Positions 1 through 40,742 of a DNA stretch of 40,742 nucleotides are shown here, piece by piece. The stretch is from Candidatus Omnitrophota bacterium (lineage in GTDB: Bacteria; Omnitrophota; Gorgyraeia; Tantalellales; Tantalellaceae), in NCBI GenBank assembly GCA_015233235.1, contig JADFYD010000002.1:1-40742 (forward strand), in the 5' to 3' direction. The notes under the pieces are model-generated. The model searched no databases. It was not told the DNA's origin and worked only from the letters and a program-made list of their open reading frames with translations. The translations under genes were made by a program, and so were the position numbers. The stretch's first letter is position 1, and each line of letters opens with the position of its first letter.

Positions 1-1
1 G

Positions 2-187
2 CCAGGAGTGACTATCATACAAAATGCAGATGGTAGCAGAACTGTGCGATTTACGGCAATTACTATTTCGCATTTAAATTCGGATGGCTCTTCTACTAAT
101 CTTGGATTAGATGACTATCTTTTGCCCGGTGAAAATTATCAGGCATGGAGCACAGTTGGTGCGTATACAATTTATCTTCCTCTATAG
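2..187 (+). CDS. C-terminal end of an unknown protein (5' end outside window)
   Basis: The window opens inside an open frame that reads PGVTIIQNADGSRTVRFTAI and ends in YTIYLPL followed by TAG. The visible 61 residues are rich in Thr, Ser, Gly and Asn with alternating hydrophobic positions, as in beta-rich exported or surface proteins. No family can be named from so short a piece. It stops 92 bases before the next gene on the same strand. Function unknown. Confidence 0.55.
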   Translation, partial: PGVTIIQNADGSRTVRFTAITISHLNSDGSSTNLGLDDYLLPGENYQAWSTVGAYTIYLPL

Positions 188-218
188 ACGTTGAGGGCGA
201 TCCATTCTATATTTTTAC

Positions 219-247
219 TTGCCCGCAATATCCCGATAGTATATCAT
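219..247 (+). promoter_or_regulatory. possible sigma70-type promoter upstream of the CNNM gene
   Basis: TTGCCC and TATCAT are separated by 17 bases, 33 bases before the start codon. The -10 box matches 5 of 6 consensus bases but the -35 is poor, so this is tentative. Confidence 0.3.
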
Positions 248-279
248 AGGAGCGCTTTTAAAAATTAAACAGGAGTCCT

Positions 280-1593
280 ATGGTATTGGGTTTTGATCTG
301 CTTGTTGTCGTTATAATGTTGACGTTGAGCGCCATTTTCGCGGCTTACGAGATGGCTCTGGCGTCAATATCGCAGAACCGCATCGCGTTCCTCGTGGCTG
401 AAAAGAAAAAAGGCGCTAGCGACGCGGCCTTTATGAAAAACCGCATTGTGGCAAGCCTTACCGTCATACAGCTCGGATTTACTCTTGTCAGTTTCATCGC
501 GGCGGCAACAGGTGGAGCGGGTGTGGAGAAAGCTCTTTCGCCGTACTTGCACCGTCTGGGTTTATCCGATTTTGTCGCCGACATTATTTCGCTGTTAGTC
601 CTGGTGTTGCCACTGACGCTGATCACCATAATTTTCGCCGAGCTTGTTCCTAAGATGATAGCACTCAATAACAAGGAATGGATGGTGCTTGCTCTTTCCC
701 CGGCGTTCAAGGTCATGTCCTCAATTTTCTACCCGATCGTTTCGGTGATCGAGGTGCTAGTGAAAAAAATTGTGACTATCCTTATGAGGGACCGAAAAGG
801 GATAGTGATCGATGAAAAACTGCAGGGGTTATATGAACTGAAATCCGCCGTCTCGGGCGCGCGAGCTTCTAAGCTTTTCGGCGCCAGGGAAGAAAAAATA
901 GTCTTATCGGCGGCGCAATTATCTTCGCGTCCCGTGAAAGACATAATTATACCGGTAGCTGACATATTTATGATATACGCCGGAAGTTCGCTTATGGACG
1001 CATTTTTAAAAGCGCATCTGGATATGCATACACGTTTTCCGGTCTGTGAGAAAGAAGATGACCCGCAGACTATTCAAGGTTACATTAATTTTAAAGACAT
1101 TGTCTCGGCGCTCAAAGTCGGGCCAGGCGACGGCACGCTTAAGACGATCATGCGACCGCTAACTAAGATCGATGAAAATACTTCGATTTCCCAGGTGCTT
1201 GAAAAAATGATGCAGGAAAAGGCCCATATTATGCTTGTCTCGGCAAGGGAAAGTACCATAATCGGCATGGTCACCCTAGAAGATATAATAGAGGAACTGG
1301 TGGGTGATATTGAGGACGAATTTGACAGGTCTCTTACGCACATAAAGCCTTATGGCACGGCATGGCTTATAGGCGGGGGAGCCTTAATGACCAAGGTCGC
1401 CTCGACACTTGGTATGGACTGGTCAGAGAAATATCACGCAGGACGCGTTCCTACGCTTGCAGAGTGGTGCCAGCAATCCGTTGGCAAAACCCTTGTCGGC
1501 GGCGAGTTGATAGAAAATGACGGTATCCGCGTAAATCCCCGAAAATTCCGCCGTAGAAAAATGTCAGAAGCCATTGTTAGTAATTTAACATAA
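280..1593 (+). CDS. CNNM/CorC-family membrane protein (DUF21, CBS pair, CorC_HlyC domain)
   Basis: This 437-residue inner-membrane protein has the three-part build of the HlyC/CorC (CNNM) family, linked to Mg2+/Co2+ efflux or homeostasis. An N-terminal DUF21 region has about four hydrophobic segments (roughly residues 3-25, 60-80, 102-124, 138-160). A CBS pair follows at about 207-340 (it ends near GMVTLEDIIEELVGDIEDEFD, the usual CBS2 exit), then a C-terminal CorC_HlyC domain from about 350. The start is supported by AGGAG four bases upstream of ATG. It is unrelated in function to the efflux genes downstream as far as I can see. The family call is firm; the transported ion is not determined by sequence. 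Confidence 0.9.
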   Translation: MVLGFDLLVVVIMLTLSAIFAAYEMALASISQNRIAFLVAEKKKGASDAAFMKNRIVASLTVIQLGFTLVSFIAAATGGAGVEKALSPYLHRLGLSDFVADIISLLVLVLPLTLITIIFAELVPKMIALNNKEWMVLALSPAFKVMSSIFYPIVSVIEVLVKKIVTILMRDRKGIVIDEKLQGLYELKSAVSGARASKLFGAREEKIVLSAAQLSSRPVKDIIIPVADIFMIYAGSSLMDAFLKAHLDMHTRFPVCEKEDDPQTIQGYINFKDIVSALKVGPGDGTLKTIMRPLTKIDENTSISQVLEKMMQEKAHIMLVSARESTIIGMVTLEDIIEELVGDIEDEFDRSLTHIKPYGTAWLIGGGALMTKVASTLGMDWSEKYHAGRVPTLAEWCQQSVGKTLVGGELIENDGIRVNPRKFRRRKMSEAIVSNLT

Positions 1594-1600
1594 TAAAAAG

Positions 1601-1629
1601 TTGAATATCTGGGTTTGTTAGGTTATAAT
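1601..1629 (+). promoter_or_regulatory. strong sigma70-type promoter for the giant exported protein
   Basis: TTGAAT, a 17-base spacer and a perfect TATAAT sit directly after the CNNM stop and about 45 bases before the next start codon. A transcription start near 1636 would give a leader of about 35-40 bases. Confidence 0.75.
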
Positions 1630-1673
1630 GTGCTTAACTATATGCCATAACAAAGGTAATCACAAGGATGTCT

Positions 1674-4600
1674 ATGAAAAAGATCATTTCATGTTTTACT
1701 GCCATTATTTTTCTTTGCACTAATTTTTCCTATGCCAATGTTGTAACTATCAAACCTGACAAGTTAGCGCCGCCCCTCATAAGCCAGGAATATCCTATCA
1801 CCCGTACACAGGACACGTTTCGAAACAGTGTGCGAGACAATGTTAAACTTATGACGTTGTCTTTGTACATCGCCGAGTACTATTTTAAGAATACCGATAA
1901 AAGCACCGATCTATTCAATTATCTCACTAAAACTTTGGGTTTTGATTCTACATTTTTACATTCCAGCGGTATCAATTTTGACGATGTAAAATTTGATACT
2001 GACAGGATTGTGCGTGTTTATTTTTCCGACGCGGTGACAGGAGAGCGAGGCGTGATCGGTGTGGCCGATGTCGACGTCGCGGCCTCTTATGCTTTACGTG
2101 ATAAGAGATGGGAGACACTTAGCGCTGATTCTAAATACGTGTTTTTTATCGCGCAATGCCCGGCTCCGGATAGGTCTAAAACCGGTGCTCAAGATCAGCG
2201 TGACCTGAAGGGCACTAACGCCGCAGAGACAAATCCTGAAATCATAGAATTGATAAAAAATAGAGAGTTGGTCGAGCTTTATCTGGATAATGGAACCGGA
2301 GAACTTAAGGCCAGCAGGCTTAATTTTGTTCCCGGATATGTACCCATGAGAACGCCGGTCGATGTATATCGCGGTTTAGAAATGGATGTTTTACAGCTCT
2401 TTACGCCTGATATACAAAAAAACATAATTGAATGGTTAAAAACACATAAGGTACGGGGTGCGCCGGTCAAATTCAGGATAGCATTGGGAAGGATCGGTTT
2501 GAAATGGTCGAATAGCCCTGAATATTCGAACATTATGCATGCCGGCGTGACCGACGGAGTGATCTATACGGGCAGCGCGTTATTGAGGTATCTGTTCACG
2601 GATGGCGATGAGAATCAAAAATTGCAGCGTATGATCCTTGACGAAGACGAGTACCAGCACCTCATCGGTTTACCGCACGGCTCACAGAGTGACGTGAACG
2701 AGCGCATCGAACATGTTAAATTTCTGGAAGCCACTCGAGGTCTGGAACAGATACGCGCGGCGATGCTTCACAACGACGTATATTTCCTGCAAAGCGAACT
2801 GGAATGTTGTCTTGTCCCCGGGGGCACCAGCACAAAACACCTTTTTGAGATACTCGCGGTCTGTAATGATGTCTCGATGAGCTTGCCCTTGTATGCGGTT
2901 GAAAGCAGATATTCCATAAATCATGCCGTATCTCTTCTCGATGCCGACAGACAGGAAATGCTAGTCAAGATATTGAATTCTGATACGGACCTTGTACGGG
3001 CGAATAGAAGTAACGTTGTGATCGAGGATATACTGTTGCTTCTTGCCCAGGAAAAACTTGATTACGATTGGGTGAAAAAATTCGCTCCTGAATTGGAAAA
3101 AAGGACAGTTTGGCAAATATCGCCTGAAATATGGCATGAGGCCGGCGGACTCGCAAGAGTTATGCAGTATCATGGCGCCGGCATGCTTGAACTATTAAAA
3201 AATTCCGATACGAAATTACGTCACATTGAACCCCATTATCAGTACCGCATCGATCCCATCACAAAAGAACCGATACCGTTCGATTACCGGACCGACATTA
3301 CGCACCCGATCGCGAACCTTAAAGATACCGGTATCAGATTTCAGGTCACTGTAGGCGGAAGGCCGGTGAATGTCGCGGTTTCGAGCGGCAAGAACGATCT
3401 TGGTATAGAGGTGTGGCTGATAAGGGATGTGCAGGATAACGGCAAAAGTTTCTACACGCATTCGCTCTACAATTACAGAAGAGAGCCGTTCGAGCATAAT
3501 CCGACAACTCCTACATGGGAAGAGTTCTCGGCTTTTTATTCAAAGGCGTCGCTTGAACTTGTGAGAATAGTTGAGAACCGCGAAAAGAAAGAAAAAGAGG
3601 AACTTAGAGAGGAGTGGAGAGCTCCCGTTCTGCATCTCAATGATTCACAAACCGCGCTTGTTTCGGTATATCGCAAGATCCTACTGGACCAGGAAATGGA
3701 GAAAAAAAGACATAGCGAAAAATATACCATTGACCCGGTATTGGAGGAGGCGATCATATTTTTTACTACTCACACATACAATAATCGCAGGGATTATTCA
3801 CTCGAAGGGCATAGAAGACAATCTGCCATAGATACGCTGAAATTTCTGGATATTCCCGATAAGTACATGGAACTATTCAGGAATTACAAAGAATTTTCTC
3901 CAGGAAATATAGAATTCCGTTATGATATCGCCTCTGGCGGTCTGAGGTCCGCGGATGGGCAAAGCGCCGTTGCCAAGGCCCACCGCGACGATGTAGCTAT
4001 GTTGGACGAATGGTTGAACGACCCGACAAACACTACGGCCCGGCGCTTGTATGAAGACCTTGACGACCCATTTCTAAATGTTGAGATCGCGGCTATCGCT
4101 AATGGCGATCACCGTGAAGCCAGCGCCGAATATTTTAGGAAATACCTGAAAAGAGTGAACCCTATGGCTGATGTTGAACATCCGGTGCCGGCGGAACTAT
4201 TTGCCGCGAAGAGCGAGGCCAAAAAAAATCTGGCCCTTAAACCAACCATTGATATGTCAGGTAATAGGCGTAAGCGGCTTGTCTATTCCTCTGTCGATGG
4301 GGTCATCGATGATGGAAGGGCTTTTCTTGATCAGGAACGCGCCCTTCCGGTAGTTTCATATTCCGGCCGTCTCGTACGTGAAAAGGTCGGAAGGGGCAGC
4401 AACCTTGACAATGGTACCGGAATAGACGGAAGAGGAGCGTTTGACAACACCAATATCAGGGAACTTGTAAAACGAGGGGTGCAGGTCGTTATATTTGGTA
4501 ACGTTCAATCCAATAATCCTGACAGTGATAGATTGAGCCAGGACCTCATTAATTTGGTGGACGAACTTAAACGTGAATCCGAACGGGAACATTATAAGGG

Positions 4601-7274
4601 AAGGTTGATCTTTGTTCCAAGGTTCATGTTGGATGACCAAAGGGCGCTTCTTGCCGCGTCCGATATACAGGTGCAGGATTCTTATCCAAAAACTGAAGCG
4701 GCAGGGTTTACCGAAGCGGACATCGCTGTCAACGGCGGTTTGGAAGTGGCTACTTTACGTACCGGTAAAGACTATAATGAAGGTGTTGGGGAAGGATTAT
4801 TCCAGGCGCAGGGGTGGCCATTCGATTTTGAGAAACTTGGACGCGGTAACACGCTTGTGCCTGAAACTCTCGACTCAAAAGGTTACTTGAAAGTTATGCT
4901 TGCTGCTTTGAGTATGGGGCTGGAAACTCCCGAACACGCCGTTACGCCCGACGAGCTTGTAACCGTGCTGAAGGAAAAACTATGTCATCATCAGGCGACA
5001 TCTGTAAAACTTAGCAGGGTGCTGGAGGCGCGCATAACCGCAGCGGCGTATTTACGTCTGTTCAGTACCACCATTGCGAAGAAAAAAGCCAAGATACTGG
5101 CTCGTAAAAAATATGATGAAGCGCAGAAAGCCGAAAAAGAATACGGCGAGATCTTGCGGAGATTAGCCAAAGATGTTCCGGATGATTATCTGGTTTATAC
5201 GATATGCCGTTTTGTCCTTGAAAACAGGATTGAAAAAGCCGCGAACGCTTTATTTACGAGCGAGCTATTTCAGCGTGATAAGAAGAATTATGAGCCGATG
5301 GCGCAGGTATTTAATAATTTGATCGTTTTTATTAATGAAGGCAAGGTCACTTCAGCCGATGCCAGGAGATTTATCGGTTTACTGATACAGCGGATCAGTC
5401 TTCTGTCGGAACCGGATTCAAATACTAATCCCGGATCGGCGGAGTTTGCCGGAGCTGTTCAACTTATGGCGGCGCAGTCGCTGATGATCATTTCATGGTT
5501 AGAAACAAGGGTGCCCGGCGCCGATAGGATACGGATAACGTCAAACCGCGAAAAGATGGCGCCAAACGTCGACCACGGCGCTTCGTACATAGACGCTTCG
5601 TCACTTCCGGGAAATTTGAAGAACGCAGATTATGTTCATTTAGGGCTAACCGAATCCGCGCCAAAATATGAGAGCAGGATTTATAAGCCGGCTGTCTTTG
5701 ATATGGGGCTTCTATTGTCTGCGATGGGGTCGCCAGTTTACGGTACATATTTGGTTAATAGCGGGTTTTGCGCGATCCCGGAGACCATACAAAATGCTGT
5801 TGACGGCATTCAAATGAAGCCTCTCTTTGAAACAGCGTTTATCCATAATGTTTTCCCCGGATCTTTGCAAACCGTATCACGCGAAACGGGTCATTTTCAG
5901 GGCAGGAACCTAATACTTAAACAGGCCCTAAGCGGCTATGGTGTACAACTTAATGTGGAATACTCGTCAGATGGGATGAAGGCGGGGAAAATATTTGCGC
6001 AATTTATCTACCCCGGCAGTTATTTCGCGGCGCTTCCCGGGCATGTAAGCTATGTAATCAATTTAGGTGATCTGCGATACCGCGGTGTGCAGTGTGAGTT
6101 GCCGATCGATGTGGCCTCGCGTTTTCGGCCGGATTTTAACTTTAGTAACGAGAATTTAACACGTTTTAAAGAAGTGTTTTTAGGCGTTAAATCTCCCTAT
6201 GCCGGCATTTTGACAAATGACAGGATGGGGATGATTAAGACCGGAGATGATGTCCCCGCGCCTGTGTGGGTGGAATCGCTGGATCACCAGATCCGTGAAA
6301 TGTTCGGGATCGACGGTAAAACTAAAAATTTGACCGATTTTTATCTTCTATCCAGACATGGGCAGCAGGAGAATTTCATAAAAAGTTTGGCGACTTTTGT
6401 GCGGTTGCTTATCGCTTCTGGAGGGGACCAGGCAATGACTGTACCGGAGGGTACCGTAAAACCGCAAATATTTACGTCAAGTGAGTTGGCGGAGGTAGTA
6501 GCGCAGCTGAAACAAAAACCCGCTACTCCAGTGTCGTTGGGATTGACCGATGCGTTGAAGACCTATGTTGATGACAATAGGGACAACCTGAGGTACATAC
6601 TTGATAACAAAGACTCGGAAGACAGGCTTATAAGGATACCTCTCGAGTTGATCGAAAGCGTAGGCGTGGAGAATATACGCGGATACTTAGAAGCGATACA
6701 AGCCACTAAACATGGATATCTCGAGATATTTTCTGTTCAAAATCCGCTTAGTATCGGTAACCCGCACAATCTGGTCGTGAAAGATATACCTGAGCATCTC
6801 AAAAAAGAAAAAAGAACGCGTCAAAACACGATAACTATTTTCCCGGTATTTAAAGGTGACAATCTTCCCAAAAGCCAGGTAAATAGGGTTTGGCAGGAGA
6901 GGCTGGGCGGAGAAGACCCAATGAAAACTATTTTGTCTCCGGCCGGGTATAACTATGACAAAGCCGGGATGATACGCAGTATTATTATGGGCCTTCGTTT
7001 GTCAGAAGTCAGCCATATGGCTAATGGCGAAAGCGGTATAGTGCTATCCGATATACTGGCCGATTTCAAAAAACTATATTCAATGCAAAGTGAGGTCAAC
7101 GGCGAATTTAATATTACCGTTGATGATATCCGCAGCCTTTGCGGCGACGTAAATTTTGATACAATGCTGGCCTCTCTTGATAAAATTATAAAACTGCTTC
7201 CTATCTTACCGCTTTCCACTGAAGAGATACGAGAAATTTACGCTTTTGCCCGGCAATCTCTGGTAAGCGCGTAA
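1674..7274 (+). CDS. giant exported protein with a glycogen/starch-synthase-like (GT5-type GT-B) core
   Basis: This protein is about 1,866 residues, beginning MKKIISCFTAIIFLCTNFSYA, a typical Sec signal peptide. I chose ATG 1674 over 1668 because AAGG then sits six bases upstream instead of touching the start codon. Residues about 480-1090 read like a glycogen synthase. WQISPEIWHEAGGLARV matches the N-terminal KTGGL region and VLHLNDSQTALVSVYRK matches the HDWQTALVP region. FFTTHTYNN carries the HN-type histidine and SGRLVREK keeps the Arg and Lys five apart. EAAGFTEADIAVNGGLEVATLRTG matches EPCGLTQ...RRTG. The ADP-glucose Lys of KTGGL is replaced by Glu. Residues about 22-480 and 1100-1866 are unrecognised and predicted soluble. 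An exported nucleotide-sugar enzyme is odd, so it may be a binding or structural derivative. It lies upstream of a TolC/RND set but has its own promoter. Confidence 0.7.
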   Translation: MKKIISCFTAIIFLCTNFSYANVVTIKPDKLAPPLISQEYPITRTQDTFRNSVRDNVKLMTLSLYIAEYYFKNTDKSTDLFNYLTKTLGFDSTFLHSSGINFDDVKFDTDRIVRVYFSDAVTGERGVIGVADVDVAASYALRDKRWETLSADSKYVFFIAQCPAPDRSKTGAQDQRDLKGTNAAETNPEIIELIKNRELVELYLDNGTGELKASRLNFVPGYVPMRTPVDVYRGLEMDVLQLFTPDIQKNIIEWLKTHKVRGAPVKFRIALGRIGLKWSNSPEYSNIMHAGVTDGVIYTGSALLRYLFTDGDENQKLQRMILDEDEYQHLIGLPHGSQSDVNERIEHVKFLEATRGLEQIRAAMLHNDVYFLQSELECCLVPGGTSTKHLFEILAVCNDVSMSLPLYAVESRYSINHAVSLLDADRQEMLVKILNSDTDLVRANRSNVVIEDILLLLAQEKLDYDWVKKFAPELEKRTVWQISPEIWHEAGGLARVMQYHGAGMLELLKNSDTKLRHIEPHYQYRIDPITKEPIPFDYRTDITHPIANLKDTGIRFQVTVGGRPVNVAVSSGKNDLGIEVWLIRDVQDNGKSFYTHSLYNYRREPFEHNPTTPTWEEFSAFYSKASLELVRIVENREKKEKEELREEWRAPVLHLNDSQTALVSVYRKILLDQEMEKKRHSEKYTIDPVLEEAIIFFTTHTYNNRRDYSLEGHRRQSAIDTLKFLDIPDKYMELFRNYKEFSPGNIEFRYDIASGGLRSADGQSAVAKAHRDDVAMLDEWLNDPTNTTARRLYEDLDDPFLNVEIAAIANGDHREASAEYFRKYLKRVNPMADVEHPVPAELFAAKSEAKKNLALKPTIDMSGNRRKRLVYSSVDGVIDDGRAFLDQERALPVVSYSGRLVREKVGRGSNLDNGTGIDGRGAFDNTNIRELVKRGVQVVIFGNVQSNNPDSDRLSQDLINLVDELKRESEREHYKGRLIFVPRFMLDDQRALLAASDIQVQDSYPKTEAAGFTEADIAVNGGLEVATLRTGKDYNEGVGEGLFQAQGWPFDFEKLGRGNTLVPETLDSKGYLKVMLAALSMGLETPEHAVTPDELVTVLKEKLCHHQATSVKLSRVLEARITAAAYLRLFSTTIAKKKAKILARKKYDEAQKAEKEYGEILRRLAKDVPDDYLVYTICRFVLENRIEKAANALFTSELFQRDKKNYEPMAQVFNNLIVFINEGKVTSADARRFIGLLIQRISLLSEPDSNTNPGSAEFAGAVQLMAAQSLMIISWLETRVPGADRIRITSNREKMAPNVDHGASYIDASSLPGNLKNADYVHLGLTESAPKYESRIYKPAVFDMGLLLSAMGSPVYGTYLVNSGFCAIPETIQNAVDGIQMKPLFETAFIHNVFPGSLQTVSRETGHFQGRNLILKQALSGYGVQLNVEYSSDGMKAGKIFAQFIYPGSYFAALPGHVSYVINLGDLRYRGVQCELPIDVASRFRPDFNFSNENLTRFKEVFLGVKSPYAGILTNDRMGMIKTGDDVPAPVWVESLDHQIREMFGIDGKTKNLTDFYLLSRHGQQENFIKSLATFVRLLIASGGDQAMTVPEGTVKPQIFTSSELAEVVAQLKQKPATPVSLGLTDALKTYVDDNRDNLRYILDNKDSEDRLIRIPLELIESVGVENIRGYLEAIQATKHGYLEIFSVQNPLSIGNPHNLVVKDIPEHLKKEKRTRQNTITIFPVFKGDNLPKSQVNRVWQERLGGEDPMKTILSPAGYNYDKAGMIRSIIMGLRLSEVSHMANGESGIVLSDILADFKKLYSMQSEVNGEFNITVDDIRSLCGDVNFDTMLASLDKIIKLLPILPLSTEEIREIYAFARQSLVSA

Positions 7275-7376
7275 GTTTGTGTTATGGCGATAGCGAAAAA
7301 AGTCAATGAATCGCATAGATAACTTTTAATTATTATGTTAGAATTGCTACGTCTTTAAACATAAAAAAGTTATCAC

Positions 7377-8918
7377 ATGAAAAAAACTGCATACAAATTC
7401 GGCCCGGTAGTATTTATTACACTCATTTCGTTTTTTGCAGTAGTATCTGTCTCTGCCGCAACGCCTGTTCCGCCTTCTAGTCTGGCTACCGAAGCGCGCT
7501 CTACGGAAGAACTCCAGGGAATGAAAGGACTTGACGAAAGAGATAACGGCGCGACTTTTTCCGCTTCAGCAGAGAAGCCCGGCAAAAAAAAATTATTCTC
7601 CGCGAATAAGCCGGAAATGTCGGGTGACCCTGTTTGGGACTCTATAAAACAGAAAAATATCGACGCGGAGGGGAAGCTCGCGTTGGCTGGTTTAATCGAT
7701 ATAGCGCTTAAGAACGCGCCTGCGACAAGTGAAGCATGGAATAATATTAATGTGGCGGCGGCCCAAAAACAGCAGGCGGAAAGCGCATTTTACCCTCAGG
7801 TGGCACTGTCCGGCAGGATTCAAGGCGAAGACACCGTCTCGAACGTTGCTGCCAATAAGTTGAGGAACAATTTTGTCAGTCCCAGCGCTAAAATAACGTA
7901 CCTACTTTTTGATTTCGGCGGCACAGCCGCCCAGGTAGATAATACTTTGCATAAACTTGCCGCCGCGGACGCGCAGTATAACCAGGCTCTGCAGGATCTT
8001 GTGCTGAACGTGGAAGTTGCGTATTACACCTTATACGGCGCGCAGGCGGCGTATGAAGCCGCGAAGGCCGATGTAGCGAATAATAAAGCTAATTATGATG
8101 CGGCCAAGGAAAAATTTGATGCGGGTCTAGCCGTTGAACTCGATGTGTTCCAGGCGAAGACCAATTATGAAAACGCGCTTTATGAGCAGGAGAATGCCAA
8201 ATATAACGTAAAGAGCGGCAAAGCGAATCTTGCAAAAACCATCGGTGTTTCGGCCGATGCCGCCTTTGATATCGCAGCGCCGCTGGAAGAAATATCCGTG
8301 AAGGTGCTCGAGGAAGAAGTGAGCTCTGCTATTGAGGAAGCGATAAAAGCGCGGCCCGATGTGGTCTCGTTCAGAGAAAATTTGAAAGCTGCGGAAGCCC
8401 TGAAAAGAGCCGCTTTTGCCGGGTTTTTCCCGACGATCAATCTGACCGGCACTGGTGGCAAAACGTGGGCTCAATATTATACTCCTTACAAAAGACATGT
8501 TGGTGATACCGATCTTACCGGATATGTCAGCGTGGACTGGAATATCTTTAGCGGCTTCAACGATGTGGCCGTGTCTAAACAGGCTGACGCCGAGGCGAAG
8601 ATAGCCATGGACCAGCTGATAGACGCCGAACTTGGCGCGAGCGCGGATGTATGGATTAAATATTTCAGTTTTAATGCCGCCGTGCAGAAGTTCGCATTGG
8701 GCAAATCGCAATATGAAACGGCTTCGGTGTCATATAATTTGGCCAAAGAGAGCTATGACGCAGGGTTGAAAACTATTCTGGACCTTTTGCAGGCCCAAAG
8801 CGGGCTCAGTACCGCGCGTAAGCAATTTATACAGTCCCGGCAGGACGTGTTTACGTCACTAGCGGGACTCGCGCATTCTATAGGTTCACCGAACGCCAGA
8901 ATAGCTGTAGCAAAATAA
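7377..8918 (+). CDS. TolC-family outer membrane efflux protein
   Basis: This 513-residue protein has a signal peptide (MKKTAYKFGPVVFITLISFFAVVSVSA). It then shows the paired long-helix repeats of the OEP/TolC family, at about residues 105-300 and 325-505. Typical signatures are VAYYTLYGAQAAYEAAKADVANNKANYDAAKEKFDAGL in the first half and YNLAKESYDAGLKTILDLLQAQSGLSTARKQF in the second. It should form the trimeric outer-membrane and periplasmic tunnel for the MFP and RND pump encoded directly downstream in the same direction. No clear Shine-Dalgarno sequence precedes the ATG. About 75 extra residues lie between the signal peptide and the first repeat. Confidence 0.92.
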   Translation: MKKTAYKFGPVVFITLISFFAVVSVSAATPVPPSSLATEARSTEELQGMKGLDERDNGATFSASAEKPGKKKLFSANKPEMSGDPVWDSIKQKNIDAEGKLALAGLIDIALKNAPATSEAWNNINVAAAQKQQAESAFYPQVALSGRIQGEDTVSNVAANKLRNNFVSPSAKITYLLFDFGGTAAQVDNTLHKLAAADAQYNQALQDLVLNVEVAYYTLYGAQAAYEAAKADVANNKANYDAAKEKFDAGLAVELDVFQAKTNYENALYEQENAKYNVKSGKANLAKTIGVSADAAFDIAAPLEEISVKVLEEEVSSAIEEAIKARPDVVSFRENLKAAEALKRAAFAGFFPTINLTGTGGKTWAQYYTPYKRHVGDTDLTGYVSVDWNIFSGFNDVAVSKQADAEAKIAMDQLIDAELGASADVWIKYFSFNAAVQKFALGKSQYETASVSYNLAKESYDAGLKTILDLLQAQSGLSTARKQFIQSRQDVFTSLAGLAHSIGSPNARIAVAK

Positions 8919-8964
8919 ATTGGTACGATTCTTTGATCTTTAGATTCATTTATACGTCCAGGAC

Positions 8965-9074
8965 CGTCATTGCGAGGGAGCGATAGCGACCGAAGCAATC
9001 TCATGAGATCGCCACGGTTGCCTTCGGCAACCTCGCGACGCTTCGCGGATTGCTTCGCTTCGCTCGCAATGACG
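8965..9074. repeat. palindromic intergenic repeat element (CGTCATTGCGAG type)
   Basis: CGTCATTGCGAG at the left end is exactly inverted as CTCGCAATGACG at the right end. A nested perfect hairpin, GGTTGCC-TTC-GGCAACC, lies at 9016-9032. Internal GAAGCAATCTC / GGATTGCTTCG stretches also pair. This is the well-known kind of short non-coding, MITE/REP-like repeat seen in many bacterial genomes. It separates tolC from the membrane-fusion gene without an obvious U-tract terminator. Confidence 0.8.
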
Positions 9075-9130
9075 ACGTTAATTAGAAGTTGTTTCACTTG
9101 AGGTGAGCTGTTAAAGGGAATGGGGGTGTT

Positions 9131-10357
9131 ATGGCAGGAAGGACCGAATTTGTGATCCCGAAAATAGAACGTCCGAAAAAACCGGGCGGGAATTTTACCA
9201 AGCAAATAATGATCGGATGTGCCCTGGTAGCGATTTTCATATTGCTCAAGGGGTGTTTCGCGCATAAGGCGCATCCGGCCATGCCGCCGAAACCTGTTGC
9301 TATCGCGACCGCCGTCGAAGGCGACGCACCGATATTTATTGATTCTTTCGGTACCCTGACACCGCCGAACAACGTTGATATTAAATCTCAGGTTACCGGC
9401 GCGATAAAAGAAGTCAATTTCTGTGAAGGTTGTGATGTTAAAGCCGGTGAACTTATAGTTACAATAGATCCCGAGTCATTTAAAGCGGATTTAGCGCGTG
9501 ATGAGGCATCGCTTGCCGCAGACACGGCGACCCTTAAGCTCAAAGAAAGCACGCTCGAACGCAATAAAAAACTTTACGATAAACAGCTTATTTCACAGCA
9601 GGATTTCGATACGTATTCCGCTGACTATGCATCCGCGAAAGCGAAAACCGAGCTAGACGCCGCGAACGTCAAATTGTCGAAAATAAACCTTGAGTATTGC
9701 TATATCAAGTCGCCGATAGATGGGGTGACCGGTAAAAGGCAGGTAGACCCGGGTAATATCGTTCAGGCGAATAACGGCCCCGTCTTAGTAAATATCAAGA
9801 CTATAGATACGCTCTATGTGGATTTTACCGTGACCGAAGCGTATTTGTCGAAAGTGCGCACTGCCATGCAGGCGGGAAAACTTAAAGTTGAGATACACCC
9901 CGCGGATAATGAAAGTGCGGTGTATAGCGGTGAGCTTGTACTATTGGATAACGGAGTAGATAATACCACGGGTACGTTTATGTTGAGAGCGGTAGTTCCG
10001 AATGCTGGCCGAAAATTATGGGCGGGCCAATTCGTGGATGTGAGGCTTATTCTGGGGGTAGCGCAAAAGGCGGTACTGGTTCCGTATGACGCTGTTCAAC
10101 TGGGTTTGAAGGGGCCGTATATGTTCGCTGTAACGCCGGAAGGCAAAGCGGACCTCAGGCAGGTTAAGACCGGACAGCATATAGATGGCTCAATTGTTAT
10201 CGAAGAAGGTGTAAAAGCGGGAGAAAAAGTCGTGACGTCAGGGCAGTTGGGGTTGGCAAGTGGTATGGCTGTCATGGATGTTGAGATATTGAGAGCGCAA
10301 AAAACGGCTGAGGCAGGAAAAGGCGCAAAGAACGCTAAAAACGTTAACGGGAAATAG
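9131..10357 (+). CDS. RND efflux periplasmic adaptor (membrane-fusion protein, HlyD/AcrA family)
   Basis: This 408-residue adaptor should link the inner-membrane RND pump to TolC. One hydrophobic segment at about residues 20-37 (IMIGCALVAIFILLKG) anchors it. A cysteine at its end is not in a good lipobox, so I infer a signal anchor. The split lipoyl halves are visible: VDIKSQVTGAIKEVNFCEGCDVKAGELIVTIDP and YIKSPIDGVTGKRQVDPGNIVQAN. They flank a short alpha-hairpin coiled coil (FKADLARDEASLAADTATLKLKES...), followed by beta-barrel and membrane-proximal domains. The tail after about residue 390 is Lys/Ala rich. The stop lies 15 bases before the RND pump start, so the two are co-translated. Confidence 0.93.
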   Translation: MAGRTEFVIPKIERPKKPGGNFTKQIMIGCALVAIFILLKGCFAHKAHPAMPPKPVAIATAVEGDAPIFIDSFGTLTPPNNVDIKSQVTGAIKEVNFCEGCDVKAGELIVTIDPESFKADLARDEASLAADTATLKLKESTLERNKKLYDKQLISQQDFDTYSADYASAKAKTELDAANVKLSKINLEYCYIKSPIDGVTGKRQVDPGNIVQANNGPVLVNIKTIDTLYVDFTVTEAYLSKVRTAMQAGKLKVEIHPADNESAVYSGELVLLDNGVDNTTGTFMLRAVVPNAGRKLWAGQFVDVRLILGVAQKAVLVPYDAVQLGLKGPYMFAVTPEGKADLRQVKTGQHIDGSIVIEEGVKAGEKVVTSGQLGLASGMAVMDVEILRAQKTAEAGKGAKNAKNVNGK

Positions 10358-10372
10358 GGCGAGAGGTACACA

Positions 10373-13300
10373 GTGAGTTTTTCGGAAACATTTATCAGAA
10401 AACCGGTAATGACCACGCTTGTCATGGTAGTCGTGCTCATATTCGGCATAGCGGCGTATTTTAAGATGCCAATAAGTGATCTCCCGGTCGTGGATTACCC
10501 TGTAATAACCGTGACTGTCGCTTACCCGGGGGCCAGCCCGAACATTATGGCCGATACCGTTGCTTCGCCCCTTGAAAATCAATTTACACAGATCCCGGGA
10601 CTCACGACAATAATTTCTGACAACACTGAAGGTCAGTCTAAGATCACACTGACATTTGAGCTTGACCGCAACGTGGACCTGGCGGCGCCAGACGTACAGG
10701 CGGCGATTTCCAGGGCCGCGGGGTACCTGCCGACGGACCTTCCGGCACCGCCGACATATACTAAAACAAATCCGAGTGATACACCGATCATGTACCTCAC
10801 TTTGAACTCTGACACTCTTACGCCCGGACAGCTTTATGATTTCGGTAACAAAACTATCGGTCAACGCATCGGCATGGTGGAGGGGGTTTCGCAGGTCCAG
10901 GTATGGGGAGCTAAGACCGCGGTGCGTATACAGGTTGACCCTGATAGACTTGCGGCATACAAAATAGGAATAAACGAGGTAGCGGCCGCTCTTAATGCCG
11001 GGACTGTAACTATTCCCGGTGGCAGTCTTAACGGTAAAGTGCGCACTTTTTCAATAGAACCGCAGGGTCAACTAATGAAGGCTAAGGATTATGAAGGCCT
11101 TATTGTGGCCTACCGTAATAACGCGCCTGTAAGGCTTTCCGATGTGGCGAAATGCGTTGAGAGCACGGATAATGACGTTGTAAGCGTGATTTACGCCAAT
11201 GCCGACGATAAGGCCATCCACACCGGTACCGTCGTTATAGCCGTCTCACGTGTGAGCGGCAGTAATACTGTGGAACTGGCCCAGCGCATCAGAGATACGG
11301 TTCAAGCGTTACGGAAGGAAATACCGTCGTCGGCGGACCTGAGGATATTTTACGACAAATCACTTTCCATCGTGGAATCCGTTGATGATGTGAAAATGAC
11401 GATCCTGATAGCGCTTGTCCTGGTAATAATGATCATTTTCGTGTTCCTTGGGAGCCTTTCGGATACCGTGATACCCAGTATAACATTGCCGATGTCCATT
11501 ATCGCCACGTTTGTACTAATGTATGTTTTGGGCTTTAGCCTTGACCACTTGTCACTTATGGGGCTCACGCTTTCGGTAGGGTTTGTCGTGGACGACGCTA
11601 TCGTTGTGCTTGAGAATACAGTGCGCCTGGTCGAGGAGGGGCGAAAACCGCTTGCCGCGGCCATAGAAAGCGCCCGTGATATCACTTTCACGATCATATC
11701 TATGACACTTTCACTAGCCATAATTTTTGTTCCGCTTATATTTATGGGCGGCGTTGTAGGCAGAGTATTCAGGGAATTCGCCATCACCGTTGTTATGGCG
11801 ATCCTGTGTTCCGGTGTAATATCGCTGACTTTGACGCCAATGATGTGCGCGCGGATGCTATCCGGAAGCGACAAGCCGAAAACCCGCATGCAGAATTTCA
11901 TGAATAAGTTTATGGGGGACGTAATAGCCAAATATGGTGTTCTATTGAAATGGACGCTCGCGCGGCCGTTTACCACTATACTCATGTGGATCGTATGCTT
12001 TGCGGGAACAATAGCGCTTTTTATGGTTCTACCGCAAACTTTTCTTCCAGAAGGTGATAGTGGATCGATAAGTGGAGCGATAATGGTTCCCTTGGGCACT
12101 TCAACCAAAAAAGTGCAGGTATATCAGGACCAGGTCCTGAAAATGTTCCTGGCGCATCCGGATGTTGAAAAAGTTATTACCGTGACGGGTTTGCAACCGG
12201 GCGCCGATCAGAGTATGGGTTTTTTATTCGCCGACCTGCATGACCTGGGAAAAAGAAAGAAAAGTATCCAAAATGTGGTGAAAGATATGCGTGCCAAACT
12301 TTGGACTTTGACGCATGGTTTTGTTTTTATGGAAGCTATTCCGGAGTTGAAAATAAGTACTGGAGGCGAAAGTACCGCTTCCGGCAGCAAATATTCATAT
12401 GTTTTGACAGGCCCCAACCAGGAACAATTGTATGCCGCCGCGATGCAGTTTGAACAGGAAGTAAAGCAACTGAAGGGCTTTGTCGACGTGCAAAACAGTA
12501 TAAAGCTGAATATGCCCCAGCTCAATGTTAATATTCTGAGAGACCGCGCCTCGACACTGGGTATCAGCGCGGCTGATATTGAAAACGTGCTTGGCCTTTC
12601 ATATGCCGGTGGCAAGGTGACTACGTATAAAACGGATATAGATCAATACGATGTTATTGTGGAGCTTGATAAAAAATATCAGGATAATCCCGAGAACCTT
12701 ACGCACATATATCTCCATTCCCAGACAACGCAGGGATTAATTCCTTTAAATACCCTGTCTGCCTGGACGGAAGGCGTCGGGCCTCAGGATGTGCCGCATT
12801 ACAATCAGCTTAACAGCGCCACGATTTCTTTTAATTTGTTGCCCGGGATACCGCTTGGAGACGCCACTAAAATTATACAAAAAACTGCTGACGAGACGCT
12901 TCCTCAGGGCGTGACGGGGTTCTTGCAGGGAGAAGCTCAGCAATTTCAGGACGCCGTCGCCAGCCTTGGAATTCTCATACTGATTGCTATTTTCATTAAG
13001 TATATTGTTCTTGGTATCTTGTACGAGAACTACATGCACCCGCTGACCATTTTAACGACGTTGCCTGTGGCTACGTTTGGCGGGCTTTTAACGCTTTTGG
13101 TTTTCAGGTCCGAACTTTCGCTTTATGGATACGTTGGTCTTTTTATGCTGTTGGGAATTGTAGCCAAGAACGGTATCATGATGGTAGACTTCGCCAGCGC
13201 GAACCTTCAAAAGGGCAATGTATCCAACCTGGACGCGATTTATGACGCCTGTATAGTGCGTTTCAGGCCCATTTTGATGACTGGTCTAGCTGCTATCATG

Positions 13301-13519
13301 GGGGCCGTCCCGATAGCTCTCGGGTTCGGCGCCGACGGCGCTTCCAGGAGGCCCCTAGGCCTCATTGTGGTAGGGGGGCTTATATTTTCACAGGTTATAA
13401 CACTCTTCGTAACCCCCGGGCTGTTTCTGTATATGCAGGGCTTTCAGGATAAATACCTCGATAAATTTGAACTTACCCGTTCCGAATCCGCTCGAAAACG
13501 CATGGAAACCGCGGAATAA
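10373..13519 (+). CDS. RND efflux transporter, AcrB/MdtB-like (HAE-1 type)
   Basis: This 1,048-residue inner-membrane pump has the full RND layout: TM1 at about residues 12-32, a first periplasmic loop, TM2-6 at about 335-540, a second loop, and TM8-12 at about 860-1030. The proton-relay Asp pair falls at residues 407-408 (GFVVDDAIVVLENT), exactly as in AcrB. The partner Lys is residue 932 (LLGIVAKNGIMMVDFA). FPEGDSG-like FLPEGDSGSISG and the DLPVVDYP N-terminal motif indicate the drug/hydrophobe HAE-1 group rather than the metal (HME) group. The start is GTG, with GAGAGG six bases upstream. It forms an operon with the adaptor gene before it. The gene looks intact, and the IS element begins 48 bases after its stop. 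Confidence 0.95.
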   Translation: MSFSETFIRKPVMTTLVMVVVLIFGIAAYFKMPISDLPVVDYPVITVTVAYPGASPNIMADTVASPLENQFTQIPGLTTIISDNTEGQSKITLTFELDRNVDLAAPDVQAAISRAAGYLPTDLPAPPTYTKTNPSDTPIMYLTLNSDTLTPGQLYDFGNKTIGQRIGMVEGVSQVQVWGAKTAVRIQVDPDRLAAYKIGINEVAAALNAGTVTIPGGSLNGKVRTFSIEPQGQLMKAKDYEGLIVAYRNNAPVRLSDVAKCVESTDNDVVSVIYANADDKAIHTGTVVIAVSRVSGSNTVELAQRIRDTVQALRKEIPSSADLRIFYDKSLSIVESVDDVKMTILIALVLVIMIIFVFLGSLSDTVIPSITLPMSIIATFVLMYVLGFSLDHLSLMGLTLSVGFVVDDAIVVLENTVRLVEEGRKPLAAAIESARDITFTIISMTLSLAIIFVPLIFMGGVVGRVFREFAITVVMAILCSGVISLTLTPMMCARMLSGSDKPKTRMQNFMNKFMGDVIAKYGVLLKWTLARPFTTILMWIVCFAGTIALFMVLPQTFLPEGDSGSISGAIMVPLGTSTKKVQVYQDQVLKMFLAHPDVEKVITVTGLQPGADQSMGFLFADLHDLGKRKKSIQNVVKDMRAKLWTLTHGFVFMEAIPELKISTGGESTASGSKYSYVLTGPNQEQLYAAAMQFEQEVKQLKGFVDVQNSIKLNMPQLNVNILRDRASTLGISAADIENVLGLSYAGGKVTTYKTDIDQYDVIVELDKKYQDNPENLTHIYLHSQTTQGLIPLNTLSAWTEGVGPQDVPHYNQLNSATISFNLLPGIPLGDATKIIQKTADETLPQGVTGFLQGEAQQFQDAVASLGILILIAIFIKYIVLGILYENYMHPLTILTTLPVATFGGLLTLLVFRSELSLYGYVGLFMLLGIVAKNGIMMVDFASANLQKGNVSNLDAIYDACIVRFRPILMTGLAAIMGAVPIALGFGADGASRRPLGLIVVGGLIFSQVITLFVTPGLFLYMQGFQDKYLDKFELTRSESARKRMETAE

Positions 13520-13637
13520 TACACCATGTTAAATATAAAAAAGCAAGACTATAATGCTCGGGAAAAACTGGACCACTTTTTGGCTGTAGTTAAGGTGTAA
13601 AAACGCGGTATAATTTAAGCCAAAAGGAGGCACGGTT

Positions 13638-13922
13638 ATGATGCGTAAAAAGTTCGAGGCAGGATTCAAGGCAAGGGTCGCGATCGAGGCGCTCAAGGGT
13701 GAAAAAACCATAAATCAGCTGAGTTCTGAATACGGAGTTCACCCCAACCAGGTAAGCAAATGGAAGCTTGAGTTGCAAAAAGGAGCGGCAGGTATATTTT
13801 CGGGCAAAAAGGACATGGAAGACGCCGGGCACAGGGAACTGGCGGACAAACTCTATAAAAGTGTCGGCGAACTTAAGGTCGAGAACGATTGGCTTAAAAA
13901 AAAATTGAGCATTTTGGGATAG
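13638..13922 (+). CDS. IS3-family transposase OrfA (HTH_Tnp_1)
   Basis: This 94-residue protein has a helix-turn-helix at about residues 10-45 (FKARVAIEALKGEKTINQLSSEYGVHPNQVSKWK) and a C-terminal leucine-zipper-like helix (LADKLYKSVGELKVENDWLKKKLSILG). This is the usual IS3 OrfA layout for binding the terminal repeats. AGGAGG precedes the ATG by seven bases, and a TATAAT lies at 13609-13614. A run of nine A bases at 13896-13904, within the codons for LKKK, is a slippery site. A -1 shift there enters the orfB frame and would give the fused OrfAB transposase. Confidence 0.93.
   Translation: MMRKKFEAGFKARVAIEALKGEKTINQLSSEYGVHPNQVSKWKLELQKGAAGIFSGKKDMEDAGHRELADKLYKSVGELKVENDWLKKKLSILG
13896..13904 (+). 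promoter_or_regulatory. A9 slippery site for -1 programmed frameshifting (OrfAB)
   Basis: Nine consecutive A bases lie where the orfA frame (CTT AAA AAA AAA TTG) and the open orfB frame overlap. The orfB frame is open from 13898 and reads KKIEHFGIEALIPLIDSDDS before reaching the annotated start, so a -1 slip yields a continuous fusion. Confidence 0.75.
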
Positions 13923-13987
13923 AAGCCCTAATTCCGCTCATTGACAGTGATGATAGTGATTTCAGCGTACGGCAACAATGCCGGCTA

Positions 13988-14887
13988 TTGGGTATAAATC
14001 GATCGACTTTATACTATGAGGAAGTAGCGTTGTCCGAAAGAGACATACTTTTAATGAAAAATCTGGACGAACAGCATACGAAGATGCCGTTTTACGGTGT
14101 GATTAAAATGACCAAGGCCATGAGGGATCGCGGTTTCGCGGTAGGCAAAGACCACATACGAACACTTTTGCGCAAAATGGGCATTGTGGCCATATTTGCC
14201 AAGCCGTACACAAGCAAGGCTCATCCTGAGAATAAGATATTTCCGTATTTATTGAAAGACCTTGAGGTGACGCGGCCGAATCAGGTATGGAGCGCCGATA
14301 TCACGTACATACGGCTAGAATACGGCTTTGTGTATCTCGTGGCTATAATCGACTGGTACAGCCGGTACATAATAAGTTGGAGATTGTCTAACACGTTGAC
14401 GGTTGATTTTTGCGCGGAAGCTCTGGATGAAGCCTTAATGCTGGCAACGCCGGAATTTTTCAATACGGATCAGGGCAGCCAGTTTACCAGTCAGGAATTT
14501 ATCGGCAGGCTGGTCGACAAAAAGATAAATATTAGCATGGACGGCCGTGGCCGGGTATTTGATAATATTTTTATTGAGCGGTTCTGGCGTTCAATGAAAT
14601 ATGAGAACGTTTATCCGAACAACTATCGGAACATAGCCGAGGCAAAAGAAGGACTAAAAAAATATTTTACATTGTACAATGTCGAAAGATACCATGAATC
14701 GCTAGATTACAAAACACCATGGGAAGTATATTCCGGGATTCAGATAAACAAAGAAGTGATCATACCCAAAATCGTACCATGTTCTGACCTGGGTGCGGCG
14801 ATAAAAACGCCGTGTAGCGTAAATGCTGAAGAATTTTTTAGTGACATATTGCTAGAATCTAGAAAAATCGGAGAAAATGAGTTATGA
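13988..14887 (+). CDS. IS3-family transposase OrfB (DDE integrase core)
   Basis: This 299-residue catalytic half begins at a weak TTG. The open frame extends back to 13898, where VRQQCRLLGINRSTLYYE, the standard OrfB N-terminus, continues into OrfA by frameshift. A HTH_21 region at about residues 20-75 precedes the rve integrase core. The DDE triad is visible as WSADITY (first Asp), FNTDQGSQFTS (second Asp) and IERFWRSMKYENVYP (Glu). The sequence ends in a stop shortly before the right terminal repeat. No disruption is visible, so the element may be active. Translation from the TTG alone would miss the N-terminal helix and is probably minor. Confidence 0.93.
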   Translation: MGINRSTLYYEEVALSERDILLMKNLDEQHTKMPFYGVIKMTKAMRDRGFAVGKDHIRTLLRKMGIVAIFAKPYTSKAHPENKIFPYLLKDLEVTRPNQVWSADITYIRLEYGFVYLVAIIDWYSRYIISWRLSNTLTVDFCAEALDEALMLATPEFFNTDQGSQFTSQEFIGRLVDKKINISMDGRGRVFDNIFIERFWRSMKYENVYPNNYRNIAEAKEGLKKYFTLYNVERYHESLDYKTPWEVYSGIQINKEVIIPKIVPCSDLGAAIKTPCSVNAEEFFSDILLESRKIGENEL

Positions 14888-14987
14888 ACAGTTTAGACAG
14901 TGTGAACAAAGAAGAAAAAAGTAGCAAAAAAGAAGAAAGGACTGCTACTACTAAAATACACCTTAAGTAAACCAAAAAATGGTCTAG

Positions 14988-15590
14988 ACAAACCCGACTA
15001 CTTTATACATGTGCTACAGTGTTAATGACAACAGTGCCGGTTCATTTACCGCCTGGCTGCCCGTGACTACAAGTTTTAAAGTTCCCTTAAAGCCCGTAAT
15101 CGGCGATGAGCAGATTTATATCAAGTTAAAGGATTTTGCAGGTAACGAATCGATGATCACAAAAACAGTAACGCTAAATAGGCCGGCCGTGCCGGCAATC
15201 CCAGCCGTGAACGGTAAAAGCACTTTTAGCATCGCGAGTACCGCGCAGATAATGGATACAATCGCGGTCAACTTGTCGGCTGTTGATCCGAAAATCGTAA
15301 GTGAATACAAGATCGAATATTCTGTAGATGTAACATATAATCCTTACAGATACCAGGGGAGCTACATAGACCCCGGGTACAAACCAACACATTCCGTAAG
15401 CACTATCAGTACGTCATATGGGGAAAACCCCGGCAGGATATGCTCAGACAGTTTATTGATGTATTATTCGAACTCGACTTATGCGGTGACTGTCGTAACA
15501 TTAAAAGTTCGTATATTTGACACGTTTTTAAATACTTATTCCGATTGGTCAAGTCCCGTTAACGCGACATTCGTCGCTACGCACAACTAA
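14988..15590 (+). pseudogene. 3' remnant of an Ig-like/surface protein gene cut at the IS boundary
   Basis: The open frame begins right at the IS right end (the upstream in-frame TAG is in the terminal repeat) and runs 200 codons to a stop. The ORF track starts at ATG 15009, which has no ribosome binding site. The sequence resembles C-terminal modules of large bacterial surface proteins: SFTAWLPVTTSFKVPLKPVIGDEQIYIKLKDFAGNESMITKTVTLNRP, then a second beta-rich module ending SDWSSPVNATFVATHN. The GDEQIYIKLKDFAGNES stretch is a fibronectin/Ig-like edge often repeated in such proteins. No matching 5' half lies on the other side of the IS, so the gene was truncated together with flanking DNA. It is probably not expressed. 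Confidence 0.6.
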
Positions 15591-15626
15591 TCCGTGGTAA
15601 GCCAGATCAATAAGTTAACATAAGAT

Positions 15627-15811
15627 ATATTATCGGACGTTGCCAAAAAGGCTATTTGGCGAGTCAGCAACGTCCGATAATATGGCGTGGATTATCCGAC
15701 GTTGTGAATTGTTAGCACGGTTATCGCGCAAGCAATTCACAACATCCGATAATCCACGCTTACGTTTGCTGAAATGGCTATGGTAAGTTAGCAATGTCCA
15801 ATAATATTGCG
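15627..15811. repeat. array of three ~62-bp palindromic units
   Basis: Three units begin with ACGTT at 15637, 15699 and 15762, spaced 62 and 63 bases. Unit 1 has 17-bp perfect arms (ATATTATCGGACGTTGC at 15627-15643, inverted at 15667-15683). Unit 2 has 26-base arms with two mismatches (15686-15711 and 15733-15758). Unit 3 is a degenerate copy of unit 1: AAGTTAGCAATGTCCAATAATATTGCG resembles GAGTCAGCAACGTCCGATAATATGGCG. Each would fold as a hairpin with a different loop. No coding frame crosses the array. Confidence 0.75.
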
Positions 15812-15842
15812 CAGTTTTGTGAAATATCTATTGTGCGGTCAA

Positions 15843-15870
15843 CTAACGACTAACGACCAGCGACTAACGA
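15843..15870. repeat. tandem 7-bp repeat (CTAACGA)x4
   Basis: Four head-to-tail heptamers: CTAACGA, CTAACGA, CCAGCGA, CTAACGA. It ends eight bases before the 3' end of the convergent CBS gene. Confidence 0.75.
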
Positions 15871-15878
15871 CTGGCAGG

Positions 15879-16268
15879 CTATTTTTCCCCTCGGATATTG
15901 AGGATGAGTTTAATAATGTCGTGCCGTGAGACAATGCCTTTGAGTTTGCCTTCTGCGACTATCGGCACGCGCCGTATGGGGTTTTCGATCAAATATTCAC
16001 ATATATCAACTACGCTGTCGTCCAATGTGAAGGATTTCACGTTGCTGGTCATGTAGCAGTCTACCGTTTGCTTGTCTATGGTCGGTTCGTCGATTAAAAG
16101 CTTCATTATGTCACGTTCACTGATTATACCTATCAGATTATTGGTGTCGTCAACCACCGGAAGTCCGCTTATGTTGTGATCGATGAGCATTTTAGCGGCG
16201 TCATACACTTTAGCTTTGGCTTTGATCGAGAGCACGTTTTTTGTCATCACATCTTCTATCTTGTACAT
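15879..16268 (-). CDS. two-CBS-domain protein
   Basis: This 129-residue protein consists of two CBS domains and little else, at about residues 3-60 (MTKNVLSIKAKAKVYDAAKMLIDHNISGLPVVDDTNNLIGIISERDIMKLL) and 68-126 (MTSNVKSFTLDDSVVDICEYLIENPIRRVPIVAEGKLKGIVSRHDIIKLIL). Stand-alone CBS pairs usually bind adenine nucleotides and regulate a partner. The partner is not evident here, since upstream uvrA has no known link. AGGGGA precedes the start by about four bases. It may be transcribed with uvrA (50-base gap) or from its own promoter in the gap. Confidence 0.9.
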   Translation of the reverse strand: MYKIEDVMTKNVLSIKAKAKVYDAAKMLIDHNISGLPVVDDTNNLIGIISERDIMKLLIDEPTIDKQTVDCYMTSNVKSFTLDDSVVDICEYLIENPIRRVPIVAEGKLKGIVSRHDIIKLILNIRGEK

Positions 16269-16301
16269 GAGTTCCCCTTTTTTACGTTTTTAATAATGAC
16301 T

Positions 16302-16331
16302 ATTATACCTGCTTTTTATTACTTATGTAAG
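16302..16331 (-). promoter_or_regulatory. possible promoter for the CBS gene
   Basis: A perfect TATAAT on the minus strand (16302-16307) lies about 33 bases upstream of the CBS start. A weak -35 CTTACA at 18-base spacing falls inside the uvrA 3' end. Confidence 0.4.
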
Positions 16332-19123
16332 GGCGACAGCAGATTTTTTAAATATTCACCCGTGTAAGACGATGTGTTCTCGGCGACTTCTTCGGGTGTG
16401 CCGGCGGCTACCAGTTGGCCACCCTCTTCGCCGCCTTCCGGTCCCAGGTCGATGATATAGTCCGCGGATTTAATAACGTCAAGGTTGTGTTCTATCACAA
16501 GCATGGTATTTCCCGCATTGACCAGGGCCTGCAGAACGTCCAATAATTTGTCTATGTCGGCGAAATGCAGGCCGGTCGTAGGTTCATCCAGTATATAAAA
16601 TGTTTTTCCCGTGGCTTTTCTTGAAAGTTCTGACGCGAGTTTTATTCTTTGCGCTTCTCCGCCCGACAGAGTCGTTGCCTGCTGACCCAGTCTTATGTAA
16701 CCGAGTCCTACTTCGTGTAAAGTTTTCAATTTATTTTCGATCGGCGTGATGTTTTTAAATACATTCAGCGCTTCCTCCACGCTAAGGTTGAGCGCCTCGG
16801 AAATATTCAACCCCTTATAGCGCACTTCTAGAGTTTGGTCGTTGAATCGTTTCCCGCCACAGACCTGGCATTCTACGTAGACATCAGGCAGGAAATGCAT
16901 TTCTATTTTTTTCATGCCGTCTCCGGTGCAGGCCTCGCACCGGCCGCCTTTTACATTAAAACTGAACCGTCCGGGCCTGTAACCGCGCAATTTTGATTCT
17001 GGGAGCATGCTATAAAGCGTTCTAATGTGATCAAACGCTCCGGTATAGGTCGCCGGATTGGACCGAGGCGTACGCCCTATCGGCGACTGGTCGATGACGA
17101 TCACCTTATCGATATGCTTGATCCCATTGATCTTGGTGTGTTTACCCTGCGTCAGTTTCGAGTGATGCAGCTTGTTTGAAAGCGTGTTAAAAAGTATTTC
17201 ATGCACCAGAGTGCTTTTTCCTGATCCGGAAACGCCCGTAACACATGTAAACACATTAAGAGGTATCCTGATGTCTATATTCTTGAGGTTGTGTTCACGG
17301 GCTCCTAATATATCTATGGTTTTAGACATATCCGCGGGGCGTCTTGATTTCGGTGTTTCGATCTTGAGGTCCCCTTTCAGGTAACGTCCGGTAAGCGAGT
17401 TTGGGTTTTTTATAATATCTCCAAGTGTGCCTTCCGCGACTATTTTGCCTCCGTGTTCGCCCGCGCCAGGCCCAAGGTCCACTATGTGGTCGGCTTTGCG
17501 TATAGTCGCTTCGTCGTGCTCGACCACGATCAGTGTATTGCCGAGATCTCTTAGAGCGACCAATGTATTCAGGAGTTTGGAGTTGTCCTTCTGGTGTAAT
17601 CCGATGCTTGGCTCATCCAGCACATACAATACTCCGACAAGTCCGGCCCCGATCTGTGTAGCTAAACGTATACGTTGGTCTTCGCCGCCGGACAATGTGC
17701 TTGTTTTTCGGTTGAGGGTCAGGTAGTCCAACCCTACATTATGCAGGAAGTCCAGGCGGGCGCTTATTTCCTTGATAGAATCGGCGGCTATTTTTTTATC
17801 CGTTTCATCCAATTTTAAATCCCTGAAGAATTCCCTGGCTTCGCGTATCGAAAATTCCGAAACATCATAAATGTTCTTTCCCGATATATACACGGAAAGC
17901 GATTCCGCTTTTAGCCTGCGCCCGGCGCACGCGGGACAAGGCTGAAACGACATGACACCGCTGATCATTTCTTTAATGTAATCGCTTTCTGTCTGGTAAA
18001 ACCTGCGCTCAAGGTTCTGTATCACGCCTTCAAAATCGTGTTCGGGATCGCCGTAAAGAAGGACATTTTTTTGTTCGGCGGATAAAGTGTTGAACGGTGC
18101 CTCGAAATCTATGTCATGATAACGGGAGACTCGGCGAATTTCACGACGGTAGTAAAGCCACAAGCCTTTGCCGCCTTTACGCCAGGGTACGATCGCCTTT
18201 ATTACGGGTTCTGTCTTGTCCGGGACTACCAGGTCAGGGTCTATTTCCTGCTTATTTCCGAGTCCGTTGCATGCCTGGCAAGCCCCGTATGGGCTATTAA
18301 ACGAAAAATTTCGTGGATCAAGTTTTTCAAAACTTACGCCGCACGGTATACACGCGTTGTGTTCCGAGAACAAGAGTTCGGATAAAGGCTTATTTTGGTC
18401 GTTAAGAACAGCGACCTTTAAAATACCGGCGCCTATCCTCAAGGCCGTTTCCACGGAGTCGGACAAGCGCTGCCGAACGTCTTTTTTTATTGTGAGCCGG
18501 TCCACGACAGCCTCGATGGTGTGTTTGATCTTTTTATTGATGTCGGGTATCTTATCGCCGATATCTATGAGCTCTCCGTCCAAACGCACCCTGATGATTC
18601 CATCTTTACGGATATTTTTCATGATATCAACGTGTTCGCCTTTGCGTCCGGAAACGATAGGCGCCAGCAGCATTGTTTTGGTGTTTTCCGGCATTTCCAG
18701 CAGTCTGTCTACGATCTGCTGAGATGATTGTCTTGAGATGTTTTTGCCGCACTTGGGGCACTTTTGGCGGCCGATCCTGGCGAAAAGTACACGGAAATAG
18801 TCATATATCTCGGTCTGTGTGCCTACAATCGAGCGCGGGTTCTTCCCTCCCCTGCGCTGCTCTATGCTGATAGCCGGAGAAAGCCCGTCTATGGAGTCTA
18901 CATGCGGTTTTTGAAGCTGTTCCAGGAACTGTCTGGCGTAGCTTGAAAGCGACTCAACATAACGCCTTTGTCCCTCAGCGTAAATAGTATCAAAAGCTAA
19001 TGAGGACTTTCCTGATCCTGATAATCCGGTGATTATGCAAAGTGTATCGCGCGGTATTTTTAAGTCGATGTTTTTAAGGTTATGTTCTTTCGCGCCTTTT
19101 ATGATTATAAATTCTTTTGCCAT
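16319..19123 (-). CDS. uvrA: excinuclease ABC subunit A
   Basis: UvrA is the damage-scanning ATPase of nucleotide excision repair. The 934-residue product has two ABC ATPase modules with Walker A motifs [34 protein letters not shown] (N-terminal) and [17 protein letters not shown] (about residue 625). Two LSGGE signatures are present ([14 protein letters not shown] and [14 protein letters not shown]). The zinc fingers are intact: CIPC...CQAC and CEAC...CQVC. I start it at [21 protein letters not shown] (19123), as in UvrA proteins generally. The ORF-track extension to 19177 adds 18 residues with no homology. No Shine-Dalgarno is present, and the promoter -10 lies six bases upstream, so the mRNA is probably leaderless. 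Confidence 0.97.
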
Positions 19124-19129
19124 TCGTGA

Positions 19130-19158
19130 ATTGTAGCACATTTTCGTGTCGGTGTCAT
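19130..19158 (-). promoter_or_regulatory. uvrA promoter, predicted leaderless start
   Basis: On the minus strand, ATGACA and TACAAT (each 5 of 6 consensus) are separated by 17 bases. TACAAT is followed by six bases and then the uvrA ATG, so transcription would start at or next to the start codon. No SOS (LexA) box is recognisable. Confidence 0.65.
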
Positions 19159-19202
19159 ACCACAATTTGTAACGCACATGTTCGCGTTTAATGAAAATTA
19201 AT

Positions 19203-19230
19203 TTGATAACCGCTAAATCTAGCGTATAAT
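19203..19230 (+). promoter_or_regulatory. sigma70-type promoter for the XRE-cupin gene
   Basis: TTGATA, a 16-base spacer and TATAAT lie 28 bases before the ATG, divergent from the uvrA promoter. Confidence 0.7.
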
Positions 19231-19258
19231 ATGTTAATTAAAATTACCGGAGGGAGCC

Positions 19259-19801
19259 ATGAAAATCGGGAATAAGATCAAGGCGATACGCAAAGAAAAA
19301 CACATCACTCTTTTGGAGCTTTCAAAAGAAAGCGGCGTCGCGCTGGCCACTCTTTCCCGCATTGAGAATAACAAAATGCTTGGCACCATTAAGGCGCATG
19401 ACAGCATATGCAAGGCGTTAGGCGTAAATCTCGCGGATATTTACAAGGAAGTTGAAAATGAGTCAAAAATGGTCGAAAATGTCCCAAAAATGAACCGCGC
19501 GGAACATTTTGTGCAGGCTAAAAAAGCGAAATACGAGCTCCTTGTGGCGAACACCAAAGGCAAAAAAATGTTTCCGATCATGGTGACTGTTGAGCGCGGC
19601 GGTGAAACTCATGAAAAACAAAGTGATCCGGGCACCGAAAAATTTCTCTATATTTTTTCCGGATCGTTGCACGTAACTGTTGGAAAGGAAGAATATACGT
19701 TAAAAAAAGGTGACAGCCTATACTTCGACGCCTCCCTCCCCCACACCCTGAAAAACCCTTCCCCGTCAAAAGCCGAAGCGATCTATATCATTTCGAGTTA
19801 A
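19259..19801 (+). CDS. XRE-family transcriptional regulator with C-terminal cupin
   Basis: This 180-residue protein has an HTH_3 (XRE/Cro) domain at residues 4-62 (IGNKIKAIRKEKHITLLELSKESGVALATLSRIENNK). A cupin_2 barrel occupies about 105-178 (TEKFLYIFSGSLHVTVGKEEYTLKKGDSLYFDASLPHTLKNPS). In this class the cupin senses a small ligand and the HTH regulates nearby or metabolic genes; the ligand is unknown here. The PHTLKN histidine remains, but other metal ligands of enzymatic cupins are not obvious. GGAGG precedes the ATG at good distance. It is divergent from uvrA and not visibly tied to other genes. Confidence 0.9.
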   Translation: MKIGNKIKAIRKEKHITLLELSKESGVALATLSRIENNKMLGTIKAHDSICKALGVNLADIYKEVENESKMVENVPKMNRAEHFVQAKKAKYELLVANTKGKKMFPIMVTVERGGETHEKQSDPGTEKFLYIFSGSLHVTVGKEEYTLKKGDSLYFDASLPHTLKNPSPSKAEAIYIISS

Positions 19802-19846
19802 TTGTTATGCAGAAGTGACGGAATGTTTGAGCACCGCAGAGTCGGC

Positions 19847-20001
19847 GCCACGGCGGGTGGCAAACGCGAAGTCTGAGCGACGAAAAAATCGATGCGAGCG
19901 CTTAAATAACGAGACTTCTCTGAAGTTCTTCGCCTGCAGAGTAATTAGCGAGTCCGATTTTTGAGGAGCGATGACGAGCGGTTGACAGGACCCGCCGCGG
20001 C
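19847..20001. repeat. 155-bp imperfect palindrome in the intergenic region
   Basis: GCCACGGCGGGT at the left is inverted as ACCCGCCGCGGC at the right with one mismatch. Inside, GACGAAAAAATCG and CGATTTTTGAGGAG also face each other. It fills most of the 219-base gap between the convergent XRE-cupin and HD-GYP genes. It has no coding frame and no clear U-tract, so I read it as a MITE/REP-like element or structured RNA rather than a plain terminator. Confidence 0.55.
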
Positions 20002-20020
20002 GATAACTTTTGGTATGTAA

Positions 20021-21331
20021 TTATAGTTTCCCTTTGCGGTATGCTAGTAGGAATGCGCTGACGATGATGGGGTCGAATTGTGTGCCCGAGTTATCACTCA
20101 CGATCTGGACGGCCACCTCTTTCAACTGGGCCTGTCTGTAGGGTCGGTCGCTGGTTATAGCGTCGAAAGTATCGGCGACGGCTATTATGCGGGAGATAAA
20201 TGGTATGTCATCCCCTTTTAGCCCGTCCGGATATCCTTTTCCATCGAATCTTTCATGGTGTGCCCTGATCTCGCGGGCTATTTCCCCGAGTTCGCGTATC
20301 GGGGCAAGTATGATAGCGCCGACTATCGTGTGTTCTTTAACTTTCTCATATTCCTGTTTTGTAAGTGCGGCGGTCTTTTTGAGTATACTGTCGGGCACGC
20401 CGATTTTTCCGACATCATGCAAAAGCGAAGCTACATGTAAAGTTTCCTTGAAATTCGAGTATTGTTTAGCTTCCGGCAAAGATTCCAGTTCCTCAGAAAT
20501 GATCTGGGCATAGCGTGTGACCCGTTCGGTGTGGCCGTGTGTATAAGCGTCACGCGCGTCTATTGCCGCAGCTAGTGAAATTGCGGTATGCAGAAAAAGA
20601 CTGTGTTCCCGAGCGTACAGCAGTTGTACTTCCTCGATGCGTCGGTTCAATTCCTGTATAAGCTGCGCGTTCGAAAGCGCCATACCGACGTCGTTCGCGA
20701 GTGTAGTAAAAAAACTTATCTCTTGCCGTGAAAACTTTTTATTGGAGATCTTTCTGCCAAGGAGAAGGACACCTAAGATCCTTTTTTTGTGATATACGGG
20801 CACACAGAGAACAGACTTTAAAAGCTCCATCTGTTTTATGACTTCGGGTATAAGTACCATTAGCTCATTATCGTCTTTAATGCTGGGGTCGTTCGATAGA
20901 TTAAGCTTGAGTTCCTTTAGCGTCAGGGCTCCCGATGAATTGATCTTGAAGTTGTGTCGCTCGTTGAAAACGCGTATAAGTGGATTATCTTCCATAATGC
21001 GTATAAAACCGACAGGGATCTTATTGCCCGTAAGCCCCTTGCTGTCAACCAGGGAAAAATAATTCTTAGTATCGGAGTAAACCAGCATCGCAGTGTGAGA
21101 AGTGCGGACTTGTTCGTCGATAGTGCGGACTATCATTCTGATCAGGTGCTCTGGCCTTTTGAACCTTATCATGTTCTTCGAGGCTTCTTCGAGCATGTAC
21201 TGATAATCAAGTTCCGGTTCTGGCCGTACGGCTGGCTGTTTTTCCGGGAATGAAGGCAGGCCGTTCGGGCCTTTCTTCATGTTCTTTACCAGCCAATCCT
21301 CGATCTTTTGCCACTCGTTCTTATTTATCAT
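20021..21331 (-). CDS. GAF-HD-GYP protein, predicted cyclic-di-GMP phosphodiesterase
   Basis: This protein of about 436 residues ends in a full HD-GYP domain. Signatures are GHTERVTRYAQ, LLHDVGKIGVPDSILKK (His305-Asp306), HTIVGAIIL, HHERFDGKGYPDGLKGDDIP and AVADTFDAITSDRPYR. The family hydrolyses cyclic di-GMP at a two- or three-metal site. The middle part (about residues 55-225) is a GAF-type sensor (VLCVPVYHKKRILGVLLLGRKISNKKFSRQEISFFTTLANDVGMALSNAQL). There is no receiver domain and no membrane segment. The longest frame begins at TTG 21370; I prefer ATG 21331 (MINKNEWQKIEDW), without strong SD support for either. It is the last gene of the signalling operon, after two receivers. Confidence 0.9.
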   Translation of the reverse strand: MINKNEWQKIEDWLVKNMKKGPNGLPSFPEKQPAVRPEPELDYQYMLEEASKNMIRFKRPEHLIRMIVRTIDEQVRTSHTAMLVYSDTKNYFSLVDSKGLTGNKIPVGFIRIMEDNPLIRVFNERHNFKINSSGALTLKELKLNLSNDPSIKDDNELMVLIPEVIKQMELLKSVLCVPVYHKKRILGVLLLGRKISNKKFSRQEISFFTTLANDVGMALSNAQLIQELNRRIEEVQLLYAREHSLFLHTAISLAAAIDARDAYTHGHTERVTRYAQIISEELESLPEAKQYSNFKETLHVASLLHDVGKIGVPDSILKKTAALTKQEYEKVKEHTIVGAIILAPIRELGEIAREIRAHHERFDGKGYPDGLKGDDIPFISRIIAVADTFDAITSDRPYRQAQLKEVAVQIVSDNSGTQFDPIIVSAFLLAYRKGKL

Positions 21332-21384
21332 AGATTGTCCCGCATATCCATTATATATAAGAGAAGACAAAAATCTACTTCAAT

Positions 21385-21765
21385 CTACTTCTTTTTAGTT
21401 TCATCCAGCATTTGGGCGGCGAGCAAGACCGCTCTTTCAAGGTTTTCGAGAAGAAGAGGTTTTGTTATGTAATCTCTGGCCCCGTTCGAGCGTGCTTCTT
21501 TGATCTTAGCGGTATCGTCTATGGCAGTCACCATGATCACCCTGCTTCTGATCTTTCGTCTGGTCAACTCTTTGAGGGTTTGCATACCATCCATAACAGG
21601 CATCAGCATATCCAAAAGAATTACGTCGGGACTCGACGACTGAGCGAGGCCCAAAGCTTCACTGCCGTTATACGCGCAGCAAACGTCAAAATTTCTTTCC
21701 TCGAAAAAACTTTTCACAAAATCACAGATCTCAACTTCGTCGTCGACGACCATTAGTTTGTACAT
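21385..21765 (-). CDS. single-domain response regulator (CheY-like), copy 2 of 2
   Basis: This 126-residue protein is only a receiver domain. The acidic pair is in MVVDDEVEICDF, the phospho-acceptor Asp in VILLDMLMPVMDG, the switch Thr in VIMVTAIDD and the Lys in DYITKPLLLENLE. With no output domain it must act by protein contact, or pass phosphate on. It sits 17 bases after the first receiver and just before the HD-GYP gene, so the HD-GYP protein is the natural candidate partner. AAGGAAGG upstream gives a good ribosome binding site. Confidence 0.93.
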   Translation of the reverse strand: MYKLMVVDDEVEICDFVKSFFEERNFDVCCAYNGSEALGLAQSSSPDVILLDMLMPVMDGMQTLKELTRRKIRSRVIMVTAIDDTAKIKEARSNGARDYITKPLLLENLERAVLLAAQMLDETKKK

Positions 21766-21782
21766 AAACCTTCCTTTCTTTT

Positions 21783-22160
21783 TTACGACTTCAGACAGTC
21801 ATTTATTATAGTCTCAAGGTGTTTGATACTTACTATGGGTTTTTCCACATAGGCACAGGCGCCTTTTTTCAAGAGATTAAGCGAATTTACGGCGGAGTCA
21901 TTAAAGGCTGTGATAATAATAACTTTCACCGTGGGGTCTATTTTAAGCATTTTTTCCATAAGTTCATCCCCATGCATGCCGGGTATCTTAAAATCCAGCA
22001 AGACAACCGAATATTTGTTTTTTTCGAATTTAGATAACGCGTCCATTGGAGTTTGAGCTGTGTCGATAGGATATCCCCTGGCACTGAAATACTCGAAAAT
22101 AAAATCCGCGAAATTAACTTCGTCGTCTACTGCCAGTATCTTGATTTCGTTCGGTGTCAT
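21783..22160 (-). CDS. single-domain response regulator, copy 1 of 2
   Basis: This 125-residue receiver domain carries AVDDEVNFADF (acidic pair), VVLLDFKIPGMHGDEL (phospho-acceptor Asp), VIIITAFND (Thr) and AYVEKPIV (Lys). I start at ATG 22160 (MTPNEIKILAVDDE) because AGGGG lies four bases upstream. The 22-residue extension in the ORF track overlaps the kinase gene and does not look like receiver sequence. The start lies 13 bases after the kinase stop, so kinase and regulator are a cognate pair by position. It differs clearly from the second receiver, so this is not a recent duplication. Confidence 0.93.
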   Translation of the reverse strand: MTPNEIKILAVDDEVNFADFIFEYFSARGYPIDTAQTPMDALSKFEKNKYSVVLLDFKIPGMHGDELMEKMLKIDPTVKVIIITAFNDSAVNSLNLLKKGACAYVEKPIVSIKHLETIINDCLKS

Positions 22161-22173
22161 TTTTCCCCTGTAT

Positions 22174-24336
22174 TCAATTATGCCCGTTTGGTGACGAGCG
22201 GAACATAAGATGTACCGTTGTGCCATTTCCCGGCTCGCTATCTACCGAAATAGTGCCATTATTTCTTTCCACAACCTGTTTTACAATGAATAGTCCAAGG
22301 CCCGTACCTTTTCCCGGGTCTTTCGTCGTGTAAAATGGGTCAAATATGCGCGACAATACTTTTTTTTCAATGCCGCTTCCGGTATCTGATATGTCTATAT
22401 AAACCCTTTCGAACCGCCGTTCTGCCGTGATGGTGATACGTCCTTCGCTCTGCATGGCCTGCGCGGCGTTCCGTAAAATATTAAAAAATATCTCCTGAAG
22501 TTGTTTTCTGTCGGCCGATATCATTTTTGCGTCGTCCGCGATCCGTTTTTCGATATTAATTTTGTCCATGCGGAGATCGTATTGTAAAAGAGAAAGCACT
22601 TCGTCGACCTCTTTTTCGACCTCGACGTTGTTCTCGATCTCGCCTTTGGGAGGTTTTGAGAAAGCTGAAAGTTTTTTGGTGATCGCTGTCGCCCTGTCAG
22701 TCTCTTTTATTACCTTATCCATGATAACAGCCGCTTTTTCAAGGATCTCCTCGCGTGTTTTTGCGGCGTAGATACCGTCTTTCGCGTTCAGGATAAAAAG
22801 TTCGCATTGGCCACGGATGATCCCGAGCGGGTTACAGATCTCATGATTAATACCAGCGGACAACGTACCTATAACAGCCATTTTCTCCCGTTGGGCCGCC
22901 TGCGCCTGCGACCGGCTGAGGTCGTTTACAAGACGAGCGTTAGCGATAGCGATGGAGATCGTCTTTGAGAGTGGTACCAGGATATCTATGTCATCGTTAT
23001 TGAAATTATCATCAGATTTCTTTTTGCCCAGCAAAAGCAAGCCAAGTACCTCATTTTGATGTATTAGCGGAAAAATTATGTCCGTACGCGATTCTGCCAT
23101 GAATTCCTGTATGCCGCCAGGGATCGATATGGGCTTACCGTTTTTCTCTTTATATATGAAAGGTTGATCTTCGCTGAGAATGCTATTCCAGAAAAGGGAA
23201 TTATCCTTCATTTCCCATTGCGTTTTTCCAGTAAAATTCGATCCCGCAGCTACGGAGAAAATATTCTCGCCCTTGTCATACAAAAGGATGGCAGCATTTT
23301 CTAGCCGCAATACTTCGGCAAGTTTGTTTACTGTAAGTTCGACTAACTCCTTAAGCTCCAGTACACTCAGCACTTCGCCCGTGAATGTTTTGAGTAGGTG
23401 CCGGTAATCATACTTTTTTTGAAAAAGAAATTTGTCGGTGATATTGACAAGTAACTTTTCCAGGGGTTTATATAGAAAAACCAACAGGATCACAGGCGGA
23501 ACAAATGAAATGAATTTGTTATTGAAGATATTCTCAAAATAAGCTGAGCACAATGAAACGATGGAGGCGAATACAAAATAAAAACAGACAAGCAGTCCTG
23601 CAAAAACGATTGTTTTTTTGATGATGATAGAAATATCCATAACGCGATGTCTTATGATGGCATAAGCCACTACCAGCGGATACAATGCAACTAAAAAATT
23701 CGTATATGGATACATGTCTAAATGAAAAGCGGATAAAAAAAGCGGGTTAGTACCGAGCCAGCCAAAGCCGACGCCAATTATCAGGTATCTAAGTTTATTG
23801 CGGTATTCACCGCTGGAGTTTTTTAAGGCATTCAGCAACAAAAAGAAGCCGTACCCAAGTGTTATCCAAAAAAATCCGATATAAAACACGAAAAAAAGCG
23901 GGTTTTTGTATTTAAGGGCGTCTATCCAATAGAATTTGCCAAAAACAAGCCTGATATCACCCAAAAAATACCTTGATGACTTATACCAGTTAAAAAAGCT
24001 GAAAACTAACGCTGCGAAATATACCAGAAAAATTAACGCCTTGCGATTGATCTTAAGGTAGGAAACTATGAAATGTGAAAAAAATGCGATCGCGAAAAAA
24101 GCCCCCATATACGCGATCTTCCACCAGAAAAAACCTTGCGCATATGAATCTTTTGGGTATGCGCTGAACATGAACGCGCCCAGTTGCCAAACAGTACTGC
24201 TGAGGGTGAACCCGGCAAATGTGAGTATAGACACCTGCTTTCTGCCTTTCGATACGAGGAGAAAAACCGTAATGGCAAAACTGCTTATGATGCCGAGTAA
24301 ACATGAAAAGCGGAAGGTGTCAATTGGATTCAGCAT
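22174..24336 (-). CDS. membrane histidine kinase: 7-8 TM sensor, GAF, HisKA, HATPase
   Basis: This 720-residue kinase begins with about 300 residues of hydrophobic helices (LLGIISSFAITVFLLV, FAIAFFSHFIVSYL, ALIFLVYFAALVFSFF and so on), resembling the 7TM-type kinase input region. A GAF domain at about 330-470 (DIIFPLIHQNEVLGLLLLGKKKSDDNFNNDDIDILVPLSKTISIAIANARLV) follows. The HisKA H-box is GTLSAGINHEICNPLGIIRG with His498. The ATPase shows the N box (IFFNILRNAAQAM), G1 (DTGSGIEKKVLSRIFDPFYTTK) and G2 (GKGTGLGLFIVKQVVERNNG). The start codon follows the GMC stop by one base, so translation is coupled. The signal may be lipophilic or redox-linked given the neighbouring enzymes; that is inference. 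Confidence 0.93.
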   Translation of the reverse strand: MLNPIDTFRFSCLLGIISSFAITVFLLVSKGRKQVSILTFAGFTLSSTVWQLGAFMFSAYPKDSYAQGFFWWKIAYMGAFFAIAFFSHFIVSYLKINRKALIFLVYFAALVFSFFNWYKSSRYFLGDIRLVFGKFYWIDALKYKNPLFFVFYIGFFWITLGYGFFLLLNALKNSSGEYRNKLRYLIIGVGFGWLGTNPLFLSAFHLDMYPYTNFLVALYPLVVAYAIIRHRVMDISIIIKKTIVFAGLLVCFYFVFASIVSLCSAYFENIFNNKFISFVPPVILLVFLYKPLEKLLVNITDKFLFQKKYDYRHLLKTFTGEVLSVLELKELVELTVNKLAEVLRLENAAILLYDKGENIFSVAAGSNFTGKTQWEMKDNSLFWNSILSEDQPFIYKEKNGKPISIPGGIQEFMAESRTDIIFPLIHQNEVLGLLLLGKKKSDDNFNNDDIDILVPLSKTISIAIANARLVNDLSRSQAQAAQREKMAVIGTLSAGINHEICNPLGIIRGQCELFILNAKDGIYAAKTREEILEKAAVIMDKVIKETDRATAITKKLSAFSKPPKGEIENNVEVEKEVDEVLSLLQYDLRMDKINIEKRIADDAKMISADRKQLQEIFFNILRNAAQAMQSEGRITITAERRFERVYIDISDTGSGIEKKVLSRIFDPFYTTKDPGKGTGLGLFIVKQVVERNNGTISVDSEPGNGTTVHLMFRSSPNGHN

Positions 24337-24337
24337 T

Positions 24338-25630
24338 TTACCGGGTCTTCTCCAAACTTTTAGCGAGCCTTTTTGCCAGTGCGACTATCGTTACGATAGG
24401 CGGAGCGCCGGGTGATTCAGGAAGCACACTGGCATCGCATACATATAAATTCTTGATCTCTGTCTCCAAGTTGTTGTCTACCACCCTACCGATTGCCGCC
24501 GTTCCGCCCGGATGAGCCGATCTTGTCCCGGTAAAAATGATATCGCCGTCCCGTACCCCTGCTTTTAGCAATATTTCTCTGGAAACGGTCGCTCCCTTGT
24601 GAAGTTTATCGTTGTCACGGGCTGTGGGTTTTTTGCTGAACGTTTCATTTGAATTAACGACCCCGGTTTCATCATCTTTGATCTTCACCATTATGCCCAA
24701 CAGGTCCTTATACCGGAATGCTTTAAGTTGTTTTCTTTTCGATAACACCCACCTGGCAACAAGCGGCACGTCGATGTAAGGCGCCATAATAAAGCCGTCA
24801 CTTTGTTGAAATTTGGTGCTCAAACATGCCATTGACGGTTCTTTCCATAAGTTTATGTTTTCATCTTTCATGATGCCGTATGTGACCGTGAATAAGTCGG
24901 AAAAAAAATGCGTCCCGGCATTTTTAATTCCGCTTCGTTGCAGTATCACCGGACTTGAGATCCCCCCCGCCGCTAAGACGACGGTATCGGCAAAGATCTT
25001 TAATCGACCGTCGGTTGTCTCGGCCACTACACCAACGGCCTTTTTTTTATGGATGGCGACAGATTTAACATTTGCGCCGGTGATTAAACGCGTTCCATGC
25101 TTACGTGCTTCGGCGACGAAAAAAAGCGAGGACCACTTCGCTCCGGTCTTGCATCCGAGAACACATACGCCGCATGAGGTGCATTTATCTGGATTTATGA
25201 ACTTAGGCATAGGGCCCATTTCGTACCCCAGTTTATTGGATGAATCCATTATGAGGCGGGAACCCGATCCTATAAGTTTGTTCGAGAGTTTCTGTACATT
25301 AAGGTCCTTTTCGGCGGATTCAAATTCGCGCGATAGGTCGATGCCTTTGTCCCGGAACACTTTTTCGAGTGTCCTGACACCATTTCCGCAGCTTACTACG
25401 GTTGTCCCGCCGACCATGAGTGTCCTATAGACGATCGTGCCTTCTTTGCTTGTTCTTAGGGCGCATTTATCGTAGTGGCTCAACACGGCATCTCGTATCG
25501 AACCAAGATCCTTAGGGGGCATCCCCCTTTCTAAAAGAATTACCTTTCTGCCTTTTTTGGAGAGTTCCTTAGCGACAGTCGCACCGCCGGCCCCGCTGCC
25601 CACAACCACTACGTCAGTTTTTATTTTCAT
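24338..25630 (-). CDS. GMC-family oxidoreductase with CxxCxxCxxxC motif (paralog 1)
   Basis: This 430-residue flavoprotein has the FAD Rossmann motif VVVGSGAGGATVAKELSKKGRKVILLERG at residues 7-36. The GMC C-terminal domain carries the catalytic-type histidine (SAHPGGTAAIG, His373) and the closing LYVCDASVLPESPGAPPIVTIVALAKRLA. A Cys motif CTSCGVCVLGCKTGAKW (Cys150, 153, 156, 160) resembles the CGxCxxGCxxGxK signature I recall from long-chain fatty alcohol oxidases, and the spacing could also ligate a 4Fe-4S cluster. At 430 residues it is shorter than typical GMC enzymes (over 500). No signal peptide is present. The substrate is probably a long-chain or lipophilic alcohol (inference). It lies 31 bases after the reductase gene and is coupled to the kinase gene. 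Confidence 0.87.
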   Translation of the reverse strand: MKIKTDVVVVGSGAGGATVAKELSKKGRKVILLERGMPPKDLGSIRDAVLSHYDKCALRTSKEGTIVYRTLMVGGTTVVSCGNGVRTLEKVFRDKGIDLSREFESAEKDLNVQKLSNKLIGSGSRLIMDSSNKLGYEMGPMPKFINPDKCTSCGVCVLGCKTGAKWSSLFFVAEARKHGTRLITGANVKSVAIHKKKAVGVVAETTDGRLKIFADTVVLAAGGISSPVILQRSGIKNAGTHFFSDLFTVTYGIMKDENINLWKEPSMACLSTKFQQSDGFIMAPYIDVPLVARWVLSKRKQLKAFRYKDLLGIMVKIKDDETGVVNSNETFSKKPTARDNDKLHKGATVSREILLKAGVRDGDIIFTGTRSAHPGGTAAIGRVVDNNLETEIKNLYVCDASVLPESPGAPPIVTIVALAKRLAKSLEKTR

Positions 25631-25661
25631 TGGCCCACCTATTTGTGAAATGTCTGATCAT

Positions 25662-26927
25662 TTAATCCCTTTTTGTCGCCAAGGGCTCTGACTGATTTTT
25701 CTTTGTAAAACTATGGCGGTCCTGAAATACTTTTTTAATATCTATTCCGAATTTCTTTTCCTTCGCGTAACTCATAAGTGAGGGGAAAGTTTTTTCATCC
25801 ACCGGGGGACAGACCAACCCGACGTTTTTCAGGATCGGACCCAAATTTGTTGTATCAAAAATAATGGGAGCCGAGTTTATATATGGCGTAAAAACCTGAC
25901 CGGCGGTCTTATAATATAACTTTTCGAGGTTGTTCTTATCGTTTGGGATCTCATCAATGTGCCGTACTCCAAGTACGTTAATCGCCTTCAACATCTCGCT
26001 TATATAATACGTGTGAGGGGTCTCGCGTTCTTGGACGATGTGATAACTCTCCCCTGCGTCATTCTGAATAAAAACTTGATAGATCAACTTCGCCGTATAA
26101 TCTGCCGGGACTATATTCAATCCGCTATTTAATGAGTATTTTACTCTGGCATTAAGCGTGATGGGTGTTTCGTAAACGGCATCATTTTCCGTAAGGTGCT
26201 GTGTTTTCATAAGTAGAAAAAATGCCGCCCATCCATAAAAAACATCAAACTTGCTCATGGCGCCATGTGGCTTTTCGATAAGTCTGCCGCATGTGACGGA
26301 GGGTCTAAAAAATCTGAATTTAATTTTCGATCTTTTTGCGAAATTTCGCACTATGGTTTCGGCTTCGATCTTAGTCCTTTCATAAGAATTCCTGAAAGGC
26401 TGATCGAAGTTCACGTAATCAGGCTTGACTACACCTGCGCTTTCGCCGCATGCATAGGCCGTCCCGACATACGAGAACTCTTTTACATTGAGGGACGAGA
26501 GCAGATCAAGTATTTTTTTAGTGCCTTCAACATTGTACAGTTTGAGTAGGTCAAAGATTTTTTGAGAGTTCCTTAGATCTGTCAGCGCCGCAAAATGAAA
26601 AAAACCGTCGAATTTAACAGATTTTAATATGGTAAGGTCCAGGTTGCCGATAGAAAGCGCGCTATCTCCAAGATCCATATTGATGCCTATAAGCCCGTGT
26701 TCGCAGAATGATCTTATGCTATTTTTCTCGTGTGCGTTGGCATTAATGTACTCCATTCCGTCATCGAATATTAATTCACGAATTCTTTGGTAAATAGTTT
26801 TATCACCGGAACCTTTCCCTAAGACATAAATCTTCAGCGCGTCTAGATGTCCGAGATTCTGCTTAATCGCCTCGAACAAAAAGTTTTTACCAAGAAGACC
26901 AGTAGCGCCTGTAATCGCTATATTCAT
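25662..26927 (-). CDS. NAD(P)-binding SDR, fatty acyl/thioester reductase-like (NAD_binding_4)
   Basis: This 421-residue extended SDR begins MNIAITGATGLLGKNFLFEAI, the GxxGxxG cofactor motif. I take ATG 26927 because AGGTGG sits five bases upstream; the GTG three codons earlier overlaps that site. The catalytic YxxxK is NSYERTKIEAE (Tyr182, Lys186), preceded by YVGTAYACGES. FRPSVTCGR is the usual substrate-loop entry. The overall pattern resembles thioester/fatty acyl reductases (male-sterility type). These reduce acyl-CoA or acyl-ACP to aldehyde or alcohol, but a plain sugar epimerase is not excluded. Its C-terminal 100 residues have no match I know. Next to a fatty-alcohol-oxidase-like GMC enzyme, acyl chemistry is plausible. 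Confidence 0.8.
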   Translation of the reverse strand: MNIAITGATGLLGKNFLFEAIKQNLGHLDALKIYVLGKGSGDKTIYQRIRELIFDDGMEYINANAHEKNSIRSFCEHGLIGINMDLGDSALSIGNLDLTILKSVKFDGFFHFAALTDLRNSQKIFDLLKLYNVEGTKKILDLLSSLNVKEFSYVGTAYACGESAGVVKPDYVNFDQPFRNSYERTKIEAETIVRNFAKRSKIKFRFFRPSVTCGRLIEKPHGAMSKFDVFYGWAAFFLLMKTQHLTENDAVYETPITLNARVKYSLNSGLNIVPADYTAKLIYQVFIQNDAGESYHIVQERETPHTYYISEMLKAINVLGVRHIDEIPNDKNNLEKLYYKTAGQVFTPYINSAPIIFDTTNLGPILKNVGLVCPPVDEKTFPSLMSYAKEKKFGIDIKKVFQDRHSFTKKNQSEPLATKRD

Positions 26928-26959
26928 TGATTCCACCTCTTCTTAAGTATTTCTATGCT

Positions 26960-27181
26960 TCAGTTTGTGTTGATCGGCATTGAAGCCCCGGGCTGTTTCG
27001 CATTGCTTTTTTCCTGACCTTTAATCCAATCGTCGATCGAGCTTTTTTTGAATCTCCATGCCGAACCTATTTTAAAACACGGGATCTGCCCATGCTGGGC
27101 GTGTTTGTATATTGTGGATGTTTTAATTTGCAGATAATCTGCAAGTTCCTCGACTGTCAACACTTCCTGTGTAGTAGGCAT
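26960..27181 (-). CDS. excisionase-like/AlpA-type HTH_17 DNA-binding protein
   Basis: This 73-residue winged-helix protein of the excisionase/MerR-like fold reads VLTVEELADYLQIKTSTIYKHAQHGQIPCFKIGSAWRFKKSSIDDWIKGQE, the canonical HTH_17 sequence. No integrase or other phage gene is near, so it is likely a local transcription regulator. It is the first gene of the minus-strand operon, with a 32-base gap to the reductase. It faces a MerR-type regulator across the 315-base control region. A G-rich stretch (GGGGTGGGG) just before the ATG serves as ribosome binding site. AAATAA-TGCG-TTATTT, a possible operator, lies at 27223-27238. Confidence 0.88.
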   Translation of the reverse strand: MPTTQEVLTVEELADYLQIKTSTIYKHAQHGQIPCFKIGSAWRFKKSSIDDWIKGQEKSNAKQPGASMPINTN

Positions 27182-27496
27182 TGCCCCACCCCCACTCTTG
27201 TAATGTCTGCGAGTTTGTGCGCAAATAATGCGTTATTTTGGCTCGTTATGGATTGTATTGATACGCATTAACACGTGTTGTATCGGCAAATCAAGTATAA
27301 TGAAAATAGTAAAAAATGCAAATTAGCGTGTAATTGCTTACATTTAAAGGTGATGCAAAAATTTTAAATTGTACGCTACATTCGTATGTGTGTAAAATCG
27401 TTGCAAAGACCCCTCATTTTATGGTAAATTTTAACTGTATAAGAACGCATGATACAGTAGATTCAATGTAAACGTTGCAACTGTTGGAGAACACAA
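27182..27496. promoter_or_regulatory. 315-bp divergent control region of the GMC/signalling cluster
   Basis: This AT-rich region separates the HTH_17 operon (-) from the MerR-type gene (+). It contains the palindromes AAATAATGCGTTATTT (27223-27238) and AACACGTGTT (27270-27279), and a near-repeat pair TGTAAAATCGTTGCAA / TGTAAACGTTGCAA. TGCAAA-like words recur. No open frame of note is present. I could not fix a convincing -35/-10 pair on either strand; TTGCAA-18-TAAATT (27401-27430) is a weak candidate for the MerR gene. Confidence 0.5.
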
Positions 27497-27808
27497 ATGG
27501 AGCAAAATTACGGTGAACCGGTATATACGATCGGGATCGCGGCAAATAAAGTAGGTGTATGTATTTCAACTCTCAGAATTTGGGAGAGAAAGAAGCTTAT
27601 CAAACCGAAAAGGATCGGCAGGAACAGGTTTTATTCAGGCTATGATCTCGATCGGCTAGAAAAGATCAAAGAGATGCTGCAGACACAGCACATTAATATC
27701 GAAGGAGTCAGAAATATCCTGGATACCACCCGGTGCTGGGATGTCAAGAATTGCCCGCCTAAGGAACGAAAAGCATGTTCCGTATACATTAAATACGGTC
27801 GTTCATAG
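27497..27808 (+). CDS. MerR-family regulator with C-terminal CW-type cysteine tail
   Basis: This 103-residue protein has a MerR winged helix at about residues 8-72 (YTIGIAANKVGVCISTLRIWERKKLIKPKRIGRNRFYSGYDLDRLEKIKEML). The usual long dimerisation helix and effector domain are missing. Instead a short tail carries RCWDVKNCPPKERKACSVY, three cysteines in a CW...C...C arrangement that could hold a metal or Fe-S centre or sense redox state (inference). GGAG lies seven bases upstream of the ATG. It is divergent from the HTH_17 operon and 164 bases upstream of the second GMC gene, so it may control both arms. Confidence 0.87.
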   Translation: MEQNYGEPVYTIGIAANKVGVCISTLRIWERKKLIKPKRIGRNRFYSGYDLDRLEKIKEMLQTQHINIEGVRNILDTTRCWDVKNCPPKERKACSVYIKYGRS

Positions 27809-27863
27809 CTTCTCTGCTCCCCTTTTCGTAGGTATAAAAATCATTTCAACTTAACCGATATGT

Positions 27864-27885
27864 ATTTGCATGGATATCTGCAAAT
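27864..27885. promoter_or_regulatory. operator-like palindrome upstream of the second GMC gene
   Basis: ATTTGCA and TGCAAAT form perfect 7-bp arms around an 8-base centre, 28 bases upstream of the -35 box of the next promoter. TGCAAAT also occurs at 27317-27323 in the divergent control region. This would suit a dimeric HTH regulator. Confidence 0.45.
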
Positions 27886-27913
27886 CACATTAACATATAA
27901 CCTGTAAACTCTA

Positions 27914-27941
27914 TTGACATATTCACAGTTTATGCTAAACT
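27914..27941 (+). promoter_or_regulatory. sigma70-type promoter of the second GMC gene
   Basis: A perfect TTGACA is followed after 16 bases by TAAACT, about 31 bases upstream of the ATG. This indicates the gene can be transcribed apart from the MerR-type gene. Confidence 0.6.
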
Positions 27942-27972
27942 TCACGATACGGAAACTAAAAGGAGGGTTGTT

Positions 27973-29373
27973 ATGAATAATGAGTTCGAATACATTATCG
28001 TTGGCGGCGGATTGTGCGGGCTCGTTCTGGCAAAAGAATTAGCCGGACGCGGACAGGATGTTCTGGTGTTGGAAAAAGGTAATTACGTGAATAAAATGGG
28101 TACATTGGAAAGAACCCTTTCCTTTTACGATAAGTTTGCTTTAGCAAAAAGTGTTCAGGGTATTCCCATTTACAGGGCTTTTGGAATTGGCGGGACCAGC
28201 CTTATCAGCTGCGGTAACGCTGTTGAGTTCACCCGTGAAGAATATAACAGGATCGGTATAGACATTTTGAGTGAACTCCCGGCGGCAAAACTCGAAGGAC
28301 ATGTCAAAACCGACGGTCTTAATATAGGTAAAGCATCGGCTAAGATCATGGAAGAAGCCAACGCTTTAGGGTATACCATGGGGCCAATGCCTAAGTTCAG
28401 TATGACCGAAAAGTGTGCCTCATGCGGCAATTGCTACTTAGGATGCCGGTTCGGAACAAAGTGGACATCTGTAAATTGCATAAAAGAAGTCCATGCTGAT
28501 CATCTAACGATAGTGACAGGATTTGATGTGGATAAAGTCATTATCTCGCACGGAAAAACAATCGGCATTTCGGGTCAATACGGCAAATCCCGTTCCAAAC
28601 GTAAGTATTTTGCCAATACTGTAATTTTGTCGGCAGGTGGCATAGGAACACCGATCATTTTACAAAAGTCGGGAATAAAATCCGGGGAGAACCTGTTTAT
28701 CGATATTTTTAACGTTACTTACGGCGAATCGAAAGAGTATAAACAAAGAAATGAGCTGTCAATGTCGGTCGTTTGTGATAAATTTCATGTGTCCGACGGA
28801 TTTGTTCTGGCTCCATTTGTCGATAACTGGTATGGATTTTTAGGTTGTGCTGAACCAAAAGACATTGCAAAGGCAGCAAAGATGAAAGGCGTCGTGGGCA
28901 TAATGACCAAAATAGCGGATGATAACATTGGTAGAGTTCATTCTGACAACAAAATAGATAAAAAAATGACGCAAAACGACACTGATAAATTAAAAAAAGG
29001 GACTACAATCGCTACTGAAATACTAACTAAGTGTGGAGTTGAACCAAGAACTATTTTTGTTACTAAGCCTCGTGGTGCCCACCCCGGTGGAACGGCCGCT
29101 ATCGGTAAAGTTGTTAACGGAAATCTTGAGACCGAAATAAAAAATTTATTTGTATGCGATGCGAGCGTTCTGCCGTTCGCCCCAGGCCTCCCGCCAATGT
29201 TATCATTGGTGGCTATGACAAAATGGTTCTGTAAGAATTCTCTTTTAAGAACGAATCGGATCCATGCTGCCTATGAACCGGTATTTACAATTAGTCACCA
29301 AACGATCGATAAGTATGAAGAAGTATCCGCTGGACTAAAAAATAGAACGCGAGCTAAAAAAACGCAGTATTAG
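27973..29373 (+). CDS. GMC-family oxidoreductase with CxxCxxCxxxC motif (paralog 2)
   Basis: This 466-residue flavoprotein is paralogous over its whole length to the one at 24338-25630. FAD site: YIIVGGGLCGLVLAKELAGRGQDVLVLEKG. Shared blocks include GPMPKF, then CASCGNCYLGCRFGTKWTS (Cys148, 151, 154, 158), GAHPGGTAAIGKV (His370) and LFVCDASVLPFAPGLPPMLSLVAMTKW. It has a C-terminal extension of about 35 residues beyond paralog 1. Start: AAGGAGGG precedes the ATG at good distance, and promoter TTGACA-16-TAAACT is close by. The last 39 bases overlap pgpA on the opposite strand. Its role is presumed to be oxidation or reduction of a lipophilic alcohol, perhaps in the opposite direction or on a different chain from paralog 1 (inference). 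Confidence 0.87.
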   Translation: MNNEFEYIIVGGGLCGLVLAKELAGRGQDVLVLEKGNYVNKMGTLERTLSFYDKFALAKSVQGIPIYRAFGIGGTSLISCGNAVEFTREEYNRIGIDILSELPAAKLEGHVKTDGLNIGKASAKIMEEANALGYTMGPMPKFSMTEKCASCGNCYLGCRFGTKWTSVNCIKEVHADHLTIVTGFDVDKVIISHGKTIGISGQYGKSRSKRKYFANTVILSAGGIGTPIILQKSGIKSGENLFIDIFNVTYGESKEYKQRNELSMSVVCDKFHVSDGFVLAPFVDNWYGFLGCAEPKDIAKAAKMKGVVGIMTKIADDNIGRVHSDNKIDKKMTQNDTDKLKKGTTIATEILTKCGVEPRTIFVTKPRGAHPGGTAAIGKVVNGNLETEIKNLFVCDASVLPFAPGLPPMLSLVAMTKWFCKNSLLRTNRIHAAYEPVFTISHQTIDKYEEVSAGLKNRTRAKKTQY

Positions 29374-29796
29374 CGCGGTGTATACCGCGACCATGAGGTC
29401 GTCGAGCATTATACCCCATCCGCCATGAAGTTTTTCGAGCCGTTTGGCCGGAGGGGGTTTTAGGGTATCAAGCAGACGGTAGACAAAAAAACCGATGATA
29501 TAATATTTGAGTTTGAAAGGTACTCCCGCAAAGGCGAGGAAAATGCAGGCGAATTCATCGATAACGACGAATGACGGGTCTTTTATGCCGGATTCTTTTG
29601 AAACTGTATCTGCTGCATAGACCCCAAGGATAAATGTAACGATAAAAGCGGCGATACACATATATAGGTTATTACGGAAAACGACACAGCATACTAGACC
29701 CGCGAGGCTCCCCCACGTACCCGGAACATAGGGCAAATACCCTGCACCGAAGACGGTGGCGATGGTGTACGCAAGCTTATCAGACATAACTCTCAT
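29335..29796 (-). CDS. pgpA: phosphatidylglycerophosphatase A
   Basis: This 153-residue inner-membrane enzyme removes phosphate from phosphatidylglycerol phosphate, the step after PgsA. The family motifs are clear: FGAGYLPYVPGTWGSLAG near the N-terminus, FVVIDEFACIFLAFAGVP in the middle, and a C-terminal GGWGIMLDDLMVAVYTALIL. Three or four hydrophobic segments are visible. Start ATG 29796 has AAGGA about seven bases upstream. It follows pgsA, separated by a 142-base palindrome. Its 3' end overlaps the convergent GMC gene by 39 bases, so there is no room for a terminator between them. Confidence 0.95.
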   Translation of the reverse strand: MRVMSDKLAYTIATVFGAGYLPYVPGTWGSLAGLVCCVVFRNNLYMCIAAFIVTFILGVYAADTVSKESGIKDPSFVVIDEFACIFLAFAGVPFKLKYYIIGFFVYRLLDTLKPPPAKRLEKLHGGWGIMLDDLMVAVYTALILRFFSSRSIF

Positions 29797-29816
29797 TTCA
29801 CATCCTTATCCTTAGT

Positions 29817-29958
29817 GGGCTTTAACGGCGTATTCTGCGCGCGTCGGAAGTTCCGCCGAGTCCATTATTATCAAGCAGGAGTAGTGTAACGCTGTAGAGT
29901 ATGTTAATCAAGGCCTCGGCGGACTGTCCTTCCGTGCTCGAACACGCCGTTAAAGCCC
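29817..29958. repeat. 142-bp imperfect palindrome between pgsA and pgpA
   Basis: GGGCTTTAACGGCGT is perfectly inverted as ACGCCGTTAAAGCCC, and inner CCGCCGAG/CTCGGCGG arms extend the fold. It ends exactly at the pgsA stop codon and leaves 20 bases before the pgpA start. It is either a mobile non-coding repeat or an RNA structure that could uncouple pgpA expression from the operon. Confidence 0.7.
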
Positions 29959-30534
29959 CTAACGCAAATACTTTCTATACTTTGTCAGGTACAATACCCC
30001 GCTGTGTAAAGTAAAAACAAGTGTTATCAGCATCAGCAAGAAAATGGTCATGCAGAAAACATCGTCAGTGTGCATGCCCCAACACCCGCACTTGGTGATT
30101 TCCGGCCCCCTGACAAGGATAAAAATCAAAATAACGAAGATCGTGAACATTTGAGAGACCGTTTTCTGTTTTCCGCCCTTTTCAGCGGCCAGCACTTCGT
30201 TTTTAAGAAGAGCTTTTATCCTGAGAGTGGTGATAATGACGTCGCGTAAAGCGATGAGTACCACCATCCAGAGCGGAATGATCCCGAGTATAGCGAAGCT
30301 GAAAAAAGCAGTTAGCACCAGGAATTTATCGGCGACGGGGTCCATGATCATGCCGAAATTAGTCTTCTGATCATATTTTTTTGCGAAATATCCGTCGAAA
30401 TAATCGCTTATTGTGGCCGCAAGATACGTCAAAAGCGCGGCGATCTTGCAGTATAGGCCATCCTGAAACAACAGAATTATGAACACGCACGTAAGCAGTA
30501 TACGTCCGATAGTGATCTTATTTGGCAAGTTCAT
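29959..30534 (-). CDS. pgsA: CDP-diacylglycerol-glycerol-3-phosphate 3-phosphatidyltransferase
   Basis: This 191-residue CDP-alcohol phosphatidyltransferase of the inner membrane makes phosphatidylglycerol phosphate. The signature D-x2-DG-x2-A-x8/9-G-x3-D-x3-D is complete: SDYFDGYFAKKYDQKTNFGMIMDPVADKF. The N-terminus MNLPNKITIGRILLTCVFIILL is the family norm. Several TM helices follow. The start overlaps the rimO stop by four bases (ATGA), so translation is coupled. The pathway continues with pgpA downstream. Confidence 0.96.
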   Translation of the reverse strand: MNLPNKITIGRILLTCVFIILLFQDGLYCKIAALLTYLAATISDYFDGYFAKKYDQKTNFGMIMDPVADKFLVLTAFFSFAILGIIPLWMVVLIALRDVIITTLRIKALLKNEVLAAEKGGKQKTVSQMFTIFVILIFILVRGPEITKCGCWGMHTDDVFCMTIFLLMLITLVFTLHSGVLYLTKYRKYLR

Positions 30535-31862
30535 TTCGGTATCCCTTCCAGGTCGTATTCCATTGTGCCGGTGATCTTAATGTTGTGAAATTCCCCGACT
30601 TTTAAACCTGCGCCTTTGATATTGACCACTCCGTCGACTTCCGGGGCGTCCATGTATGAACGGCCCAAATAAAAGCCTTCTTCCGGAGAGGATTCGTCGA
30701 TAAGCACCTTGAAAGTTTTGTTGAAATATTTTATGTTATTATCGGCGGAGATCTCCTGTTGTAATTCCATTACACGGTTAAACCTCTCCTGTTTGACGCT
30801 GTCAGGAACGTGGCGCGGCAAAGAATAAGCGGGAGTTCCTTCTTCACGGGAAAACATGAACGTCCCCAGCCTCTCGAATTTTATCTCAGCCATAAAATCC
30901 AGGAGCTCCTTGATCTCTTCTTCCGTCTCACCCGGAAAACCTACGATAATGGAGGTACGTATTACCGCCTCGGGAATATTCTTTCTGATCCTGGCTATAA
31001 GGTTTATTATTTCTTTTTTCGTCACACCGCGGTTCATGGCACCGAGTATACGGTCATTTATATGCTGGATAGGCAGGTCTATATATTTCAAGACGTTTGG
31101 CAGTGAGGAAATCGAATCAATGAGCGCGTCCGTAAAATGCGCGGGGTGACAATATAAAAGTCGCAGCCACTTGTTTTCGCCGGCGATCGGGCTTAATTTT
31201 GTAAGAAGTTCCGGTAATTGACCTATTCCATTTCGATCATAACCGAAAACAGTGAGGTCCTGCGCCACCAGAATGAGTTCTTTTACGTTGTTTTTATTCA
31301 GCAATCCATCCGCTTCCCTTAAGATAGAGTCGATACTCTTTGAGGTTAACGGCCCGCGTAGCGACGGTATAACACAATAACTGCATAAATTGGAACAGCC
31401 TTCCTGTGTTTTTAAATATGCGTAATGAGAAGGTGTTAACATATCCCTGCCCGACTCTTCGTCAAACAGGAATTTTGGATTTTTAGAGATCTTCACTACC
31501 TTTTGTCCCAGAAGAAGCTTTTCAAGTTTTTCGGGTATGTCTTTAAAATCGCTGGTGCCGAAGACACCGTCGATCTCGGGTATTTCTTTGTTCAGTTCGA
31601 ATGGATATCGCTGTGAGAGGCATCCGGTAACGATCAGAATTTTAATTTTTTTAGATCTTTTCAACTCTGCCAACCGCAGTATCATTTCGATCGATTCGTC
31701 TTTGGCATCACGGATGAAACCGCATGTGTTAACTATGGCGATATCTGCGTTGTCGGGCGAGTCGACCGGGAGAAACCCTTTTTTTTTGAGCAGGCTTGAA
31801 AGTGTCTCGCTATCGATCAAGTTGCGCGGGCAGCCCAGCGTAAGTAGGTAGATTTTTTTCAT
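30531..31862 (-). CDS. rimO: ribosomal protein S12 methylthiotransferase RimO
   Basis: This radical-SAM methylthiotransferase of about 443 residues modifies the conserved Asp of ribosomal protein S12. The N-terminal MTTase domain has the three cluster cysteines (LGCPRNLIDSE, VNTCGFI, VTGCLSQ). The radical-SAM triad is EGCSNLCSYCVIPSLRG (Cys156, 160, 163), and a C-terminal TRAM domain begins near residue 370 (FKVLIDESSPEEGFYLGRSYMDAPEVDG). LGCPRNLIDSE and MDAPEVDG distinguish RimO from MiaB. I start at ATG 31862, which overlaps the upstream stop as ATGA; the longer frame (31880) adds six non-homologous residues. It is coupled at both ends to neighbours. Confidence 0.96.
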   Translation of the reverse strand: MKKIYLLTLGCPRNLIDSETLSSLLKKKGFLPVDSPDNADIAIVNTCGFIRDAKDESIEMILRLAELKRSKKIKILIVTGCLSQRYPFELNKEIPEIDGVFGTSDFKDIPEKLEKLLLGQKVVKISKNPKFLFDEESGRDMLTPSHYAYLKTQEGCSNLCSYCVIPSLRGPLTSKSIDSILREADGLLNKNNVKELILVAQDLTVFGYDRNGIGQLPELLTKLSPIAGENKWLRLLYCHPAHFTDALIDSISSLPNVLKYIDLPIQHINDRILGAMNRGVTKKEIINLIARIRKNIPEAVIRTSIIVGFPGETEEEIKELLDFMAEIKFERLGTFMFSREEGTPAYSLPRHVPDSVKQERFNRVMELQQEISADNNIKYFNKTFKVLIDESSPEEGFYLGRSYMDAPEVDGVVNIKGAGLKVGEFHNIKITGTMEYDLEGIPK

Positions 31863-32770
31863 TCGATGCGTTTTATCCACTTACTGCCGAGTTTTATGCC
31901 TTCTTTTGTGGCAGTGATATTTTTAGCGACGCCGTTCACGACTTTGCCTATATTGTTCCCGTCAACAATGAAGTCAAGATTCTCGCCTTTACCTGTCCAT
32001 ATAGTCAGAGATTTCGCAGCGTTGATCGACTTTTCTTCGCCGTTATCAAGAATACCGACAAAAACGGTTTTACCGTTCTCTATCACCTGTACCCAAACAT
32101 TGCCGCCTTTCGCGCGGAGGCCCAGCGTAAAAGATCCGGGAGCGGAAGAAGTTTCCGCGACGGGCTTTGAGTTTTTTCGTTTACTCAATATCTTGCTGAG
32201 TTTCGAGTTTTCCTGCGTAGCGGCTGACGTTGACTCGGCTTCGACAGTTTTGACATACATTGCCTGTCTGGTCTTTGAGATATTTCCGAAAGTTATTTTT
32301 ATGCCGGCAATAAAAAGTATTACAAGCGTAACTACGCCTAGTAAGATCGCGATTGAATTGAGCGCCGAGCTTCCAAGCAGCGCCGGACGTTCACCGGAAA
32401 ATTGTTTGCTTTGATCCGTTTTTTGGGACTTGAGATCATTTTTAACCTCGTCAAACCTCGCACCTTTACTTTTGATCTCGGCTCCGGCGCCCGGCACGTG
32501 TACCGGCGCGGGAGTCCCGTCTTCAACAAAAGGTTTCGCCGCTTCTTCGAACTTCTGAAGGATATCCTTCGTATCAAGCCCGAGAAAATCAGAATATTTT
32601 TTCACGAAACTTTTAATGTATATTACGCCGATTCTTTTGTAATTGCCGGCTTCAATGTCCCGGATAACGCTCGAATTGATTTTGGATTTTAAATTAGCGT
32701 CATAAATGCTCATGTCTTTCAATTCGCGGGCATCTTTAAACAACTTTCCTACTTCTACTGGAGTGATCAT
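31859..32770 (-). CDS. RodZ-like cytoskeletal/shape protein (HTH_25, TM, DUF4115)
   Basis: This 303-residue protein has a cytoplasmic HTH_25 domain at residues 5-75 (VGKLFKDARELKDMSIYDANLKSKINSSVIRDIEAGNYKRIGVIYIKSFVKKYSDFLGLD) and a charged linker. One transmembrane helix follows at about 136-156 (SIAILLGVVTLVILFIAGI), then a C-terminal DUF4115-type beta domain (GNVWVQVIENGKTVFVGILDNGEEKSINAAKSLTIWTGKGENLDFIVDGNNIG). That is the RodZ architecture, which links MreB to the membrane and periplasm. Position between ftsK and pgsA matches the common ftsK-rodZ-like-pgsA gene order. It overlaps rimO by four bases. Confidence 0.85.
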   Translation of the reverse strand: MITPVEVGKLFKDARELKDMSIYDANLKSKINSSVIRDIEAGNYKRIGVIYIKSFVKKYSDFLGLDTKDILQKFEEAAKPFVEDGTPAPVHVPGAGAEIKSKGARFDEVKNDLKSQKTDQSKQFSGERPALLGSSALNSIAILLGVVTLVILFIAGIKITFGNISKTRQAMYVKTVEAESTSAATQENSKLSKILSKRKNSKPVAETSSAPGSFTLGLRAKGGNVWVQVIENGKTVFVGILDNGEEKSINAAKSLTIWTGKGENLDFIVDGNNIGKVVNGVAKNITATKEGIKLGSKWIKRIE

Positions 32771-32828
32771 GTTTCATCTTCCTTTGAGTTAATACGGCTT
32801 TTGATTGGCCGTTCAGCTCATTATTATG

Positions 32829-35231
32829 TCACGGCGCCGGGTCTTCCGCAAGGTCATTGACAATATCTTTACGCGGGACGGGCGTCATGCTCTTTATTTT
32901 AGCGGTGTTATTTTCTTTGGGTTTGAGCTCATCGACGCTGTTAATTAAGATCTCTCTCGCCTTGGAACCGTTGTATGGGCCGATGACATTTTCCGCTTCC
33001 ATAATATCTATCATGCGGGCCGCTCGTGTATACCCAACCCTGAGCCTTCTTTGGATCATCGACGCGGAGGCCTGCTTGGTTTGCAATACTATTTTGACGG
33101 CTTCTTCGTAAAGATCATCTTTTTCCTGCTCAACTCCAAGCGTTTTCTGCTCCTGTCTATCTACGGCTTCCTGCATATATTGGGCCTCTCCCTGCGCCTT
33201 AATGTAATTTACAAGCGAGCGGATCTCCGAATCTTCGACTAGAGCGCATTGGCCCCTGACAAGGTCGCTGCGACCCGGTTGCATAATAAGCATGTCGCCG
33301 CGCCCGAGGAGCTTTTCCGCTCCGTTAGCGTCAAGCACTGTCCGGGAGTCCACTTTTGAGGCGACTTTAAAGGATATACGCGCAGGGAAATTCGCTTTTA
33401 TGACGCCGGTGATCACATCCACGGACGGCCGTTGTGTCGCGAGAATCATGTGTATCCCGGCAGCGCGTGAAAGCTGCGCCAGCCGCATTATGGAACCTTC
33501 TATATCCTGCTGAGAGACAGCCATTAAATCCGCGAGCTCATCGATAATAAGAACAATGTATGGCATGTTCTCCCAATCGTCTTTTTTACGCTGTTTGTAC
33601 GTGGTGATGTTCCTGACTCCTTTCGCGGCAAAAACGTCATAACGCCGTTCCATTTCTCCTATCAGCCACGCCAGGCTCGCCGCTACCTTCTTTGGACTGG
33701 TGACTATGGGTGATACCAGATGAGGTATCCCCTCAAACATCATGAGTTCGACGCGTTTAGGGTCTACCATGAGGAGCTTCAGGTCCGACGGGGTTTGGTT
33801 CAAAAGAAGACTTGAAATAATGCAGTTTATGCACACGGTCTTGCCGGAACCGGTTGTGCCTGCCATTAAAAGATGCGGCATCCCCGCGAGATCCAGTACT
33901 ACCGGATTGCCTGATATGTCTTTACCCAGGGCCAGCTTTAGCTGAGATTTTTCTTCGTTATAGACCGATGACTGCATTATGTCCTTGAGCCGGACAAGTT
34001 CACTTTTATCATTTGGGATCTCTATCCCGATAGTTCCTTTTCCGGGAAGAGGAGCAACTATCCTTATGTTCGACGATTTCATCGCCAGCGAGATGTTGTC
34101 GCTCAATGAGGTGATCTTGTTTACCCTTGTTCCGACCAACGGTTCAAGCTCGAACATGGTGATCACCGGTCCAATGCTGATTTTAACTACTTTGGCGCTG
34201 ACGTCGAATTCGAGAAGCGTCCTTTCAAGAAGCGCGGCTTTATCCTTTACGACATCTTCTCGTTCTTTCGCTTCCCCTCCGGGAGCGCTTTTAAGAAGTT
34301 CCAGCGTCGGCATAGTGTAACCCGGAGCTGCGGCATTTTGTACCACAGGAGCCATGGGTGACTGAGGCTTATTTGAAAGCACCGCCGGTTTTGTGACAAC
34401 GGGACGCTGGAGCCTCTTGAACACCTCGCGGTTCTGCGGTTGCTCGATCTCCTGTTTCTTTTGTTCCGCATTCCCGACTATCTCGGGCCCGGTTACGGGT
34501 AATGTCCTGCTTGGCGAACCCTGCCGAACGGCACCTTGCGTCAGCGTCTTTGACCTTTCGAGATGTTTACGCATTGTATCAAGTTTACGGTCGACGTCGG
34601 ATCTGGCTGACGTCGAGGTGACTGTGCCTTTTTGATACTTTTCGGCGAATGTTCTGATATATGCCAGGATCTTTGGGAGATACGTGCGTACTAGTTCCGC
34701 GATCTTAGCGGAAAGCTTCCCAATGTTTATAATTATGGGCCAAACGAGAAAATCGGTCGCTATGAGAAGTGATAAAAGTATGGTCACCGATATAAATATC
34801 AGTGCTCCCATTGTACCCAAATACTTCATAAGGAAAGCTGACGAAATATTCCCTATGAACCCGCCTTCCTGAAAAGCGGCGCTATTAGTGTCGCTGTTGA
34901 AAAGCCCGAATATCGAGCTTACAGCCGCCATGAGAAAGATCGTACCGAAAAATTTAAAATAGATCTTCTTGTGAGGATACTGCGCGAGAATTGTAAGGCT
35001 CCAGACGATAATGAGAAGCGGAAGCACGAAGCTTGCCCACCCTACCGTGAAGAACAGTATGCCTCCGATATGTGAACCTAAAATGCCCGTAAGGTTTTGA
35101 TATTCCGGGTTCGCCTGGCTGGTATAGAAAGAGAGGTCTTCCTGGTTGAACGTGATAAGACTGAGGAATAAAAAAACCCCGAGCGCGAAAAGCAGTATGG
35201 CGATGATCTCATTCTTTCTTGTGGATTCCAT
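32829..35231 (-). CDS. ftsK: DNA translocase FtsK/SpoIIIE
   Basis: This translocase of about 800 residues moves chromosome ends through the division septum. Four N-terminal membrane helices (from EIIAILLFALGVFLFLSLITF) are followed by a proline/glutamine-rich linker. The motor follows, with Walker A GTTGSGKTVCIN near residue 458, KLLMVDPKRVELMMFEGIPHLVSPIVTSPKKV, and Walker B YIVLIIDELADL. The C-terminal winged gamma domain (AVKIVLQTKQASASMIQRRLRVGYTRAARMIDIMEAENVIGP) reads polarity sequences. I start at ATG 35231, just after the uppP stop, because MESTRKNEIIAILL fits the family. The longer frame (35273) would overlap uppP. No clear Shine-Dalgarno is present, so translation may be coupled to uppP. 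Confidence 0.96.
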   Translation of the reverse strand: MESTRKNEIIAILLFALGVFLFLSLITFNQEDLSFYTSQANPEYQNLTGILGSHIGGILFFTVGWASFVLPLLIIVWSLTILAQYPHKKIYFKFFGTIFLMAAVSSIFGLFNSDTNSAAFQEGGFIGNISSAFLMKYLGTMGALIFISVTILLSLLIATDFLVWPIIINIGKLSAKIAELVRTYLPKILAYIRTFAEKYQKGTVTSTSARSDVDRKLDTMRKHLERSKTLTQGAVRQGSPSRTLPVTGPEIVGNAEQKKQEIEQPQNREVFKRLQRPVVTKPAVLSNKPQSPMAPVVQNAAAPGYTMPTLELLKSAPGGEAKEREDVVKDKAALLERTLLEFDVSAKVVKISIGPVITMFELEPLVGTRVNKITSLSDNISLAMKSSNIRIVAPLPGKGTIGIEIPNDKSELVRLKDIMQSSVYNEEKSQLKLALGKDISGNPVVLDLAGMPHLLMAGTTGSGKTVCINCIISSLLLNQTPSDLKLLMVDPKRVELMMFEGIPHLVSPIVTSPKKVAASLAWLIGEMERRYDVFAAKGVRNITTYKQRKKDDWENMPYIVLIIDELADLMAVSQQDIEGSIMRLAQLSRAAGIHMILATQRPSVDVITGVIKANFPARISFKVASKVDSRTVLDANGAEKLLGRGDMLIMQPGRSDLVRGQCALVEDSEIRSLVNYIKAQGEAQYMQEAVDRQEQKTLGVEQEKDDLYEEAVKIVLQTKQASASMIQRRLRVGYTRAARMIDIMEAENVIGPYNGSKAREILINSVDELKPKENNTAKIKSMTPVPRKDIVNDLAEDPAP

Positions 35232-35242
35232 AATAGGGTATT

Positions 35243-36007
35243 TTACAGTAAAATTATCGCCAGCGCCAAACAAAAACAGTATATTCCGAAAAGCACAAGT
35301 CTTTTGCTGTTTAATACTTTGATCAATATCGCGATCCCCGCCAGCCCTACCAGAAAAGAGGCTGCAACGCCGGCTGAATAGTTTAACAAATTCCCTTTTA
35401 ACGCCGTGAAATTCTCAATGTGCAACATCTCGAAAAGCGCCGCTCCAAATATGATCGGGATAGACAGGATGAATGAAAATTTGTAAACGTCTTCTTCCTT
35501 AAGTCCCGCGAATATTCCGGCGGAAACGGTCATTCCGCTTCTGGAAATTCCAGGAAAAAGCGCAAGCGCCTGAGCGACCCCGACAAAGACGGCTTTCCAA
35601 ACGCTCATTGCCCTTGGCGCCGCGGCGCGTGTTTTTTGCGCGAAGTGCGCAGCGATGAGAACTGCTCCGGTAATCAGGTACATCCAACCCAGCTTTTTAA
35701 AGTCCAGAAAAACGTTCTCTATCGAATGTTTGAACAATACCCCGGCGGCTACCCCGGGAATAGTCGCGACTACAATACAGACCATCCAGAGGAAGTTCTT
35801 TTTTGCGAAAATTTGTATGATATCTTTTCTGAAGTAGACGAGTACAGCTAAAAGCGTTCCAAGGTGCAGGCAAACGTCAAAAAATAGTTCGCTTTCTTTG
35901 ATGCCGAACAGGTGCTGCAGGATGGCCAGATGCCCTGAACTCGAGACCGGCAGGAATTCGGTCAGACCCTGCACGACGCCGGAAAGGATCGCGTAAAATA
36001 ATGTCAT
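35243..36007 (-). CDS. uppP: undecaprenyl-diphosphatase (BacA/UppP)
   Basis: This 254-residue polytopic inner-membrane phosphatase recycles the undecaprenyl lipid carrier for peptidoglycan and surface glycans. Both family motifs are present: GLTEFLPVSSSGHLAILQHLFG near the N-terminus and ALALFPGISRSGMTVSAGIFAGL in the second half. About eight hydrophobic helices fit the known topology. The ATG lies nine bases after the dut stop, and ftsK starts 11 bases after its stop. It belongs to the long minus-strand operon. Confidence 0.96.
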   Translation of the reverse strand: MTLFYAILSGVVQGLTEFLPVSSSGHLAILQHLFGIKESELFFDVCLHLGTLLAVLVYFRKDIIQIFAKKNFLWMVCIVVATIPGVAAGVLFKHSIENVFLDFKKLGWMYLITGAVLIAAHFAQKTRAAAPRAMSVWKAVFVGVAQALALFPGISRSGMTVSAGIFAGLKEEDVYKFSFILSIPIIFGAALFEMLHIENFTALKGNLLNYSAGVAASFLVGLAGIAILIKVLNSKRLVLFGIYCFCLALAIILL

Positions 36008-36016
36008 GATAACCCG

Positions 36017-36469
36017 CTATTTTATGCCGGAATGTCCGAATCCGCCGCTCGAACGCTTAGTGTCGTCGAGTGAGGAGACTTCCTCAAAATCGGCTTTGAC
36101 CACTTCCTGTATGACCATTTGCGCTAACCGGAATCCGCGTTTTATTAAAAACGCTTCTTTACCCAGGTTTGTCACTATCAGGCTGATAAGACCTCTGTAA
36201 TCGCTGTCGATAGTGCCGGGAGTGTTGACCATAGTAATGCCGTGTTTAAGAGCGAGTCCGCTTCTCGGGCGGATCTGGGCCTCATAACCTTCGGGGATGG
36301 CCATGTATATGCCGCAAGACACGAGTTTAATGTCGCCGGGGGATAAAACTACGTCATCGTCGACGTCGGCATATAGATCGATGCCGCTTGAACCCGGAGT
36401 AGCGTATCCGGGAAGCGGCAGATCGAGAGCGGTTTCCTTACGCAATATTTGTATTTTTATTTTCTTCAA
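36017..36469 (-). CDS. dut: dUTP diphosphatase
   Basis: This 150-residue trimeric dUTPase hydrolyses dUTP to dUMP and keeps uracil out of DNA. All five motifs are visible: PGSSGIDLYADVDD, RPRSGLALKHGITM, NTPGTIDSDYRGLISLIVTN, GFRLAQMVI and the C-terminal arm RSSGGFGHSG. The start is TTG 36469, with AAAGG seven bases upstream, and lies 32 bases inside the 3' end of pnp in a different frame. This gives translational coupling to pnp. Confidence 0.96.
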   Translation of the reverse strand: MKKIKIQILRKETALDLPLPGYATPGSSGIDLYADVDDDVVLSPGDIKLVSCGIYMAIPEGYEAQIRPRSGLALKHGITMVNTPGTIDSDYRGLISLIVTNLGKEAFLIKRGFRLAQMVIQEVVKADFEEVSSLDDTKRSSGGFGHSGIK

Positions 36470-38542
36470 CAGCGCCTTTCAGCCTCTTTATGCTGAGATT
36501 GGTCCTGTTCTGTTTGTCGATCTCGTAAAGTATCACTTTTACTTTGTCGCCTTCCTTGAAAACTTCATTGGCATCTTTCACGTATTTGTCGGCGATCTCG
36601 GAAACATGTATAAGACCTTCTTTACCGGGCAGGAATTCGCAGAAGGCGCCGAAATTCATGACTTTCGTAATCGTGCCATCGTATATCATGCCGACTTCCG
36701 GCTTAGCCAGTATACCTCTTATGATGGCCACGGCTTTGTCTAGGGATTCTTTGTTGGCTGAGGAGATCTGACACAGACCGTTGTCGTCGATGTTAATTTC
36801 CGCGCCTGAATCGGCTGTTATCTTGCGTATCACTTTTCCGCCGGAACCGATAACATCCCTGATCTTGTCCGACTCGAGCTGTATGCTGACAATGCGCGGC
36901 GCGAATTTCGATATGTCGCCGAGCGGTTTTCCTATAGTACCTTCCATGTGGTCGAGTATCTTAAGCCGGGCTTTTTTCGCTTTCAGAAAACAGTCGCCGA
37001 GTATGTTAAAAGAGATGCCTTTTATTTTAAGGTCCATCTGTAGGGCCGTTAATCCGGCGCGGGTACCCGCGGCTTTAAAATCCATATCGCCGCAATGATC
37101 TTCCATTCCTGCGATATCGGTGAATATCACATGATTCGCTCCCTCTTTCAGTAGCCCCATCGCTATCCCGCTTACAGCTGATTTTATCGGAACTCCGCCG
37201 GCCATCAAAGACAGAGATCCCGCGCATACGGTCGCCATGGAACTTGACCCGTTCGATTCAAGTATCTCTGAAACGAGGCGTATAGTGTACGGGAATTCAT
37301 TTTCTGAGGGTAATACGGCTTCCAGCGCCTTGGCGGCGAGCGCCCCGTGGCCTATCTCACGTCGCCCCGGGCCTCTAAGCATACGCACCTCACCGACGCT
37401 GAATGGCGGGAAATTATAATGCAGCATAAAGCGTCTTTTGCTTTCACCCTCAAGCGCGTCTATTACCTGTTCGTCATCGCTTGTTCCGAGCGTGACAACC
37501 GAAAGAGCCTGTGTCTGTCCCCGTGTAAAAAGCGCCGAGCCGTGTGTACATGGCAATAAATTGATCTCAGAAGACAAATTCCTAATATCGTCGAACCCGC
37601 GTCCGTCGACGCGCTTTTTCTCGGTTACAACGAATTCACGGAAAACTTTCTTTTTTACTTCTTCGAATGCCATCATGATCTCTTTCTCGGAATCATCTTC
37701 GCTCAAAAATGCCTCAATTACTTTTTTCTTGAGCTCGCAGGAATTCTTGCGGTTCTTCTCTTTGTCGACGATCTGTAAACCCGTGCGTATCTCTCCGCCG
37801 AATTTGTCTTTTATCTTTTTCGCGAGAGCTTCCTTGGCGACAGGTCTTACGGCGTCTTCCCGTTTAATTTTACCGGCTTTTTTAACCAGTTCCTTTTGAC
37901 ATGCGACAATGGGTTTAATAGCCTCAAAACCAAAACGTATGGCTTCCATCATTTGGTCTTCGCTAAGCTCGTTCGCGCCGGCTTCAAGCATGACAATGTC
38001 GGTCTCGTTAGCTACGACCGTCATATCCAGCAGGCTTGTTTTCATTTCAAGAAACGTGGGATTTATAACTAAGTTTCCGTCAATAAGACCGACTCTTACG
38101 GCGCCGATAGGGCCGTTGAACGGAATGTCCGATATCATGAGAGCGGCCGAAGCGCCTATGATGGCGGGTATGTCGGAGTCGTTGTTGCCGTCCGCCGAGA
38201 GAACTGAAACTATCACCTGAACTTCGTTGGAAAGTCCCGCCGGGAACAGCGGTCTTATCGGCCGGTCGATCATACGCGACGTGAGTACGGCTTTTTCCGA
38301 AGGTTTGCCTTCGCGTTTAAAAAAACCGCCCGGGATCTTTCCTGCAGCAAAAGTTTTTTCCTGATATTCGACCGTGAGAGGAACAAAGTCTATGTCTTCA
38401 CGCACTTTGTCATCGCATGACGCCGCCGCGAGGACCAGCGTTCCTCCATATTGTACTGTACGGATCCACCGGCTTGTTTAGCCAGTTTTCCGGTCTCTAT
38501 GATAATCTCTTCCCTGCCGCATTTTACGGATACTCGTTCCAT
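36438..38542 (-). CDS. pnp: polyribonucleotide nucleotidyltransferase with an apparent 1-base frameshift
   Basis: PNPase degrades RNA 3' to 5' by phosphorolysis. The main frame (36438-38405) covers both RNase PH domains (DFVPLTVEYQEKTFAAGKIPGGFFKREGKPSEKAVLTSRMIDRP; RMLRGPGRREIGHGALAAKALEAVLPSE). KH (IRDVIGSGGKVIRKITADSGAEINI) and S1 (GTITKVMNFGAFCEFLPGKEGLIHVSEI) domains follow. The true start is ATG 38542 with AAGG upstream, reading MERVSVKCGREEIIIETGKLAKQAGGSV. At about 38458 the frame breaks: the next bases read VQYGGTLVLAAASCDDKV only in the frame of the main ORF, so one base is missing. Restoring it gives 701 residues, the normal PNPase length. It is either a sequencing/assembly error or a real mutation. 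Confidence 0.93.
38456..38461 (-). other. site of the single-base deletion in pnp
   Basis: Minus-strand GGATCCGTA|CAGTACAATATGG. PNPases have one residue between the GxV and (V/I)(Q/R)YG blocks, so a NCA codon is expected and one base is lacking. The span 36438-38542 is 2,105 bases, one short of a multiple of three. The context is not a known slippery sequence. Confidence 0.75.
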
Positions 38543-38589
38543 TTAAATACCTTGCCTTTTGATGTGTTGTAACGCTGTTTTTATAAAGG

Positions 38590-38607
38590 AATACGCCGTC
38601 GCGTATT
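38590..38607 (-). other. short hairpin between rpsO and pnp
   Basis: AATACGC-CGTC-GCGTATT forms a 7-bp stem right at the rpsO stop codon, with no strong U-tract after it. Its position matches the processed intergenic hairpin known between rpsO and pnp in other bacteria; an attenuation or RNase cleavage role is inference. Confidence 0.4.
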
Positions 38608-38876
38608 TACTTTCTCAATCCCAACTTAGTAATGAGTTCGTGGTACTTTTCGTTGTTGGTGGCCTTTACGTAACTGAGGAGCGTTCGCCTCTTGTTCACC
38701 AACATTAAAAGTCCGACCCTGGAATGGTAGTCTTTTTTGTGCTTTTTGAAATGTTCAGAAAGGTTTTCAATGCGGGTCGTGAGCAGCGCTATTTGTACCT
38801 CCGGCGATCCCGTATCTGAGGCATGTTTTTTAAAACCGGATATGACTTCAAGTTTCTTCTCTTTTGCGATTGGCAC
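38607..38876 (-). CDS. rpsO: 30S ribosomal protein S15
   Basis: S15 binds 16S rRNA in the platform of the small subunit. From GTG 38876 the protein is 89 residues, exactly the usual length. It reads [70 protein letters not shown], with the hallmark DTGSPEVQ and HSRxGLLxLVxxRRxLL. AGGAGG lies seven bases upstream of the GTG. The ORF-track start at 38915 would place this ribosome binding site inside the gene and add 13 non-homologous residues. rpsO is followed by pnp, the standard arrangement. Confidence 0.97.
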
Positions 38877-38897
38877 CGTGTTACCTCCTGATTTAGT

Positions 38898-38928
38898 TAA
38901 AAGTTCAAAGTTCATAGTTCAAAGTTCG
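38898..38928. repeat. short direct repeats in the rpsO leader (AGTTCAAAGTTC)
   Basis: AAGTTCAAAGTTCATAGTTCAAAGTTCG contains AGTTCAAAGTTC twice, between the rpsO promoter and its ribosome binding site, so it lies in the predicted mRNA leader. Confidence 0.5.
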
Positions 38929-38940
38929 TAAACGTAATGT

Positions 38941-38969
38941 ATCATAACACAGAAACGTTGCTTTGTAAA
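38941..38969 (-). promoter_or_regulatory. rpsO-pnp operon promoter
   Basis: TTTACA, a 17-base spacer and TATGAT (each 5 of 6 consensus) on the minus strand lie about 65 bases before the rpsO GTG. The -35 box touches the downstream arm of the rpsA terminator. Confidence 0.65.
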
Positions 38970-39007
38970 TCAAAAGGACAGGCGCTGGAAAAGCCTGTCC
39001 TTTTGAT
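38969..39007 (-). terminator. rho-independent terminator of rpsA
   Basis: Perfect 15-bp arms, ATCAAAAGGACAGGC and GCCTGTCCTTTTGAT, around a 9-base loop, 17 bases after the rpsA stop. The minus-strand transcript ends in CCUUUUGAUUU, a moderate U-tract. Because the arm is A/U at its base, it may also work on the opposite strand. Confidence 0.8.
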
Positions 39008-39024
39008 TATGGCGGATTTAAGTA

Positions 39025-40662
39025 CTAATTTGCGCCTTCCGTCGGCAGCAGAGGAGCGTTTGTCGGAATTTCTTTATCCGTGCCGACATTTTTCAGGCTC
39101 AGCGCGATCTTTTTCTGTATGCCGTCGATGTGAATAACTTTGACTTTGACGGCGTCGCCGACCTTGAAGGTATCTTCGAGTTTTTTGCCCGGATCGATGT
39201 CGATTTCCGACACATGCAAAAGTCCCTCAAGATCTTTTTCAAGTTCAACGAATACGCCGAAATTGGTGATATTCGTAACCTTTCCGTCAGAGATCGTCCC
39301 GGAGGCGTACTTTTTTGAAATATCGTCCCAAGGATTAGTTAAAAGCTGTTTCATCCCGAGCGCGAGCCTTCGGTTCTGCTCGTCAACGTTCAGAATGACC
39401 GCCTCGATGTCATCACCCTTCTTGAGCACCTCTTTAGGATGATTTATTCTTTTCGTCCAGGAAAGATCTGAAACGTGTACCAACCCTTCTATGCCGGGTT
39501 CTATCTCTATGAACGCGCCGTAATCGGTGAGAGTGTTGACCTTGCCAGTTACCTTATCGCTTACATGGTAACGGCCTTCGAGGCCCACCCACGGGTCGGC
39601 CTGAAGTTGTTTCAGCCCGAGCGAAAGTTTCTGATTGTCTTTGTCGAGTTTCAGCACCATTGCCTGTATCTTTTCCCCGATTTTGAATTTCTCGCTTGGG
39701 TGTGTGACCTTTTTCGACCATGAGAATTCCGAAATATGGATAAGCCCTTCGATCCCTTCCTCAAGTTCCAGGAAAATACCGTAAGGCATGATGTTCACGA
39801 CTTTGCCTTCGACAACAGCGCCTTCGGGATATTTATCGCTGATCTTTTCCCACGGGTTGGTCGTTTTCTGTTTGTAGCCAAGCGATACTTTTGTATTTTC
39901 CTTGTCAAAATCCAGTATCACTACTTCGACTTCATCGCCAACGTTCATTATGTCGGTGGGTTTCGCGATCCTGCCCCAGCTCATATCCGTTATATGCAGC
40001 AGCCCGGTAATGCCGCCGCCGATATCCACGAACGCGCCGAAATCGGTTATGTTGCGTACGATACCTTTAACGACATCGCCTTTATTGAGAGTTTCAAGTA
40101 TGTTCTGTTTCTCTTCTTTCCTTTTTTCGTCGACGATCTCTTTACGCGAAAGGACGATGTTCTTTCGCGGTATATTGATTTTTACGATGCGGAAATCGTA
40201 GATCTTTCCTTCAAGATTGTCGCTGCCGCCGGCATCCTGCATCGCCGAAAGACTGGCCGGTAAAAATGCTTCAAGCCCTATATCGACCATAAACCCGCCG
40301 CGTACTTTGCGTGCTACTTTACCGCGTATAGGGTCGCCTTCCTTATAGTTATCGATTATATTCTGCCACCCTTTGAGTTTTCTGGCTTTTTCGTGAGAAA
40401 GGATGACCATACCGGCGTCGTTCTCTTTTGTTTCAAGAAGAACATCTATTTTGTCGCCGATTTTTATGTTATCCGGGTCCATGAATTCCGATCTATGTAC
40501 GACGCCTTCGGACTTATATCCGATATCGACCAAAACGTCTTTGCCGTCGATCTGGACGACAAAACCGGGGAGTATATCACCTTCCTTCACATTGCTGATG
40601 CTCTTTTCATAAAGAGCAGCAAGGTCGAACACTTCGTTTGTTTGTTTGTCTTCTGTTTTCAT
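39025..40662 (-). CDS. rpsA: 30S ribosomal protein S1
   Basis: S1 unfolds and docks mRNA on the small subunit. The 545-residue product contains six S1/OB domains in a row, beginning at about residues 29, 113, 201, 287, 374 and 462. The last four are most alike and carry the GxVxNIxxFGxFVxxxxGxEGLxHxSxxSW pattern (GIVRNITDFGAFVDIGGGITGLLHITDMSW). The first two are divergent, as in proteobacterial S1, where they bind the ribosome. A GTG three bases upstream of the ATG is an alternative start. GGAG lies 10-13 bases upstream. It is transcribed alone from its own promoter and ends at a hairpin terminator. Confidence 0.95.
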   Translation of the reverse strand: MKTEDKQTNEVFDLAALYEKSISNVKEGDILPGFVVQIDGKDVLVDIGYKSEGVVHRSEFMDPDNIKIGDKIDVLLETKENDAGMVILSHEKARKLKGWQNIIDNYKEGDPIRGKVARKVRGGFMVDIGLEAFLPASLSAMQDAGGSDNLEGKIYDFRIVKINIPRKNIVLSRKEIVDEKRKEEKQNILETLNKGDVVKGIVRNITDFGAFVDIGGGITGLLHITDMSWGRIAKPTDIMNVGDEVEVVILDFDKENTKVSLGYKQKTTNPWEKISDKYPEGAVVEGKVVNIMPYGIFLELEEGIEGLIHISEFSWSKKVTHPSEKFKIGEKIQAMVLKLDKDNQKLSLGLKQLQADPWVGLEGRYHVSDKVTGKVNTLTDYGAFIEIEPGIEGLVHVSDLSWTKRINHPKEVLKKGDDIEAVILNVDEQNRRLALGMKQLLTNPWDDISKKYASGTISDGKVTNITNFGVFVELEKDLEGLLHVSEIDIDPGKKLEDTFKVGDAVKVKVIHIDGIQKKIALSLKNVGTDKEIPTNAPLLPTEGAN

Positions 40663-40702
40663 CACGATATATCAGCTCCTTTTGTAGATTATTTGGCCAG
40701 TT

Positions 40703-40731
40703 ATTGTACCTTTAATTAATTGTTAATGCAA
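40703..40731 (-). promoter_or_regulatory. rpsA promoter
   Basis: TTGCAT, 17 bases, TACAAT on the minus strand, about 40 bases upstream of the start codon. The leader would be about 33 bases and contains AAAGGAG. Confidence 0.65.
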
Positions 40732-40742
40732 TAAAAAATTGC

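Follow-up and report, generated by a model that had tools for sequence, protein, structure and literature searches.

Hairpins derived from XerC half-sites flank a predicted dif site in a Candidatus Omnitrophota bacterium

What are the palindromes that stand in tandem between convergent genes of a Candidatus Omnitrophota bacterium, and how did they come to be there? The stretch of DNA analysed here (hereafter the window) comprises 40,742 nucleotides of contig JADFYD010000002.1. A sequence-only reading had described, from position 15627 onwards, three units with conserved arms and variable loops beside an insertion sequence, and had likened them to mobile REP-type arrays or recombination sites. 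Elsewhere, the window contains a 1868-aa ORF (1668-7274), part of which shows a weak match to starch-synthase-type glycosyltransferases, and two similar-looking oxidoreductase genes on opposite strands (24338-25630 and 27973-29373), the second of which matches GMC oxidoreductase.

The periodicity and the arms described earlier were confirmed. The motif ACGTT occurs at 15637, 15699, and 15762, i.e. at steps of 62 and 63. Perfect arms of 17 bp are present at 15627-15643/15667-15683, and long imperfect arms (86%) at 15685-15719/15725-15759; the latter contain a 27-bp stretch with two mismatches. The right arm proposed as common to all units is present in two of them, as CAACGTCCGATAAT (15668) and CAACATCCGATAAT (15740), and is degenerate in the third, CAATGTCCAATAAT (15792). 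The palindromes are real: folding of the 231-nt stretch gives z = -8 (0/200 shuffles), and z is -6 and -7.4 for the first and the second hairpin taken as single-stranded DNA. Owing to its decay, the third unit folds no better than shuffled sequences (z = +0.5). No ORF of the window's ORF list lies between or within the units, and inspection of the sequence revealed no T-run after the stems.

The feature begins 15 bp further to the left than first described, at 15612, and its first arm there is half of a dif site. When the array was used as the query in a nucleotide search of 59 genomes, the best matches outside its own genome were to this left edge (15612-15642) and not to the array. The 31-mer at the edge, AAGTTAACATAAGATATATTATCGGACGTTG, displays about 90-97% identity class-wide. 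Of the 19 family genomes, 11 each have a single near-identical copy, and none has the reversed control pattern. It contains the predicted dif (15613..15640, + strand), composed of an XerD-type arm AGTTAACATAA (15613-15623), the centre GATATA (15624-15629), and an XerC-type arm TTATCGGACGT (15630-15640). Both arms are 11 bp long, the 6-bp centre is within the expected 5-8 bp, and the TTAT cores are inverted, with the XerD-type arm ending in CATAA and the XerC-type arm starting with TTAT.

The position of this site is that of a replication terminus. GC skew in the window is about +0.1 before dif and close to zero or negative after it. In the relative G003, it is +0.09 to +0.17 over 340 kb and -0.118 in the 10 kb starting at dif (430 kb). 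The main genes of the window run rightward before dif and mostly leftward after it. Namely, the last rightward ORF before dif (15009..15590, + strand) encodes 193 aa with no Pfam match, while the first leftward gene after the array (15879..16268, - strand) encodes a CBS-domain protein and is followed by uvrA (16319-19177, - strand). At least two tyrosine recombinases are encoded in 17 of the 19 family genomes; only one was found in the window's own genome, which is 78%-complete, and none in the 75%-complete G008. Because this layout coincides with single-copy conservation, a switch of skew and gene orientation, and Xer-type recombinases in relatives, the site is almost certainly the dif at the replication terminus of this bacterium, as judged from sequence, position, and conservation. 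XerC and XerD are the recombinases predicted to act on it. The link to tyrosine recombinases that had been suggested is borne out indirectly, dif being the XerCD target.

All palindrome arms copy the XerC-side half of dif, in either inverted or direct orientation, and evidently derive from it. "Recombination sites" was therefore right in kind, since the arms represent one half, the XerC half, of the site at which chromosome dimers are resolved. In the first hairpin, h1 (15627..15683, + strand), dif's own XerC arm pairs with an inverted XerC arm at 15670-15680 within the 17-bp perfect arms, and the pairing extends into the dif centre (ATA/TAT). The second hairpin, h2 (15685..15759, + strand), consists of a direct arm TTATCCGACGT (15692-15702) and an inverted arm ACATCCGATAA (15742-15752). 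By inspection, a decayed second copy of h1 follows, ACGTTTGC ... GCAATGTCCAATAATAT (15760..15809, + strand; inverted arm 15794-15804), which has GGCTAT in common with the first.

The array was found in four genera of the family, represented by G000 (the genome of the window), G003, G008, and G018, always on the XerC side of dif. In each, h1 (the dif arm, a loop, and the inverted arm) is followed after ~10 bp by h2. Tandem copies of this module succeed one another at 113-115-bp steps in G008 and are more decayed the further they lie from dif; the window has the decayed h1 as its second module. Within h1 of each of the four genomes, the three centre bases beside the XerC arm pair with bases past the inverted arm, as ATA/TAT or ACA/TGT, tracking the host's own dif. 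The flanks of h2 do not match the dif centre, and in none of the four arrays is the inverted arm followed by a recognisable XerD arm. The paired flanks of h2 are lineage-specific, while its arms are common to all. We aligned seven h2 hairpins from five genomes, three of them being tandem copies from one genome, with the flanks placed by hand relative to the arms. In this alignment, 84% of cells pair, and 12 of 23 pairs are changed on both sides (0/500 shuffles). Both-side changes amount to 28 cells, although independent events are fewer than cells, vs 10 +/- 2.2 in shuffles and 1-4 in slid controls. Also, an unpaired C:C is located at arm position 6 in six of the seven hairpins. Thus, h2 keeps its stem while its sequence changes.

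Among 384 class genomes, h2 at dif was confined to the four array genomes, with one additional h2 in G017; a metagenomic contig, G687, provides a fifth case of hairpins. A survey of the same 384 genomes for h2 with shorter or longer loops returned only the known cases and unstructured chance matches, and viral scans for h2 found none. Array genomes occupy three places in the tree of UvrA and PNPase (G000 with G003; G008; G018). The genome that appears to be the sister of G008, G007, has dif without an array. No dif was recognised near the h2-type hairpin of G017, the contig of which also contains toxin-antitoxin-like genes and a partial tyrosine recombinase gene. The genes of this contig (G017:C185, locus L241) include MazE-like and nucleotidyltransferase/HEPN genes in addition to the partial recombinase, and a second, unrelated palindrome (AAAAGCAAAAAGGGGACAGTCC...) is nested in the loop of the h2-type hairpin (1500-1619). 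In G003 (L035), the array is followed by ~50-bp tandem repeats (GGATTGGCAAATCTCGGGC...) about 170-400 bp beyond dif on the array side.

Strong hairpins between convergent genes could be transcription terminators or REP-like intergenic hairpins with no link to Xer. This explanation is most improbable and is largely refuted by the presence of the hairpins at dif in four genera: their arms are half-sites of dif and recur essentially only there in the 384 class genomes, no Rfam family reaches its threshold, T-runs are missing, and the genome has no dispersed copies. Searches of the own genome for the arm with <=1 mismatch gave matches only inside the array; with up to three mismatches allowed, the arm pattern gave 61 + 62 matches vs 45 + 49 for the reversed control. 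The comparison to REP-type arrays was accordingly abandoned, as were REP/RAYT elements and dispersed repeats in general, since dispersed copies are absent from the genome and the units in relatives are confined to dif except in G017. Of the two observations that the sequence-only reading had named as speaking against it, the lack of further copies in the genome holds for dispersed copies, but the array does vary among relatives.

Several other classes were considered and rejected. Rfam matches are all sub-threshold, the best being CRISPR-DR50 with a score of 31 vs a gathering score of 47; a CRISPR array was rejected because the would-be spacers have GGYTAT in common. For an integron attC array (RYYYAAC ... 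GTTRRRY), the order of boxes is wrong, with GTTG to the left and CAAC to the right of each loop; there are no gene cassettes and no ORF between the units. The units are not IS ends either. The IS3-family transposase pair (13638-14887; HTH_Tnp_1 and rve ORFs of 94 and 299 aa) ends ~700 bp to the left of dif and is no part of the array that it had been placed beside.

The array could also be a functional accessory region of dif, in which extra XerC half-sites or hairpins recruit or order XerC. Its dif-proximal copy is intact while distal copies are decayed, and its stems are kept by paired changes, as would suit such a role. A requirement for accessory sequences is not known for chromosomal dif, however, and the array is absent beside a good dif in five genomes of the family, one of them G007, which is sister to an array genome. 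A prophage appears, moreover, to have moved the array 41 kb from dif in G687. The array adjoins the XerC arm, i.e. the same side as the accessory sequences of the plasmid sites cer and psi, which impose resolution selectivity (PMC11724359). On balance, we consider an accessory function unlikely.

Alternatively, template switching at the terminus may have duplicated half of dif in inverted and tandem form, as a neutral process that involves neither an element nor a function. The arms do copy the adjacent half-site, distal copies decay, and the modules of G008 are plain tandem repeats. Independent random events would hardly yield the same arms and the same C:C mismatch with differing paired flanks in six of the seven h2 hairpins from five genomes, however, and the h2 of G017 lies away from any recognised dif. 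Neutral duplication appears unlikely as well.

Additional information on the origin of the hairpins comes from G687 (IMG/VR contig 3300035105_000308; IMGVR_UViG_3300035105_000308; L262-L264), in which a dif of this family's type is located at 42.0 kb. The 19-bp sequence CATACATTATCGGACGTTG, comprising the centre and the XerC arm, recurs as a direct repeat at 0.8 kb, there adjoined by a divergent XerD side (site coordinates 802-817 and 42023-42038). Terminase, portal, major head, tape-measure, and tail genes are located between the two sites and define a 41-kb tailed prophage. Direct repeats of centre and XerC arm around a prophage are the layout predicted by Xer-mediated integration at dif, and a phage has evidently integrated by an Xer-type route at such a dif in this relative. 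No recombinase was detected in the prophage with a profile of 30 Omnitrophota Xer proteins; Pfam/PHROG scans for other integrase classes covered part of its genes. Beyond the second site are a 24-nt loop, the inverted arm TTGCGTCCGATAATGT, and, about 113 bp on, a decayed copy. The prophage sits exactly between the dif centre and the array, so that the hairpin is now at its far end; the phage itself has none beside its dif-proximal arm. Most simply read, the array adjoined dif first and was later displaced by the incoming phage. The prophage itself is a candidate for a large tailed IMEX, the term used for integrative mobile elements exploiting Xer.

We favour the reading of the hairpins as footprints of IMEX, to which we give about an even chance. 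The attP of CTXphi arises when two dif-like sites in inverse orientation pair with each other on a single strand (PMC4246890; PMC5357621), and the bases adjoining the XerC site decide compatibility for CTXphi integration (PMC4246890). An insertion of this architecture would therefore leave dif followed by an inverted XerC arm and matching centre bases, as in h1. In the proposed scheme, the attachment site of the element would hold inverted dif-like arms, comparable to the folded single-stranded attP of CTXphi, and XerC would join the element at the border of centre and C-arm. Joining would rebuild dif on one side and leave the inverted XerC arm with matching centre bases directly downstream (h1). 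Loss of the element body and local amplification would then yield a short array, in which the copy at dif stays intact and distal copies decay. We infer the origin from elements, the action of XerC on a folded strand, and the order of these events.

Several observations favour such footprints: XerC-half arms occur on the XerC side only, the centre bases are paired in 4/4 h1, and h2 covaries. The patchy distribution in the tree, the decay of distal copies in G008 and the window, the h2 of G017 off dif, and the position of the G687 prophage between dif centre and array point in the same direction. As expected of a footprint, the inverted XerC arms pair on one strand, and the bases beside the XerC arm are compatible with the host dif in h1. 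They are not so in h2, the flanks of which are unlike the dif centre, and the inverted copies have no recognisable XerD arm. An element between or beside the sites was found only in G687, and the array is therefore not classed as an IMEX itself. No element with h1/h2 hairpins at its ends was found in our searches, viral scans included; as the units contain no ORF, the body would have been lost in every case. Finally, the hairpin seems older than the phage of G687, which does not carry it. A further proposal is that dif is a growing platform, at which XerC successively captures folded single-stranded hairpins, the newest being beside dif. Such an integron-like terminus array would also be a docking site for integrase-less tailed phages; this is highly unlikely.

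Global pattern scans also gave matches in Firmicutes and Bifidobacterium (L064, L066, L073, L079). These are unrelated runs of TTATCGGACAT, which we take to be multiple terminal repeats of an IS. Seven Planctomycetota genomes (L065, L068, L069, L071, L072, L074, L075) each contain one pair of complete dif-like sites in inverse orientation, with the C-arms facing each other and the centres CGGACA or CGGTCA, and GAGCNA. Reading of the ORFs at two of these loci, as distinct from a family search, placed the sites next to an accA-like gene. GC skew at the paired sites is too weak to indicate a terminus position, and most genomes with a match in a 294-genome sample reached from one of the cases have only one site. 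In a 2011 survey, dif prediction failed in Planctomycetes (PMC3025954). Microviruses of Bacteroidetes are thought to use dif via the host Xer (PMC3091885). A 5.6-kb sequence (L219; IMGVR_UViG_3300001528_001060), the ORFs of which look like microvirus capsid, pilot, and replication proteins, has a Bacteroidetes-like dif near one end.

The site described here very probably locates dif and the terminus for Omnitrophota. Most knowledge of this phylum comes from uncultured genomes, and our literature search found no report of dif for it. An Omnitrophota dif can have structurally conserved Xer half-site hairpins at its flank, and in G687 a dif of this type is evidently used by a large tailed phage in which no tyrosine integrase was detected. 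If the hairpins are indeed footprints, the arrays record past Xer-exploiting elements and offer a sequence signature for finding such elements in uncultured bacteria.

Comparison with known systems sets the array apart from each of them. The dimeric, inverted dif of Planctomycetota resembles it in having a second, inverted dif-like site at a similar distance with the C-arms facing, but both arms and the centre are kept there and no tandem array is present. The accessory sequences of cer and psi, which control XerCD selectivity through PepA with ArgR or ArcA, likewise provide about 200 bp of extra sequence adjoining the XerC arm, whereas the array is made of XerC-arm hairpins and is chromosomal. 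For the prophage of G687, rather than for the window, the counterparts are the att sites of TLCphi and the gonococcal genetic island: at its second site, centre and XerC arm are kept and the XerD arm is divergent, but the element is a 41-kb tailed phage. The CTXphi-type attP has in common with the array the inverted XerC arms that pair on one strand and the pairing of the overlap bases beside the XerC arm. The array differs in having neither an XerD arm in its inverted copies nor an element body, and its loops of 23-33 nt (three of four genomes) are much shorter than the 90 nt of CTXphi. The site itself agrees with dif of the XerCD system in its 11-bp XerD-type arm, 6-bp centre, 11-bp XerC-type arm, single copy, GC-skew switch, and the presence of Xer genes in relatives; what distinguishes the dif of the window is the array of inverted and direct XerC half-site hairpins at its flank.
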